Source of the DNA: Rhodococcus zopfii NBRC 100606 = JCM 9919
GTDB lineage: Bacteria; Actinomycetota; Actinomycetes; Mycobacteriales; Mycobacteriaceae
Direction of reading: 5' to 3'
Assembly (NCBI RefSeq): GCF_001895025.1
Contig: NZ_BCXI01000019.1
Span: 62,001 to 126,000, forward strand
DNA length: 64,000 nucleotides
Part shown: positions 1 through 64,000 of the stretch, in pieces
Numbering within the stretch: the first letter of the stretch is position 1
Layout of the letters: every line of letters begins with the position of its first letter
Notes under the pieces: generated by a model
The model's database searches: none
Seen by the model: only the letters and a program-made list of their open reading frames with translations
Told to the model about the DNA's origin: nothing
Program-made: the position numbers and the translations under genes

Positions 1-1
1 A

Positions 2-301
2 TCCCTGATCGAGGAACACGAACCGACCCCGGGGGCGAACCTGGCGATTCCCGCATCCGCGGTGGACCTCGCGATAGCGCACCTGGTGTCCACCCACGCA
101 CGCAGCTGGCGGGCCCGGTACGTGCGCGACCCCGGCAGCCTGCGCCGCGAGATCACGGATCTACTCGTCGAGCTGCACCTGGCCCACCACGACGACGACG
201 GACTCGTGCTGCACGCCCCTACCGCGCGCTATCGCCCGACCGCCTCCGAAAGGCTCGCGGCCGCCGAAAGAGACACTGCCACCGAAAGACCCGCACCATG
301 A
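2..301 (+). CDS. jetB: JetB-like protein (TIGR02678/DUF2398), C-terminal part only
   Basis: The frame is open from the window edge, so only the last 99 residues are present. The tail is helical, basic and Arg/Ala/Leu-rich (AHLVSTHARSWRARYVRDP) and ends near an ARYRPTASERL segment, as in the C-terminus of TIGR02678 proteins. The stop overlaps the start of the next gene in an ATGA tetranucleotide, indicating translational coupling. The neighbour is a clear TIGR02680 SMC-like ATPase, and the TIGR02677/02678/02680 set is what was named type II Wadjet JetA/JetB/JetC. The family assignment therefore leans on context. In Wadjet, JetA and JetB correspond to the kleisin and KITE partners of the SMC-like motor. 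Confidence 0.62.
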   Translation, partial: SLIEEHEPTPGANLAIPASAVDLAIAHLVSTHARSWRARYVRDPGSLRREITDLLVELHLAHHDDDGLVLHAPTARYRPTASERLAAAERDTATERPAP

Positions 302-3300
302 CCCGATCCCCCGATCCGCTCGCCGCGCCCCACCCCGCCCGGCGGTGGCGGCTCTCACGTGCCGGCATCGTCAATGTCTGGCACTACCTGGACACCGAGT
401 TCACACTGTCGGGTGGCCGGCTGATCCTGCGCGGCACCAACGGGTCCGGCAAGTCCCGCGCGCTCGAGATGCTGTTGCCGTACCTGCTCGACGGCGACCG
501 CAAACGGATGGACGCGACCGGTGCCGGCAAGGTGAACCTGGACGAGCTCATGCGGACCGGCGCCGGCGATCAGGACAACCGTGTCGGTTATCTGTGGCTC
601 GAACTCGCTCGCCCGGACGAATATTTCACGATCGGCGCGCACATCCGCTACAGCACCGCCGCGCATCGCAGCGAGGTGCACCTCTTCACCACCGGGCTGC
701 GTGTCGGTCACGAACTGACGTTGGTGGACGAGCATCGGATGCCGCTCTCCCGCGACGACTTGATCGCCGCCGTCGGCGCCGACCGCGTCACCCGCAACCC
801 CGAGGAACACCGCGACACCGTCCGCGCAGACGTCTTCGGTCTGCGCGGCGAATCCGGACGCGACCGGTACACCGGCCTGCTGCAGTTGCTGCACACGCTG
901 CGCTCCCCCGACGTGGGCAACCGCATCGACGAGGGACGGCTGCCGCAGATCCTGTCCGACGCGCTGCCGCCACTGAGCGAGAACCTGCTCACCACCGCGG
1001 GCGACCGTCTCGACGGACTCACCGAAACCCGTTCCGCCCAGGAACATCTCGAAGGAGCGCGGGAACAACTCGAACAGTTTCACGAGGTGTACCGCCGATA
1101 CGCGACGAACGTGCTGCGCGAGGCCGCGGACGCCGCGGCGCGCGCCGCCGATCGGGTATCGGCGACGATCACCGAACTCGCCGACGCCGACGCCGATGCC
1201 GCGGACCTGGAAACACAGTCCGCCGCCGCAGACACCCGGCTGCGCGAACGTCGCGACCAACTCGACGAACTCGAACGCGCCGTCCGCGGACTCGAGTCAC
1301 GCCCGTTGTTCCGGGACGCGGACGATCTCGCCCAGCGCCGCGCGACCGTCGCCGCCCTCGCGGACGCCGCGGACCAGGCGCTCGACAGCGCCGGTCGTGC
1401 TCGGCACCACGAACAGGCCGACGCCGACGTCGCAGCCGAGTACGTCGACGAGCTCACCGCCGCGGTGTCCCGGTCCGCCGAACTGCTCGCCGAGGCGAAA
1501 GCGCACCTGGCCGCGGCAGCGGTGCCGCACACCGCGCTGCCGACCGAACTGCTGTTGCACATCGACACCGCCCCGCTGCGCATGGAACCGGTCCGCACCG
1601 ACCGCGACACCGTGCCGACCGCGCAGGTACGTCCCGCCGTCGCGGATCTGCGGCTGCGGCCCGACAACCTCGATTCGGCGCGCGACGCCGCCCACGCCGC
1701 GGCGACCGCCGCCCAGCGCCGCGGCGACCGCGCCGGCCGGCGACTGGAGGAGGCCCGCCGCCTGGAGGCCGCCGAACGCGCCGTCCGCGCCGCCGAGGCG
1801 GACGCCGAACGCACCGCCGGTGAGGCCGAACGCGACCGCGCCGACCTCGCGGAGTCGACCCGGTTCCGCGACGATGCCGCCATCGATCTCAACCGCCGGT
1901 GGCGGGCATGGATCACCGATGCCCGCACCATGCGGCTGCTGCCGGCGGTCGAACAGTCCGGACCCGATCTCCTGCAGGCGCTCTCCACCGACCTCGAGGC
2001 CCTCACCGGCACCGGTGGCGACGACGCCGACTCCGACTCCGCTCTGAGCGAACTCGACCGGCTGCCCGAGAGCGCCGCTCGCACCGCGCGCGACGACATC
2101 GCCGCCGAGCTCGCCGCGCTCGAGCTCGCCGACCAGGACGCCGCCGGGATCCGCACGGCCCTGCTCGAGGAACGCAAGACCCTCGAAGCCGACCGGCGGC
2201 CCGGGCCCGAGGACGCGCCGTGGCGGCGCAAAAACGACGGTGTACCCCTTTGGCGCGTAGTCGAATTCGACGACAGTCTCGGTACGGACGACCGGGCGGG
2301 AGTGGAGGCGGCACTACTCGCGGCCGGGTTCCTCACCGCCACCGTCGACGGGGACGGCCGCCTGCGCGCCCAGTCCGGTCAGGTCCTCGTCTCACCCCGC
2401 AACGAACCGCCGCGGCACCCGCTGTCCACGGTGCTCGTCCCCTCGTCCACCGCCCCGGTGCCGGCGACGGCGATCGCGACGGTGCTCGCCGCCATCGGTT
2501 TCGAGGACGCCGGCGCGGTCGCGTCGGTCTCCCGGGACGGACGCTGGCACAACGGCGTGCTGCGCGGACGCCACACCGCCGACGAGGCCCGGTTCATCGG
2601 CGCACACACCTCCGACGACTCCGGTCGCCACGCCGCACGACTCGAGGAACTCGCCGCGGAACTCGCCGCCGTCGACACCGCGGCCGCGCAGCGCGCCGAG
2701 CGCCGCCGCACCCTCGAACGGGATCGACGCGAACTCGATGCCCACCTGCCGACCGCGCCGCGGTCGATCGCACTGCGGGAGGCGCGCGTCCGCACCCGCG
2801 AGCACGAGGCCCGCGCGGTGCGCAGCGCCGAGGCGGCGGCCGCAGCACGCGACCGTGCCGCCGAGCTGCGCGCCCACTGGTCCGCCGACCTCGACACCCA
2901 CCGCGCCACATGCGCGCATTTCGAGATGCCGTCCGCCGTCGCGGCCCTCGACACGGTCGTCGCCACCTGCACCGACGCCGGGCGCGCCTGCGTCGACCTC
3001 GCCCGGGGTCTCGACGACGTGCGCGCGAGCCGCGACCGCCACGACCGCGCGATTCGCCGTCTCGCGGGCAGCGCTGCGCGGCGCATCGAGGCCGAGGCGG
3101 TTGCCGAGACCCGCTGGCACGAATGGCACGGCAAGGCCGCCGTGGTGGCGGCGCAACACGAGGCCGTCGCGATGAGCGTGGCGGAGCTCGAGGCCGAACT
3201 GTCGAACTCCACCACCGAGCAGGCACGTACCGAGGAGCAGTGCCGCCGCACACAGGCGCACCGGGAGCAGCTCGGCAAGGACGTCGCGCAGGTGCGTGAG

Positions 3301-4440
3301 CGCTGCTCGGCGATCCGCGAGCGTCTGGTCCGCGACCGGGAGGAACTGGTCGCCGCGGGCGCCACTCTGTCCGCGCGGCTACAGCTCCCGCCGATCGCCG
3401 CTGCCACGGACGTGCAGGTCGATCCGGTGGCCCACACCGACGACCCGGACACGGTGCGTGCGGTCGCCGATGCGGTGCGCGCGGCCCTGCCGTCCGGTAA
3501 GACGGCCGGGCAGAACCGGGTCCTGGCGGCGTTGCAGCAGTTCGGGCGGGCCGTGTCCGGGCAGCTCGACGTCGAGCACACGGTCGACGACGGCGTGCAC
3601 GTGGTCCGGATCGCCGGGGCAGGGGCCGACGGAACGCCGACCGAGGTTCTCGAGCACGTGACCGCACGGGTCGACGAGGGCAGGCGCGCGCTCACCCAGC
3701 GGGAGCGGGACGTGTTCACCGGGTTCGTGCTCGGTGGTGTCGCCGACGAGTTGCGTCGCCGCATCGAGCGGGCCGGCGAGCTGGTCGACGCGATGAACGT
3801 GAGCCTGTCGGGCAGCCGCACCAGCCACGGCATCGGGGTGCGTATCGGGTGGGTGCCCAACCGCGGCGACGACGAGATCGCCCGCATCACGGCGCTGCTG
3901 GCGGATCCGGCCGGCACGGGCAACGGCGCGGAACTGATCGACATGCTGCGCCGGCGCGTCGAGGCGGCGCACACGACGGATCCGTCCGCCGGGTACGCCG
4001 CGCACCTCGCGCAGGCGCTGGACTACCGGAACTGGCACACCGTCGACGTGACGATCCTCGGTCCGGAACCCGATCAGGAGCGTCGGATCTCCAAGCGCGC
4101 CAAGATCTCCCAGGGCGAGACGCGGTTCGTGTCGTACGTGACGTTGTTCGCCGCGGCCGACGGCTATCTCTCGAGCCTGCCGGACGTGGACCGGGCGCTG
4201 CGGTTGGTGCTGCTCGACGACGCCTTCGCCAAGATCGACGACCCGACCATCGGCGAGCTGATGGGCCTGCTGGTCCGGCTCGACATCGACTTCGTCATGA
4301 CCGGGCACGCCCTGTGGGGTTGCGTGCCCCAGGTTCCCGCCCTCGACATCTACGAAGTGCGCCGAATCGAGGACAGTTCCGCGGTGACCACGCACGTGCA
4401 CTGGGACGGCCACAACCGGCACCTGCGCCCCACGAGCTGA
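298..4440 (+). CDS. jetC: JetC-like SMC/MukB-type ATPase (TIGR02680), type II Wadjet motor
   Basis: This 1380-residue protein has SMC/MukB architecture. An N-terminal Walker A (GTNGSGKS, residues 46-53) is followed by about 1000 residues rich in Ala, Arg, Glu and Asp forming long coiled coils. A less helical stretch around residues 620-790 may be the hinge. Near the C-terminus are an ABC-signature-like ISQGETRF and a Walker B (RLVLLDDAF, from residue 1302) followed by a D/H-loop region (FVMTGH). TIGR02680 proteins are the JetC motor of type II Wadjet, which recognises and restricts plasmids by loop extrusion. It starts inside the jetB stop codon. Downstream is an unrelated acyl-CoA ligase; the JetD nuclease partner (DUF2399/TIGR02679) is not next to it. 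Confidence 0.88.
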   Translation: MTRSPDPLAAPHPARRWRLSRAGIVNVWHYLDTEFTLSGGRLILRGTNGSGKSRALEMLLPYLLDGDRKRMDATGAGKVNLDELMRTGAGDQDNRVGYLWLELARPDEYFTIGAHIRYSTAAHRSEVHLFTTGLRVGHELTLVDEHRMPLSRDDLIAAVGADRVTRNPEEHRDTVRADVFGLRGESGRDRYTGLLQLLHTLRSPDVGNRIDEGRLPQILSDALPPLSENLLTTAGDRLDGLTETRSAQEHLEGAREQLEQFHEVYRRYATNVLREAADAAARAADRVSATITELADADADAADLETQSAAADTRLRERRDQLDELERAVRGLESRPLFRDADDLAQRRATVAALADAADQALDSAGRARHHEQADADVAAEYVDELTAAVSRSAELLAEAKAHLAAAAVPHTALPTELLLHIDTAPLRMEPVRTDRDTVPTAQVRPAVADLRLRPDNLDSARDAAHAAATAAQRRGDRAGRRLEEARRLEAAERAVRAAEADAERTAGEAERDRADLAESTRFRDDAAIDLNRRWRAWITDARTMRLLPAVEQSGPDLLQALSTDLEALTGTGGDDADSDSALSELDRLPESAARTARDDIAAELAALELADQDAAGIRTALLEERKTLEADRRPGPEDAPWRRKNDGVPLWRVVEFDDSLGTDDRAGVEAALLAAGFLTATVDGDGRLRAQSGQVLVSPRNEPPRHPLSTVLVPSSTAPVPATAIATVLAAIGFEDAGAVASVSRDGRWHNGVLRGRHTADEARFIGAHTSDDSGRHAARLEELAAELAAVDTAAAQRAERRRTLERDRRELDAHLPTAPRSIALREARVRTREHEARAVRSAEAAAAARDRAAELRAHWSADLDTHRATCAHFEMPSAVAALDTVVATCTDAGRACVDLARGLDDVRASRDRHDRAIRRLAGSAARRIEAEAVAETRWHEWHGKAAVVAAQHEAVAMSVAELEAELSNSTTEQARTEEQCRRTQAHREQLGKDVAQVRERCSAIRERLVRDREELVAAGATLSARLQLPPIAAATDVQVDPVAHTDDPDTVRAVADAVRAALPSGKTAGQNRVLAALQQFGRAVSGQLDVEHTVDDGVHVVRIAGAGADGTPTEVLEHVTARVDEGRRALTQRERDVFTGFVLGGVADELRRRIERAGELVDAMNVSLSGSRTSHGIGVRIGWVPNRGDDEIARITALLADPAGTGNGAELIDMLRRRVEAAHTTDPSAGYAAHLAQALDYRNWHTVDVTILGPEPDQERRISKRAKISQGETRFVSYVTLFAAADGYLSSLPDVDRALRLVLLDDAFAKIDDPTIGELMGLLVRLDIDFVMTGHALWGCVPQVPALDIYEVRRIEDSSAVTTHVHWDGHNRHLRPTS

Positions 4441-4572
4441 GTGCGCCCGCCTCCTCGGGTCGATCGGGTCCGGCGAATCCCGGGACGGCGGCACCCGCCC
4501 GCTATAGCCTCTGTGCCACGTCGCGGTGCTCGACCGGCCGCGGCGCCGCGCCGCCGAGAAGGAGTTCTCCGG

Positions 4573-6126
4573 ATGTCCGAGTCGATCCGTCCCACCTTGA
4601 TCGAGCGTGTCGCACACTGGGCGCGCACGACACCGGATGCCGAGGCTGTGCGATATCTCGGCCGCAGCCACAGCTGGTCGCAGTGGCACGAGCGACTGCT
4701 GCGTCTCGCCGCAGCCCTCGCCGATGCGGGCGTGGGTCCCGGCGACACCGTGGCGTTCGTGGACAAGAACAACCTTGCATGCATCGAGGTCACCTACGCC
4801 GCGTCCGCGCTCGGTGCGGCCACCGCGATCCCCAACTTCCGGCTCGCCGGCGACGAACTCGTCTACGTACTCGACGATGCGAAACCTCGAATTCTGTTCG
4901 TGGGCGACGAATTCGCCGAGACGATCGACGCCATCCGCGACCGATTGAGCACCGTCCCGCAGATTCTGGTGGTCGGCGGCGACAACGACGAGTTCGAACC
5001 GCTGGTCGCGCGGTCCGAGCCGGCGACGCCGCCGCAGGTCGCGGCGGACACCACGGCGCTGCTGCTCTACAGTTCCGGCACCACCGGTCACCCGAAGGGC
5101 GTGCAGCTCACCCACCGGAACCTGGCCGCGCACGCCGAGGCGGTGATGTCGGTGCTGCCGTTCGCCGACGGGGACTGCCTGTTGGTGGCGATGCCTCTGT
5201 TCCATGTGGGCGGCACCTGCTACGCGGCGATGGGCATCCACGACGGCCGGCGCTGCGTGTTCACCCGTGAGGCGGACGCGGCATCGCTGTTCGGCGGACT
5301 CGCGGCGGGGGCGAACATCGCGTTCCTGGTGCCGCCGGTCATCGCCGGGGTACTCGCAGCGGGCGAGCAGGCCATCGCGGCGTTCGCCGGGCTCAAACGG
5401 ATCACCTACGGCGCCGCCCCCATGCCGCTGCCGCTGCTGCGCGCAGCGCTGGCGGCGTGGCCGGACACCGAGTTCGTGCAGGTCTACGGAATGACAGAAC
5501 TCGCCGGGGTGATCACCGCGCTGCTGCCGGACGTGCACCGCGACGAATCACAGGTCGCGCGGATGGCATCGGCCGGCACCCCGCTCCCGGGTGTGGAGAT
5601 GCGCATCGTCGACCCGGCGACCCTCACCGATGTGGAACCCGGCGCCGTCGGGGAACTGTGGTGGCGGTCGGAGCAGACCACGCCGGGCTACTGGCACCGT
5701 CCCGACGCCACGAACGACGCGATCGTCGACGGCTGGTTGCGCAGCGGCGACATGGGTCGCGCCGACGACGGCGGTTTCGTCTACATCGAGGACCGGCTCA
5801 AGGACATGGTCATCACCGGTGGGGAGAACGTGTACTGCCCCGAGGTGGAGCGGGTGCTCGTCGAACACCCGGATGTCGCCGAGGTCGCGGTGATCGGTGT
5901 GCCGGACCCCAAGTGGGGCGAAACCGTGAAAGCCGTGGTGGTGCCGGTGGCCGACAGCTCCGTCAAGGAGAGCGAGCTCATCGACTACACTCGCGAGCAT
6001 CTCGCGAAGTTCAAGTGCCCCACCAGCATCGACATCGTCGATGTGTTGCCGCGCAATCCGACCGGCAAGATCCTCAAGCGGTCGCTGCGCGCACCCTACT
6101 GGGCGGATCGGGCGCGCGGCATCTGA
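4573..6126 (+). CDS. Long-chain/medium-chain acyl-CoA ligase (FadD-type, ANL superfamily)
   Basis: Predicted to activate a carboxylic acid to its acyl-CoA through an acyl-adenylate, in the cytosol. The 517-residue protein has the ANL motifs in order: the P-loop LLLYSSGTTGHPKG (about residue 165), the YGMTE motif, the hinge region GWLRSGDMG followed by DRLKDMVITGGENVYCPEVE, and the C-terminal catalytic lysine in PRNPTGKILKR. The start at 4573 was chosen because AAGGAG lies 9 nt upstream; the frame is open further upstream but without a ribosome site. It is convergent with the thiolase gene across a strong hairpin. The substrate cannot be read from sequence; fatty, aromatic or dicarboxylic acids are all possible. 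Confidence 0.88.
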   Translation: MSESIRPTLIERVAHWARTTPDAEAVRYLGRSHSWSQWHERLLRLAAALADAGVGPGDTVAFVDKNNLACIEVTYAASALGAATAIPNFRLAGDELVYVLDDAKPRILFVGDEFAETIDAIRDRLSTVPQILVVGGDNDEFEPLVARSEPATPPQVAADTTALLLYSSGTTGHPKGVQLTHRNLAAHAEAVMSVLPFADGDCLLVAMPLFHVGGTCYAAMGIHDGRRCVFTREADAASLFGGLAAGANIAFLVPPVIAGVLAAGEQAIAAFAGLKRITYGAAPMPLPLLRAALAAWPDTEFVQVYGMTELAGVITALLPDVHRDESQVARMASAGTPLPGVEMRIVDPATLTDVEPGAVGELWWRSEQTTPGYWHRPDATNDAIVDGWLRSGDMGRADDGGFVYIEDRLKDMVITGGENVYCPEVERVLVEHPDVAEVAVIGVPDPKWGETVKAVVVPVADSSVKESELIDYTREHLAKFKCPTSIDIVDVLPRNPTGKILKRSLRAPYWADRARGI

Positions 6127-6128
6127 GC

Positions 6129-6164
6129 CGCGCGGTGGGGGCGCAGCCGCACCCCCACCGCGCG
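6129..6164. terminator. Bidirectional hairpin terminator
   Basis: A 13-bp perfect inverted repeat (cgcgcggtggggg at 6129-6141, complement at 6152-6164) lies between the converging stops of the acyl-CoA ligase (6126) and the thiolase (6170). There is no T-tract, which is usual in GC-rich actinobacteria. Confidence 0.75.
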
Positions 6165-6169
6165 CCGCA

Positions 6170-7354
6170 TCAGCGGATGCGACGGAAGAGCGCGGCGAGG
6201 GCCTGGCCGCCACCGATGCACATCGTGACGATGCCGAGCTCGAGGTCGCGGCGCACCAGGTCCTTGGCGACGCGGACGGTGAGGATCCCACCCGTCGCGC
6301 CCACCGCGTGTCCGAGCGCGATCGCCCCGCCGTACGGGTTCGTCTTCTCGGGGTCGAGTCCGGCGTCGCGGATCACGGCGACGGCCTGCGACGCGAACGC
6401 CTCGTTCAGCTCGATCGTGTCGATGTCGGATGCCGTGGTGCCGGTCTGCTCGAACAGCTTCTGCAGCGCCAGAACCGGGGCGTAACCCATCAGCTCCGGC
6501 TCCATCGCGGCGGTCGCGACGGACTCGAGGGTGACCAGGCCGGTCAGGCCCTTCTCCTCGGCAACGGACTGGCGGGCCAGCACGACCGCACCGGCGCCGT
6601 CGTTGATGCCCGACGCATTGCCGGCGGTGACGGTGCCGTCCTTCTCGAACGCCGCGCGCAGCTTGCCGAGCGTTTCGAGAGTGGTGTCCGGCTTCGGGTG
6701 CTCGTCGGTGGTGACGGTGACCGGGCGGCGGCCGCCGATCTCGACGGCGGTGATCTCCTCGGCGAACGCGGCCTGCGCGGCGGCGGTCGCGGCGCGGCGC
6801 TGCGACTCGACGGCGAACTCGTCCTGCTGCTCGCGGGTGATGCCGTACTTGCGGGCCACGTTCTCGGCGGTCACACCCATGTGGATGTTGTGGAACGGGT
6901 CGGTCAACATGCCGACGGTGCCGTCGACGAGGGTGCGGTTACCCAGCTTGTAACCGGTCCGCGCGGAGTAGTCGTAGAACGGCATGCGCGACATGTTCTC
7001 GTCGCCGCCGGCAACGGCCAGGTCGACGCCGCCCCACCGCATCTGCATCGCGGCCGACCACACGGCCTGCAGACCGGAGCCGCACAGGCGGTTGACGGTG
7101 TAGGCGGGAACCGAGTCGGGGATTCCGGCGCCGAGGGACACCCGGCGGGCGTTGTAGGCGTCGGGGCCGACCTGGCCGATGCAGCCCATGACGACCTCGT
7201 CGATGTCGTCGGCGGCCACGCCCGACCGTTCGAGGGCAGCCTTGACGGCGGTGGCGCCCAGTTCGTGCGCCGGCACGTCCTTGAAGACGCCGCCGAAGCT
7301 GCCGACGGGGGTCCGTGCTCCGTCGACGACGACGATCGGTTCCGGTGTGGTCAT
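6170..7354 (-). CDS. Acetyl-CoA C-acyltransferase (thiolase)
   Basis: A 394-residue type II thiolase, the usual length. The nucleophilic cysteine is C91 in NRLCGSGLQ, the NEAFASQ motif is present, and the second half carries H349 (GHAVGATG) and the acid/base C379 (MCIGGGQ). It condenses or cleaves acyl-CoA with CoA in beta-oxidation or acetoacetyl-CoA formation. It faces the acyl-CoA ligase across a terminator, so the two form separate transcripts that may serve the same fatty-acid pathway. The 133-bp region upstream contains two adjacent palindromes that may be operator sites. Biosynthetic and degradative thiolases cannot be separated here. Confidence 0.92.
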   Translation of the reverse strand: MTTPEPIVVVDGARTPVGSFGGVFKDVPAHELGATAVKAALERSGVAADDIDEVVMGCIGQVGPDAYNARRVSLGAGIPDSVPAYTVNRLCGSGLQAVWSAAMQMRWGGVDLAVAGGDENMSRMPFYDYSARTGYKLGNRTLVDGTVGMLTDPFHNIHMGVTAENVARKYGITREQQDEFAVESQRRAATAAAQAAFAEEITAVEIGGRRPVTVTTDEHPKPDTTLETLGKLRAAFEKDGTVTAGNASGINDGAGAVVLARQSVAEEKGLTGLVTLESVATAAMEPELMGYAPVLALQKLFEQTGTTASDIDTIELNEAFASQAVAVIRDAGLDPEKTNPYGGAIALGHAVGATGGILTVRVAKDLVRRDLELGIVTMCIGGGQALAALFRRIR

Positions 7355-7369
7355 GTCCTGTCCAATCTG

Positions 7370-7402
7370 CTCGAAACGTTCGAGTCTGGCACCGAGTGCC
7401 AG
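7370..7402. promoter_or_regulatory. Two adjacent palindromes upstream of the thiolase gene (putative operators)
   Basis: CTCGAA-acg-TTCGAG (7370-7384) and CTGGCAC-cga-GTGCCAG (7386-7402) sit one base apart, just upstream of the thiolase start at 7354. Both have perfect arms and a 3-nt spacer, typical of dimeric repressor sites. No regulator gene is adjacent. Confidence 0.45.
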
Positions 7403-7487
7403 GACTGTTGATAATCAAAGTTACCTGCGCGGGCGCAATCGGAATACCCCCGGCCCCTCGTGTTCTCGGCGCCGGCACGGATCGGCG

Positions 7488-8357
7488 CTAGCGGGGATCC
7501 GTCAGGTCCTGGCGCAGGATCCGTTCCGTCGCTCGCGGTGAGCCCAGCTCGCGGCGCATCTCGGGAAAGCGGGCGTAGAACTCGAGCACCCGATGCAGCA
7601 GCACCGGGTCGATGTCGAATCGCCGCGAGTCCACTTCGATCATCGGTTCCACCGGCATCCGATCCAGGCGGAAGATGCGGCTGGTACGACGCTTGGCCCA
7701 CGCCGCGGTGGGTGTGCCGAGCACCCAGGTTTCCGGGTAGCCGTGGTGGTCGGCGCGCACCCCGGCCACCGACACCCACGGCAGATACGACTCGACGGTC
7801 CAGCCTCGCTGCCGGATCCCGTCGGGTCCCAGAAGCAGGGAGCCACCGCGGATGCGGCCGAGCAGGACCTCGACGACGAACGCCACGCACGGCACGCCCA
7901 GCAGCGCGAGCACGGGGCTCACCCACGGGAACCCACCGCTGAACACGAACACTTCGACGGCGGCGCCGACGGCGAGCGCTGCGCCGCAGCCCACCATCGC
8001 GACGAGCAGCCCGAACACCCATGTTCGCGACCGCAGCTCGGTAGCGCCGCCGGCGCCGAACGGCACGTATCGCACGCCGGGCTCGCCGCGCTGCGGTCGC
8101 CAGTAGACGTAACCGAACAGCGCGGTCAGCCCCATGAGCGCCGCGAGGATGAGGAAGAAGCGGGTCACCGCGCCCGAGTCGGCGACCCCCGTACCCGCGC
8201 GCCACAACGCCAGGACGAAACCGACGGCGGCGAGCACGATCGCAATCGTGACTCGCGGGTTCCGCGAGCCTGCCGGCCATTCCGGGGGCCGGTGCAGTGC
8301 GGTCGCGGACGGTGCGGATTCCGGTTCGTCGTCACGCCCTGTGAACGCCCGTCCCAC
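7488..8357 (-). CDS. Membrane protein with PH-like cytoplasmic domain, function unknown
   Basis: The chosen GTG start at 8357 follows GGAAGGGG and gives 289 residues; the frame is open further upstream but that part is low-complexity and lacks a ribosome site. After about 30 polar residues come four hydrophobic segments: VTIAIVLAAVGFVLALW, then FFLILAALMGLTALFGYVYW, then two more around residues 110-160. The last ~120 residues are soluble, with a beta-rich part (LLLGPDGIRQRGW, SYLPWVSVAGVRA) resembling bacterial PH domains, and a basic helical tail ending LRQDL. No enzyme motif is visible. It stands alone upstream of the thiolase gene. Confidence 0.72.
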   Translation of the reverse strand: MGRAFTGRDDEPESAPSATALHRPPEWPAGSRNPRVTIAIVLAAVGFVLALWRAGTGVADSGAVTRFFLILAALMGLTALFGYVYWRPQRGEPGVRYVPFGAGGATELRSRTWVFGLLVAMVGCGAALAVGAAVEVFVFSGGFPWVSPVLALLGVPCVAFVVEVLLGRIRGGSLLLGPDGIRQRGWTVESYLPWVSVAGVRADHHGYPETWVLGTPTAAWAKRRTSRIFRLDRMPVEPMIEVDSRRFDIDPVLLHRVLEFYARFPEMRRELGSPRATERILRQDLTDPR

Positions 8358-8722
8358 TGCGGTTCCCCTTCCGGAGCGCCGGGGGACCCCGCTGCCCCCG
8401 ACCGGTGCCGGTTTGGGCGCGAACGCTACCGCAGCGGAGCCTCCGGATCGGGCAGACACGCCCGGAGCTGGACATTCGACCGAAATGTCGGGAAAGTGGT
8501 CACATTGGCCTGGAGAAGGCACACAAACATCTCCAGCACCAGTGTGATCATCACCATACTCAAGAGTCAGTTCGAATATTTGCGCTGTTCAGACGGCGTT
8601 TCACCGGGGGGAATCACATGGCTGGGAGAAGACACGCAGATTTCTGTGTACGGATGAGTAACACCTTCGGCGATCGACACGACACAATCTGTGACGATTC
8701 AGACGAGACCGGAGGAATCTGC
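8358..8722. other. Intergenic region between divergent genes
   Basis: About 365 bp between the leftward membrane-protein gene and the rightward chorismate mutase. Frames run through it but lack codon bias and ribosome sites. It should hold both promoters. A short direct repeat of catct/cacc type is visible near 8520-8560, but nothing I can name. Confidence 0.5.
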
Positions 8723-9043
8723 ATGACTGTCCAGCTTGATTCGCCTGGCATCGAAACCGCCGAGCAGGCTGTTTCGACCGAGGTCGAGCTTGTGTCGGCC
8801 GACGTCGAACTCGCACATCTGTTCGACGAGATCCAGGAACTCGACGCCCAGATTCTCGAGGTGATCAAGCGGCGCTGCGAGCTGTCTCAGCTGATCGGGG
8901 TTGCGGCGAAGGCCACCGGCCATTCCCGCGAGGCCCAGAACCACGAGATGCAGGTCCTGGACCGCTTCACCGAGCTCGGCAAGGACGGCAACACCCTCGC
9001 GCTGACGCTGCTGCGTCTCGGCCGCACGCGCCTCGCATCCTGA
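8723..9043 (+). CDS. Chorismate mutase, AroQ fold (short cytosolic form)
   Basis: Converts chorismate to prephenate for Phe/Tyr synthesis. The 106-residue protein is helical. Its core reads LDAQILEVIKRRCELSQLIG with the arginines and lysine expected of an AroQ active site, and a later MQVLDRFTELGKDG segment. The ~30-residue Val/Glu-rich N-terminal leader is like that of mycobacterial Rv0948c-type chorismate mutases, which are activated by DAHP synthase; that partnership is family knowledge and not visible here. The ATG at 8723 follows GGAGGA by 6 nt. A strong hairpin ends the transcript. Confidence 0.88.
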   Translation: MTVQLDSPGIETAEQAVSTEVELVSADVELAHLFDEIQELDAQILEVIKRRCELSQLIGVAAKATGHSREAQNHEMQVLDRFTELGKDGNTLALTLLRLGRTRLAS

Positions 9044-9061
9044 CCGCTGGCCCCGGGCCAC

Positions 9062-9094
9062 GAAGCCCCCGCACCACTGCGGTGCGGGGGCTTC
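9062..9094 (+). terminator. Rho-independent-type terminator of the chorismate mutase gene
   Basis: A 14-bp perfect stem (gaagcccccgcacc at 9062-9075, complement 9081-9094) with a 5-nt loop, 18 nt after the stop. It may also act on the opposing SDR gene ending at 9128. Confidence 0.85.
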
Positions 9095-9127
9095 GCCGTT
9101 CTCCACTCCCGTGCCCGGGCGGTCCGA

Positions 9128-9925
9128 TCAGTAGTAGACCGCGCCCGGCACGCCACCGCCGACCGCGACGGCATCGCCGGTAATGCCGACGCTGCGCGGC
9201 GACGCCAGGAACGCGACGACGTCGGCGACCTCGCGCGCGTCGATCAGCCGGTGCAGCGAGTTCCGTGCCAGCTCCCGTTCGAGTTCGCCGACCGGGACGC
9301 CGGTCTCCGCGGACCGGGCGGCAACCTGTGCGGCGAGCCGCTCGGTCCGGGTTCGACCCGGATGCACGACCGTCACGTTGATGCCGTGCGGTCCGAGTTC
9401 GTCGGCCAGGTTCTTCGTCAGCGCGGACACACTGACGTTGCGGACGGTCTGCGCGATCGAGTTGGCGGCGCGCGCCCCGAGACCGCTGATGTTGATGATG
9501 CGACCCCAGCCCTGCTCGACGAAGTACGGCGCGACGGCACGCGCGGTGCGCAGGTAGCCGAGTACCTTGATCTCGATCTCGTGGCGCACCACATCGTCGG
9601 TGGTCGCGGCGAAATCGGTCGGGGCGTTCGCGCTCCACGGCGTGGCCGCCGAGTTCACCAGGATGTCCACGCCCCCGAACTCGGCGACGGTCCGCGCCAC
9701 GAGCGCATCCACCGAATCCTGGTCGCCGGTGTCGGTGGGCACCGGGACGATGCGACGTCCGGTCTCGTCGGCGAGCGTCTTCGCGGCGAGTTCGAGGTCG
9801 TGCGCGGTACGGGCGGCGATCACGACGTCGGCTCCTTCGGTCGCCAGCGCCCGGGCAATCGCGTGGCCGATGCCGCGGCTGCCTCCGGTGACGATCGCGC
9901 GCTTGCCTTCGAGGCCGAGATCCAT
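9128..9925 (-). CDS. Short-chain dehydrogenase/reductase (SDR)
   Basis: A 265-residue classical SDR. The N-terminal cofactor motif is TGGSRGIGHAIA; the NSAATPW segment replaces the usual NNAG. The catalytic region differs: INISG is followed by LGARAANSIAQTVRNVSVSALTKNLA, so the canonical YxxxK tyrosine is not obvious. This may be a divergent or non-catalytic member. The C-terminus (REVADVVAFLASPRS..GDAVAVGGG) is typical. The start at 9925 has GAGGAG 6 nt upstream; a GTG-type start four codons earlier is possible. It is divergent from the FMN reductase gene at 10113. The substrate is unknown. Confidence 0.82.
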   Translation of the reverse strand: MDLGLEGKRAIVTGGSRGIGHAIARALATEGADVVIAARTAHDLELAAKTLADETGRRIVPVPTDTGDQDSVDALVARTVAEFGGVDILVNSAATPWSANAPTDFAATTDDVVRHEIEIKVLGYLRTARAVAPYFVEQGWGRIINISGLGARAANSIAQTVRNVSVSALTKNLADELGPHGINVTVVHPGRTRTERLAAQVAARSAETGVPVGELERELARNSLHRLIDAREVADVVAFLASPRSVGITGDAVAVGGGVPGAVYY

Positions 9926-10112
9926 GGTGCTCCTCACGAAATGCCGGTTGGTTCACCGCCGACGCTAGCCCGCGGCCCGGTCGTCGCCACCGTTTGCCGT
10001 CAGGATGACCGAAAGTCGCGGTCGGCCGAAAGCAGGGTGGCGACGCCACGATCGGCGGATACTCGAGCGAAGTTCCCCCTCAGGTTTCCCGCGCCTGGAA
10101 GGACTCGTCTTC

Positions 10113-10679
10113 ATGACCACCTACACGGTCGGATACTTCGTCGGTAGCCTCTCGTCGCGGTCCATCAACCGGACGCTGTCGAAGGCCCTGATCCGGTTGG
10201 CACCGGACGATCTCGAGTTCGTCGAGATCCCCATCAAGGATCTGCCCCTCTACAGCCCCGACTACGACGCGGACTATCCGCCGGAGGGCACGGCGCTGAA
10301 GGAGGCGATCGCCGCGGTGGACGCGGCGCTGTTCGTCTCTCCCGAGTACAACCGGTCCATTCCGGGCGCCCTGAAGAACGCCATCGACTGGGCGTCGCGG
10401 CCGTGGGGTCAGAATTCGTTCGATCATGTGCCGACCGCGCTGATCGGCGCGTCCATCGGTGCCATCGGTACCGCCGTCGGCCAGCAGAGCCTGCGCGGAG
10501 TCATGGCGTTCTGCAATGCCCGGCTGATGACCGCCCCCGAGGCGTACATCCATTACACGCCGGAGGTGTTCGGCGACGACGGCACCGTCCACACCGAATC
10601 GACGGAAACGTTCCTGCGCAACTACATGTCCGAGTTCCGGGACCACATCGTCCGGGTCCTCACCGTGCTTCCGCGGTAG
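10113..10679 (+). CDS. NAD(P)H-dependent FMN reductase (flavodoxin fold)
   Basis: A 188-residue protein of the ArsH/ChrR/azoreductase-like FMN reductase family. GSLSSRSINRTL near the N-terminus is the phosphate-binding loop, and SPEYNRSIPGALKNAIDW is the family signature. It would pass electrons from NAD(P)H to FMN or quinones in the cytosol. The ATG at 10113 has GGAAGGA upstream. Its last 20 bp overlap the end of the opposing small gene (stop at 10660). The divergent SDR next to it suggests a redox or xenobiotic context. Confidence 0.85.
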   Translation: MTTYTVGYFVGSLSSRSINRTLSKALIRLAPDDLEFVEIPIKDLPLYSPDYDADYPPEGTALKEAIAAVDAALFVSPEYNRSIPGALKNAIDWASRPWGQNSFDHVPTALIGASIGAIGTAVGQQSLRGVMAFCNARLMTAPEAYIHYTPEVFGDDGTVHTESTETFLRNYMSEFRDHIVRVLTVLPR

Positions 10680-11178
10680 GACGGACCGGCCCGATCATCG
10701 GGACCGCCGATTCCAGCTCGATCTCGGCGAGAACCCGGCCGGCGACGGCGGCAATCCGATGGGCGGGCAGTTCTGCATACCCGGCCAGCACGATCGCCAG
10801 TTGCTCGGTCGGCGGCAGCGTCGCGAACAGCACCGCGCCGTGCGGGCAGTCGTCGGCGACCAGGCCGACATGCGCCTGCCGAGGCCGCCGCAGGTAGACG
10901 AACCAGCACAGCACGTACGCGCACAGTTCGGGTCCGACGGGTCCGCGCCACGTGGCCACGGCCCGCGCGACCGCCCGGTCGAGGATCTCCGGTTCCGCAT
11001 CCCCGGCGAGGAGCCGCGCGCACGGCGCGAGATCGGGGAGTTTTCCTTCGAGGACTTCGCGCAACCCGGCGAGCCGTTGCCCGTCCACGGCCGGGGTCCG
11101 TACCTCGTCCGTGCCGATGCTTCGCGCGCGTTCGCCGCTGCTGCTCGAGATCGTCGTCTCTACTGCCGGCTGGTACAT
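10660..11178 (-). CDS. Unknown protein, possibly sigma-region-4-like
   Basis: A 172-residue protein translated from ATG at 11178, 6 nt after AGGAAAGAAG. Residues 60-125 are helical with Trp/Tyr/Cys (AYVLCWFVYL). Near residue 140, a stretch TLPPTEQLAIVLAGYAELPAHRIAAVAG resembles the LPPxxR-(x)-hxxxYxxhxxxEIA pattern of sigma-70 region 4, but no region 2 is present. I do not recognise the family. It overlaps the FMN reductase 3' end convergently and precedes the aldehyde dehydrogenase transcript. Confidence 0.6.
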   Translation of the reverse strand: MYQPAVETTISSSSGERARSIGTDEVRTPAVDGQRLAGLREVLEGKLPDLAPCARLLAGDAEPEILDRAVARAVATWRGPVGPELCAYVLCWFVYLRRPRQAHVGLVADDCPHGAVLFATLPPTEQLAIVLAGYAELPAHRIAAVAGRVLAEIELESAVPMIGPVRPTAEAR

Positions 11179-11288
11179 GGTCCGCTTCTTTCCTCGCGTC
11201 TCTACTCCGACCATCGTCCCGAGCGTGAGGAATGTCACGCGTAGCGGTCTACGCGTGTCGCAAGCGGCCACTACGTGGAAGCGCCCCG

Positions 11289-11331
11289 GATGACGGCCGG
11301 CGCGGGATGTTTCAGTACACCGGCCGTCATC
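11289..11331 (-). terminator. Hairpin terminator of the aldehyde dehydrogenase gene
   Basis: A 12-bp perfect inverted repeat (gatgacggccgg at 11289-11300, complement 11320-11331) with a 19-nt loop, 18 nt past the dehydrogenase stop at 11350. Confidence 0.7.
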
Positions 11332-11349
11332 TCGTGCGTCCTGTGCGGA

Positions 11350-12774
11350 TCAGCGCAGGATGGACTTGATCTCGAGGAACTCCTCGAGGCCGAACACGCC
11401 GGCTTCCCGGCCCAGTCCGGACTGCTTGTAGCCACCGAACGGTGCTTCGGTGTTGAACGCGCCGCCGTTGATGTAGACCTGGCCGGTACGCATCCGGCGG
11501 GCGACCCGCTCGGCGCGGTCACGGTCGCCGGACCACACGCCGCCGGACAGCCCGTATTCGCTGTCGTTGGCGATGCGCACGGCGTCGTCCTCGTCGCGGT
11601 AGCCGAGGATCGACAGGACCGGCCCGAAGATCTCCTCGCGCGCGATGGTCATGTCCTCGGTGACGTTCCCGAATACGGTGGGGCCGACGAAGTAGCCGGT
11701 GGCGAGCCCGGTGTCGCGACCGTCGAGAACCAGGTCGGCGCCTTCCTCCGCTCCCTTGTCGATGTAGGACCGGACCCGGGCGAGCTGGGTGGCGTTGACG
11801 AGCGGCCCGAGCTTGGACGCCGGATCCGAGGGGTGCCCGACGGTGTAGGCCTGCGCGACCTTCGCGGCGAGTTCGGCGGCCTCGGCGAGGCGGTCGGCGG
11901 GCACGAGCATGCGGGTCAGGGCGGTGCAGGTCTGCCCCGAGTTGAGAAAACACTTGGAGACGCCCTCGGTGACGGCGGCGGCGAGGTCGGCGTCGTCGAG
12001 GATGATGTTCGCGGATTTGCCGCCGAGTTCCAGCGCGACCTTCTTGACGGTTTCGGCGGCGACCGCGGCGACGCGTTTGCCCGCGCGGGTGGAGCCGGTG
12101 AACGAGACCATGTCGATGTCGGGGTGTGCGGCGATGGCTTCGCCGACGACCGGTCCGTATCCGCTGACGAGGTTGAACACGCCCGCGGGCAGCCCGGCGT
12201 CGTCGCAGATGTCGACGAGCGCGTATGTGACGAGGGGCGCGACCTCGGTGGGCTTGAGGACGACGGTGCAGCCGGCGGCGAGCGCGGCGAACACCTTGAG
12301 CACCACCTGGTGCAGCGGGTAGTTCCACGGGGTGATGGCGCCGACGACACCGACGGGTTCACGCACGACGAGGGCGTTGCCGATCTCCCGGTCGTCGAAG
12401 TCGTATTCGCCGGCCAGGGTGGCGTAGGCGGCGATGTTGCTCAGCGGCATCCCGATCTGCACGGCGGCCGCGAGTTTGAGCGGCATGCCCATGTCGCGGG
12501 AGACGAGTTGGGTCAGTTCCCCGGCGCGGTCGGCGGCGAGTGCGGCGACCTTGCCGAGGTAGGCGCTGCGTTCGGCGCCGGTCAGCGCCGACCAGGCGGG
12601 GAATGCGGCGCGGGCGGCGGCGGTGGCGCGGTCGACGTCGGAGGCGGTGCCTTCCGCGACGACGGCGATGATCTCCTCGCTCGCCGGGTCGATCACATCG
12701 ATGCGCCCGGTTCCGTCGGAGTCCACCCAGGTGCCGTCGATGTAGATCTTGGAGCGGTCGAGTACGTCGGTCAT
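11350..12774 (-). CDS. NAD(P)-dependent aldehyde dehydrogenase
   Basis: A 474-residue ALDH-superfamily enzyme oxidising an aldehyde to its acid. [10 protein letters not shown] and KPTEVAP lie in the cofactor domain, [10 protein letters not shown] is the Rossmann motif, the general base is E249 ([10 protein letters not shown]) and the nucleophile C283 ([13 protein letters not shown]). The C-terminal [14 protein letters not shown] is standard. The substrate is open. A perfect 18-bp palindrome 59 bp upstream is a likely repressor site. It is divergent from the glutamate synthase operon. Confidence 0.93.
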
Positions 12775-12832
12775 GCCAGTTCCCTCTCTGCGGGCGGGGT
12801 GTGTCGTGGAGCACTCTCGAACCGCAGCCTAG

Positions 12833-12850
12833 CCGAGCGATCGCTCGGCA
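12833..12850. promoter_or_regulatory. Perfect 18-bp palindrome, putative TetR-type operator
   Basis: gccgagcgatcgctcggc is fully self-complementary. It lies between the divergent aldehyde dehydrogenase (start 12774) and glutamate synthase (start 13050) genes. GC-rich CGAGCG-CGCTCG palindromes are common sites of TetR-family repressors of catabolic genes; no such gene is next to it. Confidence 0.5.
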
Positions 12851-13049
12851 CTGTGACGAACACTGCGCCCGGCCGCGGCGGCTCGTGCGGTACGCTGGCA
12901 ACGCACTCGCGGGTTTCCAACTTGCTACGCGCGGGTTGCCAGACAACGACGTCTACCTCATTTCAGACGTCGGCATCCGAATCAACCGAGTCCGCGCACC
13001 GGACTCCACTGTGGCGGCTGCCGGCACGATCCATCGAGGAGGACGTCCG

Positions 13050-16000
13050 TTGCTTACGCACGCCGGCGGCACCGGCCTGTACGACAGCACTCTCGACAAG
13101 AGCAGCTGCGGCGTCGGATTCATCACACGCAAGGACGGCGTGCAGACGCACGAGGTCCTCACCCGCGGTCACGAGGCCCTGTGCGTGGTCCCGCACCGCG
13201 GCGGCATGTCCGCCGAGGGTGTCGGCGACGGCGCCGGCGTCAACGTCGACCTGTCGGTCGCGTTCTTCTCCAAGATCACCGAAACGACCCTTTGGGCAGG
13301 CGAATTCGGCGTCGGCAACTTCTTCCTCCCCACCGACCCGGCATCGAGGCCCGCCGCGGAGGAACTGATCGGCGCGGCCCTCGCGGCGCAGGACATCGAG
13401 GTCCTCGCGGTCCGGGACGTGCCGGTCGACGACAGCGTGCTGCGGCCGGCCGCCGTCGCGTACCAGCTGCCGATCCGGCAGTGGATCTTCGCGCGTCCCG
13501 AATCCGTTCCTACGGCAAAGGAATTCGATCGGGTTCTGCACACGACGCTGCTCGCGGTCGAAGCGCAAGCGTACACCGATCCGGCACTGGCCGGGCTGTA
13601 CCCGCTGTCGCTCAGCGCACGCACCCAGGTTCTCAAGGGCCGCTTGAACTCTCACGAGGTCATCCCCTACTTCGCCGATCTCGCCGATCCGGCACATGCG
13701 GTGCACACCCTCTTCTTCCACACGCGGTTCTCCACCAACACGGACCCGCATCCGACGATGGCGCAGCCGTTCCGGCTCATGGCGCACAACGGCGAACTGA
13801 ACACCGACCGCAAGAACCGGCTGTTCGAGGGTGCACTCGCTCGTGCGCTGGGCCGCAACATCATCCGTCCGCCCGGACAGTCCGACAGCTGCCGCTTCGA
13901 TCAGACCCTCGCGTCGCGGCTGGTGTACGACGATCTCGATCTGGTGACCGCGGTCGTGCAGATGATGCCGCCCGCATGGGAGAACGACACCACCCTGCCG
14001 CCCCGGGTGCGCGCGATGCTCGAGTTCTTCTCGCTGTACGAGGAGAAGAACGACGGCCCGGCCGCGTTGATCTTCGGCAACGGCAGCGTCGTCGGCGCCC
14101 GCCTGGACCGGCTCGGTCTGCGTCCGCTGCGCACCGTCGAGACCACCGAATACCTGTGCGTGACCTCCGAGGCCGGCCAGTTCGGCTTCGCACCCGAGAC
14201 CGTGCTGCGCCGCGGCCGCATCGAAGCCGGCGGCATGTTGTACTTCGATCACGAGCAGGGCCGCTCGTTCGGCAGCGTCGAAGCGCTCGAGCTGCTCGCC
14301 GCGCGCCGCGACTACCCCGCTCTCGTCGCCGACGCCCGCGCCGAACTCGCGTCGCTGCCCGAGATCCCCGCAGAGAAGGCCGGATCGCCGCTGCGCTACA
14401 ACGGCGATCTCGACCGCTACCAGCGGTACGTGTCGTACTCGCTGAACCAGGAGTCGTTCAGGTTCATGCTCGACCCGATGCTCGCGTCGGGAACCGAGAA
14501 GATCTCCGCGATGGGATACGGCAACGCCATCAATGCCCTGTCCGACCAGGAGGGCGGGGTCGCCAAGTACTTTTCACAGCGATTCGCGCAGGTCACCAAC
14601 CCGTCGCTGGACTCGATCCGAGAGGCCGACGGCATGACACTGCGGGTCGCGCTCGGTGCGCGCCCCGGGTCCGGTGCCGCCCAGGCCCGGCAGATCGTGG
14701 TGCCGTCGCCGATCCTCACCCACCTGGACATGCTGCGGATCCGCGAGCAGGCCGACACCCCGGTGCGACGGTTCCCGATGCTGTACACGCCGGTGTTCGG
14801 TGATCCGGCCGCCAATGCCGCTGCCCTCGAGGCGGCCGTCGAGGCCGTCGCCGACGAGATCGTCGCGTTCGCCCGCGAATCCGGCGGCATCGCGGTACTC
14901 ACCGACCGGCACATCGCGACCGATCGGGCCGCGCTGCCGATGATCCTGGCCACCTCCGCCGTCAACCAGCGGCTCATCGACGAGGGTCTGCGGCTGCGGG
15001 TGTCGGTGATCGTCGAGTCCGGCCAGCTGATCTCCTCGCACCACATCGCCGCGAGCCTCGGCTTCGGGGCCGCCGCCGTGTACCCGCTGACGGTGCAGAT
15101 GCGCGCGGAGGAGAAGTACGGCGACGAGGCCGATGCCGCATTCCTGAAGTTCCGCAAGGCCGCCGAGAAGTCGCTGATGAAGACGATGGGCCGCGTCGGG
15201 CTGTGCACCGTCGAGTCCTACATCGGCGGCGAGTTCTTCGAGCCCAGCTATCTCGACACCGACGACGACGCGCTGCGCCGCTGGTTCCCGAACGTCAGGA
15301 CACCGGTCGGTGGTGTCGGCTTCGCGACGATCGCGCAGGCGGTCGCCGACTGGCATCAGCGTGCCCTGACGGTCACGACCGAGAAGGACCTGCCGCTGCT
15401 CGGCCTGTTCAAGGAACGCGCCGAGGGCGCCGGGCACTCCTACGGCACCACCGCGGTGCGCGGTTTCGTCGACATGACCGAGGAACCCATCACGCTGCCC
15501 GCCGGCGACCGCGACGGCGAACCCGACCTCACCGACGCGCTGCGGCTGCTGCCGCTGCACCGGCTCGGCGACGCCCACGGCCTCGACGACGACGCCTACC
15601 GCTACGGCGGATTCCGGGCGCTGACCGCCGACGAGATCGACCGGTTCACGATCACCCCCGGCTACCGGGCGTTCGCACGCACCATGGCCGACGAGCGTGC
15701 GCAGCGTCCCGCCGCGCTGCGCGACGTCCTGGCCACCCCCGCCGACGTCACCTACGCCACGACCGCCGACGAGTTCCGCCGCGAGATGGGCCGGTTCGCC
15801 CGCTACGGCAACAACTCCATGCTGGTGCGCGGCATCTCCGCGGCCCGGGTCGGCGACGAGGAGTTCGTGCTGCGCCTGACCGGCCCGCGCGCCGACGACG
15901 CCGAGCGTCTCGATGCGCTCGCCGAGTCGCTGCTCGCCCGGTTCGGTGACGAGATCATCGGCTACCGCTGCTACGGCGACACGGTCACCGTGCAGGCCTC

Positions 16001-18560
16001 CGGGCAGGCCCGCGACTACCTCGCGCTGGTCCGCAAGGCACCGGACAGCGTGCCGCTGGACCGGGTGCAGCCCGCCCACGAGATCACCCGCACCCTCGCT
16101 TCCGGCGCGATGAGCCACGGCGCACTGAACTCCAACGCGCACGAGGCCGTTGCGCACGGCACCAACATGGTCGGCGGCATGTCGAACTGCGGTGAGGGCG
16201 GCGAGCACATCTCCCGCTACGGCACGATCCGCGGTTCGCGGATCAAGCAGTTCGCGTCGGGCCGCTTCGGGGTGTGGGCCGGCTACCTCGCCGACCCGAT
16301 GCTCGAGGAAATCGAGATCAAGATCGCCCAGGGCGCCAAGCCCGGCGAGGGCGGTCAGCTGCCCGCGGCGAAGGTGACCGTGGAGATCGCCGCCGCGCGC
16401 GGGGCGACGCCCGGCGTGGAACTGGTGTCGCCGCCGCCGCACCACGACACCTACTCGATCGAGGACCTCGCGCAGCTGATCCACGACTGCAAGGCCGCCC
16501 GCGTCCGGGTCGTCGTCAAGCTCGTGTCCTCCGAGGGCATCGGCACCATCGCCGTCGGTGTCGCGAAGGCCGGCGCGGACGTCATCAACGTCGCGGGCAA
16601 TACCGGCGGCACCGGTGCCGCATCCGTCACCTCGCTCAAGTACGCGGGCCGCTCCGCGGAGATCGGCGTCGCCGAGGTGCACCAGGCGCTGTGCGCGAAC
16701 GGCCTGCGCGAGAAGGTCGTGCTGCGCTGCTCCGGCGCGCATCAGACCGCGTCCGACGTGATCACCTCGGCGCTGCTCGGCGCCGACAGCTTCGAGTTCG
16801 GCACCACCGCGCTGATGATGCTCAAGTGCGTGATGGCCAAGAACTGCAACGTCAAGTGCCCGGCCGGCCTGACCACCAATCCCGAGGTGTTCGACGGTGA
16901 TCCGCGCGCGATGGCGCAGTACCTGCTCAACGTCGCGCACGAGACCCGCGAGCTGCTGGCCCGGCTGGGCCTGCGGTCGCTGCGCGATGCCCGCGGCCGA
17001 GCGGATCTGCTGCACCTGCTCGACCACCCGTCGTCCGTCGGGAAGCTGGACCTGCGCGCCATGCTGACCGTCGTACCGGAGGTGCACGTCGAGAACCCGG
17101 CGTACCTGGAGAAGGACTACGGACTCGACGACCGCTGGATCGGTGAGTTGCGCGCGGCGCTGGTCGACGCGGGCGAGACCGCGGTCGCACTCGGCGACGG
17201 GATCGCGCTGACCAACCGCAACAAGAGCGTCGGCGCGCAACTCGCGATCGACATCGAGCGGATGCTCGGCCACGAGGAGCTCGGCGAGATCCCCGCGGCG
17301 CTGCGCGACGAGCGCGGCCGCCGCTGGCTGCGCGACGGCGCCGTCACCGTCACGACGACCGGCTCGGCGGGCCTGTCGTTCGGTGCATTCTGCAACGACG
17401 GAATGGCGTTGGTGCACACCGGAACCGCGAACGACGGTGTCGGCAAGGGCCAGTGTGGCGGCGAGATCGTCGTGCTCTCCCCCGGTGGCGGGTCCGCCGA
17501 TCACGGCGGCAACGTGCTCATCGGCAACTTCGCGTTGTTCGGCGCGACCGGCGGCCGGTTGTTCGTGCAGGGGCAGGCCGGCGACCGGTTCGCGGTCCGT
17601 AACTCCGGTGCCGCCGCGGTCGTCGAGGGGGTCGGCGAATTCGCCTGCGAGTACATGACCAACGGTGTCGTGCTCAACCTCGGCGGGTTCGGCAAGGGCC
17701 TGGGCAACGGCATGTCCGGCGGGTTCGTCTATCAGTACGACCCCGAAGGGCTGGCGCCCGGCAAGGCCAGCGCCGACTCGATCGTGCTCGGTGCGATCAC
17801 CGGCGACGACCCGCAGGCGGCCGTGCACAACGCGGCCGTGCTCGAACTGCTGCACCGTCACGTCGAGGCCACCGGCTCCGTCAAGGCCCGCTTCCTGCTC
17901 GACAACTGGCAGGCCCAGCAGGCGCACTTCGTGTACGGCATGCCGCGGGCGTTGCTGCAGTACCAGGACGCCGGGGAGATCCTCGCCGCGAAGTCCCGCA
18001 AGGACCTCGCCGAGGAGGTCGCCGCGGCCCTCGTCGAACATCAGGTCCGCAAGTTCAAGACCGACTACCAGCAGGGCACGCCCGTCGCCGGGGGCGTCAC
18101 CCCGGACGGTACCGACAGCGAGGCGATGTTCGCGCTGCTCAACAACTACACGGTGCTCGCCGCCGCACAGTCGATGGCGCTGCAGCGCATCCCCGGCGCC
18201 ACCGACGCCGCGGACCCGGCCGTGCAGAAGGCGGTGCGCAACCTGCTGCTGACCGAGGATTTCTTCCTCGTCAAGAAGCTGCAGCGGTACGCGCTCGAGG
18301 CGATCTCGGAGCGCACCGACGAGGAACTCGCCGTGCTCGTCGCCGACAAGCGCCTCACCGACTACAAGCGGTCGCTGGCGCTGCGCAACGTCCGTTCCGT
18401 GCACACGCCCGGCACCTACGGGTGGATTCTGTTGCAGGACAGGAAGAACCGAAATTCCATCGGCCGCCTGCCCGGCTACGAGGAGCTGTTCGCGCGACAC
18501 GCGGTCCCGGATCTGCTCACCCCGTCGCCCGCCCTGTCCACGGAGGTGGCTTCCGCATGA
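13050..18560 (+). CDS. Glutamate synthase large-subunit-like protein with C-terminal extension
   Basis: Predicted to make two glutamates from glutamine and 2-oxoglutarate. The 1836 residues exceed the usual ~1500 for GltB. Order: class II glutaminase with Cys20 (SSCGVGF) as nucleophile after a short propeptide; a central domain; the FMN barrel (GAMSHGALNSNAHEA, QGAKPGEGGQLP, SPPPHHDTYSIEDLAQLIHD); three cysteines at 1260, 1266 and 1270 in the 3Fe-4S position; a GXGXG beta-helix (about 1385-1570); then about 250 further residues of unknown role. The cysteine spacing is X5/X3, whereas the classical spacing is X5/X4. TTG at 13050 is preferred because GAGGAGGA precedes it and Cys20 then has a normal leader. 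The next gene is a diflavin reductase, not GltD. Confidence 0.9.
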   Translation: MLTHAGGTGLYDSTLDKSSCGVGFITRKDGVQTHEVLTRGHEALCVVPHRGGMSAEGVGDGAGVNVDLSVAFFSKITETTLWAGEFGVGNFFLPTDPASRPAAEELIGAALAAQDIEVLAVRDVPVDDSVLRPAAVAYQLPIRQWIFARPESVPTAKEFDRVLHTTLLAVEAQAYTDPALAGLYPLSLSARTQVLKGRLNSHEVIPYFADLADPAHAVHTLFFHTRFSTNTDPHPTMAQPFRLMAHNGELNTDRKNRLFEGALARALGRNIIRPPGQSDSCRFDQTLASRLVYDDLDLVTAVVQMMPPAWENDTTLPPRVRAMLEFFSLYEEKNDGPAALIFGNGSVVGARLDRLGLRPLRTVETTEYLCVTSEAGQFGFAPETVLRRGRIEAGGMLYFDHEQGRSFGSVEALELLAARRDYPALVADARAELASLPEIPAEKAGSPLRYNGDLDRYQRYVSYSLNQESFRFMLDPMLASGTEKISAMGYGNAINALSDQEGGVAKYFSQRFAQVTNPSLDSIREADGMTLRVALGARPGSGAAQARQIVVPSPILTHLDMLRIREQADTPVRRFPMLYTPVFGDPAANAAALEAAVEAVADEIVAFARESGGIAVLTDRHIATDRAALPMILATSAVNQRLIDEGLRLRVSVIVESGQLISSHHIAASLGFGAAAVYPLTVQMRAEEKYGDEADAAFLKFRKAAEKSLMKTMGRVGLCTVESYIGGEFFEPSYLDTDDDALRRWFPNVRTPVGGVGFATIAQAVADWHQRALTVTTEKDLPLLGLFKERAEGAGHSYGTTAVRGFVDMTEEPITLPAGDRDGEPDLTDALRLLPLHRLGDAHGLDDDAYRYGGFRALTADEIDRFTITPGYRAFARTMADERAQRPAALRDVLATPADVTYATTADEFRREMGRFARYGNNSMLVRGISAARVGDEEFVLRLTGPRADDAERLDALAESLLARFGDEIIGYRCYGDTVTVQASGQARDYLALVRKAPDSVPLDRVQPAHEITRTLASGAMSHGALNSNAHEAVAHGTNMVGGMSNCGEGGEHISRYGTIRGSRIKQFASGRFGVWAGYLADPMLEEIEIKIAQGAKPGEGGQLPAAKVTVEIAAARGATPGVELVSPPPHHDTYSIEDLAQLIHDCKAARVRVVVKLVSSEGIGTIAVGVAKAGADVINVAGNTGGTGAASVTSLKYAGRSAEIGVAEVHQALCANGLREKVVLRCSGAHQTASDVITSALLGADSFEFGTTALMMLKCVMAKNCNVKCPAGLTTNPEVFDGDPRAMAQYLLNVAHETRELLARLGLRSLRDARGRADLLHLLDHPSSVGKLDLRAMLTVVPEVHVENPAYLEKDYGLDDRWIGELRAALVDAGETAVALGDGIALTNRNKSVGAQLAIDIERMLGHEELGEIPAALRDERGRRWLRDGAVTVTTTGSAGLSFGAFCNDGMALVHTGTANDGVGKGQCGGEIVVLSPGGGSADHGGNVLIGNFALFGATGGRLFVQGQAGDRFAVRNSGAAAVVEGVGEFACEYMTNGVVLNLGGFGKGLGNGMSGGFVYQYDPEGLAPGKASADSIVLGAITGDDPQAAVHNAAVLELLHRHVEATGSVKARFLLDNWQAQQAHFVYGMPRALLQYQDAGEILAAKSRKDLAEEVAAALVEHQVRKFKTDYQQGTPVAGGVTPDGTDSEAMFALLNNYTVLAAAQSMALQRIPGATDAADPAVQKAVRNLLLTEDFFLVKKLQRYALEAISERTDEELAVLVADKRLTDYKRSLALRNVRSVHTPGTYGWILLQDRKNRNSIGRLPGYEELFARHAVPDLLTPSPALSTEVASA

Positions 18561-20299
18561 CCCCGTTCATCCCCACCGACGCCCCGTTCACCACCGACCA
18601 GCGGTCCTGGCTCGCCGGGTTCCTCGCCGGCATGCAGACCCGCCTGCTCGCGACCGGCCCCGACACCACCGCCGTTGCCGGTTCGGCGCCCGCGCTGCAC
18701 ATCCTGTACGGGTCGCAGACCGGCAACGCCGAATCCGTCGCCGAGGACACCGCGGCCGCGGCCCGCGGCCACGGATTCACGCCGACGGTGTACGCGCTCG
18801 ACGACGTCGACCTCGACCGGTTCCCGGCATTGGGCCGCGTGCTCATCGTGACGTCCACCTACGGCGAGGGCGAGATGCCCGACAACGCCGAACTGTTCTG
18901 GGACGCGCTGTCGGCCGAGTCCGCCCCGCGACTCGAAGGCATGGACTTCGCGGTGCTCGCGCTCGGCGACACCGGCTACGACGGGTTCTGTCAGGCCGGC
19001 AAGCTCATCGACATGCGGCTCGAGCAACTCGGCGCGCAGCGCATCGTGCCGCGCGTGGACTGCGACGCCGACTACGAGGACGTCGCCGCCACCTGGATCG
19101 CCGAGACCCTGCCGCTGGTCGCGGCCGTCGAAGGCATCCACGGCGACGCCACCGCGGCCCCGGCCCCGGCCCGCGCGAAGTCGCAGTGGAACCGCAAGAA
19201 TCCGTTCCCCGCGACGGTGACGGTCAACCGGCTGCTGTCGGGTGACGGGTCCGGCAAGGAGATCCGCCACTACGAGTTCGACCTCGCCGGGTCGGGCCTC
19301 GAGTACGAGGCCGGCGATGCGTTGAACGTGGTGCCGGTCAACGACTCCGAGCTCGTGCGGGCACTGCTCGACACGCTCGGCCTGGACGGCACGGTCGTCC
19401 CGGCCGGGCACGAACGCACCCTGACCGAGCTGCTCACCTACAGCTACGAGATCACCGCACCGAACATCGACCTGCTCGAGGAGGTCGAGAAGCGCACCCG
19501 CAACGAGGAATTGACGTACGTGTTGCGGCACGGCGACAAGTCCGCACTCGACGACTGGCTGTGGGGCCGTGACATTCTCGACGTGCTGCGCCTGGAACCG
19601 ACCCCGGAGCTGGCCGCCGAGGAGTTCCTGTCGCTGCTCAAGCCGCTGCAGCACCGCGCCTACTCGATCTCGTCGAGCCCGTACGCGACGGAACAGAGCG
19701 TGCACCTGACGGTCGCGGCGGTGCGCTACGGCACCGACGGTCGCGAACGCCGCGGCGTGTGTTCGACGTTCCTGGCCGACCGGGTCGGCGAGAACGGCAC
19801 CGCCGGCGTCTTCGTGACGAAGAACAAGGCGTTCCGGGTGCCCGTCGACGACACCGCACCGATGATCATGGTCGGTCCCGGCACCGGGATCGCCCCGTTC
19901 CGAGGTTTCCTGCAGGAACGCCGCGCGCGGGGCGCGACGGGCCGGAACTGGCTCTTCTTCGGCGACCAGCGGCGCGCGTGCGACTACGTGTACGAGGACG
20001 AGCTGACCGAGTTCGTGGAATCGGGTGTGCTGACCCGCCTGGACCTGGCGTTCTCCCGCGACCAGGCCGAGAAGATCTACGTGCAGACCCGCATGAAGGA
20101 GCACGGCGCCGAGCTGTTCGCGTGGCTCGAGGACGGCGGCCACTTCTACATCTGTGGTGACGCCTCCCGGATGGCGAAGGACGTCGACCGGGCGCTGCAC
20201 AAGATCATCGCCGAGCACGGCGGTCTGTCCGAAGACGCCGCCGCCGCGTACGTCACCGGCCTCAAGCGCGAGAAGCGGTACGTGCGCGACGTGTACTGA
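18557..20299 (+). CDS. Diflavin (FMN/FAD) NADPH reductase, CysJ/P450-reductase type
   Basis: A 580-residue diflavin reductase. It has an N-terminal flavodoxin domain (LYGSQTGNAES at about 49, TSTYGEGEMPDN), an FAD domain with RAYSISSSPY at about 366, and an NADPH domain with VGPGTGIAPFRGFLQERRARG at about 439 and a C-terminal YVRDVY. CysJ family members pass electrons from NADPH through FAD and FMN to a metalloenzyme partner such as sulfite reductase. Here the start overlaps the glutamate synthase stop by 4 nt (ATGA), so the partner is probably that enzyme. No sulfite reductase haemoprotein is near. The longer frame upstream lies inside the previous gene and is ignored. Confidence 0.92.
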   Translation: MTPFIPTDAPFTTDQRSWLAGFLAGMQTRLLATGPDTTAVAGSAPALHILYGSQTGNAESVAEDTAAAARGHGFTPTVYALDDVDLDRFPALGRVLIVTSTYGEGEMPDNAELFWDALSAESAPRLEGMDFAVLALGDTGYDGFCQAGKLIDMRLEQLGAQRIVPRVDCDADYEDVAATWIAETLPLVAAVEGIHGDATAAPAPARAKSQWNRKNPFPATVTVNRLLSGDGSGKEIRHYEFDLAGSGLEYEAGDALNVVPVNDSELVRALLDTLGLDGTVVPAGHERTLTELLTYSYEITAPNIDLLEEVEKRTRNEELTYVLRHGDKSALDDWLWGRDILDVLRLEPTPELAAEEFLSLLKPLQHRAYSISSSPYATEQSVHLTVAAVRYGTDGRERRGVCSTFLADRVGENGTAGVFVTKNKAFRVPVDDTAPMIMVGPGTGIAPFRGFLQERRARGATGRNWLFFGDQRRACDYVYEDELTEFVESGVLTRLDLAFSRDQAEKIYVQTRMKEHGAELFAWLEDGGHFYICGDASRMAKDVDRALHKIIAEHGGLSEDAAAAYVTGLKREKRYVRDVY

Positions 20300-20530
20300 C
20301 GTCATGAGAGATTGTCACCTGGCTCCGGACTCGCTCGCCGATTCGGAATCCGCCCGTCCTGCAGCGTGAGCGGATTGGCATTCACCGCGTCTCGGTGAGC
20401 GCCGCCGCCCTTCGCCGACCTCGTCGAGCGTTGCAGGGCGGCGAAACCGGGCTCAGGTGCAGGTCAAGACGGCTACCCTGGGCGAAGGCCGTGTCGAGCG
20501 GTGGCACGGATGCCACGGGAGGAGACTCCG

Positions 20531-22594
20531 ATGCCCGATCGAACCTCGGCGCGAACCGAACGGGCGCCCGTCGTCGAACGCCCGGACCAGCTACGCAACG
20601 TCGTTCTGATCGGGTGCAGCGGGGTCGGCAAGACCACCCTCGCCGAATCGCTCGCGCTGGCGGCGGGTGCTGTCGGGCGCGCGGGCCGCACCGTGGACGG
20701 CACCACCATCTCGGACTTCGAACCGATCGAACAACAGCACCGGCGGTCGGTGCAGCTCGCCGTGATTCCGCTGGAATGGAACGGCGCCAAGATCAACGTG
20801 ATCGACACCCCGGGCCACCCCGATTTCGACGCCGAGGTCCGCGCCGCCCTGCGCGCCGCGGACTCCGCGGTGTTCGTCGTCTCGGCGACCGATCCGATCA
20901 GCGCCGCGACCCGAGCACTGTGGCGCGAATGCGCCGACGCCGGACTTCCCCGCGGCATCGTCGTCACCAAACTCGACATCGCGCGCAGCGGGTACGAGGA
21001 GATGCTCACCGAATGTCACGACGCGTTCGGGCTCGGGCCCGATACGCTGCGCCCGGTGTTCGTGCCGGCCTACGACGGCTCCCGGCCCTGCGGATCGGTG
21101 GACGTGCTGCTCGGCCGCACCTACGGCGACCCCGGCGACACTCCGGATCTGGCGCAGATCCGGGAAAGCCTGGTCGAGGCGATCTCCGGTCAGGACGACT
21201 CCCTGATGGAGCGCTACCTGGCGGGTGAAACCCTCGACACGGATTCCCTCGCCGACGGGATACGACGCGAAATGATCTCGTGCGCACTCCATCCCGCGTC
21301 CGCGGCAACCGACTACGGCGTCGGTGCCGCCGAACTTCTCGACCTGATCGCCGCGGTGTTCCCCGATCCGACGCACCGCCGCCCCGGTGCCCCGGCCGCC
21401 GACGCGGACGCCCCGGTGACCGCGCAGGTCGTGCGTGTCACCGGCGACGCGTACGTGGGGCGGATCAGCCTCGTGCGCGTCTACGCCGGCACACTGCGCC
21501 CCGACACTTTCGTGCGGTTGAGCGGACCCGGCCACACCGACGACGCCACGGAACGGATCCCGACGCTGACCAGCCCGTTCGGCAAACAACAGCGTCCCGT
21601 GCCGGACGCGGTCGCCGGGGATCTGGTGTGCATCGGCAAACTCACCAACGCCGTACCCGGCGACACCCTGTGCGACCCGGAGAACCCCGTCGTGCTCGAT
21701 CCGTGGCCGCTGCCGGAGGCGCTGCTGCCCGTCGCCGTCGAGGGTCACACCCGCAGCGACGACGACAAGCTCGCACAGGCCCTCGCCCGGCTGACCGCCG
21801 AGGACCCCGCGGTGCGACTCGAGAACAATCCCGACACACACCAGTTGGTGTTGTGGTGCACCGGCGAGGCGCACGCGGAGGTCGTCCTCGACCGACTCCG
21901 CAATCGGCACGGCGTGAACGTCGACCTCGTCGACTACCGGGTCGCGTTGCGCGAGACGTTCGCGGGCTCGGCGAAGGGCCACGGCCGGTTGGTGAAACAG
22001 TCCGGTGGACACGGCCAGTACGCGGTGTGCGACATCGAGGTCGAGCCGCTACCTGTCGGCAGCGGTGTCCTGTTCGAGGAACACGTCGTCGGCGGTGCCG
22101 TGCCCCGCCAGTTCATCCCGTCCGTCGAGAAGGGTGTGCGCACGGCCACCGCCAAGGGCGTGGCCACCGGGCATCCCCTCGTCGACGTGAAGGTCACGCT
22201 CGTCGACGGCAAGGCCCACTCGGTCGATTCGTCGGACGCGGCGTTCCAGGCCGCGGCGGGGCTCGCGTTGCGCGACGCCGCCACCCACACGACGATGCGT
22301 GTGCTCGAACCCGTCGACGCGGTCAAGATCGTGCTGCCCGACGACTATCTCGGCGCGGTCCTCGGCGACCTCTCGGCCCGGCGGGGCCGGGTTCTGGGCA
22401 CCGAGAACGCCGGTCCGGGCACGACGCTGCTGCGCGCCGAGGTCCCCGAACTCGAACTGGCACGCTATCCCGTCGACCTGCGCGCACTGACGCAGGGCAC
22501 CGCCGAGTTCGCGCGCGGCTACCTGCGGCACGAGCCGATGCCCGAGGCCCTCGCCGCGCAACACACGCAGGCCGGCAGCGGCAACGGGCATTGA
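20531..22594 (+). CDS. fusA2: Elongation factor G-like GTPase (EF-G2/FusA2 type)
   Basis: A 687-residue translational GTPase-like protein. The P-loop is GCSGVGKT (residues 28-35), G3 is DTPGHPDFDAEV, and the guanine motif reads TKLD. Domains II-V follow, with domain IV marked by GSAKGHGRLVKQSGGHGQYAVC. The first residues before the G domain are not those of canonical EF-G. Actinobacteria usually have the essential fusA in the str operon and a second copy of this kind (mycobacterial FusA2) of uncertain role. The start at 20531 has GGGAGGAG 5-6 nt upstream. It is monocistronic and convergent with the MFS gene, 9 bp between stops. Confidence 0.9.
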   Translation: MPDRTSARTERAPVVERPDQLRNVVLIGCSGVGKTTLAESLALAAGAVGRAGRTVDGTTISDFEPIEQQHRRSVQLAVIPLEWNGAKINVIDTPGHPDFDAEVRAALRAADSAVFVVSATDPISAATRALWRECADAGLPRGIVVTKLDIARSGYEEMLTECHDAFGLGPDTLRPVFVPAYDGSRPCGSVDVLLGRTYGDPGDTPDLAQIRESLVEAISGQDDSLMERYLAGETLDTDSLADGIRREMISCALHPASAATDYGVGAAELLDLIAAVFPDPTHRRPGAPAADADAPVTAQVVRVTGDAYVGRISLVRVYAGTLRPDTFVRLSGPGHTDDATERIPTLTSPFGKQQRPVPDAVAGDLVCIGKLTNAVPGDTLCDPENPVVLDPWPLPEALLPVAVEGHTRSDDDKLAQALARLTAEDPAVRLENNPDTHQLVLWCTGEAHAEVVLDRLRNRHGVNVDLVDYRVALRETFAGSAKGHGRLVKQSGGHGQYAVCDIEVEPLPVGSGVLFEEHVVGGAVPRQFIPSVEKGVRTATAKGVATGHPLVDVKVTLVDGKAHSVDSSDAAFQAAAGLALRDAATHTTMRVLEPVDAVKIVLPDDYLGAVLGDLSARRGRVLGTENAGPGTTLLRAEVPELELARYPVDLRALTQGTAEFARGYLRHEPMPEALAAQHTQAGSGNGH

Positions 22595-22603
22595 GGATCT
22601 TCG

Positions 22604-23887
22604 TCAGTGAGGTGCCGGCTCGAGGGTCGCTCTCCGGTCGCGCCGGGCCCAGAAAAGCACGGGGATCAGGATCAACGCCAAGATCCCGCCACCGAGCGAC
22701 AGCGTGGCGAAGTCGGTCGCAGACATCACCACACCCGAGAGGGCGCCGCCGCCGGCACCCGCCAGCGCAATCAGCACGTCGATCCTGCCCTGGGTCCGCG
22801 GCCGGTTCTCCGGAACCGTGGCGTCGACGACCAGCGCGGTTCCGGAGATCAATCCGAAGTTCCAGCCGATGCCCAGAAGGGCCAATGCCACGATCAGCAG
22901 AGTGAGCGAGTCACCGGGCGCGAGCGCCGCAGTCACACCGGCAAGCAGAAGGGTCACGCCCGAGGCGGCAGCCATCGGAAGCCGTCCGACCTTGTCGACC
23001 AGGACCCCGGTCACCAACGACGGCAGATACATCGCCCCGACATGGATGCCGATCACCAGTCCGACGTCACCGAGACCGTGGTGGTGGGCGCGCATGTGCA
23101 CCGGGGTCATCGTCATGATTGCGATCATCGCAACCTGTGTGAGGACCATGACGGTGGCACCGACGTAGGCGCCCACTCCGACTCTCGCGGTGACGGCGTC
23201 CGCGGAGGTCGTTGTCGCGGTGGCGAGTTCGATCCGGCGGGCCAGTAGGAACGGGTCCGGTCGCAGGAGGGTGAACAACGCTGCGCCGGCAGCCAGATAG
23301 GCGATGGCAGCGAGGAGGAACGGTCCTGACAACGCGGGCAGCCCGAGCTGCGTCGCGAAGTCGCCGAGCGGTTCGACGAGATTCGGACCCGCGACAGCGC
23401 CGAGGGTTGTGGAGACCATCGCGACGCTGATCGCGGTGCCGCGCCGTGCCGCAGGCGCGAGATCGGTTCCGGCATAGCGTGCCTGCAGGTTGGTTGCGGT
23501 CCCGGCGCCGTACACGAACAGCGAAATGAACAACAGGGGCACGCTGTCGCTCATCGCTGCCAGGACGACGCCGATGGCGCCGACACCGCCGGCACCGAAT
23601 CCGAGCCCGAGCCCTATTCTTCGACCGCGTGCCTGCGTGATACGACCGACGAGGAGCGCCGCCAACGCGGATCCGAGGGTGAACAACGCGGTGGGCAAAC
23701 CTGCCAGGCTGTCCGATCCGAGCATTTGCTGTGCCAGGAGAGCACCGACCGTGATTCCCGCTGCCAGGCCGGCGCCACCGAGGACCTGGCTGACGACGAC
23801 GACGATCAGGGTGCGCTTCTGCACCCTGCGCCGCTCCGCTTCGTCGGGCACGGTCACGTCCGCGGTCCGTGCGTCACTACGCGACAC
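22604..23887 (-). CDS. MFS transporter, probable efflux
   Basis: A 427-residue protein with about 12 hydrophobic segments, the motif GRITQARGRRIG between TM2 and TM3 and a second-half copy VDKVGRLPMA. The GTG start at 23887 overlaps the ArsR-rhodanese stop by 11 nt, giving coupled translation. It is GC-rich and of regular length. The conserved HMRAHHHGLGD segment between TM7 and TM8 is histidine-rich. The coupling with an ArsR/rhodanese regulator suggests export of a sulfur- or metal-related compound; this is an inference and the substrate is unknown. Confidence 0.88.
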   Translation of the reverse strand: MSRSDARTADVTVPDEAERRRVQKRTLIVVVVSQVLGGAGLAAGITVGALLAQQMLGSDSLAGLPTALFTLGSALAALLVGRITQARGRRIGLGLGFGAGGVGAIGVVLAAMSDSVPLLFISLFVYGAGTATNLQARYAGTDLAPAARRGTAISVAMVSTTLGAVAGPNLVEPLGDFATQLGLPALSGPFLLAAIAYLAAGAALFTLLRPDPFLLARRIELATATTTSADAVTARVGVGAYVGATVMVLTQVAMIAIMTMTPVHMRAHHHGLGDVGLVIGIHVGAMYLPSLVTGVLVDKVGRLPMAAASGVTLLLAGVTAALAPGDSLTLLIVALALLGIGWNFGLISGTALVVDATVPENRPRTQGRIDVLIALAGAGGGALSGVVMSATDFATLSLGGGILALILIPVLFWARRDRRATLEPAPH

Positions 23888-24545
23888 CGAGGTCGACCTC
23901 CTTGCTCGCGCGCCACTCGACGACGCCTTCATCCATGGCCTTTGCATCGACGCCGCGTTCGCACAGCCAACGCGCCGCGTCACGTGCCAAACGGCAGAGC
24001 TCACCCCGGCAGTACAGGACAACCTCTGCGCCGGGCGGGATTTCGTGGAACCGGGCTTCGAGTTCAGCCAGCGGGATCGACACGGCGCCGGGGAAGTGCC
24101 CGGCGTCGAACTCCGCGCGGGGGCGCACGTCGACGACGGTCATGTCCGGGGTCACCGCCGACGGGTCGATCGTCGGTGTGCACGACCCGTCTGCCTCGCC
24201 CATGTACTCGACGAGAGACTGGCGCAGAACCGGATACCGCTGCAGGCCGACGCGTTTCGCAGCCAGGTACAGCTCGGCGACGTCGTCGCCCGCGAGCCGG
24301 TAATAGATCGTGGTCCGCTCCCGTCGTGTCTTGACCAGCCCCGCCTGTTTCATCGTCTGCAGATGCGCCGAGGTTGTCGTGACGCCCATCCCGGACATCC
24401 GAGCCAGTGCGTCGACCGCATGCTCGCCCTGCGCGAGCAGCTCGATCAACTCCAGTCGGCGCCCGTTCGCCACCGCTTTGACAACCTTTGCGAGAGCCTC
24501 GAAGACGGACGACTTGTCCATTTCCTCGCTATTCCCGGGTTCCAT
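23877..24545 (-). CDS. ArsR-family regulator fused to a rhodanese domain
   Basis: A 222-residue two-domain protein. Residues 9-100 are a winged helix (VANGRRLELIELLAQGEHAVDALAR, then TTTSAHLQTMKQAGLVKTRRE). Residues 125-215 are a rhodanese-like domain with VVDVRPRAEFDAGHFPGAVS and the catalytic cysteine in VVLYCRGELCR. Proteins of this architecture sense sulfane sulfur or thiol stress or metalloids and control an adjacent carrier. ATG at 24545 has no ribosome site but a -10-like TATGTT just upstream, so it may be leaderless; ATG at 24521 has AGGA too close. The MFS gene overlaps its end and is its likely target. Confidence 0.88.
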   Translation of the reverse strand: MEPGNSEEMDKSSVFEALAKVVKAVANGRRLELIELLAQGEHAVDALARMSGMGVTTTSAHLQTMKQAGLVKTRRERTTIYYRLAGDDVAELYLAAKRVGLQRYPVLRQSLVEYMGEADGSCTPTIDPSAVTPDMTVVDVRPRAEFDAGHFPGAVSIPLAELEARFHEIPPGAEVVLYCRGELCRLARDAARWLCERGVDAKAMDEGVVEWRASKEVDLGVA

Positions 24546-24599
24546 GGAATAGGAACATAGCATCCGCTCGAGATGTGTCCGGTCCCGGCAATGCCCGCA

Positions 24600-24643
24600 A
24601 TGCTGGTTGGGTGTACCGAGATTTCGGTGCACCCAACCAGCAT
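24600..24643. repeat. 44-bp hairpin between divergent genes
   Basis: A 20-nt inverted repeat (24600-24619 and 24624-24643, one G-U-type mismatch) with a GATT loop lies between the ArsR-rhodanese start and the hydrolase start. Neither flanking gene ends here, so it is not an obvious terminator. It could be an operator, a small RNA fold or a short dispersed repeat. Confidence 0.7.
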
Positions 24644-24764
24644 CCCGCGCCAAGACTTCTCTGGATGTGCTCGTTCACAACTACCGCGACGGGACGCCGC
24701 CGAGAAATAAGATATAGGCCTGCCGTCACCCCGGCGCGCAGGTTTCGAGCGCGGAAAGGACCCC

Positions 24765-25466
24765 ATGGTCTCGTATCCCTCGGACGACGAATTCGCCCTG
24801 CTTCCCGAGAACGCCGCCGCGCTCGGGTTGAAACTCGATGCCCCACCGGTGGTGCAACGTGTCGGCACCGATATCCGTGAGGGCGTGCATGTCAGCTCAC
24901 TGCTCTGGGCCACCGCACCTCCTCGCGTCGTGTTCCTGCACGACAACGGGCAGGGCGCCCACGCCTGGGATGCACTCAACCTCGCGCTGGGACTGCCCGC
25001 GCTCGCCGTCGACCTGCCCGGGCACGGGCATTCGACGCCCTTCGACGCTCCCGACCACTCCCCCTGGCATGCGGCCGACGCGGTCGCGCACGCCGTCCGC
25101 CGATGGGCCCCCGACGCCGAAGCCGTGGTGGGTGCCTCCCTCGGCGGTCTCGCGACCATCCGTCTCGCCGCTATCGTTCCGGAACTGGTGCGCCGCGCGA
25201 TCGTCCTCGATGTGACGCCCTCGACGCGGCTCACCGACGACCACGATCTTTCTCCCCTGTGGGACGATCTCGCCGGCATCGGGGTTCCCCTGACCCTGAT
25301 CCGTGGTGGTGCATCGGATTTCGTGCCCGATGCCGACGCCGACGAGGTACGGCGTCGCAATCCCGCCGCGCGGATCCTCGCGGTGCCGCGGGCCGGCCAT
25401 GCCGTGCACCGCGATGCTCCACGCGAACTCGCCGAGATCATCGGTTCGTCTCTCGAAACCGCCTGA
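24765..25466 (+). CDS. Alpha/beta-hydrolase
   Basis: A 233-residue alpha/beta-hydrolase. HDNGQGAHAWD provides the oxyanion strand, the DLPGHGHS loop follows, the nucleophile is the Ser in GASLGG, the acid is probably the Asp in GGASDFVPDADAD, and the His is in GHAVHRDAP. It would hydrolyse an ester, lactone or C-C bond in the cytosol. The substrate is unknown. ATG at 24765 follows GGAAAGGA. It may be transcribed with the PPOX gene 50 bp downstream. Confidence 0.85.
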   Translation: MVSYPSDDEFALLPENAAALGLKLDAPPVVQRVGTDIREGVHVSSLLWATAPPRVVFLHDNGQGAHAWDALNLALGLPALAVDLPGHGHSTPFDAPDHSPWHAADAVAHAVRRWAPDAEAVVGASLGGLATIRLAAIVPELVRRAIVLDVTPSTRLTDDHDLSPLWDDLAGIGVPLTLIRGGASDFVPDADADEVRRRNPAARILAVPRAGHAVHRDAPRELAEIIGSSLETA

Positions 25467-25516
25467 TACGCAGGATCTTCCTGCACCGATCCTCGATGCG
25501 GCACTAGTCTGGGCGC

Positions 25517-25942
25517 ATGGCATCGACCGATCCTCTCGAAGCGCTGTTCACCACCACGAAACTCGCGACGCTCGTCACCCTCAAACGGGACGGCCGGCCG
25601 CAGCTGTCCAACATCGTCCACCACTACAACACCCGCACCCGCACGTTCTCGGTCTCGGTGACCGACGATCGCGCCAAGACGCGCAACCTGCGACGGGACC
25701 CACGGGTGAGCATGTTCGTCGACTCCGCCGACGGCTGGTCCTACGCGGTCGCGGAGGGATACGCCGAGTTGTCCCCGGTCTCGAAGCTCCCACACGACGA
25801 GACCGTCGAGCAGCTGATCGAACTGTATCGGCAGGTCCAGGGCGAGCATCCGGATTGGGACGAGTTCCGCGCGGCGATGGTCACCGACCGACGGCTGCTG
25901 CTGCGGGTGCGCGTCGAACGGTTCTACGGCGTCACCCGCTGA
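25517..25942 (+). CDS. PPOX-class flavin/F420-dependent oxidoreductase
   Basis: A 141-residue split-barrel protein. TKLATLVTLKRDGRPQLSNIVHHY and DDRAKTRNLRRDPRVSMFV match the PPOX/F420-dependent family, including the KxxNLRRDP signature used for cofactor binding. Relatives such as Rv2074 reduce biliverdin with F420H2. The length is typical. The last 11 bp overlap the 3' end of the DNA polymerase IV gene on the other strand. Confidence 0.86.
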   Translation: MASTDPLEALFTTTKLATLVTLKRDGRPQLSNIVHHYNTRTRTFSVSVTDDRAKTRNLRRDPRVSMFVDSADGWSYAVAEGYAELSPVSKLPHDETVEQLIELYRQVQGEHPDWDEFRAAMVTDRRLLLRVRVERFYGVTR

Positions 25943-26999
25943 CCGGCACCGTTCCGTCGTCACGGCCCGATCCCGGTTCGGTCATCACGACCCGCACCCC
26001 GATCAGCCGCACCCGCCGGTCGTGATCGAACCGGTCCAGCAGCGCGACCGCCGTGTCCGCGACGACCCGCGGGTCCAGCGTCGGTTCGGGCAGTGCCCGG
26101 GCGGTGGTGTGGGTGGTGAACGGCGCGTACCGGATCTTGACCTCGACCCGGACGCCGGGTCGCCGCTCGGCGAGAATGTCGTCGGTGACGCGCGCGGCGA
26201 GCCGGCGCGCATGCTCGGCGACCTGCGCCCAGTCGCGCACGTCCTGCTGGAATGTCACCTCCCGACCGTGCGACCGAGCCACCCACGGTTCGGCTGTCAC
26301 GGTCGTGCCGCCGGCACCGCGGCCGAGTCCGACGAGCCACGGCCCGGTCTTCGGCCCGAACCGCGCCGCCAGGTCCGGTTCCGACACCGCCGCGAGATCC
26401 CGCACGGTGCGGATACCGAGCGCGTCGAGCTTCTTCGCGGTGCGCGACCCGATGCCCCACAGAGCGTCGGTACCGCGGTCGCCCATCACCGCGAACCAGT
26501 TGTCACGGGTGAGCCGGAACATCCCGCGCGGCTTGCCGAATCCGGTGGCGATCTTGGCGCGGAGCTTGTTGTCTCCGATGCCCACCGAGCAGTGCAGTCC
26601 CGTCGCGTCGAACACCGCGGTCTGCACACCCCGCGCGACCGCCTCCGGATCGTCGGTGTCCACGCCGAGAAATGCCTCGTCCCAGCCGAGGACCTCCACG
26701 ACGACACCGAGCCCGCGCAGAGTGTCCATCACGACGTCCGACACCTGGGTGTAGGCGTCCGCGTCGACGGGCAGGAACACCGCGTCGGGGACCTTGCGGG
26801 CCGCGACCCGCAACGGCATTCCGGACCCGACACCGTACTCGCGGGCCTCGTAGGACGCGGTGGACACCACGCCCCGTTCGGTGGGGTCGCCGCGACCGCC
26901 GACGATCACAGGTCGCCCCGCCAGTGCGGGATTGCGCAGGACCTCGACCGCAGCGATGAACTGGTCGAGGTCGACGTGCAGCACCCAGTGCGCGCTCAC
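25932..26999 (-). CDS. dinB: DNA polymerase IV (Y-family, DinB)
   Basis: A 355-residue translesion polymerase. The metal ligands are Asp10 (LHVDLDQFIA) and D107-E108 in LGWDEAFLG, where most DinB proteins have S-x-DE. STASYEAREYGVGSGMPLRVA is the fingers motif, and SVGIGDNKLRAKIATGFGKP and the HhH region (LWGIGSRTAKKL) follow. The little-finger domain is complete. No C-terminal clamp-binding QLx(L/F) peptide is evident; it ends DGTVPVSG. The GTG at 26999 overlaps the psuG stop by 4 nt (GTGA), an unusual pairing. Confidence 0.92.
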   Translation of the reverse strand: MSAHWVLHVDLDQFIAAVEVLRNPALAGRPVIVGGRGDPTERGVVSTASYEAREYGVGSGMPLRVAARKVPDAVFLPVDADAYTQVSDVVMDTLRGLGVVVEVLGWDEAFLGVDTDDPEAVARGVQTAVFDATGLHCSVGIGDNKLRAKIATGFGKPRGMFRLTRDNWFAVMGDRGTDALWGIGSRTAKKLDALGIRTVRDLAAVSEPDLAARFGPKTGPWLVGLGRGAGGTTVTAEPWVARSHGREVTFQQDVRDWAQVAEHARRLAARVTDDILAERRPGVRVEVKIRYAPFTTHTTARALPEPTLDPRVVADTAVALLDRFDHDRRVRLIGVRVVMTEPGSGRDDGTVPVSG

Positions 27000-27913
27000 G
27001 TCGGACGCGCCGCCAGTTCCACGGCCACGGCGCCGCCGAGGGCGACGTTCGCGCGGTAGACCGCGACGTTCACGTCGAGGCTGCGGCCGCCGGAGGCGCG
27101 ATGCAGGTGGTCGAGCAGGAACGGCGTCGTCGCCTTGCCGGTGACCCCGGCGGCGGCGGCCGCCTGCTCGGCCTCGTGCAGCACCCGATCGTGCAACTCC
27201 GGATCGAGTTGGGCACGTTCGGTCACCGGATTGACCAGCAGCACAGCACATTTCGAGCCGAGCCGGTCGCGGGCATCGACAATCGCCGCGGCTTCGGCGG
27301 GCGACTCCACGGAATAGTCGATCGTGCAACCGCTGTCGCGCACATAGAAGCCCGGGAACCGCCGTGTCCGGTATCCGACGACGGGCACGCCCAGGGTTTC
27401 GAGACGTTCGAGAGACGCCGGAATGTCGAGGATCGATTTCACCCCTGCACTGACGACGAGGACAGGCACCGACGCCAACGTGGTCAGGTCGGCGGATTCG
27501 TCGAACGTCGACGCCGCACCGCGATGCACCCCACCCAGGCCGCCGGTCGCGAAGACCCGCACCCCGGCGTGGTGGGCGAGAACCGCGGTCGAGGCCACGG
27601 TCGTTCCACCCGAAATGCCTTTCGCCGCGGCGACCGGAAGGTCGCGGACACCGAGTTTCTCGACGCCCGGCTCCGTTCCGAGCGCGGCGATCTGACCGTC
27701 CGACAATCCGACCGTCGGGATGCCGCCGACGACTCCGACGGTTGCCGGCACGACCCCGGCGTCGCGCAGGTTCCGTTCGACCTCGAACGCGACCTCGAGA
27801 TTGCGCGGCGGGGTGAGCCCGTGCGTGAAGATCGTGGATTCGAGCGCGACGACCGGTCGCCCGCCGGCGACAGCGTCATGCACCTGCTGCGACACCTGGA
27901 TGAGCGGCTTCAT
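26996..27913 (-). CDS. psuG: Pseudouridine-5'-phosphate glycosidase
   Basis: A 305-residue PsuG, the usual length. It splits pseudouridine 5'-phosphate into uracil and ribose 5-phosphate (thermodynamically it can run in reverse). VALESTIFTHGLTPPRNLE, KLGVRDLPVAAAKGISGGTT, FATGGLGGVHRG and VVGYRTRRFPGFYVRDSG are conserved family blocks, with the catalytic Lys in the AAKGISGGTT segment. GGAG precedes ATG 27913. The kinase partner PsuK is not adjacent. Its stop overlaps the start of dinB. Confidence 0.92.
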   Translation of the reverse strand: MKPLIQVSQQVHDAVAGGRPVVALESTIFTHGLTPPRNLEVAFEVERNLRDAGVVPATVGVVGGIPTVGLSDGQIAALGTEPGVEKLGVRDLPVAAAKGISGGTTVASTAVLAHHAGVRVFATGGLGGVHRGAASTFDESADLTTLASVPVLVVSAGVKSILDIPASLERLETLGVPVVGYRTRRFPGFYVRDSGCTIDYSVESPAEAAAIVDARDRLGSKCAVLLVNPVTERAQLDPELHDRVLHEAEQAAAAAGVTGKATTPFLLDHLHRASGGRSLDVNVAVYRANVALGGAVAVELAARPT

Positions 27914-28052
27914 CGATTCTCCGATCCGTCGCCCCACGGTAGGACGGAGCCGCGGCGGCGCGGGCGGATTCGGTGATCGACCGGTAAGTCCGACCGAACG
28001 GCCGCATACTGATCCGGACGAAACGTCCACCCAGCCCACCCTCGGAGCCCCC

Positions 28053-29213
28053 ATGCGCAGACTCCCGATCCTCCTGACCGCCGCCGCAGTCGCCTTGGTC
28101 CCCGCCTGCACCAGCGACAACGAAACGGGCTCGTCGTCGACGACGAGCGCGACCGGCACGGAAGCCCGGGAGAGCGCCGATTCCGCGATGGCGGACCGGC
28201 TGCAGGAATCCATCGACAGCCTGCACGGCGAGATCGGGTTTCCCGGCATCGTTGCGCGGGTGATCGGTCCCGAGGGGGAATGGACCGGGACCGCGGGGGT
28301 CGCCGGTGTCGACGACCAGCGGCCCCCGACACCGAAGGACCGTACCCGCATCGGCAGTCTGACCAAGACGATGACCGCCACCGCGATCCTGCAACTGTGG
28401 GAGGACGGCCGGCTCGAGCTCACCGACCCGATCGGTAAATACGTGCCGGGCCTCCCGAACGGTGACATCGCGACGCTGGAGCAACTCGCCACGATGTCCA
28501 GCGGAATTCCCAGCTACACGTTCGACCAGGGATTCCAGCAGAAGCTGTTCGCGGACCCCGACACCCCGTGGACGCCGGAACAACTCCTCGACGTGGTGCG
28601 CGGCGACCCGCCGAACTTCGCGCCCGGCGAGAAGTTCGAATACTCCAACTCGAACTATGTCGCGCTCGGGCTCGTCGTCGAACAGGTCGGCGGGCAGAGC
28701 CTCGCGGACTACTTCCAGGAGTTCCTGTTCGATCCGCTCGGCATGAGCGACACCTTCCTTCCGGCCGACGCGGCGTTCCCCGAGCCGCACCTGTCCGGCA
28801 TCACCGAGCAGGGGCAGCCGGACGGGGAGACCGCCGACGCCACGAACTGGAACCCGTCGTGGGGATGGGCGGCCGGCGCCGTCGTCTCCACCATCGACGA
28901 TCTGCAGCTGTGGGCGAAGGCACTCGGCACCGGCGAGGTCATCCTCTCCCCCGCGACCCAGCAGTACCGGCTCGAGTCGTTCAACTACGACCTGCCCCCG
29001 GCCACCCCCGAACGGGCCTACGGCTTCGGCTGGGGCGTCGACCGGGGATGGCTCGAGCACACCGGCGAACTGCCCGGATACAACACCTACGCCGGTTATC
29101 TGCCGGCATCCGGCACGATCCTGGTGGCTACGGTCAACAGCGACATCCCCAGCCCCGACGGCACCGGCCCCGTCACCGTCGTCGTCGACGCCCTGAAGCA
29201 GGACCTCGGGTAG
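28053..29213 (+). CDS. Serine beta-lactamase-fold lipoprotein hydrolase (class C/esterase type)
   Basis: A 386-residue exported lipoprotein. A signal peptide ends in a lipobox with Cys19 (VPAC), and a Ser/Thr-rich linker follows (residues 20-45). The beta-lactamase fold has S102-LT-K105, Tyr197-Ser-Asn199 (EYSNSN) and an HTG box (EHTGELPGY), so the serine acyl-enzyme machinery looks intact. Such proteins act outside the membrane as D-Ala-D-Ala peptidases, esterases or beta-lactamases; sequence alone does not decide. It is divergent from psuG and convergent with the TauD-like gene, 5 bp between stops. Confidence 0.9.
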   Translation: MRRLPILLTAAAVALVPACTSDNETGSSSTTSATGTEARESADSAMADRLQESIDSLHGEIGFPGIVARVIGPEGEWTGTAGVAGVDDQRPPTPKDRTRIGSLTKTMTATAILQLWEDGRLELTDPIGKYVPGLPNGDIATLEQLATMSSGIPSYTFDQGFQQKLFADPDTPWTPEQLLDVVRGDPPNFAPGEKFEYSNSNYVALGLVVEQVGGQSLADYFQEFLFDPLGMSDTFLPADAAFPEPHLSGITEQGQPDGETADATNWNPSWGWAAGAVVSTIDDLQLWAKALGTGEVILSPATQQYRLESFNYDLPPATPERAYGFGWGVDRGWLEHTGELPGYNTYAGYLPASGTILVATVNSDIPSPDGTGPVTVVVDALKQDLG

Positions 29214-29218
29214 CCGGC

Positions 29219-30136
29219 TCAGATCGCCTCGAACGGCTCCCCTTCCAGCGCTACCGATTCCCGTCCGTCCGGCCCGACCGGAATGTCGCCGACGAGGGTG
29301 ACGCGGTACAGGCGGCGATCGTCGTCGGTGGTGAGGTCGCGCGGCGCGAGGTGCACCGTGGAACGGTTGTCCCAGAACGCAATCGAACCGGGTTCCCACC
29401 GGAACCGCACCGTGTACTCGGGGCGCGTCAGCTCGTCGTAGAACAGTTCCAGCAACCTGCGGCTCTCGTGCGGCGACACCCCGACGAGATGCGTCGTGAA
29501 GCCCGGGTTCACGTACAGCGCCTTCTCCCCCGTCTCCGGGTGCACCCGCACGACCGGATGTTCGGTGAGCAGCGGACGCTTCTCGACGCGCCGCAGGTAG
29601 TCGTCGGTGGGGGTGGTGCCCGCGCCGGGGCTGAACCGGTGCACGGCGCGCAGGCCGTCGGCGAGGGCCCTGACCGGCGCCGACAATCCCTCGTACGCGG
29701 CGACGGCATTCGACCACTGGGTGTCGCCGCCGTACGGCGGCAGCACTTCCGCACGCAGGATCGACGCTGCCGGAGGATTCACCGCGGCGGTGACGTCGGC
29801 GTGCCAGCCGGGCCGGTCGTAGCCGGACGTGCTCGCGACCCGAGCCTTGAAGCGGTCACGGAAGATCGGGTAGATCGTCGGATAGTCCGGGTCCGGGATC
29901 GAATCGAAAAGTGGGTGCGCGGGGGTCGGTGCCCCGAAATAGCGTGCAAATCGCAGGTGCTGGTCGTGGTCGAGATCCTGGTCGCGGAAGAACACGACCT
30001 TCCAACGCAGAAGCGCGTCACGAATCGCAGCGATCTCTTCGTCGGACAGCGGCCGCGACAGATCCACTCCGTGGATCGATGCGCCGGTCCAGCCGGACAG
30101 TGGTTCGACAACGAGTCGCTGTTCGGTCGTGGTCAT
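29219..30136 (-). CDS. TauD/TfdA-family Fe(II)/2-oxoglutarate dioxygenase
   Basis: A 305-residue dioxygenase. The facial triad is H112-x-D114 (GWHADVT) and His262 (STVHLAPRD), with Arg278 in RRLYRVTL as the 2-oxoglutarate anchor. These enzymes hydroxylate taurine, alkylsulfates or herbicides, releasing sulfite or sulfate. The presence of a sulfonate-type transporter and DszA-like enzymes some 2-13 kb away makes a sulfur-scavenging role likely, but it is not in their operon. GGAGG precedes ATG 30136. Confidence 0.9.
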   Translation of the reverse strand: MTTTEQRLVVEPLSGWTGASIHGVDLSRPLSDEEIAAIRDALLRWKVVFFRDQDLDHDQHLRFARYFGAPTPAHPLFDSIPDPDYPTIYPIFRDRFKARVASTSGYDRPGWHADVTAAVNPPAASILRAEVLPPYGGDTQWSNAVAAYEGLSAPVRALADGLRAVHRFSPGAGTTPTDDYLRRVEKRPLLTEHPVVRVHPETGEKALYVNPGFTTHLVGVSPHESRRLLELFYDELTRPEYTVRFRWEPGSIAFWDNRSTVHLAPRDLTTDDDRRLYRVTLVGDIPVGPDGRESVALEGEPFEAI

Positions 30137-30244
30137 GTCACGCCTCCTCGGGCCGCGTGGACGAGCTGTGAATGTCGTGCCCACGACGCTAGATCCACGG
30201 ATCGGTCCCGCTGAAGCGTTGAAATCCCTGTGACCGGAACGGAC

Positions 30245-30276
30245 GGTGGCCGATCGGTGAGTACCGATCGGCCACC
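30245..30276 (-). terminator. Hairpin terminator of the PAP2 phosphatase gene
   Basis: A 14-bp perfect stem (ggtggccgatcggt at 30245-30258, complement 30263-30276) with GAGT loop, 22 nt beyond the phosphatase stop at 30299. Confidence 0.8.
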
Positions 30277-30298
30277 GGTGTCCGGTGTCGAACCGGAA

Positions 30299-31459
30299 TC
30301 AGTGCACGCCGAGAGACTCGTAAGCGGCGACGAGATCGATACGCAGCCAACCGCCCTCGGGACCGGTCCGATCCAGCGGATAACCGGCCGGGATCGCCGT
30401 CTGCCGCAGCACGTCCAGACGCTGTTCGTCTGTCAGGTTCGGCGCGACCGCGCGCAGCAACGCCGCGGCCTCGGCGGGAATGTCGTTCGTGATGTCCGGG
30501 CGGATCCGCTCGAATCCGTAGGTGAGCCGCGCGCGGAACTCGGCGCCGGCGGCCTCCGCGGTGCGGTACGGCGTGTCCGCGGCGATGTAGGCGCCCAGCG
30601 GCATCCCGGCCGCGGCCTCGAGCACGGTCCGCAGTTCCGCACCGGCCTCGTCGATGAGCCGCACGAATGCCGGATCGCCGAGCCGGTCCGCCGCGGCCGC
30701 CTGCCCCATGATGCGGCCGCCCATGACATCGAGTGGATAGTGCACGCCGAGCACGATGCGCCCGTGGCCGATCTCGGAGGCGCGGGTCAGGATCTGCGGT
30801 GCCAGTTCGGGCAGCATCCCGGCGAGCAGGATGCCCTTCCAGTACGCCTGCGCCGCATGTCCGGACGGGTACGAATCGGTGCCGTACACCTCGGTGAACG
30901 GGTCCGCGGCGCCGCTGACGCCGTCACCGCGGTAGGCGACGATGCGTTCGGGCACGACTTCGAAGGGCCGCGGATTGCTCCAGTGCCCCTTCTCCAGGAG
31001 CGTCGAGTTCAGGATGCCGCCGGCGCGGGCGAGGTCCCCGGCGAGCAACGCCTCGACCTTCGGCAGCCGATGCTCGGCGAGCGCGGTCCGGAAGACTTCG
31101 CCGAGTCCGCCCCCGAGTCCGTCGGACAGCGACAACAGGCGGTCGTGGTTGTGGTCGAACAGAGCGCGCTGCTGCTCGACCGGGACCGCCGCGTTGTTGA
31201 TCTCAACTCCCCGGTCGAGGTTGCGCTGCATCAGGTCGGGGCGCGTGTCGCGGATCTCGGTGAATCCGTCCAGCACGCCGATGTAGGTGCCCCGTGCAGG
31301 GATGTCCGACGGATACGGCCCGAGCAGTTCGGGAAGAGTAAAGGCCTCGATCACCGGCACGGCCGGCACGGCGGGATCTGCGGAGGCAAACGGCACCGAG
31401 ACTGTCACCGTCACCGCAACGATCGTCGCCGCTACACCGGCAATCCTGCGGTATTCCAT
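30299..31459 (-). CDS. Secreted PAP2/class A acid phosphatase
   Basis: A 386-residue exported phosphatase. A signal peptide ends near ASA (residues 24-26). The three PAP2 motifs are K-GHWSNPRP, YPSGHAAQAY and RIVLGVHYPLDV, which give the KX6RP, PSGH and SRX5HX3D-like catalytic set with both histidines. The C-terminal third (about 130 residues) is helical and has no catalytic motif. It hydrolyses phosphomonoesters in the envelope or outside. AAGGA lies 7 nt before ATG 31459. The frame upstream is not coding. Confidence 0.88.
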   Translation of the reverse strand: MEYRRIAGVAATIVAVTVTVSVPFASADPAVPAVPVIEAFTLPELLGPYPSDIPARGTYIGVLDGFTEIRDTRPDLMQRNLDRGVEINNAAVPVEQQRALFDHNHDRLLSLSDGLGGGLGEVFRTALAEHRLPKVEALLAGDLARAGGILNSTLLEKGHWSNPRPFEVVPERIVAYRGDGVSGAADPFTEVYGTDSYPSGHAAQAYWKGILLAGMLPELAPQILTRASEIGHGRIVLGVHYPLDVMGGRIMGQAAAADRLGDPAFVRLIDEAGAELRTVLEAAAGMPLGAYIAADTPYRTAEAAGAEFRARLTYGFERIRPDITNDIPAEAAALLRAVAPNLTDEQRLDVLRQTAIPAGYPLDRTGPEGGWLRIDLVAAYESLGVH

Positions 31460-32047
31460 AGGCGTTCCTTCTTCATCGGGACGGGACCTCCGTGAAGTTA
31501 AACCTGCAAACCACCCAACCGGCAACAGTCTGGTGAATTCGAATCTCCTCGCCGTGCACTGGAAGGAGAAGCTGACACCTGCTCGGCTCTTGCGAAACAC
31601 TCCGACCACGCCACGCTCGTGTACGCGGGACCGCACGACACCATCGTCCGGCCGGCCCGCCCTGCCGTACTCGATCAACGCTCGTTACACCGTCACGACC
31701 GCGGCAACTGCACCCTTACGCGCCAGAACGGATTTCGTCGGAAACCTGGGTTCGAAATCCTGCATCGCGACCGGGTGATACGCGTCGACAACGGTTCGTC
31801 TTGCCCGGTCGTCGGATCGTTTCGGGCCCTGCCCATGCCTTCACACGCCCTCGAACCGCTCGCGCACGGAGCAACATCGCAGAAACTCCTCAGGGTGAGT
31901 TTTTTCGTATGTGAAGTCGGCAGTCGCGCCTATCTTTCAATCGAGATCTTTCCCGAGGACGACCAGGCGACTGGAAATCCGCAACGAAAATCACTGTACG
32001 AAAGGGCATTCTGTGAGCGGCGGCACAACACGCATGGAGGCGCAAAC
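31460..32047. other. 588-bp intergenic region upstream of the organosulfur ABC operon
   Basis: Divergent promoter region between the phosphatase gene and the substrate-binding protein gene. It is locally AT-richer, especially around 31890-32000 (gagttttttcgtatg). Open frames crossing it lack codon bias. I could not match a SAM or other riboswitch consensus with confidence. It is long enough for an RNA leader. Confidence 0.5.
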
Positions 32048-33151
32048 ATGAGCATGTTCGGCAGCAAGAGCATGATCAAGAAGTTCTCCGCATGGTCGGC
32101 GTTACTGGTTGCAGCGCCGGTGATCCTGACCGGATGCAGCAACGCTGATGACGAAGACGTGGTGGTCTTCCGCTTCGCGAACTCACCCACTGCTCTGTCT
32201 CTGGTCCGGATCGCCGACGAGCTGGGTTACTGGGACGACGCCGGCGTCCGGCCCGAATACGTCGGCCCGGCGACGGCTGTGCCGGCGGTCCAGCTGCTCG
32301 ACCAGGGCGCGATCGACATCGCGACGGGGATGTTCAACAACGACATCGACGGCAAGGTGAAGGGATTCGAGTTCACCGCTATCGCGTCCAGCATGCTCGA
32401 CCTACCCGAAGAGCCGCACATGGCCTACTTCACCGGAGCAGGTTCGGACATCACGAAGGACAACCTGAAGGCCATCGAGGGCAAGACCGTCGGTCTGTCC
32501 GGATTCAACAGCTGCACCGACCTGGTCATCAAGCGCTACCTGAAGAACAACGGTGTGGATCTCGACAAGGTGAACTTCCTCGAACTCAAGGCCGAGCTGA
32601 TCGCCCCTGCGATCGAGCGCGGCGAGGTAGACCTCGGCGTCTTCCACCCGCCTCTCGTGGGTGTGCTGCTGAGCCAGCCGGACAGATTCACGCAGGCATT
32701 CACCTCGTTCGACGATTGGGGTCCCCTCGGGGGTCAGGCACCGTACGTCGCGAGCAACGCGTGGCTCCAGAAATACCCGGACGCAGCACGCGAATTCGTC
32801 GGAATCATTGCGAAAACGGCGAACTGGGCGAACGCCCACCCCCAGGAGTCCGCCGAAATCGCAGGCAAGACAACCGGATACCCCGTAGAACAGACCACCA
32901 ACTGGCACTACGCGCCCAACGCACTCCTCGACAAGGCGAGCCTGCAGCTGTGGTGGGATCTCGTGGCGGAGGTGGGCGACCCACTTCCCGGCTCGGAGAA
33001 CCTGAAGCCCGAGGACATCGCGACCAACGCCTTCAACCCGTACGCGACGTCCGCGGACCTTCTGGAAAGCCAGGAGCAGAACACGACCATCATCACCGAT
33101 GAGCAGAACAACGGCGTCTTCGAGACGCATCTCGTGGATATCGAAGAGTGA
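32048..33151 (+). CDS. ABC transporter substrate-binding lipoprotein (SsuA/TauA/NMT1 type)
   Basis: A 367-residue lipoprotein with lipobox LTGC (Cys30). The mature part has NMT1/SsuA-like features: FANSPTALSLVRIADELGYWDDAGV, AIDIATGMFNND, GKTVGLSGFNSCTDLVIKRYL and HPPLVGVL. It should capture an organosulfur or other small anionic solute outside the membrane and hand it to the permease encoded two genes on. GGAGG lies 9 nt before ATG 32048. The call of a sulfur solute rests on the neighbouring flavin monooxygenases. Confidence 0.88.
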   Translation: MSMFGSKSMIKKFSAWSALLVAAPVILTGCSNADDEDVVVFRFANSPTALSLVRIADELGYWDDAGVRPEYVGPATAVPAVQLLDQGAIDIATGMFNNDIDGKVKGFEFTAIASSMLDLPEEPHMAYFTGAGSDITKDNLKAIEGKTVGLSGFNSCTDLVIKRYLKNNGVDLDKVNFLELKAELIAPAIERGEVDLGVFHPPLVGVLLSQPDRFTQAFTSFDDWGPLGGQAPYVASNAWLQKYPDAAREFVGIIAKTANWANAHPQESAEIAGKTTGYPVEQTTNWHYAPNALLDKASLQLWWDLVAEVGDPLPGSENLKPEDIATNAFNPYATSADLLESQEQNTTIITDEQNNGVFETHLVDIEE

Positions 33152-33261
33152 TCCGGAACGACGCCCACCGAACGCGTCGTGTGACCTGGACTATCCGCCC
33201 CACCCGATAACAGCAGAAGACCTGGCAACCCCCCGCATTCCTCACACGAAAGTCGATCGAC

Positions 33262-34122
33262 ATGAGTCAACTGCTAATCGAGCAGCCCGAACAGCACACG
33301 CAGCCGATCGCTGCAGAGGCCACCGCCCCGGAATGGCAGATCGAGGCGAAACGAGTCACCAAGCTCTATCCGAAGCCCGGATCGAGAAAGGAGCCCACCG
33401 CGGTCCTCGACGGCTTCGACCTCCGGATCGAGAAGGGTGAGTTCCTCTCGCTTCTCGGTCCCAGCGGTTGCGGCAAGTCCACATTCCTGAACATCCTCGC
33501 CGGCCTCGAGACATACAACGGCGGTGCTGTACTCGTCGACGGCAAGCGTGTCTCCGGGGTCAACAAGAACGTCGGAGTCGTATTCCAGGGATACGCTCTG
33601 TTCCCCTGGCTCACTGCGCAGAAGAACGTCGAGGTCGGCCTCGAGGTTCGCGGCATCCCCAAAGCCGAACGTCGCGAGCGCGCAGCCGAGGTACTGAAGA
33701 CGGTGGGTCTCGAGCACTCCGCAAATCGGCTGCCTCATCAGCTCTCGGGCGGTATGCGTCAGCGCGTCGCCATCGCCCGTGTGCTCGCCTACGAGCCGGA
33801 GATCCTCGTCTTCGACGAACCGTTCGCGGCACTGGACGCACAGACCCGCGAGTTCCTCCAGGCCGAGCTTCTCCGCATCTGGGAAGCCGGACAGACGAAG
33901 AAGACGATCCTGTTCGTCACCCACTCGATCGACGAAGCCATCTTCCTCTCCGATCGGATCGCAGTCATGACCAAAGCCCCCGGCAAAGTGAAGACGATCT
34001 TCGACGTCGATCTGCCGCGGCCCCGCGACAGCACTGTACGGAGCTCGGAAGACTTCGTGCACATTCGGTCGCGGGTGGCACGGATCCTCGAGGAGGAGGT
34101 GAACCTTGGCAACGCTCACTGA
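33262..34122 (+). CDS. ABC transporter ATP-binding protein (SsuB/TauB type)
   Basis: A 286-residue ATPase. Walker A is GPSGCGKST (66-74), Q-loop VVFQGYALFPWL (about 107), signature LSGGMRQR (161-168), Walker B ILVFDE (181-186) and H-loop VTHS. The first 25 residues are a Gln/Glu-rich extension absent from most SsuB. The subfamily with substrate-binding proteins of the NMT1/SsuA class uses the same GMRQRVAIARV signature. The permease gene begins 17 nt before its stop, so the two are coupled. Confidence 0.93.
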   Translation: MSQLLIEQPEQHTQPIAAEATAPEWQIEAKRVTKLYPKPGSRKEPTAVLDGFDLRIEKGEFLSLLGPSGCGKSTFLNILAGLETYNGGAVLVDGKRVSGVNKNVGVVFQGYALFPWLTAQKNVEVGLEVRGIPKAERRERAAEVLKTVGLEHSANRLPHQLSGGMRQRVAIARVLAYEPEILVFDEPFAALDAQTREFLQAELLRIWEAGQTKKTILFVTHSIDEAIFLSDRIAVMTKAPGKVKTIFDVDLPRPRDSTVRSSEDFVHIRSRVARILEEEVNLGNAH

Positions 34123-34957
34123 AGAACCGACACGCGGGCAGGGCCGGCCGGACGAGGACGACCTCGAGCCCCTGAAATCGCCCCGGTGGTTCGACAAATA
34201 CGACCGGCTCGCCTACGGCGCCATCGGCCTGGCCGCGTTCCTGGTCGTCTGGTGGTACGTGGTCGCGTCCGGATTCGTCAGCGACCTGTACCTCGCCACG
34301 CCGCAGGACACCGCCAAGGCGTTCGTCGAGGGCCTCGTGGACGGCACGCTCCGGTCGGAGATCTGGCCGAGTGTTCAACGCGGGCTGATCGGCTTCGCCA
34401 TCGCGCTCGTCGTGGGTATTGCACTCGGTGTCGTTGTCGGTTCCGTCCCGCTCTTCCAGAAGCTCGCGGAACCGGTTCTGCTCTTCTTCCGCAACCTCTC
34501 ACTGCTCGCATTGCTGCCAGTGTTCGTGGTGTTCTTGGGAATCGGTGAGGAATCGAAGGTCGCCATCGTGGTGTGGGCCTGCTTCTGGCCGATCTTCATC
34601 ACAACGGTCGGCGCGGTCGGCGGTGTGGAGCGGATCCTGCTGAATGCGGCACGCACCCTCGGGGCAGGACGGGTATACATCTTCACTCGTGTCGTCCTTC
34701 CGGCAGCGATCCCGTCCATCTTCCCGGGTATCCGACTCGCGGCGTCGAACACGTTCACCGCACTCGTTGCGGCGGAACTCGTGGGCGGCGCTCAGGGACT
34801 CGGCATCTACATCAACAACGCCGCACTGCGGTACCAGACCCCTCAGATGTATGCCGGCATATTGACACTGGGCCTGATCGGAATCCTCACCAACGCAGTG
34901 ATGACCGCTGTCGAATGGCGCGTGACCGCGTGGCAACGCGGGTTGACGAACAAGTGA
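34106..34957 (+). CDS. ABC transporter permease (SsuC/TauC type)
   Basis: A 283-residue inner-membrane permease with six hydrophobic spans and a ~30-residue charged N-terminus. The EAA-like loop reads NAARTLGAGRVYIFTRVVLPAAIPSIFPGIR. The TTG start at 34106 follows GAGGAGGTGAA and lies inside the ATPase gene. It forms the transporter with the preceding ATPase and lipoprotein. Confidence 0.92.
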   Translation: MATLTEEPTRGQGRPDEDDLEPLKSPRWFDKYDRLAYGAIGLAAFLVVWWYVVASGFVSDLYLATPQDTAKAFVEGLVDGTLRSEIWPSVQRGLIGFAIALVVGIALGVVVGSVPLFQKLAEPVLLFFRNLSLLALLPVFVVFLGIGEESKVAIVVWACFWPIFITTVGAVGGVERILLNAARTLGAGRVYIFTRVVLPAAIPSIFPGIRLAASNTFTALVAAELVGGAQGLGIYINNAALRYQTPQMYAGILTLGLIGILTNAVMTAVEWRVTAWQRGLTNK

Positions 34958-35011
34958 CGGAACCTCGGATCCGTGCCGATACCGCTCGGGAACGGCACAG
35001 TTCACAGTGAG

Positions 35012-35051
35012 CCGGCACCCGGGAACTCGACGGAGAGTGACCGGGTGCCGG
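35012..35051 (+). terminator. Hairpin between permease and NlpA-type gene
   Basis: An 11-bp perfect inverted repeat (ccggcacccgg 35012-35022, complement 35041-35051) with an 18-nt loop. It would end or attenuate the ABC transcript before the next lipoprotein gene. Confidence 0.6.
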
Positions 35052-35098
35052 TTCGTGCCATCCGGTTCTCTATTGCACAAGAGTGGAGCAGCAGTCAG

Positions 35099-36046
35099 AT
35101 GAAGTGGACCGACGGCAACAACACGACCAGAGGTAGGAGCGTCCGCGCGCCCCTCGCGTTCGTTCTCGCAACCGCGATCGCGCTTGCCGGTTGCAGTTCG
35201 GGCACCGAGGTGAACTACGAGTCCGAGTCGTCGGGCGACGACACGCTCGTCGTCCACGTCGGCGTCGGGGACGACCGGAAGATCCTGGAGTACGTCGTCG
35301 AGAACCTGCTGCCGGACTCGATCGACGTCGAACTCGTCGAGGCCACCGACAATTCCAACGCGAAGATCGCCTCCGGGGAGGGCGATCTCGCCTATTTCCA
35401 GCATATTCCCGCGTTCGACGCCGACGTCGCGGAGCACTCCTACGACAATCTGAACGTTGTCTCCAAGGCCAATGTCGTACCGTATGCCCTCTACTCGTCG
35501 AGGTGGACGGGCATCGCGGATACCGAGGATCAGGTGAACTCCGGGCTGGTGGAGGACAGCGTCACCGGATCGGACCTGCCACACGGATCGCAAGTCGTAC
35601 TACCCTCGTCTCCAACGGGTTTCGCACGGGGCCTCTATCTGCTGCAGAGCGCGGATCTTGTGACGCTCGATCGCCCGTTCGGCGGTACCTCTAGGGCCGA
35701 TCTGACAATCTCGCAGGCGAACGTTCTCGATTCGCAGCGTCATCTGTCGCTGGTGGGCCTCAGCTACGACAACTATCTCCGGTCGATCTACGAGAACTAC
35801 GACGCGGTGGTCCTCAACCCGAGGGATGCGGAGACGATCGGACTTGAGCCGGCAAAGGATGCACTCGCGATCGAGCCGGGGCCGGACAATCCGTACGCGC
35901 ACGTGCTCGTCGCCCCTTCCCGTTTGGCCGGTGACCATCGTGTGCTCGAATTGGCGCACGCGCTGGAGAGCCCCCGGACAGCGCAGTTCCTGGAATCCGA
36001 ATTTCGCGGAACGAACATTCCTGTGGCATCTGCGGAGAGCAGGTGA
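35099..36046 (+). CDS. NlpA/MetQ-family substrate-binding lipoprotein (orphan)
   Basis: A 315-residue lipoprotein: Arg-rich N-terminus, hydrophobic segment, lipobox LAGC (Cys32). HVGVGDDRKILEYVVENLLPDSIDVELVEATDNSNAKIASGEGDLAYFQHIPAFD is laid out as in the MetQ/NlpA family, which binds methionine or related sulfur compounds. No MetN or MetI gene is adjacent. It either uses the transporter encoded just upstream or a distant one. A hairpin upstream suggests separate transcript levels. GGAGC lies about 11 nt before ATG 35099. Confidence 0.8.
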   Translation: MKWTDGNNTTRGRSVRAPLAFVLATAIALAGCSSGTEVNYESESSGDDTLVVHVGVGDDRKILEYVVENLLPDSIDVELVEATDNSNAKIASGEGDLAYFQHIPAFDADVAEHSYDNLNVVSKANVVPYALYSSRWTGIADTEDQVNSGLVEDSVTGSDLPHGSQVVLPSSPTGFARGLYLLQSADLVTLDRPFGGTSRADLTISQANVLDSQRHLSLVGLSYDNYLRSIYENYDAVVLNPRDAETIGLEPAKDALAIEPGPDNPYAHVLVAPSRLAGDHRVLELAHALESPRTAQFLESEFRGTNIPVASAESR

Positions 36047-36065
36047 CGCGAAGGCTCGCCTGCGG

Positions 36066-37757
36066 CTACAGCACCGTGTAGTCGAACGACGCCAGCTTGG
36101 GACCACCGCGGCTCTCGAAGCGAACCGTGACCGTCCACTCCCCCACTGCCGGAACGATCAATCCATCACTTTCCCAAGTGATCTGGTCATCATCGGCACC
36201 TGTCCGCGTGAGGTCGACGACCATCCGTGTCACATTCGCCTCGACCGACGACAAGTTGACCTCGACACCCGGAAGCTCCGCACTCGGGTCGTAGCCTGCC
36301 GGGATCGCGAATCGAACGGTGAGTGACTGCGGACCACGACGAATCGAGTCGATCTCCACCTCCAGGATCTCGGACGCGCCGAAGGCGAGTTCGGTCCGCA
36401 CATCGGTCGTGTAGCTGTCCTCGGCCGGCGTGACCGACGACAACACCGACGTGGCCGCCAGGACCGCGACCGCAAGACCCGCCTCCACAATCAGTACGCC
36501 GGGTCTGCACACCGTGGCGTCTCCGCCCTCGTCGTGCCCGGAGATTCTGCGGTCGGGATACCTGCGGTAGGTCAGGTACCCGGCCGCCACAACCGAGACG
36601 ACCAGCGCGATCTTGCCGAGCAGCACCACGCCGTAGACCGTGGTGACCAGCGCTTGGATCGGGCGAACCTGGATCATCGCGAGGATCGCCCCGGCGGCAA
36701 TGACGAGGAGCACATGAGCCCCTGCGACCCGATGCCAACGATCGAGCCGGGTGATCTTCGGCAGAACCACAATCAGGAAGGACACCCCGCCGAGCCACAC
36801 CGCCGCGGCGTACAGGTGGATCGCGGTCCCGGCGAACGAAAGCGGCCATGTCTCCGTCGATCCCCCGTGACCGCCGAGCGTGACCGCGACGATCGCCGAA
36901 ACGGCCTGCAGATACCCGACGATCCCCGCTGCCGGGCGCGTACCTGGCGGAAACGCGAACGCGACGGTGCTCAGCGCCACTGCAACAACGACCGCAATGC
37001 CCAGTCGGCTGCCCAGCACCGCCCCGACGGCCGACCCCGATACACCGGCGAGGCCGCCCGCCTGCTGCGCTACCTGCACGATGAACCGGCCCAGCAGTCC
37101 GACAATCACCAGCGCCGCCCCAGCACGGTAGACGATGCGGAAGCGGCGACCGCTCAGTGCTTCGGGCCAGACCCACCGGCCGGCGATCAGCAGTCCCGCA
37201 GACAGGATCACACCGAGGTACACCGCGGCCTTGCTCGGGTACCGCAGGTACCGCTCGGCTCCGGGCGTCGATGCACCGGCTTCGAGCCCGTCGCCGATCC
37301 GGGTGACGGAGCCGACCGTGAATCTGCTCGACAGTGACACCACATGGGTATCCGCCGAAATCACCTGCGCGGTCGCGAGATACGCGCCGCCGGGGAGTTC
37401 TCCATCGATGACGACGACGATCCGATGGCCGCCGCCCTCGACTCGGTTGCCCGCCCACGCGTGCCGCGTTCCCTCGCTGTCGATCAGCTGAACCGAGCCG
37501 TCGACCAGTGTGACCGGCTCGCTCAGATCGAACGACACAACCCTCGGTGCGACATCGGCGTGAGATCCGTCCGCGGGCGTTGTCGAAACGATGGTGGCAT
37601 GGGCCGAGGCAGCAGGAGCTCCCCACACGGCCGCCGACGCGACGACCGCCAGGATCCCCATGACCACAACGATCCTGGTGACAACACCCCGGGGTCCATG
37701 GATTCGGGTGTCACCCCAGGGCTGATCCGTCGACAAGCCGCTACGACTCTGCGACAT
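36066..37757 (-). CDS. CopC-CopD fusion copper-transport protein with C-terminal extracytoplasmic domain
   Basis: A 563-residue protein. After a signal segment (residues ~27-52, APAASA-H53) comes a CopC-like beta-barrel starting HATIVSTTPADGSH, whose N-terminal His is the copper ligand, to about residue 155. About eight CopD-type TM helices follow (residues 170-470), with GGHGGSTETWP and HLYAAAVWLGG. The last ~110 residues form a YtkA-like beta domain. It overlaps the YcnI-like gene by 17 nt. It imports or handles copper at the membrane. Its place in a flavin-monooxygenase operon is odd. Confidence 0.88.
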   Translation of the reverse strand: MSQSRSGLSTDQPWGDTRIHGPRGVVTRIVVVMGILAVVASAAVWGAPAASAHATIVSTTPADGSHADVAPRVVSFDLSEPVTLVDGSVQLIDSEGTRHAWAGNRVEGGGHRIVVVIDGELPGGAYLATAQVISADTHVVSLSSRFTVGSVTRIGDGLEAGASTPGAERYLRYPSKAAVYLGVILSAGLLIAGRWVWPEALSGRRFRIVYRAGAALVIVGLLGRFIVQVAQQAGGLAGVSGSAVGAVLGSRLGIAVVVAVALSTVAFAFPPGTRPAAGIVGYLQAVSAIVAVTLGGHGGSTETWPLSFAGTAIHLYAAAVWLGGVSFLIVVLPKITRLDRWHRVAGAHVLLVIAAGAILAMIQVRPIQALVTTVYGVVLLGKIALVVSVVAAGYLTYRRYPDRRISGHDEGGDATVCRPGVLIVEAGLAVAVLAATSVLSSVTPAEDSYTTDVRTELAFGASEILEVEIDSIRRGPQSLTVRFAIPAGYDPSAELPGVEVNLSSVEANVTRMVVDLTRTGADDDQITWESDGLIVPAVGEWTVTVRFESRGGPKLASFDYTVL

Positions 37758-38493
37758 GACCTCGCCGCAGGAGAACGATCACCGCGGCAGTCGAGGCGAT
37801 CGAAAGCACCAGTGCGAGCGCCGCGGCGGTCTGCCACAACCACTCGGCGGATGCACTCCCGGACGCGGTTGCGGCCGCATGGTCGTCACTGCCCGAATCG
37901 GATGCAGCAACTGCCGATGGCGAACCCGTTGTCGTCGCCCCGTGTCCGTCACCGTGCCCACTTCCGTCGACCAGCGTCACGACGGGAGCCGGATACTCGG
38001 GATCGATCCCATCGTTGACGACCACTTCGTTCCAGGACACCGCCGATCCGTCGCTGTAGGTCTGATCGCTGGGCAAGGGCACGGAATCGACGTCCTCTGG
38101 CCACGGTCCCGCAGACAGGGTGAACACACCGAACTCCCCGGTCTTCACACCCTGGGCGGGATCCGCCGCCTGCCAGATGATTCGTGACACCCGCTGCCCG
38201 TCGCCGGACTGTTCACGTTCGACCGTTGCCGTCCATCCCGGAATCGGGAGGGTCCGGGCGGAGGTCAGATCGACTCCTTCGGGGATCGTCACGGTCACTC
38301 CGACTGTGGACGCCGTGTCGGACTCGGTGGGAACGACGAGCCGCACCAGTCCGTAACCGCCCTTCGACAACTCCCCACCGCTGTCGACCCGAACATGCGC
38401 CGTGGCAGGTACCGCCAGGACCGTCGACGCCGCGCCTGCAAGCACCGTCCCGGCCACAAGACTCCACATCGACCGATGCACCATGCCGCTCAC
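37741..38493 (-). CDS. YcnI-family copper-binding protein (DUF1775), membrane-anchored
   Basis: A 250-residue exported protein. The signal peptide ends at ATA-H33, giving a mature N-terminal His that with a conserved Trp binds Cu(II) in YcnI. The DUF1775 domain runs to about residue 175 (VTIPEGVDLTSARTLPIPGWTATVE, SRIIWQA). A Ser/His/Asp-rich linker (GSGHGDGHG) and a C-terminal TM anchor follow. The GTG start overlaps the FAD monooxygenase stop by 4 nt. YcnI and CopC/CopD are often adjacent. Confidence 0.87.
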   Translation of the reverse strand: MSGMVHRSMWSLVAGTVLAGAASTVLAVPATAHVRVDSGGELSKGGYGLVRLVVPTESDTASTVGVTVTIPEGVDLTSARTLPIPGWTATVEREQSGDGQRVSRIIWQAADPAQGVKTGEFGVFTLSAGPWPEDVDSVPLPSDQTYSDGSAVSWNEVVVNDGIDPEYPAPVVTLVDGSGHGDGHGATTTGSPSAVAASDSGSDDHAAATASGSASAEWLWQTAAALALVLSIASTAAVIVLLRRGHVAES

Positions 38494-39872
38494 CGTCCGG
38501 CCCCGGCCGGCACCGAGCGCGCCCGGTCCAGATCAGCCAGGACCAAGTCCCGTGCGATCGCTCCCACCAGACGGGGAACGCCGGTACGCAGGCTCGGCAC
38601 ATCACCCACAGGAAGTCCGAAACTGGTGCTGGCGCCGATGCTGAACACGTGGATGTTCGCGAGCCACGGCGCAGCTCCCGGAACTTTCTCGGTGAATTCG
38701 TATCCCTGGCCGAGGTACGGTGCGGATCCGAGCAGGTCCGACGTGAGGTCCTCGGGCGGGGTATACACATCGGACCAGAGCGCAATGTGCTCCGCAATCG
38801 ACGCCAATTCCGCTCGGGTGTCGGGATCCTGCTGATATCCGGTCCCGGCGATTACGAAGTCGAAGGCACGGATTCCGTCCGCGCTGTCGACGACGACCTG
38901 CCCGTTCCGCTCCACGACCGATTTCCAATCGGCAGCAACATGGAGATGGTAGTTCGCGAATGCCGCCGCGCGTGCGACGGACTCCGAGGGGACGTTGGCC
39001 CCTCGCGCCGACGAGTGCCACCGCTGGCGCCAGCGCTCACCGTCATCGAGCAGTGGGAACATGTCCTGTACCAACGGGTTCGGGCGCGCTCCGGCTTCCG
39101 GCGCGACGACCGGTTCCGGGCGCCGTGTGTAGACGTGGACCTCCGCAGCGTTCGCTTCCAGTGCCGTCGCGGCCGCATCGAACGCGGACGAGGCAGCGCC
39201 CAGGACCGCAACGGATCTACCCTGCAGCGAAGCGAAATCGATCGGATCCGCGGTGTGGGCGTACAAGTGTCTCGGCAGCGCCGACAGAACCGCCGGGATG
39301 TTCGGAGTGCCGGTGCCCGAAACACCGGTCGCGAGAACGATCTTGCGGGCATCTTCGGTCCAGGTCCTGCCCGCCGCGGCGAGATGCAGACGCAACCGGC
39401 CGGTTCCGAGGGGTTCGATGTCCGTCACGCGGATTCCTCGGCGGACCTCGACCCCGACCTGCTGCCGGTACCAGGTGAGATAGTCCGCCCAGTCCGGTGT
39501 CGCGATCTTGTCGATCGACTCGAACGTACCGGCACCGTGAACGCCTTCGTACCAGGCGCGGAAGGTGAGCGTGGCGTTGCCGAGCTCCGGCCCGGAGATG
39601 GTCTTCGGCGTGCGCAGGGTGCGCATTCGGGCCCGAGACCGCCACGCGAGCGCCGACTCGTCGACAGCCTCGTCGACCACGGTGATGTTCGTGATGCCGG
39701 ATCGGCGCAGCGCATGAGCGATTGCCACACCGCTCTGGCCGCCCCCGACAATGGCGACATCGTGGTCGACGTCTTCGACCGGGGTGATCAGATTGACCCC
39801 GCTGTAGTCGAGCAAGCGGAACGATTCCTGCACCGCGGCGTCGTGCGCGGGATGGTGATTGCTGTCAGTCAT
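38490..39872 (-). CDS. FAD-dependent monooxygenase / flavin-containing oxidoreductase
   Basis: A 460-residue protein. FAD motif VAIVGGGQSGVAIA (about residue 40), a NAD(P) Rossmann motif VAVLGAASSAFDAAAT (about 220) and the late FAD motif FVIAGTGYQQD fit the FMO/lysine-hydroxylase-like group. GAGG precedes ATG 39872. It is the third of the leftward operon genes after two luciferase-like and one DszC-like gene, so it may act on an organosulfur intermediate. It overlaps the YcnI gene, linking it to copper proteins. Confidence 0.87.
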   Translation of the reverse strand: MTDSNHHPAHDAAVQESFRLLDYSGVNLITPVEDVDHDVAIVGGGQSGVAIAHALRRSGITNITVVDEAVDESALAWRSRARMRTLRTPKTISGPELGNATLTFRAWYEGVHGAGTFESIDKIATPDWADYLTWYRQQVGVEVRRGIRVTDIEPLGTGRLRLHLAAAGRTWTEDARKIVLATGVSGTGTPNIPAVLSALPRHLYAHTADPIDFASLQGRSVAVLGAASSAFDAAATALEANAAEVHVYTRRPEPVVAPEAGARPNPLVQDMFPLLDDGERWRQRWHSSARGANVPSESVARAAAFANYHLHVAADWKSVVERNGQVVVDSADGIRAFDFVIAGTGYQQDPDTRAELASIAEHIALWSDVYTPPEDLTSDLLGSAPYLGQGYEFTEKVPGAAPWLANIHVFSIGASTSFGLPVGDVPSLRTGVPRLVGAIARDLVLADLDRARSVPAGAGR

Positions 39873-39963
39873 TGCGACCTCATCGTTTGTTCGTCCTAGG
39901 ATCAGCGGTGTGATGGGGCTGGCCCACCGGCGGTGTGGGGGCGACCCGAAATCCGTTCGCCCA

Positions 39964-41253
39964 CTAGGGCACCGATTCGAGTGCCGGCGCGGATGCACGG
40001 AACCTGTCCCGGAGCGTGGATTCCGTGTACTCGTCACGGAACAAGCCGCGTCGGCGCAGGATCGGCACGACCTGGTCGACGAAGTCTTCCAATCCTGACG
40101 GAAGGGCATCGGGCATGAGGTTGAAACCGTCGGCTGCCGCGGTCTCGAACCAATGCTCGATAGTGTCGGCGACCTGTTCCGGCGTGCCGATCACCGCACG
40201 ATGACCGCCACCGCCGTTCAACTCCCGAAGCAGCTGTGCCACCGTCAGATCGCGCTCCCGAGCCAAGCCGACAACCGATTCGCGGAAGCCCAGGGAGCCG
40301 GCGTAGTTGTTCGGGTCCGGTGGCCCGTCCAGCAGAGACGAGGGTAGCGGCCGGTCGAGGTCGAGTTCGTCGAGACACACCCCGAGGGTCAGTCCCAGGC
40401 GTTCCCACCCGAAGCGTGCAGGCACGTGCGCACGCAACGCCTCGTGACGGTCGATGGCCTCCTGCTCGGTCGATCCGATGACGGTGATCAGCCCAGGCAG
40501 GATCTTCACATCATCGGGATTTCGGCCGGATGCACGGGCGACGTCCTTGACGTGCCGATAGTGCCGGCGAGCCGCATCCAGTGTCAGTTCCGCCGAGAAC
40601 ACTCCGTGTGCGGTGCGTCCAGCCAGATCCCGCCCCGCAGGAGATCCGCCTGCCTGGATCAGAGGCGGGTGGCCCTGGGCCGACGGGAGTACTCGCAACT
40701 GCGCCTCGACGTCGAAGAACTCGCCGTGGTGCGAGACCGGACGACCGGTGCCTGCACTGTCCCACAACGCGTCCATCAGCGACACGAACTCCTCCGCTCG
40801 GCGGTAACGGTCATCGCGGCCCGGGATCCGGTCGAGCCCGAAGTTCGCTGCCACACTCGGGGAGTACGTCGTGACTACGTTCCAGGCCACACGCCCGCCG
40901 CTGACATGATCGAGAGAGAGAAACCGCTCGGCAAGATCGTACGGGTCGTTGAAGGTAGTGGAAGCGGTGCCGATCAGCCCGATGTGCTCCGTTTCCGCCG
41001 CGACCGCCGCGAGGACCACCGTCGGCTCGAGCGCCCGAGACGGCTTGATGCTGGGGCTCTCCCAGAAGCCCGGACTGTCCGCGAGGAAGAACGCGTCCAG
41101 TGTTCCGCGCTCGGCGATACGGGCAACCTTCACGTAGTGATCGAGATCGACGAACGATCGCGCATGCACGTCGTCGAGCATCCAGGCTCCGGGGGCAATG
41201 CCCACGTCGAGCACATTCACGTTCAGGATCACGCGTCGTTGCGAGCTGCTCAT
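39964..41253 (-). CDS. FMNH2-dependent monooxygenase, DszA/NtaA/SnaA type (LLM class)
   Basis: A 429-residue luciferase-like monooxygenase. ALEPTVVLAAVAAETEHIGLIGTASTTFNDPYDLAERFLSLD is interrupted here for length, but contains the GTASTTF motif; GRVAWNVVTTYSPSVAANFG, DDRYRRAEEFV and QAGGSPAGRDLAGR are DszA/NtaA hallmarks. Such enzymes cleave C-S or C-N bonds with FMNH2 supplied by a reductase. It is in the same orientation as the DszC-like gene upstream, 26 bp apart. Confidence 0.9.
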   Translation of the reverse strand: MSSSQRRVILNVNVLDVGIAPGAWMLDDVHARSFVDLDHYVKVARIAERGTLDAFFLADSPGFWESPSIKPSRALEPTVVLAAVAAETEHIGLIGTASTTFNDPYDLAERFLSLDHVSGGRVAWNVVTTYSPSVAANFGLDRIPGRDDRYRRAEEFVSLMDALWDSAGTGRPVSHHGEFFDVEAQLRVLPSAQGHPPLIQAGGSPAGRDLAGRTAHGVFSAELTLDAARRHYRHVKDVARASGRNPDDVKILPGLITVIGSTEQEAIDRHEALRAHVPARFGWERLGLTLGVCLDELDLDRPLPSSLLDGPPDPNNYAGSLGFRESVVGLARERDLTVAQLLRELNGGGGHRAVIGTPEQVADTIEHWFETAAADGFNLMPDALPSGLEDFVDQVVPILRRRGLFRDEYTESTLRDRFRASAPALESVP

Positions 41254-41279
41254 GCCAATCTCCGTTTCGGTTCCGCGGA

Positions 41280-42512
41280 TCAGAAGAATCCGGTGTCGGG
41301 CAGCGGTGTGTCGTTGACGACGAGGTCACCGAGAACGCGCGCCTTGTACGTTGTCGGGTTGTGCGAGAAGAGGGTTCGCAGATTGCGCCAGTGCCGGTCG
41401 AGGTGCGCGGATTGCCGGGTGGCCGACGCCCCACCCACCTCGAACAGTCGGCCCGCGGCGCGCAGCGCCACTTCCTCGATCGCAACCTTCACCTTCGCCG
41501 CCGCCACTGCGGCGGCGCGCTCGAGATCGGCGTCGACACCGGCCGTGCGGGCCGCGTCGGCGGCAACGTCCTGGGCCCCTGCCGCCGCGCGGACCAGCGC
41601 CTCCGCGGCATACGCGGTGGCCGACAGGGTACCGATGACCTCCAGCAACTGCGGGTCGTGGCGAGGTTCCTCGGTGGTGGCGAAGACGAAGCTGCGTTTG
41701 CGGGACCGCACGAGTTCCGACGCGTCGGAGGTCACTGCCCGCAGTATGCCCGCGGTGATCGCGTGGAGGAACAGCTGCGGCAAGGCCTGACGGGGACGGA
41801 CCGGAAGGTCCTCGCCCCGGAACGGCAGGGTCTCGTTCACAGCGACCCACACGTTCTCGAAGACGGTCGTTCCGCTGCCGGTATGCCGCTGGCCGATCCC
41901 GTCCCAGTCGTCCTTGTGCTCGATCCCAGTGCGATCGACCGGGACGATCGCACTGAGCAACTTGCCGCCGGGCAGCTTCGCCGAAACCCGGATGTAGTCG
42001 GAGTAGAGGGATCCGGTGCTGTAGAACTTGACGCCGTCGAGCCGGTACCCGTCCCCATCGGGCACGAGGGTGGAGTCGTACTTGTAGGTGCCGACAGGAC
42101 GGCTGCCCAGTTCGGACGACGCGCCACCGAACAGCTTTCCGTCGAGGATCTCGGGCAACCATGCCGACTTGCGATCCGTCCGCGGCTGCCGGAGGACCTC
42201 CTCCACGAATCCGTAGTGGACGCGCACGATGTGCGGAACGTCCGGATCTGCCTCGGCAAGATCGACGACGAGATCGAACAGCTGCTGCAGGCTGTAGCCG
42301 CCGCCGCCCTGTTCACGGGGCACGCGGACGGCGCCGAGCCGATGCTTCCGGAGCAATGCGGCTGCACGGTGCGGACCTTCTGTCCCTCCTGCGGCACGCC
42401 GCGCCACGGCATCCGCACGGATTTCCTCGATCACAGAGGCCAGCTCGGGCGATCCGGGCGCCGGAGGGCGAACCGTCTCGGCCGGAAGGCTCACGGAAAC
42501 AACGGCTGTCAT
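41280..42512 (-). CDS. Acyl-CoA dehydrogenase-fold flavin monooxygenase, DszC/SfnB type
   Basis: A 410-residue protein of the acyl-CoA dehydrogenase fold. VPREQGGGGYSLQQLFDLV, SSELGSRPVGTYKYDSTL and the C-terminal helical bundle match SfnB/DszC-like flavin monooxygenases that act on sulfides, sulfoxides or sulfones. The catalytic glutamate of true acyl-CoA dehydrogenases is not seen at its usual place. GGAGA precedes ATG 42512. It lies between two LLM-type genes. Confidence 0.86.
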   Translation of the reverse strand: MTAVVSVSLPAETVRPPAPGSPELASVIEEIRADAVARRAAGGTEGPHRAAALLRKHRLGAVRVPREQGGGGYSLQQLFDLVVDLAEADPDVPHIVRVHYGFVEEVLRQPRTDRKSAWLPEILDGKLFGGASSELGSRPVGTYKYDSTLVPDGDGYRLDGVKFYSTGSLYSDYIRVSAKLPGGKLLSAIVPVDRTGIEHKDDWDGIGQRHTGSGTTVFENVWVAVNETLPFRGEDLPVRPRQALPQLFLHAITAGILRAVTSDASELVRSRKRSFVFATTEEPRHDPQLLEVIGTLSATAYAAEALVRAAAGAQDVAADAARTAGVDADLERAAAVAAAKVKVAIEEVALRAAGRLFEVGGASATRQSAHLDRHWRNLRTLFSHNPTTYKARVLGDLVVNDTPLPDTGFF

Positions 42513-42537
42513 GACTTTCTCCTGTCGTAGTGGGTTG

Positions 42538-43515
42538 TCAAGCGACCGGGAAGGCGAGGCGGACACCGACCGTCTCCGGTTCGGGGACGGCGAGCCCCAG
42601 CCGCTCTCGCAGCGTGACCCGACGTCTGTCTGGCTGCGGCGGACGTGCGACGGCATCAATAACACGTGACCATGTGTCGGATGTGCCCCCGTGCACGAGT
42701 ACCCCGTCCGTGAGCGAGGCGTCGACGGGCTCGCGACCCTCTGCCCAGGTCACGTCGGCGAGCAGAACTTGGCTCCGCACCACGGAGCCCAACGACGCAC
42801 GATAGCGGGCGGCCGCCTCCGCATCGGCGACTACAACCACGTCGGCGACGCGGCCGGCCACCTGTTCTTCCCCTTCGTCGCGAGGTGACCAGAACACCGG
42901 AGGCCGGACCTGCGGGGGCTCGGGGACGTTGAGCGGTCCCGCCACTCGATAGACCCCGTCGTGGTCGATATGGACAATACGGCCGGAGTCCACGAACACA
43001 CCCCGGCTTCGGTCTCGCACAATGCTGGTGGCCGGCCAGCTGCCCCACAACGAGCGAACGACGGTGACGGCGTCTGCTGTGGCGTCGAGCGGGTCGGCGT
43101 CGACCCAGACCGCATCGGCATGCGGTTCGGTTCGGTCGACGGTCCCCACCAGCCAGCCCACCCGACCCCGCGAACCGTGATCCACGGAAGCGAGCCGCCG
43201 GGCGACGTTGTACGGATGTTCACGCCCCACGGCGGCGGCCACCACGATCCCGACATCCGTGGTGTGTCGAGCCAGTACGACGGCGGCGACGGTCGGGTCG
43301 AGAGTGGGCGTGTCCGGATGGGAGGCAGACAGCCGGTCTCGGCCGAACACGAGGAAGTCGACTCCGGCCTCCTCGACCGCCCGCCCGAACTCCGCTGCAG
43401 TGCCGCGGGTTCGGTGATCGAGCAGATCCGTGGCAAACACCGAGTCGACTGCCAATCCGACGATCGGTGTGCGTCCTGCCCGATCCGGTTCGATTCGCCG
43501 TGCAGCTGCGCTCAT
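42538..43515 (-). CDS. Short luciferase-like protein (LLM superfamily, probable)
   Basis: A 325-residue protein shorter than the DszA type. LDPTVAAVVLARHTTDVGIVVAAAVGREHPYNVARRLASVDHGSRGRVGW is laid out as a luciferase-like barrel: motifs include TTDVGIVV and GRVGWLVG. Later parts are less conserved and no catalytic residue is clear. It may be an auxiliary or non-catalytic partner. First gene of the leftward operon, with GGAG before ATG 43515. Confidence 0.72.
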   Translation of the reverse strand: MSAAARRIEPDRAGRTPIVGLAVDSVFATDLLDHRTRGTAAEFGRAVEEAGVDFLVFGRDRLSASHPDTPTLDPTVAAVVLARHTTDVGIVVAAAVGREHPYNVARRLASVDHGSRGRVGWLVGTVDRTEPHADAVWVDADPLDATADAVTVVRSLWGSWPATSIVRDRSRGVFVDSGRIVHIDHDGVYRVAGPLNVPEPPQVRPPVFWSPRDEGEEQVAGRVADVVVVADAEAAARYRASLGSVVRSQVLLADVTWAEGREPVDASLTDGVLVHGGTSDTWSRVIDAVARPPQPDRRRVTLRERLGLAVPEPETVGVRLAFPVA

Positions 43516-43761
43516 TGTGTTCTCCGTCCAGATTCGCGGCGCCAAAGCGGATTCAGGCTATGGCTCTCCAAACAGGTTCCAGAACCCTTCCGCTCGAATT
43601 GATTTCAACAGCAATTCCCCCGGCATACCCCGGATGACCGACCTGTCTGGATTACCTCCGGCGGGAGGGAAACACTTTCAAGCGGTGCATGAGCAGCGGA
43701 TGATGACCCCGCAAACGACTCTCCCACTACGCGGCGAGACTCCCGGCCGAGCGAGGTATGT
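43516..43761. promoter_or_regulatory. Divergent promoter region of the flavin monooxygenase operons
   Basis: 246 bp between divergent luciferase-like genes, AT-richer than the surroundings. A GAATTG...CAATTC inverted repeat (43596-43601 and 43612-43617) could be a regulator site. No regulator gene is adjacent. Confidence 0.4.
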
Positions 43762-45120
43762 GTGCCCCACCCGAAACCGTCGATATTCTTCGTGTCCTCC
43801 GAGTTCCACTTCACGGATCGGTTCCCACGATGGAATGCCGATTCCGGGTATGCCGGACCGGACGGCAACCATCGGTCGAAAGCCGAGTTCGCGCGCGAAC
43901 TGGAGGAACTCGGATTCGATGCAGTCTTCGCGGCCGACTTCGCGGGTTTGAACCGGAATCAGATCAGGCACAACGGTCCACGCTCGTTCGAGCCACTGAC
44001 CCTGGCCGCGTTCCTCGCCGCGCATACCGACAGGATCGGTCTCGTCATCACGCTGTCCACCCAGTTCAGCGAACCGTACACCGTGGCCAGAGAACTCAAT
44101 TCGCTTGATCGACTGTCGGCCGGCCGCGCCGGCTGGAACGTCGTGACGTCGTTCAACGGCGAGTCCAACTACGGATACAGTGCCCTACCCACTCCCGCGG
44201 ACCGCTACCGGCGGGCACGAGAGTTTCTCGATGTGACCATGGCGCTGTGGACGTCGTGGGATCCCGATGCGATCGTGTCGGACCGGGACACCGAAGTGTA
44301 CGTCGACACCGACAGGGTCCGTGACAGCGAGTGGAAGGGTGAGAACTTCCGTGTTCGGCAGGCGCTCGACCTACCACCGTCACCGCAGAGGTTCCCGGTG
44401 ATTGCACAGGCGGGTGCGTCAGAGTTGGGAATCGAGTTCGCCGCCGAATCGGCCGAGGTCGTTTTCGTCGCGAGTCCCGACCTGCCTTCGGGACAGCGGT
44501 ACTACGAGAAGCTGAAGTCCGCGATGGTGGCGAGCGGGCGGCAGCCGGACGATCTGGCGGTACTTCCCGGAATCCGGATCCATCTGGGGGACACCGTCGA
44601 AGATGCACAGGCCGCGTATCGCGCCGAGCTGACCGATCTCGATCTTGCGCGGGCGCGGGAGGCGATCCGCTACGAGATCCCGGAACTCGACCTCTCCGAC
44701 CTCGGGTTCGACGATCCTGTTCCCCTCGAACGCTTCCCGACGCTGGACGACATCGAGCGTCGCGGCCGCCGGGTGAGCCGGGCGCTCATCTATCGGACAT
44801 GGGTCGAGTCCGGTGAGTACGTGAACCTCCGTGATCTCATGCTCCGATACGCGACATCGTTCGGCCACTTCCAGATCGTGGGCACTGCGGAGTCCGCGGC
44901 CGCGACGATCGAGGAATGGATCGACGAGCGCGCCGCGGACGGGTTCATCCTGCTGGGCGGGTCGAGCTTCGAGCGGATACGACGCGATCTCGTTCCGCTG
45001 CTGCGCCGGCGCGGGATCTTCCGCGACCCGGCCGCCGAACCCGATCGGGCAGCGACACTCCGTCAACGCCTCGGAACTACGCCGGGACTCGATCGGAATC
45101 GTCATCTCGCCGTGCGCTGA
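43762..45120 (+). CDS. FMNH2-dependent monooxygenase, DszA/NtaA type (second copy)
   Basis: A 452-residue LLM monooxygenase. FEPLTLAAFLAAHTDRIG, VITLSTQFSEPYTVARELNSLD with SAGRAGWNVVTSFN, DRYRRAREFLD and QAGASELGIEFAAE match the DszA/NtaA subfamily. The GTG start at 43762 is preceded by GCGAGG. It diverges from the leftward operon, giving two related enzymes on opposite strands that share a promoter region. The substrate is unknown; an organosulfur compound is inferred. Confidence 0.88.
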   Translation: MPHPKPSIFFVSSEFHFTDRFPRWNADSGYAGPDGNHRSKAEFARELEELGFDAVFAADFAGLNRNQIRHNGPRSFEPLTLAAFLAAHTDRIGLVITLSTQFSEPYTVARELNSLDRLSAGRAGWNVVTSFNGESNYGYSALPTPADRYRRAREFLDVTMALWTSWDPDAIVSDRDTEVYVDTDRVRDSEWKGENFRVRQALDLPPSPQRFPVIAQAGASELGIEFAAESAEVVFVASPDLPSGQRYYEKLKSAMVASGRQPDDLAVLPGIRIHLGDTVEDAQAAYRAELTDLDLARAREAIRYEIPELDLSDLGFDDPVPLERFPTLDDIERRGRRVSRALIYRTWVESGEYVNLRDLMLRYATSFGHFQIVGTAESAAATIEEWIDERAADGFILLGGSSFERIRRDLVPLLRRRGIFRDPAAEPDRAATLRQRLGTTPGLDRNRHLAVR

Positions 45121-45581
45121 GGACGCTCGCCTGTGCCACACCGAGTTCGCGATGCAGATCGATCACGTCTGCCCGCCGAGCACCTCTGCGGGCAGACGCG
45201 GCGGCAATGGTCGCGGTCGATCCGGCGCTGGTATCCCGCGGCGACGCGCACCTCCCCGTCGCCATCGACGAGCTCCAGCGCCGGCGAGTGGTCGAGGATC
45301 CGTACGTCTGATCGAGTACCCGATCCATCCAGCGATGATCGGCCAGATAGCCGCCGAGCGCTTCGCGGCTCGCCTTGGCCTGCTCCCGCGCGGACCGTCC
45401 GGGCGCGACGTACCGGACACCCGTGCCGGACGGCGCGGTCGTACCGCTGGCTCCGCAGTACCCCTTGTCGACGAGCTCCACATCGGCCCCCAGCCCGGCG
45501 CGCACGCAGCGCTGCCCCCGTCCCGGCGGGTCCACCGCCGATGACGAGAACGTCGGTACTCGGGTCCAGTGGTTCGGTCAC
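45121..45581 (-). pseudogene. Decayed FAD-binding flavoprotein (fumarate-reductase/aspartate-oxidase type)
   Basis: Leftward remnant. It starts MTEPLDPSTDVLVIGGGPAG, a good FAD-binding start. A one-base shift near 45505 then moves the homology to the next frame (AGLGADVELVDKGYCGASG, TAPSGTGVRYVAP, LGGYLADHRWMDRVLDQTY). At about 45310 the match returns to the first frame as RILDHSPALEL, with some 50-60 expected residues missing between. Later parts decay further. About 150 of an expected ~500 codons remain. It faces the end of the second DszA-like gene and suggests loss of a former step in this locus. Confidence 0.75.
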
Positions 45582-45813
45582 GGGCAGGTTCCTGTCGCGC
45601 GGGGTCTTCCGCGAGGATTCCGCATTTGCTCCGGGGACGCCATCACCAGAATCAGGGTGATGTGAACTCGCCCCGACCGACTACGCATGCCCCAGGGCAC
45701 CGCCGTGGGCACCGACGGGCCGAGTCCCGCACAGACAGGTAGCGCGCTACTCGTGACCCCCGACACCGGGCGACACAGACTGGGATTCCGCACAGCCCCT
45801 ACGAGGAGGAACC

Positions 45814-46041
45814 ATGACGGATTCCCGAAGTTCTTCTCGCGAACCGGAACCCACCGCCGCTTTCGGCGCCCCCGTGTTCGCCGGCACGGAAGTCGACCAG
45901 AGTGTCGGTTTCGACGACTCGACCGGTGCCGCAGGAGACCCGTCCGAGGAGGGCGCGCACACACTCGCGCCTCGCAGCGAAGGTGACATCCCCACGGCAT
46001 CCGTCGCCGACCTGATCCGCCAGCACTCACCGGAAGGGTGA
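45814..46041 (+). CDS. Small acidic, probably disordered protein (first gene of protease cassette)
   Basis: 75 residues, Ser/Glu/Asp/Ala/Gly-rich, without cysteine, TM or signal segment. Most of it looks disordered. The last 17 residues (PTASVADLIRQHSPEG) form a short amphipathic helix, a type of terminal helix often used for docking. GAGGAGGA precedes the ATG at the usual distance, so it is translated. It is 6 bp from the next gene. No family recognised. A substrate, inhibitor or adaptor of the downstream proteases is possible. Confidence 0.78.
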   Translation: MTDSRSSSREPEPTAAFGAPVFAGTEVDQSVGFDDSTGAAGDPSEEGAHTLAPRSEGDIPTASVADLIRQHSPEG

Positions 46042-46047
46042 TCGACG

Positions 46048-46392
46048 ATGGAAATCCGCTTTCGCAACAACTATCCCGCCACGGTATCGGTGGCGGTGAT
46101 GTTCTACAGCCCCGGAACTTGTGGCCAGCATGGCAATTGGGGAACACGCGGCTGGTGGAACATCGCGCCTGGTCAGATGGCACACGTACTCAACACGGAA
46201 AACCGGTTCATGTGCTACTACGCCGAGGCCGGCGACGGCGCCCGGTGGGTCGGAAACTTCGGTCCGATGTACGTCTACCGGAACAGTTTCGATTCGTGCC
46301 TCAATCTCGGGTCGACCGCCGCGATCGGGCGCGTGGGAACACGGCAGGTCGATACCGGAGGGAAGAACACGATCGTCAACCTGAACCCCTGA
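46048..46392 (+). CDS. DUF1036-like small protein
   Basis: 114 residues, beta-rich with four cysteines or fewer and many aromatic residues. IRFRNNYPATVSVAVMF, GWWNIAPGQ and FMCYYAEAGDG match the pattern of DUF1036 proteins (a nascent beta-sandwich with 'TxGWWxLxPG' and 'YYYAE'). No signal peptide is present. The function of the family is not established. It lies 6 bp after the acidic protein gene and 75 bp before the metzincin gene. Its 3' end runs into an 8-bp tandem repeat. Confidence 0.76.
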   Translation: MEIRFRNNYPATVSVAVMFYSPGTCGQHGNWGTRGWWNIAPGQMAHVLNTENRFMCYYAEAGDGARWVGNFGPMYVYRNSFDSCLNLGSTAAIGRVGTRQVDTGGKNTIVNLNP

Positions 46393-46413
46393 ACCCCTGA
46401 ACCCCTGAATCCC
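46382..46413. repeat. Tandem 8-bp repeat at the end of the DUF1036-like gene
   Basis: Three exact tgaacccc units (46382-46405) and one tgaatccc variant (46406-46413). The stop codon is inside the second unit. Because each unit carries a TGA, changes in copy number would not extend the protein beyond a second unit. Confidence 0.85.
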
Positions 46414-46467
46414 GACCCGAACCGCCGGGGCCGTCCGTCCCGCCGGAGAACCTCACGAGGAAGAACC

Positions 46468-47157
46468 ATGACCGAAAACAATGCCCGACATTACTGTTCG
46501 CTGGTGCTGCCGCCGCAGGACACCGAGAAGACCCGGGCCGCGCTGCTGAAGGAATCGAAATGGGGCGTCGGGGACCGGGTGACCGTCCGGTTCCTCGAGG
46601 GCGATCCGGACCTGCGACGGCGGGTGCGCAGCGTCGCGGAGGAATGGACCGGAGAGAAGATGGCGAATCTCGCCTTCCACTTTGTCGATTCCGGACCGGC
46701 GGACATCCGGATCGGCTTCGAACAGGGCGACGGCTCCTGGTCGTACCTGGGCACACAGTGTCGGCAGATCCCACCGGCGGAACGCACGATGAACTACGGC
46801 TGGCTCACGCCCTCGTCGTCCGACGACGAGTTGCGCCGCGTCGTGCTCCACGAGTTCGGGCATGCGCTCGGCCTCATCCACGAGCATCAGAATCCGAACC
46901 GTCCGATCGCCTGGAATCGGCGCGCCGTCATCGCCGATCTTTCGGGTCCGCCCAACAGATGGGATCCCGCGACGATCGAGCACAACATCTTCAAACGGTA
47001 TGACCCGCGGTCTGTTTCGGCAACTCCCACCGATGCGGACTCGATCATGATGTATCCGATTCCCGCCCGGTGGACCACCGACGGTTTCTCGGCCGATCTC
47101 AATTCGGAACTGTCCGACCCGGACAAGGAGTTCATCCGTGATGCCTACCCGTGGTGA
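46468..47157 (+). CDS. Metzincin zinc protease without signal peptide (astacin/matrixin-like)
   Basis: A 229-residue metalloprotease. The zinc motif is H128-E129-x2-H132-x2-G-x2-H138-E, followed by a Met-turn SIMMY (residues 192-196), the metzincin signature closest to astacin/M12A. No signal peptide, TM or propeptide is visible, so it should act in the cytosol, unlike most metzincins. GAGGAAGAA precedes ATG 46468. The CHAT gene begins 20 nt before its stop, so their synthesis is coupled. It may be effector, activator or target of the CHAT and caspase proteins. Confidence 0.88.
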   Translation: MTENNARHYCSLVLPPQDTEKTRAALLKESKWGVGDRVTVRFLEGDPDLRRRVRSVAEEWTGEKMANLAFHFVDSGPADIRIGFEQGDGSWSYLGTQCRQIPPAERTMNYGWLTPSSSDDELRRVVLHEFGHALGLIHEHQNPNRPIAWNRRAVIADLSGPPNRWDPATIEHNIFKRYDPRSVSATPTDADSIMMYPIPARWTTDGFSADLNSELSDPDKEFIRDAYPW

Positions 47158-48895
47158 GCATCGAGCGAAGGAGGCCGGTCGTTCCGTGACCGGCCTCCTG
47201 GCCCGAGTCGTGCGGACGGTCGTGAACATTCTGGCCCGCGTTCTCGACATGGTCCGCCTCGGCTCGGTGACCGTGAGGCGCCGACGTGTTCCGGAACCGT
47301 CGTCGGCCGAGGCTCGCAGGGACGGACGTGTTCTGGAATCCGCGGTACCCGAGCCGACGGCCGGAACCCGCACGGCCTATGCACGCCTGGACGCACCCGA
47401 CCGGGTTCCTCCCGGCGGCGTGTTCGAACTGCGCGTGGGTCTTGCGGAATCCTCCGGCCACGGCGTCACGAGCCCGAATCCCCTGTCGGTGCCGGACACC
47501 GAATTCACGCTGACGGTGACGGTATCCGCGGATGGCTTCGAGGTGCTCGGCGGCTCACCGATCCGCACGATCGCCGTGGGCCCCGACGATCCCTGCGCCT
47601 ACGATGTGATCCGGCTCCGCGCGGTCGACGACGCAGCTCTGGCACCGGCCCGCAGCATCCTCGCGGTATTTGCAATCGAAGGCCGCACGATCGGGATCGC
47701 CACCCGGTCCGTGCTGGTCGGCGACGGTCCCGCCCCCGCCGAGCCGGTCCGCCCGGACGCGGACTGGGTACTGCCGACGGACCCGGGAACGCGGCCCGAT
47801 CTGGAACTGGTGGTCGCGCCCGGCAACGACGCCGACGGACCGCGGCGTCTGTTCTGGTACTTCCGGTCCCCGCATGCGACGGTCGGCGACGGCAGATTCG
47901 TCGCCGCGGACCTCCCGGTGACGGTCGCGACGACCGTCCGGCAACTGATGACCGGTGTCGAGGACCGCTCGTCCGGAGTGGATCTGCCGTACTATCTGCG
48001 CGGCGTCGGTCGGCGCATCGCCGACGCGATTCCCGATCAGGTGTGGCGCGCGCTGAAAGCCGCAGCGGACGCGGTGGAGGGCCCGCCGAGTGTGCTGCTC
48101 GCGACCGCCGACCCGTACATTCCGTGGGAGCTCGCCCGCGTCCCGCAACCGTGGTGCGACGGCGACCCGCCCCTGCTCGGCGCGCAGACCGTGATCGGAC
48201 GCTGGCCGTACCTGGCACACGGCCGGAGTCCGGCTCCCGCTCCCGACCTCGAACTGGACTCGATGGCCGTCGTCTTCGGGAAGTACTCGGACAAGGAGAA
48301 CCTCGAGGAGGCAGCGCAGGAAGCCGCCCAGCTGTGCGCGCGTTATGCGGCGCAGCCCGTCGATGCCCGGATGAGCGACATCCTGCGCTGCCTCGACGGC
48401 ACCCCCCGCGCGGATGTGCTGCATCTCGCGGTGCACGGCAACTTCGACCCGACCGGTTTGCGCGACGGTATCTACCTCGTCGACGGGAACTATCTGAGCC
48501 CGGTGTCGGTCGAAGGAGTCGAGGCAAGTCCGGTCCGGTTGGCGTTCCTCAACGCCTGCCAGCTCGCGCAGGGCCGCGAAGTGTTCGGCGTGTACGCGGG
48601 TATTGCGTTCGCGCTGTTGAATATCGGCGCAGAGGCGGTGGTCGCGCCACTCTGGAAGGTGGACGACGGGGCGGCGCGTGAGCTCGTCGGGGGGTTCTAC
48701 CCGACGCTGTTCACCGGCATCCGCTCCCCCGCATCGATTCTGCGCGAGATCCGCTGCCGGTCAGTGGAATCCAGTCCAGCTGCAACCTCCCTCGCCTATG
48801 TCTACTTCGGTCATCCACTCTTGACGGTGAACTGGAAGTCCGCCGGTGATCGGTGCGGCGCGGAGTCGACCGCGCCCGCCGGAATCGTTCCCTGA
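47138..48895 (+). CDS. CHAT-domain cysteine protease-like protein 1
   Basis: A 585-residue protein. Residues ~16-50 are a hydrophobic/basic amphipathic stretch (GLLARVVRTVVNILARVLDMV), perhaps membrane-targeting. Residues ~85-215 look like a beta-sandwich (VPPGGVFELRVGLAES, TEFTLTVTVSADGF). The C-terminal CHAT domain has its catalytic dyad His433 (HLAVHGNF) and Cys474 (FLNACQLA) and ends with a conserved FGHPLLTV. CHAT proteases belong to clan CD with caspases and occur in bacterial conflict systems. GTG at 47138 lies 7 nt after AAGGAG; ATG at 47141 is the alternative. Confidence 0.88.
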   Translation: MMPTRGEHRAKEAGRSVTGLLARVVRTVVNILARVLDMVRLGSVTVRRRRVPEPSSAEARRDGRVLESAVPEPTAGTRTAYARLDAPDRVPPGGVFELRVGLAESSGHGVTSPNPLSVPDTEFTLTVTVSADGFEVLGGSPIRTIAVGPDDPCAYDVIRLRAVDDAALAPARSILAVFAIEGRTIGIATRSVLVGDGPAPAEPVRPDADWVLPTDPGTRPDLELVVAPGNDADGPRRLFWYFRSPHATVGDGRFVAADLPVTVATTVRQLMTGVEDRSSGVDLPYYLRGVGRRIADAIPDQVWRALKAAADAVEGPPSVLLATADPYIPWELARVPQPWCDGDPPLLGAQTVIGRWPYLAHGRSPAPAPDLELDSMAVVFGKYSDKENLEEAAQEAAQLCARYAAQPVDARMSDILRCLDGTPRADVLHLAVHGNFDPTGLRDGIYLVDGNYLSPVSVEGVEASPVRLAFLNACQLAQGREVFGVYAGIAFALLNIGAEAVVAPLWKVDDGAARELVGGFYPTLFTGIRSPASILREIRCRSVESSPAATSLAYVYFGHPLLTVNWKSAGDRCGAESTAPAGIVP

Positions 48896-49092
48896 GTGGG
48901 TGGCGCGCACGTGATCCTCGATTCCATTGTTCCCAAAAAGGATTCGCAGGTGACACGGCGGCACGCGTCTGCGGCCCCCCGACTGGTGGACTACCCGATT
49001 CCACGGATCCTCGTGAATCGAGGGACTACGCTCACTCGCTCGTGCGACGATGGAACCTCGAAGTCGTCCACTCCCCCACTGCGGAGCGATCG
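48896..49092. other. Intergenic gap within the protease cassette
   Basis: 197 bp between the two CHAT genes. A 77-codon frame crosses it without a ribosome site or codon bias. It may hold an internal promoter for the downstream pair; nothing else recognised. Confidence 0.45.
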
Positions 49093-51033
49093 ATGTCGAA
49101 CTCGAACCAGAACGCGCGCATCTCGGTGATCGCACCCCGGGGTGCACAGCCCCGTGTCGATGCGCTCGAACCGACGGCACTGCGGCTGCTGCTGCCGGAC
49201 CTTCCGCTCGACGCCGAGTACGCCGTCGCGGTGACCCTCCCGTCGCGCACCGATCAGGCTCCGATACCGGTCACCCTCGCGATCGGCTTCCCCCGTGGCG
49301 GAATTGCCCTGGTCTTCGACGAGGACGCGCAGGTGATCGTCACGGTCGACGGCCACGACGCCACCGACGGGAGCATCGACGTCGACGTGACGGTCCTGAC
49401 GCGCCTGATCGTCGTCTGGGTCCGCCGTCCCGAAACCGCTGCGATGGACGGCGGCATCCTCGAATCCGCCGGTCCCGGCGACACGCCACAGATCGACGCG
49501 TTCCTCGCGGCCGATCTCCCGCCGGTGCTGCAGGCCGGGGTCTCGACGGTGCTGACGGTCCGTCTCGCCCGCGAGGAGCTCGACGACCTCCCGGACCGTC
49601 GCGATGCCCAGATGCCGCTGCGGATCCGGCCGGACCTACCCCTGATGGTCAAGTTGTGGCGAGACAACCTGCGCGTCGCTCCCGGCACCCGAGACGTCCT
49701 CGAACTCGCGTGTCCTGCGCCGGGAGACGTCACGACCGGTGAGTTCCACGTGGTGGGCGAAGTGCCCGGGGAGGCCGTTGCGACGATCACGGTGCGACAA
49801 GGCAACAACGCCTTTCCACACTCCGCACTGGTCCTGACCGTCACGGTCACCTCGGGCCCGGTACCGGCCGGCCTTCCCCCGAGCATCGGCACTGCCCCGG
49901 TCGAACAGCTGGATCCACGACTGGGCGATCTCCCGGTCCTCGCCGTCGGCGAAGATCTCGTCGCCGGCACCGCGACCCTCACGTTCGACCTGTCGCTACC
50001 GGACGGGTTCCATCGCACGTACTCGGGTCTGTCGCTCGTCGACAAGCGCGGCTACCTGGCGCGTCTGTACGACCGCCTCGAGGAGCTGTGGGACCTCCAC
50101 AAGGACGCACCGACCCACGACGGGCGACGACGCGCCTTCGACACGGCGCTCGAGCACTACGGCAGCGAACTCGCCGACGATCTTCTGCCCGAGGCACTTC
50201 GTGACGATCTGGCCGCGCGGTGGACACTGCTCGACGGGCTGGCTGTCGTCACCACCGAAACCGACATCTCGTGGGAGCTCCTGACCGTCGAAGTGGACAG
50301 CGGCCCTGGCCCCAAGCGCCTGTTCCTCGGCGAGAAGGGCCTGATCCGCTGGTTCTGCGGCGGCGTGCACCCCGGGGCGTTGTCGCCGCTGCGCGACCGT
50401 CGCTGGGTCCTGTGCCCGGACGACTACCCGATCGGACTTCAGCTTCCGCACCTGACGTCCGAGCGGAACTACCTGCGCACCAAGCTCGGTGCGCGCGACA
50501 TCGTGCCGGGCTCCGCGGACGTACTCGGCAACCTGCTGTTCGAGCGCAAGGTCGATCTGCTGCATTTCGGAGGGCACGGCGACATCGACTCCGACAATGG
50601 GCTGCCGAAACTGTTGCTGAGCGGCTTCACCGGTCAGCTCCCACCCGATGCGGGCAGCGTCTACCCGGCCGATCGTCTCGCCCGCGACTATCCACATCCC
50701 CAGGACAGGTCGTCACCGGGACCGCTCGTGGTCCTCAATGCCTGCCGTGCCGGCCGCGCGCGTACCGGCACCGACGCGTTCGCTCCCGCGTTCCTTTCCG
50801 GCGGCGCGGGCGCGGTGCTGTGCTGCCTGTGGAACGTCGACGACGAGTCCGCCGCCGAGTTCGTCCACATGTTCTACGAGGCACTACGCAACAAGGAGAC
50901 CGTGTCGGAGGCGTTGACCATCGCGCGCACCGCGGCGCGCGCGATGGGCACCCCGGCATGGCTCGCGTACACCCTCTACGCACATCCGTTCGCCACCATC
51001 GACCTCACCGTCCCACCGGAGGAAATACCATGA
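49093..51033 (+). CDS. CHAT-domain cysteine protease-like protein 2
   Basis: A 646-residue protein. The N-terminal ~290 residues form repeated beta-rich modules (PLDAEYAVAVTLPS, TVDGHDATDGSIDVDVTVL, MVKLWRDNLRV, EVPGEAVATITVRQGN) unlike those of CHAT 1. A helical linker (about 310-400) includes RLYDRLEELWDLH. The CHAT domain has His495 (HFGGHGDID) and Cys551 (VLNACRAGR), and ends with a conserved AYTLYAHPFA. ATG 49093 has GGAGC upstream; the longer frame is not used. It overlaps the caspase-hydrolase gene by 4 nt. Its specificity is unknown. Confidence 0.88.
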   Translation: MSNSNQNARISVIAPRGAQPRVDALEPTALRLLLPDLPLDAEYAVAVTLPSRTDQAPIPVTLAIGFPRGGIALVFDEDAQVIVTVDGHDATDGSIDVDVTVLTRLIVVWVRRPETAAMDGGILESAGPGDTPQIDAFLAADLPPVLQAGVSTVLTVRLAREELDDLPDRRDAQMPLRIRPDLPLMVKLWRDNLRVAPGTRDVLELACPAPGDVTTGEFHVVGEVPGEAVATITVRQGNNAFPHSALVLTVTVTSGPVPAGLPPSIGTAPVEQLDPRLGDLPVLAVGEDLVAGTATLTFDLSLPDGFHRTYSGLSLVDKRGYLARLYDRLEELWDLHKDAPTHDGRRRAFDTALEHYGSELADDLLPEALRDDLAARWTLLDGLAVVTTETDISWELLTVEVDSGPGPKRLFLGEKGLIRWFCGGVHPGALSPLRDRRWVLCPDDYPIGLQLPHLTSERNYLRTKLGARDIVPGSADVLGNLLFERKVDLLHFGGHGDIDSDNGLPKLLLSGFTGQLPPDAGSVYPADRLARDYPHPQDRSSPGPLVVLNACRAGRARTGTDAFAPAFLSGGAGAVLCCLWNVDDESAAEFVHMFYEALRNKETVSEALTIARTAARAMGTPAWLAYTLYAHPFATIDLTVPPEEIP

Positions 51034-53105
51034 CACAACGCATCACCCGGGCCTCGTCCGGACTCACCCCGGACCAGGTCACCGCACTGCGCCCCCACGT
51101 CGTGGATCTGCGCGACGGCAAGCTCGCGACGGAAGCCGGCGGCGAGGGTGAGTTCTTCACCACCGACGCCGATGTCGAAGCGATCTTCGAAACGCATCTG
51201 CCGCAGTACGTCTCCGAGCACCGCGACGGCCCGGTCCCGCTCGTGCTCTACGCCCACGGCGGCGTGACGGCGGAGGCCAACGGCCTGCGGATCGCGCACC
51301 GGCAGATCCGTTGGTGGCTCGACAACGGCGCTTATCCCCTGCATTTCGTCTGGGAGACAGGGCTGGTCGACGCCGTAACCGATGCGCTGGCGGGCGTCCT
51401 CGCCCCGAGCGCCCGCGGACTGCTCGGCGACTTCCGCGATCGCGTGCTCGAAACGTTCGCGCGGCTCGCACAGGGCAAACGGCTGTGGGACGCGATGAAG
51501 GATGATGCGGTGACGGCCAGCGCTTCCGGTGGCGGCGCACGGCGGGTGGCGGAACTTCTCGGCACCTACGTCACCGATCATCCCGGCGCGATCACCGTGC
51601 ACGCGGTCGGCCACAGCGCCGGATCGATCTTCCACGCGCATCTGCTGCCCAACCTCCTCCACGCCGGCGTCGAGCGTGTGGACACGATCTCGTTGCTCGC
51701 CCCGGCCGCACGCACCGACCTGTTCGAACAGAAGGTGCTGCCACAGCTCGATTCGGGGAAGGTGGGCCACCTCACGATGTACTCGATGACCCAGCAGGCG
51801 GAACTGGACGATACGTGCGGGGGTGTCTACGGCAAGTCGCTGCTGTACCTGGTGAGCAGATCGTTCGAGCCGGAGATCGGCGCTCCGATCCTCGGGCTTC
51901 AGGAATCGGTTCGGGACAACGACCGGCTCGCCCGGTTGTTCCTCGACGGCACCGCGTCCACCGACGCCGTCTGGTCCCCGGTGACGGCAGGCCCACACGA
52001 CTCGAGTACCTCCCTCACTCACGGCGGGTTCGACGAGGACGCGCCCACGATGAACAGCGTCGCCCGCCGCATCCTCGCTCGCGACAACATCGTCGAGTTT
52101 CCCGAGGTCCGCGCCCGCGCGTCCGCACCCGAGGTGCTCCGCACCGCACCGGTCGCAGTGCCGCGATGGCCGAGCACATCGCCCCGCAAGGCCCTGTGCA
52201 TCGGGATCGACCGGTATCCGGACGTTCCGGACCGGCTCGGCGGATGCGTCGCCGACGCCTGCGAGTGGGCCGATGCGCTGCACCGCGTCGGTTTCGACGT
52301 CGAAAGCCTGCACGACGATCGGGCCGACCGCACGTCGATCCTGCGTGTGATGGTCGAACTCGTGTCCGGCGCGTCACCCGGCGATGTACTGGTCGTCCAG
52401 TATTCCGGGCACGGCACCCATGTGCCCGATCTGAACGGCGACGAGAGCGGGGCCGGCGACTCGGCCGACAAGCAGGACGAGGCCCTGTGCCCGGTGGATT
52501 TCCGCGGGGGCGAATTGCTCATCGACGATGACCTGGGGCAGGTCTGGGATCTGCTTCCGGTCGGGGTCGGACTCACACTGGTCTTCGATTCGTGTCACTC
52601 CGGCTCCGCCAACCGCGGCCTCAATTCCGCGGAACTGGAACAGATCCGCAAGGACACCGATTCGCTGCCGCGGTATCGGGTGCTCGACGACGAGACCGTG
52701 CGGAAATACCGGGAGATTCGCGGTTCCTCGGTTCCGGCGGAGACCCGCACGGACCGCGAACTCTTGTTCAGCGCGTGCAGCGCCGTCGAGGTCGCGTACG
52801 AGACGGCAGGCCACGGCGATTTCACCCGCAAGGCTGCGCCGCTGGTCGCTACCGCGGCGGGGTTCGTGACCAATGCCGAGTTCCTCGCCCGGGTGCGGGA
52901 CGGGTTCAATCCGCGTCAACATCCGGAGATCCACGGCTCGAACGACCTGCACGACCAGTTGTTCCTGTTCACCCCGACCGGCGCGCCGGCCGCGGCCGGC
53001 CCGACCGCCGCGTTGCGGGCGGGCAGCACCGACGGCCAGGTTCGGGCGGTCGCGGCGTTCCTGCGCGCCACCGCAGACCTCATCGACCCATCTGGCGGGA
53101 ACTAA
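51030..53105 (+). CDS. Alpha/beta-hydrolase fused to caspase-like (peptidase C14) domain
   Basis: A 691-residue two-domain protein. Residues ~60-340 are an alpha/beta-hydrolase: oxyanion loop LYAHGG, nucleophile Ser196 in GHSAGS, and a candidate acid/His in the later part. Residues ~385-650 are a caspase-like domain: KALCIGIDRYP start, His461 in YSGHGTHVPD and Cys522 in FDSCHSGS, followed by a small-subunit-like part ELLFSACS. The two are joined by a ~50-residue linker. The start overlaps the CHAT 2 stop (ATGA). It may be that proteolysis by one domain or its CHAT neighbours releases or activates the hydrolase. This pairing is not one I recognise from a named system. Confidence 0.9.
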   Translation: MTQRITRASSGLTPDQVTALRPHVVDLRDGKLATEAGGEGEFFTTDADVEAIFETHLPQYVSEHRDGPVPLVLYAHGGVTAEANGLRIAHRQIRWWLDNGAYPLHFVWETGLVDAVTDALAGVLAPSARGLLGDFRDRVLETFARLAQGKRLWDAMKDDAVTASASGGGARRVAELLGTYVTDHPGAITVHAVGHSAGSIFHAHLLPNLLHAGVERVDTISLLAPAARTDLFEQKVLPQLDSGKVGHLTMYSMTQQAELDDTCGGVYGKSLLYLVSRSFEPEIGAPILGLQESVRDNDRLARLFLDGTASTDAVWSPVTAGPHDSSTSLTHGGFDEDAPTMNSVARRILARDNIVEFPEVRARASAPEVLRTAPVAVPRWPSTSPRKALCIGIDRYPDVPDRLGGCVADACEWADALHRVGFDVESLHDDRADRTSILRVMVELVSGASPGDVLVVQYSGHGTHVPDLNGDESGAGDSADKQDEALCPVDFRGGELLIDDDLGQVWDLLPVGVGLTLVFDSCHSGSANRGLNSAELEQIRKDTDSLPRYRVLDDETVRKYREIRGSSVPAETRTDRELLFSACSAVEVAYETAGHGDFTRKAAPLVATAAGFVTNAEFLARVRDGFNPRQHPEIHGSNDLHDQLFLFTPTGAPAAAGPTAALRAGSTDGQVRAVAAFLRATADLIDPSGGN

Positions 53106-53109
53106 CCGT

Positions 53110-54294
53110 TCAGTGCGGCGCCGCGTCCACCAGGTCGTGTTCGACGCGGTAGTCCGCGCGCATCCGCTCCATCGAGACGTCGCGGCCCTTGTAGGCGCGC
53201 AGCGTCACCCGTTCCCGATCCGGGTAGCGCAGGTCCTGGATCCGATTGACCAGGGCCAGGGCCGGGCCGATCCGCCGCAGCACGTGCTTGACCGGCCCGT
53301 CCGGGATGCGGAGGGCGTCGGCATCGGCGTCGCCGATGAACACGCGCTGCAAGCCGTACATCAACGTCTTCGAAACGGCCCGCGTGAACCGCTCGTTGCC
53401 GGGCAGCAGGTTGGCGAGTTCGGGAACGAGGTAGTCGCCGGTGAGCGCGACGACGAAGTCCCGGTCGTCGTCGCTCGGGCCGGGCGAGGTCAGCCGGTAC
53501 AACTCCTCGACGAGGAGGTGGTCGGCTTCCTTGCACAGGTTCAGGTCGTCGCTCATGCCGATGACGTGGCCGACGTAGCGCCACAGGTGGTAGATGTCGT
53601 CGCGTTCCTCGTCGGTGAACCGCACGCCCAGCATTTCCATCGCCTCGACGGCGATGTGCCCGAACTCCGCCATCGTCAGCGCCATGTAGGACTGCGGGAT
53701 CGGTACACCCCACGCCTCCTCGTCCCAGCGACCGCTCGCGAGGATGCCGCGACGCACGTGCGCGTGGATCAGCCGCACCCGCACGGTGAACGCGAAACCC
53801 GCTGCGTCGCGTCGCATTCCACCGCGGGTGAGCACGTGCCGCAGCCACTCCCCGACCTCGACCGACCGCACCGCCGGCTGGCTGACATACCGGCCCGTCA
53901 GCGCGAGCGGTTTGCCGGCGATCTCGTTGCCGGCACCGCGCACCAGCGAGGCGGCACCGAGCACCATGCCGAGGATCGAGGTGTGCCGGACGAGGGCGTC
54001 GGCGGCGTTGTCGAGACGGTCGTGGTCGACCCAGTCGGGTTCGTCGTCGAGGAATTTGAACAGCATTCGCAGAGACTCGGGTGCATCGGCAACCGAATCG
54101 ATTCCCCCGGCGAGGGCGGCGCGCACCGCTTCCGTCGCGGACGAGGCGCCGAAGTCGTCGGCGACGACGGCGTCGGCCAGCGGATCACCGTGCCACATTC
54201 CGTCCAGCCATCGGTGCCCGAGGTCGCCGTAGCGACGCACCGCAACATCGGCGTTGACAAGGTCACGAGGAATCCGTCGCTCCATGCATTTCAT
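53110..54294 (-). CDS. Oxygenase of the MpaB/Lcp family (DUF2236)
   Basis: A 394-residue helical protein. The conserved arginine-histidine segment RVRLIHAHVRR and the preceding RRDAAGFAF match DUF2236 haem proteins, which include latex-clearing protein (Lcp, a rubber oxygenase) and fungal MpaB; the His in this segment is the likely haem ligand. Length is close to Lcp. No Tat signal is seen. ATG at 54294 is preferred; GTG at 54315 and ATG at 54285 are alternatives. It ends 5 bp from the caspase-hydrolase gene, convergently, and diverges from a TetR gene. Confidence 0.8.
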   Translation of the reverse strand: MKCMERRIPRDLVNADVAVRRYGDLGHRWLDGMWHGDPLADAVVADDFGASSATEAVRAALAGGIDSVADAPESLRMLFKFLDDEPDWVDHDRLDNAADALVRHTSILGMVLGAASLVRGAGNEIAGKPLALTGRYVSQPAVRSVEVGEWLRHVLTRGGMRRDAAGFAFTVRVRLIHAHVRRGILASGRWDEEAWGVPIPQSYMALTMAEFGHIAVEAMEMLGVRFTDEERDDIYHLWRYVGHVIGMSDDLNLCKEADHLLVEELYRLTSPGPSDDDRDFVVALTGDYLVPELANLLPGNERFTRAVSKTLMYGLQRVFIGDADADALRIPDGPVKHVLRRIGPALALVNRIQDLRYPDRERVTLRAYKGRDVSMERMRADYRVEHDLVDAAPH

Positions 54295-54331
54295 GGAAAC
54301 ACGAAGAATCCTCACTTACTATTCACTTTCT

Positions 54332-54964
54332 GTGAGCTCCCGCCAGGATCGGAACACCGCAGGTAACAACGCACGAAAGTCGCCGACGCAGCAACGCAGC
54401 CGCGAGATGCGCAAACACCTGCTCACGTCTACCCACGAACTGCTCGCACGGAACCCGCCGGTCCGTCCCAGCACGACCGCGCTCGCCGAGCACGCCCACG
54501 TCAGCATCGGCACCGTCTACCGCTACTTCCCCGACATCGACGCGATCGTCGACGAACTGCGCATGACGGCGGTCCACGACATCACCACGTCGTTGTCGAC
54601 CGCGATCGGCCGGGCGATGGATCAGGAGCCGGCGGTCGCGATGGTCACCGTCGTGGAAGGCCTCACCGCAGCGTTCGAGAAGCACGCGGCCGTACTGCGC
54701 GTGTCGTACACATCCGGTGAAAGCGAATTCGGGATGGCGTGGACCGAGATCGAAGGTCCGCTGCGGCCGCTGGGGCGGATCATTCCGGCGCGGCTGCGAC
54801 CGGATCTCGACGACGCCGCGATCGACGATCTGGTGTTCATCGTCATGGGCGCGACCGCGAGCCTGTGTTCGCGGATCGCGTTGCTGCGTCCGCCGCAGTC
54901 CGATCGGGACAAGCTCGTCTCGGTCGCGGCGCGCATGTTGCTCGCCGCCGTCGAGGACGCCTGA
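54332..54964 (+). CDS. TetR-family transcriptional regulator
   Basis: A 210-residue regulator. The DNA-binding domain is in the first 60 residues: RSREMRKHLLTSTHELLAR, helix-turn-helix STTALAEHAHVSIGTVYRYFPD. The C-terminal domain is helical and ligand-binding. GTG at 54332 has no ribosome site; a TACTAT at 54318 suggests a leaderless transcript. Divergent from the DUF2236 gene, which it probably controls. Confidence 0.87.
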   Translation: MSSRQDRNTAGNNARKSPTQQRSREMRKHLLTSTHELLARNPPVRPSTTALAEHAHVSIGTVYRYFPDIDAIVDELRMTAVHDITTSLSTAIGRAMDQEPAVAMVTVVEGLTAAFEKHAAVLRVSYTSGESEFGMAWTEIEGPLRPLGRIIPARLRPDLDDAAIDDLVFIVMGATASLCSRIALLRPPQSDRDKLVSVAARMLLAAVEDA

Positions 54965-55011
54965 TCCGCGAAGACCGACGACAGCCGTGCCGTGCTGGCA
55001 CACTCGCGGGC

Positions 55012-55704
55012 ATGAACGAGCTCACCGTCACCGTCGCCGGTCACGCCGAACGCGAGTACGCGCCGAACCGGTGCACGGTCGCGCTGCAGGTGCACGCCGA
55101 CGGTGCGACGCGGGAGCAGGCCGCCGACCCGGTCGCCCGGGCGGTCGCCGCCCTCACCGGTCTCGTCACCGAGATGCGTGAACGCCCCGGCAACCCCGTG
55201 AAACGGTGGACGTTCGACCAGGTGCGGCACAGCCGCTACCGCCCGTACAGCAACGAAGGCGCGACGCTCCCGTGGCGGTACACGTCGGCGGCGTCGATCA
55301 CGGTGACGTTCCACGAGTTCGACGCGATCGGTGCGTTCGTGGACCGCGTCTCGGGGTTCGAGGCCGTCACGGTCGCCGACCTGCGCTGGTGGATCGGCCG
55401 CCGGTCACGGCAGAAGAAGCTCGCCCGGGTTCGCGACCTCGCGGTGCAGAACGCACTCGACAAAGCGAAGGGATACACGAAAAGCCTGGGCTACAGCACT
55501 TTCCGTGCGGTCGCGATCGCCGATCCGGGGATGCTCGGGCTGCCGACGCCGCCGGCGCCGTACCCGGGTGGAGGACCCGTGATGCGGTCTGCGATGCACG
55601 CCGGCCTGACGTCCACCTCCGAGGAGAGCGGTCCCGCGTTCACCCTCGAACCCGACCGCATCAGCATCACCGCCGACGTGGAAGCACGGTTCGAGGCGTC
55701 GTAG
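55012..55704 (+). CDS. SIMPL-domain protein (DUF541)
   Basis: A 230-residue SIMPL (DUF541) protein. ELTVTVAGHAEREYAPNRCTVALQVHADGATREQA and VRDLAVQNALDKAKGYTKSLG are family features. No signal peptide, whereas many relatives are periplasmic; it may be cytosolic. The reading frame continues upstream, but ATG 55012 is the first sensible start. A palindromic repeat lies 6 bp after the stop. Confidence 0.85.
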   Translation: MNELTVTVAGHAEREYAPNRCTVALQVHADGATREQAADPVARAVAALTGLVTEMRERPGNPVKRWTFDQVRHSRYRPYSNEGATLPWRYTSAASITVTFHEFDAIGAFVDRVSGFEAVTVADLRWWIGRRSRQKKLARVRDLAVQNALDKAKGYTKSLGYSTFRAVAIADPGMLGLPTPPAPYPGGGPVMRSAMHAGLTSTSEESGPAFTLEPDRISITADVEARFEAS

Positions 55705-55709
55705 CCGTC

Positions 55710-55758
55710 GTTCTGTGTGGATTCACGCCCGCTGGGCGAACACAAACCCACACAGAAC
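55710..55758. repeat. 49-bp palindromic repeat, copy 1 (terminator-like)
   Basis: An 11-bp perfect outer stem (gttctgtgtgg 55710-55720, complement 55748-55758) with an inner cgccc-gct-gggcg hairpin. It fills the gap between the convergent SIMPL (stop 55704) and DHFR-like (stop 55762) genes. A second copy lies at 58893. Confidence 0.85.
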
Positions 55759-55761
55759 CCC

Positions 55762-56361
55762 TTACGGCATGCTGCTGGCCCCTGGTTTCGAGACGTCGTC
55801 ACGCGGGCGGTCGTGCAGGGTCGGCGCGTAGACCAGTTGCTGGACGCGACCGTCGAACGTGTGGGACTCGAGGAGTTCGAGGTCGAATTCGGCGCCGGGC
55901 ACGAACACCGGATTGCGGCCGCTGGTGCCGGTGATCGCGGGGAAGACCGTGATCACGACCCGGTCGACGAGCCCGGCCGCCATGAGCGCCCGGTTCATCG
56001 ACAGGCTTCCGTGCGACCACAGCGGAAGATCGGATTCGGCTTTCAACCGAGGGATCGCGGTGAGCGCGTCCTCGGCGATCAGCGTCGTGTTCTCCCACTT
56101 CAGCGGCGGCTCGAGCGTCTTCGAGACGACCACCTTCCGCGCCTTGTTGATGAGGTCGAAGATGGGGTCGTCCCCGGACTGGACGATTCGATACAGGTCC
56201 CGGTAGGTGTTGGCGCCGAGCACGAGGATCCGGTCGGATCCGAACGCGTCGGCACGGCTCGCCACGAGTTCGGGGCCTTCCTTGCCCCAGTATCCGGGCC
56301 AGTCCACCGCGGTTCCGTATCCGTCGAGGCTGGTGAAGACGTCGAACGTATAGGTGGCCAT
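55762..56361 (-). CDS. Dihydrofolate reductase-family protein (RibD C-terminal type)
   Basis: A 199-residue RibD_C/DHFR-like reductase. It starts ATYTFDVFTSLDGYGT; LVLGANTYRDL and SKTL follow, then LWSHGSLSMNRALMAAGLVDRVVITVFP with the nucleotide-binding GS loop. Members of this group reduce unknown substrates with NADPH. Distinct from true folate-pathway DHFR. The frame upstream is not coding. Promoter region overlaps nothing obvious. Confidence 0.85.
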   Translation of the reverse strand: MATYTFDVFTSLDGYGTAVDWPGYWGKEGPELVASRADAFGSDRILVLGANTYRDLYRIVQSGDDPIFDLINKARKVVVSKTLEPPLKWENTTLIAEDALTAIPRLKAESDLPLWSHGSLSMNRALMAAGLVDRVVITVFPAITGTSGRNPVFVPGAEFDLELLESHTFDGRVQQLVYAPTLHDRPRDDVSKPGASSMP

Positions 56362-56536
56362 GCTGATTCGAACCTCCGGACGCGACGAGCCGCTGGGTCG
56401 AACGGTGATGGTGAAATCTGCCGCTGTTACCGTAACGCGAACACACCTGTATGGGTCGGGAACCGATAGGTGATCCCTCAGCGCCTGCGCGTGTCCCACC
56501 CCGGTTTCACGGTCCGGTCGTGGCAGTGTCGACGAT

Positions 56537-57307
56537 GTGCATCCGTACGACGAGGGTTTCGAGCCACCGAAGGCGTGTTCGGAGTGGTGCCGGGCGCGGT
56601 CGTTCGATCTGCAGGTGCTCGACGAGGGCGTCACCGTCGACCTGAAGTGGTGGAACGGCCACCTCGAACGCGCCGGGCACGAGATCCGGCTCCGCGGCCG
56701 CAATCTCGACGGACGTGTCGTCACCTCCGGGGACGCGATCGTCCAGCGCAACGATCTTCGCCTCGGCAGCGAGCTGATCGACGCCGACCACGACGGACTG
56801 GGCCTGCTGTTCCTGTGCGCGGCGTGGCGAAGCGCGCATCCGAGACGACGCGGCGCCCGCCGCTTCCCCGACGTCCGCGACGCACGTGCCCCGAAGAACC
56901 GCGACCGGCTCGCGAAGATCAAGGGTGTGCTCGACTACTGCGCGAAGACGAAATCGCTGCCCGATACGTCCCGGCAGACCTGGTCGGGGTGGCCGGACAC
57001 TCCCGGGATCGGCGTTCCCCTCCTGGCGACGTACCTGTGGGCCGTCGAGGTCCAGACGGACGCAGGACCGGCGCAGATGCTCGACCAGCACGGGGTGTCG
57101 ACGCTCGTTCACGAAGGCTGGCTCGAGGATCCGTCGGTCGCCGATTTCACGCTGCGCCGCTACCACCGGTACGTGGATCTGCTCACGACGTGGGCGTCGT
57201 TGATGACGACCCGACCCGAGCTCGTCGAGATGTGGCTCGTCGACCGTTGGCACGCCCGCGTCTGCGAGGCCCGCGACGGCTCGCACGCGACACCGCGCCT
57301 GTTCTGA
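56537..57307 (+). CDS. Hypothetical protein
   Basis: A 256-residue protein from GTG 56537; I do not recognise the family. The first ~70 residues are beta-rich (FDLQVLDEGVTVDLKWWNGHLERAGHE), the rest helical, with DYCAKTKSLPDTSRQTW and TTWASLMTTRPELVEMW. No TM, signal or nucleotide motif. It is convergent with the next gene, 7 bp between stops. Confidence 0.65.
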   Translation: MHPYDEGFEPPKACSEWCRARSFDLQVLDEGVTVDLKWWNGHLERAGHEIRLRGRNLDGRVVTSGDAIVQRNDLRLGSELIDADHDGLGLLFLCAAWRSAHPRRRGARRFPDVRDARAPKNRDRLAKIKGVLDYCAKTKSLPDTSRQTWSGWPDTPGIGVPLLATYLWAVEVQTDAGPAQMLDQHGVSTLVHEGWLEDPSVADFTLRRYHRYVDLLTTWASLMTTRPELVEMWLVDRWHARVCEARDGSHATPRLF

Positions 57308-57314
57308 CGGTCCT

Positions 57315-58418
57315 CTACGGCGTGTGCGGTTCGCGGATCCACACCCGATCGTCGCGGACCCAGGCGACCGAGCTGTCCCCGGGGACGACTGTGTCTGTGA
57401 GCCAGAAGGTTTCGTCCGGCGCCCATCCGGCGATGACGCTCGCGGTGCCGTCGTCGACAGCGATCGCGGTTCCCGCCGCGACCAGATAACCGGCGACGGT
57501 GAGATGCACTCCCCCGTACTCCGAGGCGACGGCCTGCCAGTCGGGGATCACCCACCGGCCATCGCGGCCGGTGGTCCGGTACCAGTCGTGACGCTTCTCG
57601 GCCGTGACCTCGAGCGGGAAGCGTCGGCACAAGTCCGCCCAGGCATCCGCGCCGTCGATCTCGCACACCTCGATGCCCGGCGGCACGTGCACCCGTCGGG
57701 TGAAAGCTCGCTCCCAGCCCATGCTGTCCTCGACGAACCACAACCCGGCCGGGCTCCCGTCGGCGAGCGTCCGGGCCGTCGCCGACAGATGCGTCAGAGG
57801 TGGCGACCACCACTCGCCGGACCAGTTCGACGTCGGGTCGGTGGGGCGGTCGCGCTCGGCTCGCGCTTCGTGCTCGACGACGCGAGCGTGCCACGCGCGC
57901 AACCGCTCCTCGACAGAAGGCTGGACGGTGGTTTCGCCTTCACTGTCCCAGACCACCGCCCACTGGTCGTCCCGCGCGACGCCGGTCCCCCACCACTGCG
58001 CGAGCGCTGATCGGGCGATGTGCCCGGCGACTCGCCGAAGTGACTGTCGCACAGCCGTAGTGGCGACGAGAATGTCCTCGCCTTCCGGATCCTGCCAGTA
58101 CCGCGCTGCGTCGATGGCTTCGACGAGCGCGGAACGCAGGTCGAGCGAGGTCACCTCGGGAAGCGGGAGATTCGACAGTCGCCGAGCGACGTCGTCGACG
58201 GTGATCTCGGGCCACTGCGACTCGTCGACGCCGGGACCGAAGACGACCCGCGAGGTTCCTCGTCCAGGATCGAGCTGGTAGGACACCTGGAAGACCGCAG
58301 AGCCGAAGGAGTTCTCGTCGAACTCCTGCCGGCCCGCTCGCTCGGCGGCCAGCGCGTATGCGAGGAGCATCCGGCGTCCTCTGGGACCCGCCGACAACGC
58401 TTCTGCCGTGATCATCAT
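57315..58418 (-). CDS. Hypothetical protein
   Basis: A 367-residue soluble protein of unknown family. A first half of mixed helix (ALVEAIDAARYWQDPEGEDILVATTAVR) and a second half rich in Trp (WFVEDSMGWERAFTRRVHVPPGIEVCEIDGADAWADLC). It could be a two-domain binding protein of the abundant actinobacterial uncharacterised type. No catalytic motif. It diverges from the small membrane protein gene at 58456. Confidence 0.65.
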   Translation of the reverse strand: MMITAEALSAGPRGRRMLLAYALAAERAGRQEFDENSFGSAVFQVSYQLDPGRGTSRVVFGPGVDESQWPEITVDDVARRLSNLPLPEVTSLDLRSALVEAIDAARYWQDPEGEDILVATTAVRQSLRRVAGHIARSALAQWWGTGVARDDQWAVVWDSEGETTVQPSVEERLRAWHARVVEHEARAERDRPTDPTSNWSGEWWSPPLTHLSATARTLADGSPAGLWFVEDSMGWERAFTRRVHVPPGIEVCEIDGADAWADLCRRFPLEVTAEKRHDWYRTTGRDGRWVIPDWQAVASEYGGVHLTVAGYLVAAGTAIAVDDGTASVIAGWAPDETFWLTDTVVPGDSSVAWVRDDRVWIREPHTP

Positions 58419-58455
58419 CCCGCCCAGTAGATCATCTTTCGGCTACGTTGATGCG

Positions 58456-58875
58456 ATGAGAACACTCTGGGCCGCGTCGGTCGTCTCGGTGTTGTGCACC
58501 GCCGCGATGTGGGTGTTCGCCGTGCCTCAGCTCGTTCTCTCCGGCGTTGTCGATGTCGGGCCGTATTTCGGACTCATGATGGTGCTCCCGACTCTGATCG
58601 GGTTGCCGTGTGCGGTCGCCGGAGCGCTCGCCGGAACAATCTGTGCCGTCAGGCAGCGCGCTCGCAACTGGGCCACGAACCTCATGGCTCTCGGCCAGGT
58701 GACGACAGTGGCGCTTGCCGTCGCCATCGTCGTGTGGGCGCTGGCGTTCGCGTCGACCGGGTGGGAATTGATCGCGTTGCCGACGTCCCTGATGATCGGT
58801 CAGATCGTGGTCGCGGTAGGACTGATCAAGGCGGGTCGGCCGCGGATGCCCCGCGCGGTGCGCGCGTCGTCGTGA
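58456..58875 (+). CDS. Small membrane protein, four TM segments
   Basis: 139 residues with four hydrophobic spans (TLWAASVVSVLCTAAMWVFA, LMMVLPTLIGLPCAVAGALAG, MALGQVTTVALAVAIVVWALAF and LIALPTSLMIGQIVVAVGLI). A short basic tail ends it. No family recognised. ATG at 58456 chosen because the frame before it is non-coding. Confidence 0.65.
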   Translation: MRTLWAASVVSVLCTAAMWVFAVPQLVLSGVVDVGPYFGLMMVLPTLIGLPCAVAGALAGTICAVRQRARNWATNLMALGQVTTVALAVAIVVWALAFASTGWELIALPTSLMIGQIVVAVGLIKAGRPRMPRAVRASS

Positions 58876-59237
58876 GAGGATCGCCGGCCCGCGTTCTGTG
58901 TGGAAAAACGTCCGTCTAGCGAACATAATCCCACACAACCGCAATTGAGCGGCGGGTGCACATTCCCGTACCGTGGGCGTTACCGGATCGAGCCGCGGCA
59001 CCGCGACAACGTCCGGCACAAGCGGATGGATGAGCGCCGGAAGGTAGAGGCAGGCCGGAAGTCACAGGAGTCGCAGAGCGCTCCAACATCCCGGCCTGCC
59101 ATCACCAAGCCTACAAACCGCGATGCGGCTAGACCCCTGTTAGGAACTCAGTTTTGCCCGACGCCACCACATCCTGCGGAAGGAGGACGGCGCTTCCTCT
59201 CCCTCGTGAACGGGGGAGTATCCGCGCCGAACATCAG
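58876..59237. other. 362-bp intergenic region with repeat copy 2 and a second inverted repeat
   Basis: Contains the 47-bp palindromic repeat (58893-58939) and a 10-bp inverted repeat ggcaggccgg/ccggcctgcc (59049-59058 and 59091-59100). No coding frame with good bias. The region is less GC-rich near 58920 and 59120. Confidence 0.55.
58893..58939. repeat. 47-bp palindromic repeat, copy 2
   Basis: gttctgtgtgg (58893-58903) and ccacacaac (58931-58939) frame a middle that keeps the acg-ccg-c..gcgaaca-aa pattern of copy 1. It lies 17 bp after the stop of the membrane protein gene. The outer stem is 9 bp here. Confidence 0.8.
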
Positions 59238-59588
59238 ATGACACCCGGTGGTTCGATGCTGCGCCTCGCGGGCGCCTTCAATTCCGTTGTCATGGCGGCC
59301 GCCGGACTACCTGTCGTCGGCAGCCGTATCCGCAGCTTCATCGCCCCGATCACCTACATCGGCCGCAGATCCGGCCGGACGATCACCCTGCCGGTCGGCT
59401 ACCGCCTCTCGGGCGACACCGTGACGATCAGGGTCGGGGTGCCCGATCAGAAGACGTGGTGGCGCAACTTCCTCGGCGAGGGCGCGCCCATGAGCATCCA
59501 GCTCGAGGAGAAGCGCACCGGCCACGCCGTCGCGCACCGCGACGAGCGGGGTCGCGTCGAGGTGGTGCTGCAACTCGATCCCGCATGA
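59238..59588 (+). CDS. DDN-like F420-dependent nitroreductase/quinone reductase family protein (probable)
   Basis: 116 residues. TYIGRRSGRTITLPVGYRLSGDTVTIRVG and WWRNFLGEGAPMSIQL fit the PF04075 split-barrel layout. These proteins use F420H2 to reduce quinones or nitroimidazoles. The protein is slightly shorter than usual. ATG at 59238 has no strong ribosome site; the frame starts further upstream in non-coding sequence. Confidence 0.65.
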   Translation: MTPGGSMLRLAGAFNSVVMAAAGLPVVGSRIRSFIAPITYIGRRSGRTITLPVGYRLSGDTVTIRVGVPDQKTWWRNFLGEGAPMSIQLEEKRTGHAVAHRDERGRVEVVLQLDPA

Positions 59589-59882
59589 TCCGGCGGTGGG
59601 CTTCGCCGAGTAAAGCCAGCAGGTCCGTGTTGCGGCACGGTTGGAGGGGCGCACCGAAACGGGCGCGTGGGACCGCACCCTCCTCCATCGAGCCGACCGG
59701 GGGATCGACCATCTCTCAGCTAATTCGGTGGAAACATCCGACCCGGAAGGCTACGTTCGTCGCGTTGACGATCCAGGCGTCCGAACGAGGTGAATCGATG
59801 ACGGTCCGAGCAACGGCAGCCGACTCCGGTCGACTGTCCTGCGCAGATGCCATGACGGATTCGAGCCCGAGGAGTACCTCTC

Positions 59883-60629
59883 GTGGATCTTCCACGCATC
59901 TTCACCATTCGCGAAAGTAGCCACCGCATCCACAACCCGTTCACCCCGTGCAAGCTCGCCACCCTGGGGCAGGCACTGCACCTGGAACCCGGGACGCGCG
60001 TGCTCGACCTCGCCAGCGGGTCGGGCGAAATGCTCTGCACGTGGGCCCGTGACCACCGCATCACCGGGACCGGGGTGGACATCAGCACGATATTCACCGA
60101 GGAGGCCCGTGCCCGTGCCGCTGAACTCGGCGTCGACGACCAGGTCGACTTCATACACGCCGATGCGGCCGGCTTCGTCGCGGACACGCCGGTCGATCTC
60201 GTCGCGTGCGTGGGCGCCACCTGGATCGGAGGCGGCGTGGCCGGCACCGCCGAGCTGTTGAGCCAGAGCCTCCGGCCCGGCGGCCTGATGCTGATCGGTG
60301 AACCGTACTGGCGCGAGGAAGTGCCCGACCAGGAAACCGCCAGAGCGTGCGGTGCCGGTGGCACGGAGGACTTCCTGCTGCTGCCGGAGCTGATCGAGCA
60401 GTTCGGCGTTCTCGGATTCGACGTCGTGGAAATGGTGTTGGCCGATCAGGACAGCTGGGACCGGTACCAGGCGGCGCAGTGGCTCAACCTCCGCCGCTGG
60501 CTCGACGACAATCCTGATGACGAACTGGCCGCGGAGGTGCGGGCCGAGCTCACCACCGACCCCGCCCGCTACACGCGGTACCAGCGTGAATATCTCGGCT
60601 GGGGAGTTTTCGCGCTGATGCGCCGCTGA
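59883..60629 (+). CDS. SAM-dependent methyltransferase
   Basis: A 248-residue class I methyltransferase. LDLASGSGEMLCTWA is motif I, GVDIS the acidic loop, and FIHADAAGF and LVACVGATWIGGG follow. The substrate is a small molecule by analogy. GTG at 59883 is preceded by GAGGAG. Single gene, followed by a strong hairpin. Confidence 0.86.
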   Translation: MDLPRIFTIRESSHRIHNPFTPCKLATLGQALHLEPGTRVLDLASGSGEMLCTWARDHRITGTGVDISTIFTEEARARAAELGVDDQVDFIHADAAGFVADTPVDLVACVGATWIGGGVAGTAELLSQSLRPGGLMLIGEPYWREEVPDQETARACGAGGTEDFLLLPELIEQFGVLGFDVVEMVLADQDSWDRYQAAQWLNLRRWLDDNPDDELAAEVRAELTTDPARYTRYQREYLGWGVFALMRR

Positions 60630-60640
60630 CAGCCCGACGA

Positions 60641-60676
60641 GCGCGGGTCCGGACAATACACTGCCCGGACCCGCGC
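60641..60676. terminator. Bidirectional hairpin terminator
   Basis: A 12-bp perfect stem (gcgcgggtccgg 60641-60652, complement 60665-60676), 12-nt loop, between the stops of the methyltransferase (60629) and RibBA (60696). Confidence 0.8.
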
Positions 60677-60695
60677 TTCCGTGTGGGGCTCTATC

Positions 60696-62910
<2,215 letters not shown>

Positions 62911-63046
62911 GACTTCTCCTAACGTGCAGCGCGCTGACCGTGGCGCCCTCACAGTCGACATAGAGAGGATTTCGGGATGTCAACCGGATGATTTCACCGA
63001 TGTTGCGCGGGCTGATGTCCTGTACCGGTGACCGGTCGCTCTTACG

Positions 63047-64000
63047 TCAACGCGTGGTGCGCGACGCGGTGCGACGGCGTACGGCGCCGGACAGGGCGAC
63101 GGCGACCACGAGAGCGCCGCCGTAGAACAACTGCTGGACGAAGCTGGCCACGCCGAGCATCTGGAGCCCGACGACACCCGCAACGAGGAAGTACACGGCG
63201 ACGAGGGTGCCGAAGGCGTTGAAACGGCCGGGGACGATTGCGGTGGCGCCGAGGAACGCGGCGGCGAAGGCGGGCAGCATGAACGACTGCCCCGACGACG
63301 GATCGGCGCCGCTGAGCATTCCGGCGTACACGACGCCGGCGAGGGCGGCGACGAATGCCGACGTCACGAGCGCGCCACCCCGGATGCGGTCGACGTGCAG
63401 CCCGCTCAGGCGGGCGACCTGCGCGCCGCGACCGACGAACAACAGCCGACGTCCGATCGGGGTGAACTGGAACACCACGGCCATGACGAGGACGAGCGCC
63501 AGCGCGTAGTAGAACTGCAGGGACACCCCCAGGACTCGGGTGCCGATGGTGGCGTCGACGAGTGCGGAGTCGATACCGGTGACGGAGGTGGATCCGGAGA
63601 TCCATTGCACCACACCGAGAACCACGGTGCCGCTGCCGAGTGTCGCGATGAACGAGTCGATCTGCAGCCGCACGACCAGGAGCGCGTTGACGAGACCGAC
63701 GAACACCGCGGCGAGGATCGCGACGACGATGGCGGGCAGCAGCGACCAGCCGTGCTGGACGTTGAGTACGGCGATCGTCATGGCCGCCAGCGACATGGTC
63801 GAGACCGCGGACAGGTCGAATTCGCCTGCGGTGAGCGGCACGATCAAGCCCAGCGCCAGGATGAGCAGGACCGCTTGGGAGCCGAGGATATTCTGCAGGT
63901 TGTTGGCGGTCGGGTAGATCTCGGGGCGCAGCACGCTGAAGAAGACGACGACTGCGACGAGCGCGAGGACGAGAGCGTACTTCTCGAACAGCGGCCCGAG
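63047..64000 (-). CDS. ABC sugar/ribose-type transporter permease (RbsC-like), N-terminus outside window
   Basis: 317 residues are visible; the frame is open at 64000. About nine TM segments, with ALGLIVPLTAGEFDLSAVSTMSLAAM, the GSGTVVLGVVQW stretch and FNAFGTLVAVYF typical of the BPD_transp_2 family. It faces the same way as the FMN reductase and RibBA genes after a 136-bp gap. The sugar-binding protein and ATPase must lie beyond the edge. The solute is unknown. Confidence 0.88.
   Translation of the reverse strand, partial: LGPLFEKYALVLALVAVVVFFSVLRPEIYPTANNLQNILGSQAVLLILALGLIVPLTAGEFDLSAVSTMSLAAMTIAVLNVQHGWSLLPAIVVAILAAVFVGLVNALLVVRLQIDSFIATLGSGTVVLGVVQWISGSTSVTGIDSALVDATIGTRVLGVSLQFYYALALVLVMAVVFQFTPIGRRLLFVGRGAQVARLSGLHVDRIRGGALVTSAFVAALAGVVYAGMLSGADPSSGQSFMLPAFAAAFLGATAIVPGRFNAFGTLVAVYFLVAGVVGLQMLGVASFVQQLFYGGALVVAVALSGAVRRRTASRTTR

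Follow-up and report, generated by a model that had tools for sequence, protein, structure and literature searches.

Several described systems come close to the locus analyzed here. In the VMAP conflict systems, a caspase-superfamily domain is always accompanied by a neighbouring alpha/beta-hydrolase gene, with which it is predicted to act jointly (Kaur 2020, eLife, PMC7159879). In the Canu antiphage loci a caspase partners a nuclease effector, and insertions are believed to block the effector's active site (PMC12799240). Polymorphic toxins use caspase-like and papain-like releasing peptidases and count alpha/beta-hydrolases among their toxin domains (PMC3482391), and alpha/beta-hydrolases have been predicted to serve as membrane-lipid effectors (PMC8195603). 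Additionally, a Chitinophaga pinensis protein described in 2012 combines Amidase_2, a GDSL lipase and a metacaspase (PMC3501461), and the TPR-CHAT component of Craspase is a CHAT protease that is turned on by infection-related RNA.

We analyzed a 64,000-nucleotide stretch of the Rhodococcus zopfii genome (hereafter the window). The host is a soil bacterium. A single uninterrupted reading frame (691 codons and a stop), HydCasp, encodes an N-terminal, lipase-like alpha/beta-hydrolase followed by a metacaspase-like C14 domain, and its start codon overlaps the stop of the CHAT2 gene by 4 bases (Table 1). We judge the chances about even that CHAT2 together with HydCasp makes up an intracellular conflict module of two genes, probably of the suicide or abortive-infection kind. 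CHAT2 would sense or relay the trigger as the initiator protease, the HydCasp caspase domain would follow as downstream protease and unlock or mature the hydrolase tethered to it, and the hydrolase would attack an ester, likely one in a membrane lipid or some other essential acyl compound. The parts of this model that we infer are CHAT2 as initiator, activation by proteolysis, the identity of the substrate and a role in defence.

Table 1. Features of the CHAT2-HydCasp locus (window coordinates).
Feature	Position	Strand	Remark
Matrixin-like metalloprotease (HExxH), neighbour	46468..47157	+	accompanies CHAT1 in G007
CHAT1, neighbour	47138..48895	+	without the block in G007 and G012
CHAT2-HydCasp block (~4.24 kb)	48872..53112	+	missing in two related genomes
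CHAT2 (DUF7363 + CHAT domain)	49093..51033	+	646 aa from likely ATG
HydCasp (hydrolase-caspase fusion gene)	51030..53105	+	691 aa
Alpha/beta-hydrolase domain, residues 1-370	51030..52139	+	alignment, conservation, predicted model, structural alignment
Ser196 codon	51615-51617	+	
His331 codon	52020-52022	+	
Variable linker, ~residues 359-386	52104..52187	+	length differs among homologues, no conserved motif
C14 metacaspase-like domain, residues 386-635	52185..52934	+	Pfam
His461 codon	52410-52412	+	
Cys522 codon	52593-52595	+	
Conserved C-terminal segment with LRxxADL, ~residues 671-686	53040..53087	+	downstream of variable spacer

The fusion is not a chance arrangement, since Rhodococcus yananensis encodes a near full-length relative of 62% identity and the hydrolase, caspase and C1 profiles found no match in 25 comparison loci (443 kb; 20 VMAP loci plus 5 stretches from genus relatives). 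An antisense ORF at 50976-52313, favoured by a GC3 heuristic, was dropped in view of the conservation of the sense protein across phyla. By a heuristic hydropathy scan, HydCasp has no strongly hydrophobic stretch (19-residue maximum 1.32), and Pfam found no secretion domain in it. The PADLOC caspase model matches protein P0001 at 39 bits. A full-length AlphaFold model of HydCasp, built from 2 sequences, had a mean pLDDT of 39.7 and was kept out of fold searches.

Because residues 1-370 match no Pfam or NCBIfam family above cut-off, we assigned the hydrolase domain from an 11-sequence alignment and a predicted model. The residues H76-G77-G78, H195-S196-x-G198 and H331 are invariant in this alignment. 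Ser196, Glu258 and His331 are conserved in all 32 loci of the family described below, and Asp261 in 31; Ser196 and His331 are the predicted catalytic residues, and the acid is probably Glu258 or Asp261. The model of this domain (3 sequences) is of modest confidence, with a mean pLDDT of 59.8 and pTM of 0.69, and aligns with the thioesterase TesA, dienelactone hydrolases, cutinases and phospholipase A1 at Z of about 10-11 when the Foldseek list is re-aligned with VIA. Foldseek gave no match to it at E <= 0.001, and the best hit of the hydrolase profile against PDB sequences reached an E of only 0.039. With a nucleophile-elbow Ser, a catalytic His and the predicted fold, residues 1-370 qualify as a member of the alpha/beta-hydrolase superfamily. 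Some homologues show DUF900/Abhydrolase matches below cut-off.

The second domain matches Pfam C14 (PF00656; E 5e-20, 72.6 bits against a cut-off of 21.4), and the caspase profile finds yeast metacaspase-1 (4f6o) with an E of 4.4e-46. His461 and Cys522 are invariant in 11/11 aligned caspases, and the domain is assigned by sequence as a caspase/metacaspase with an intact His-Cys dyad. Against the EACC1-caspase model (NF047832) it scores 21.7 bits, below the cut-off of 140, and by this model it is no member of the EACC1-caspase system. The LRxxADL segment lies at the C-terminus of every one of the seven hydrolase-caspase fusions, with R679, A682 and D683 invariant. The sequence-only reading, which had described an alpha/beta-hydrolase fused to a caspase-like domain with Ser196, His461 and Cys522 as active-site residues, is borne out by these results on both counts.

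Members of the hydrolase family occur in 32 loci from Actinomycetota, Cyanobacteriota, Pseudomonadota and one viral contig, and all have a cysteine protease as partner, which is in cis in 24 and encoded by the next gene in 8. In 17 loci the hydrolase is fused to an N-terminal papain (C1) and in 7 to a C-terminal caspase; the other 8 have a separate hydrolase gene followed by a caspase gene, the caspase match in L094 being partial. The coupling of hydrolase and cysteine protease across the family is well supported, and a protease fused to or neighbouring relatives in such distant bacteria suggests protease control of the hydrolase. The count contains non-independent loci (L092 and L101 are near-identical; L090, L096 and L102 share one plasmid). 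Among the 11 seed sequences, five (window, L004, L017, L020, L022) derive from matches extending over the caspase as well; hydrolase-only queries return all 32 loci. L120 and L122, where a caspase gene lies next to C1 with a partial hydrolase, were left out because they had been found via the caspase, and L024, L026, L027 and L028, chosen for their caspase, have no family hydrolase. The plasmid records examined were those listed or returned by the hydrolase queries. Viral contigs yielded one C1-hydrolase locus (L103) and none with a full fusion alignment.

The cap region is longer by about 130-180 residues in all 8 unfused hydrolases and in none of the 24 fused ones; the Trp108-Trp153 spacing is 183-224 residues in the unfused and 42-57 in the fused members. 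Since the unfused, long-cap members form a single clade, we rejected many independent insertions and count the contrast as one event. In the hydrolase tree, cis-caspase and trans-caspase hydrolases are sister clades (0.876). The caspase tree, in which 5 of 9 other caspases (L043, L044, L120, L122, L123) come from loci that also have a family hydrolase, places cis (0.965) and trans (1.000) caspases in separate, non-sister clades divided by a branch of 0.915. Supports in these trees are moderate. Distribution is patchy: the family hydrolase is present in at least 10 of 394 class genomes, where, as in the phylum sample, scoring took in at most 5 candidates from each genome and misses are possible, and in 2 of 18 genus genomes.

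CHAT2 matches PF12770 at 69.4 bits (cut-off 24) and has GHG and NAC motifs whose His and Cys are invariant in 4/4 sequences, so that by profile and dyad it is a predicted CHAT protease. It also has no strongly hydrophobic stretch (19-residue maximum 1.62, heuristic). Strong matches (955-1160 bits) were found in at least 3 of 394 class genomes, with the best 2 candidates per genome scored and misses possible, and each adjoins HydCasp; the R. yananensis fusion likewise has CHAT2 alongside. Altogether CHAT2 adjoins 4 of the 7 hydrolase-caspase fusions, a linkage that spans two actinobacterial families, and it was not found in the examined stretches of the other three (L017, L043, L044). In the related genomes G007 and G012 the block is absent and CHAT1 directly adjoins the next gene, although the G012 CHAT1 is a C-terminal part only, at a contig end. 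Each relative compared has either both CHAT2 and HydCasp or neither. Because of these empty sites, CHAT1 and the metalloprotease were set apart from the system, and the 16 kb around the R. yananensis fusion holds neither a CHAT1 orthologue nor the metalloprotease. Thus, CHAT1 is probably a separate unit, and the sequence-only reading's "CHAT proteins" as partners narrow to CHAT2.

The conflict module is favoured because of the coupling in all 32 loci, the conserved catalytic residues and the several protease partners, as well as the linkage to CHAT2, the 4-base overlap, the absence of the block from two relatives and the rarity within the genus. The lack of strongly hydrophobic stretches in both proteins and the PADLOC caspase match of P0001 also favour it, as do the precedents of a protease-unlocked effector in Canu and of alpha/beta-hydrolases as lipid effectors. 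It is weakened by a linker without a conserved site, a cap contrast that amounts to one event, and the presence of CHAT2 at only 4 of 7 fusions. The moderate tree supports, the shared-locus caspases in the tree and the lack of a defence-island context weigh in the same direction; PADLOC on 10 neighbouring proteins from 6 loci revealed no such context and gave a single match, near L022, to an RmuC-type protein, which Pfam likewise assigns to RmuC.

The sequence-only reading had gone further and suggested that caspase-type cleavage releases or controls the hydrolase; in its exact form, either the caspase or one of the CHAT proteases would cut the linker at about 340-385 and the freed hydrolase would then be active. 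Metacaspases cleave after Arg or Lys. A metacaspase-like pocket with Asp520 near Cys522 suggests the same preference here, and by eye each of the seven fusions has arginines in its linker region. However, arginines are frequent in GC-rich proteins, the linker is unalignable (about 30 to about 80 residues among homologues) with no conserved cleavage site or motif across the seven fusions, and the invariant arginines 529, 548 and 561 lie within the caspase domain instead. Release through linker cleavage thus has only partial support, and we consider this exact model unlikely; the wider idea of caspase control draws support from the family-wide coupling. A lytic or exported role fits as well, given that members in at least five loci adjoin, or are joined with, proteins that hydrolyse or bind peptidoglycan: Kovacikia encodes Amidase_2, hydrolase and caspase as one polypeptide, and the rhizobial L092, L093, L098 and L100 have genes for lysozyme, CHAP/peptidoglycan-binding or Amidase_2 proteins in their vicinity.

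Such an effector would carry several warheads, the hydrolase acting on lipid, the caspase on proteins and, in some members, an amidase on peptidoglycan, with the protease serving to separate or mature these components and not to activate them, in self-lysis or after export. The Chitinophaga protein (PMC3501461) and the releasing peptidases of polymorphic toxins (PMC3482391) speak for it. Against it, HydCasp lacks both a Pfam secretion domain and a strongly hydrophobic stretch, no immunity gene was recognised, and by Pfam the window's block encodes no peptidoglycan hydrolase, which leaves this explanation rather unlikely, if somewhat less so than linker cleavage. We regard as quite improbable a dual housekeeping or stress enzyme, in which an esterase or thioesterase of the cytoplasm would carry its caspase for turnover or quality control outside any conflict. 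Thioesterases and dienelactone hydrolases are among the best structural matches and the sole PADLOC match among scanned neighbours is RmuC-type, but the patchy distribution, the several protease partners and presence or absence as a block argue otherwise.

Extending the conflict module to the whole family, we tentatively propose, as a possibility that we hold below even, that the hydrolase is a general protease-gated effector with three kinds of partner: N-terminal papain, C-terminal caspase and caspase in trans. Where the caspase is in trans, a cleavable cap insertion would keep the enzyme off; in Rhodococcus, the hydrolase would have become the effector, attacking esters, of an unnamed CHAT-to-caspase proteolytic cascade of two genes. 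If true, proteolytic gating in bacterial conflict would widen from pores and nucleases to alpha/beta-hydrolases, and one effector family would be served by several protease families. The compact cascade would offer both proteases and the effector for testing in a laboratory actinobacterium, and the cap-insert contrast and family-wide coupling yield direct, falsifiable predictions.

How does the locus compare with the described systems? The CHAT protease recalls Craspase, but CHAT2 carries DUF7363 with no TPR by Pfam, and no gRAMP component was recognised in the scanned window proteins. Polymorphic toxins likewise join cysteine peptidases of both folds to enzymatic payloads; their peptidase lies just upstream of a C-terminal toxin, whereas the HydCasp caspase is C-terminal to the hydrolase, and HydCasp has no recognised secretion domain or immunity gene. 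The Chitinophaga protein resembles the Kovacikia polypeptide in uniting lipase, amidase and caspase, with a lipase of another family, GDSL. As in Canu, the unfused family hydrolases carry an insertion, in their case in the cap; the effector here is an alpha/beta-hydrolase rather than an MBL-type nuclease, HydCasp is fused and has no long insert, and no nuclease family matched either block gene or the scanned neighbours, which sets the locus outside Canu. Membership of the VMAP ternary system was rejected, as no VMAP, vWA or MoxR family matched by Pfam among the window proteins scanned; VMAP-C has 0 matches in the host's own genome, and 20 actinobacterial VMAP loci (of 32 VMAP-C places) gave no match to the HydCasp-type hydrolase or caspase profile. 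VMAP shares with HydCasp the caspase/alpha-beta-hydrolase pairing, which in VMAP consists of neighbouring genes and in HydCasp is a fusion beside CHAT2. Search listings of the open-access literature returned no published report of a HydCasp-type fusion with CHAT2. The sequence-only reading's view that no named system fits may therefore hold for the fusion with CHAT2 and does not extend to the pairing: the pairing of caspase and alpha/beta-hydrolase is already known from VMAP systems (PMC7159879), and the HydCasp-CHAT2 variant would be the new part.

HydCasp, the hydrolase-caspase fusion of the window, has 691 residues; Pfam places its caspase domain at residues 386–635 and gives no family match for the first 370. 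Aligned with ten homologues, the hydrolase half retains the HGG motif, Ser196 in its HSxG elbow, and His331. Structural alignment of a domain model of modest confidence gave Z scores of ~10–11 against thioesterases, cutinases and dienelactone hydrolases, while Foldseek itself returned nothing for the model at E ≤ 0.001. On these motifs and the model, the N-terminal half is an alpha/beta-hydrolase. The sequence-only reading had placed active-site residues at Ser196, His461 and Cys522, and all three stand at those positions. The PADLOC match of HydCasp came via a caspase model only (39 bits). Within the caspase domain, the acidic residues D467, D471, D483, E484, D499, D500 and D520 are invariant in all seven hydrolase-caspase fusions. 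Metacaspases prefer Arg/Lys and are controlled by calcium; by analogy, these residues suggest metacaspase-like Arg/Lys preference and calcium control. All seven fusions also carry a short C-terminal LRxxADL segment beyond a variable spacer, possibly a docking motif; elsewhere in the compared set the pattern is only internal to other proteins.

To survey the hydrolase family, a domain profile was searched in overlapping samples from the genus (18 genomes), the class (394) and the phylum (396); it matched 13 distinct genomes. Hydrolase-only queries of a plasmid collection yielded 18 loci spread over 16 records, every one of which was fetched, and a scan of viral contigs added one more. Seven of the 32 loci encode hydrolase-caspase fusions, 17 encode fusions with an N-terminal papain-type (C1) protease, and eight have a separate hydrolase gene with a caspase gene directly downstream (in L094 the caspase match is partial only). 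A cysteine protease was present in every one of the 32. The control set, 25 other loci totalling 443 kb (20 VMAP loci, five genus-relative stretches), gave no match to any of the three profiles. Ser196, His331, Glu258, His195, Trp108 and Trp153 are conserved in 32/32 loci and Asp261 in 31/32.

In the hydrolase tree (32 rows), loci with a fused (cis) caspase formed one clade (0.990), as did those with a separate (trans) caspase (0.999); the two were sisters (0.876), and the C1 fusions fell outside them. A tree of the caspases (23 rows) also separated cis (0.965) from trans (1.000) members, and there the two were not sisters; the dividing branch has 0.915. The caspase tree included nine other caspases: four from loci without the hydrolase family (L024, L027, L028, L121), second caspase genes near a fusion (L043, L044), and three near C1-hydrolase genes (L120, L122, L123). 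The simplest reading of these trees, with moderate support, is that the hydrolase acquired cysteine-protease partners more than once. Trp108 and Trp153 lie 42–57 residues apart in 24/24 fused proteins versus 183–224 in 8/8 unfused ones, and the HGG-to-GHS spacing, obtained for 27/32, agrees. The middle of this cap insert is poorly conserved with many charged residues; it is restricted to one clade, hence a single evolutionary event.

HydCasp begins 4 bases before CHAT2 ends. Two relatives, G007 and G012, both lack the ~4.24 kb with CHAT2 and HydCasp. G007 has the metalloprotease and CHAT1, with an MPAB-like gene ~110 bases after CHAT1; in the window that gene follows HydCasp. In G012 the CHAT1 end lies within ~20 bases of the MPAB-like gene, and the contig stops inside CHAT1. 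Because both genes occur in G007 and the CHAT1 end in G012, the metalloprotease and CHAT1 look like a separate two-gene unit. Two further relatives, G016 and G004, have the MPAB-like gene, and within the stretch compared the 45–53 kb part of the window is unmatched. In R. yananensis, CHAT2-HydCasp adjoins a Cys/Met-metabolism gene, and neither a CHAT1 orthologue nor the metalloprotease was found in the 16 kb examined around the fusion. Strong CHAT2 matches occurred in 3/394 class genomes (two candidates scored per genome), each adjoining HydCasp; the next matches dropped to 82 bits. CHAT2 adjoins four of the seven hydrolase-caspase fusions (window, L004, L022, L045) and was not found in the stretch of L017 examined; L043 and L044 instead have, close by, a flotillin-like gene and a second caspase gene.

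Coordinates of features in the window, in loci (L) fetched for comparison and in one phage record
Feature	Location	Remarks
DUF1036 protein	window 46048-46392	small; immediately upstream of metalloprotease
Metalloprotease	window 46468-47157(+)	matrixin-like, HExxH; NCBIfam NF050131 (AbsR1, beta-glucuronidase) 132.9 bits, far under cut-off 650; name odd for an HExxH protein
CHAT1	window 47138-48895(+)	
CHAT2	window 49093-51033(+)	DUF7363 + CHAT
HydCasp	window 51030-53105(+)	open frame
LRxxADL segment	window 53040-53087	
Hydrolase-caspase with SPFH/flotillin-like protein	L043:5311-12984; L044:5443-12540	stand-alone second caspase gene; SPFH protein has N-terminal extension of 200-250 residues
Caspase + CHAT1-like pair	L024:7274-10524	
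Amidase_2-hydrolase-caspase	L017:9224-12208	single 994-aa protein; Kovacikia (cyanobacterial plasmid)
Metalloprotease homologue	L017:6889-7516(minus)	two-frame split; near Amidase_2-hydrolase-caspase gene
pYEATS-domain protein	L092:11534-13492; L093:11540-13501	directly downstream of hydrolase + caspase genes; lysozyme or CHAP/peptidoglycan-binding gene upstream
C1-hydrolase fusion	L103:4759-7152	797 aa; viral contig (IMG/VR)
C1 protease with incomplete hydrolase match, then caspase gene with long N-terminal part	L120:2-3529; L122:1-3559	both protease types in one locus
Caspase-like stretch	LR745208.1:346159-346599	uncultured phage; 37% identity to HydCasp residues 387-534

Both active sites are conserved, the hydrolase is coupled to proteases, and CHAT2 and HydCasp are linked and jointly present or absent. 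We propose that CHAT2 would act as initiator and that the caspase domain would unlock or mature the hydrolase, which may attack a lipid or other acyl ester, with suicide or growth arrest as the predicted outcome. For the specific linker cut put forward by the sequence-only reading, no supporting motif was seen in the linker. A housekeeping esterase is a weakened explanation because the hydrolase family is patchily distributed. We keep alive the alternative of a lytic or exported multi-warhead effector: some rhizobial and Kovacikia members have peptidoglycan-hydrolase or -binding proteins nearby or in fusion (five loci seen, not a systematic count), although export in Rhodococcus is disfavored by a HydCasp with neither a secretion domain (Pfam) nor a strongly hydrophobic stretch (heuristic).

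The cap insert of the unfused hydrolases is similar to the insertions that have been proposed to block the nuclease of Canu, a caspase-nuclease antiphage system (PMC12799240). The 20 VMAP loci examined, of 32 VMAP-C places listed, held neither a hydrolase nor a caspase of the HydCasp type. According to Kaur et al. 2020 (PMC7159879), caspase-bearing VMAP systems always have a neighbouring alpha/beta-hydrolase gene, and Zhang et al. 2012 (PMC3482391) describe toxins with caspase-like and papain-like releasing peptidases.
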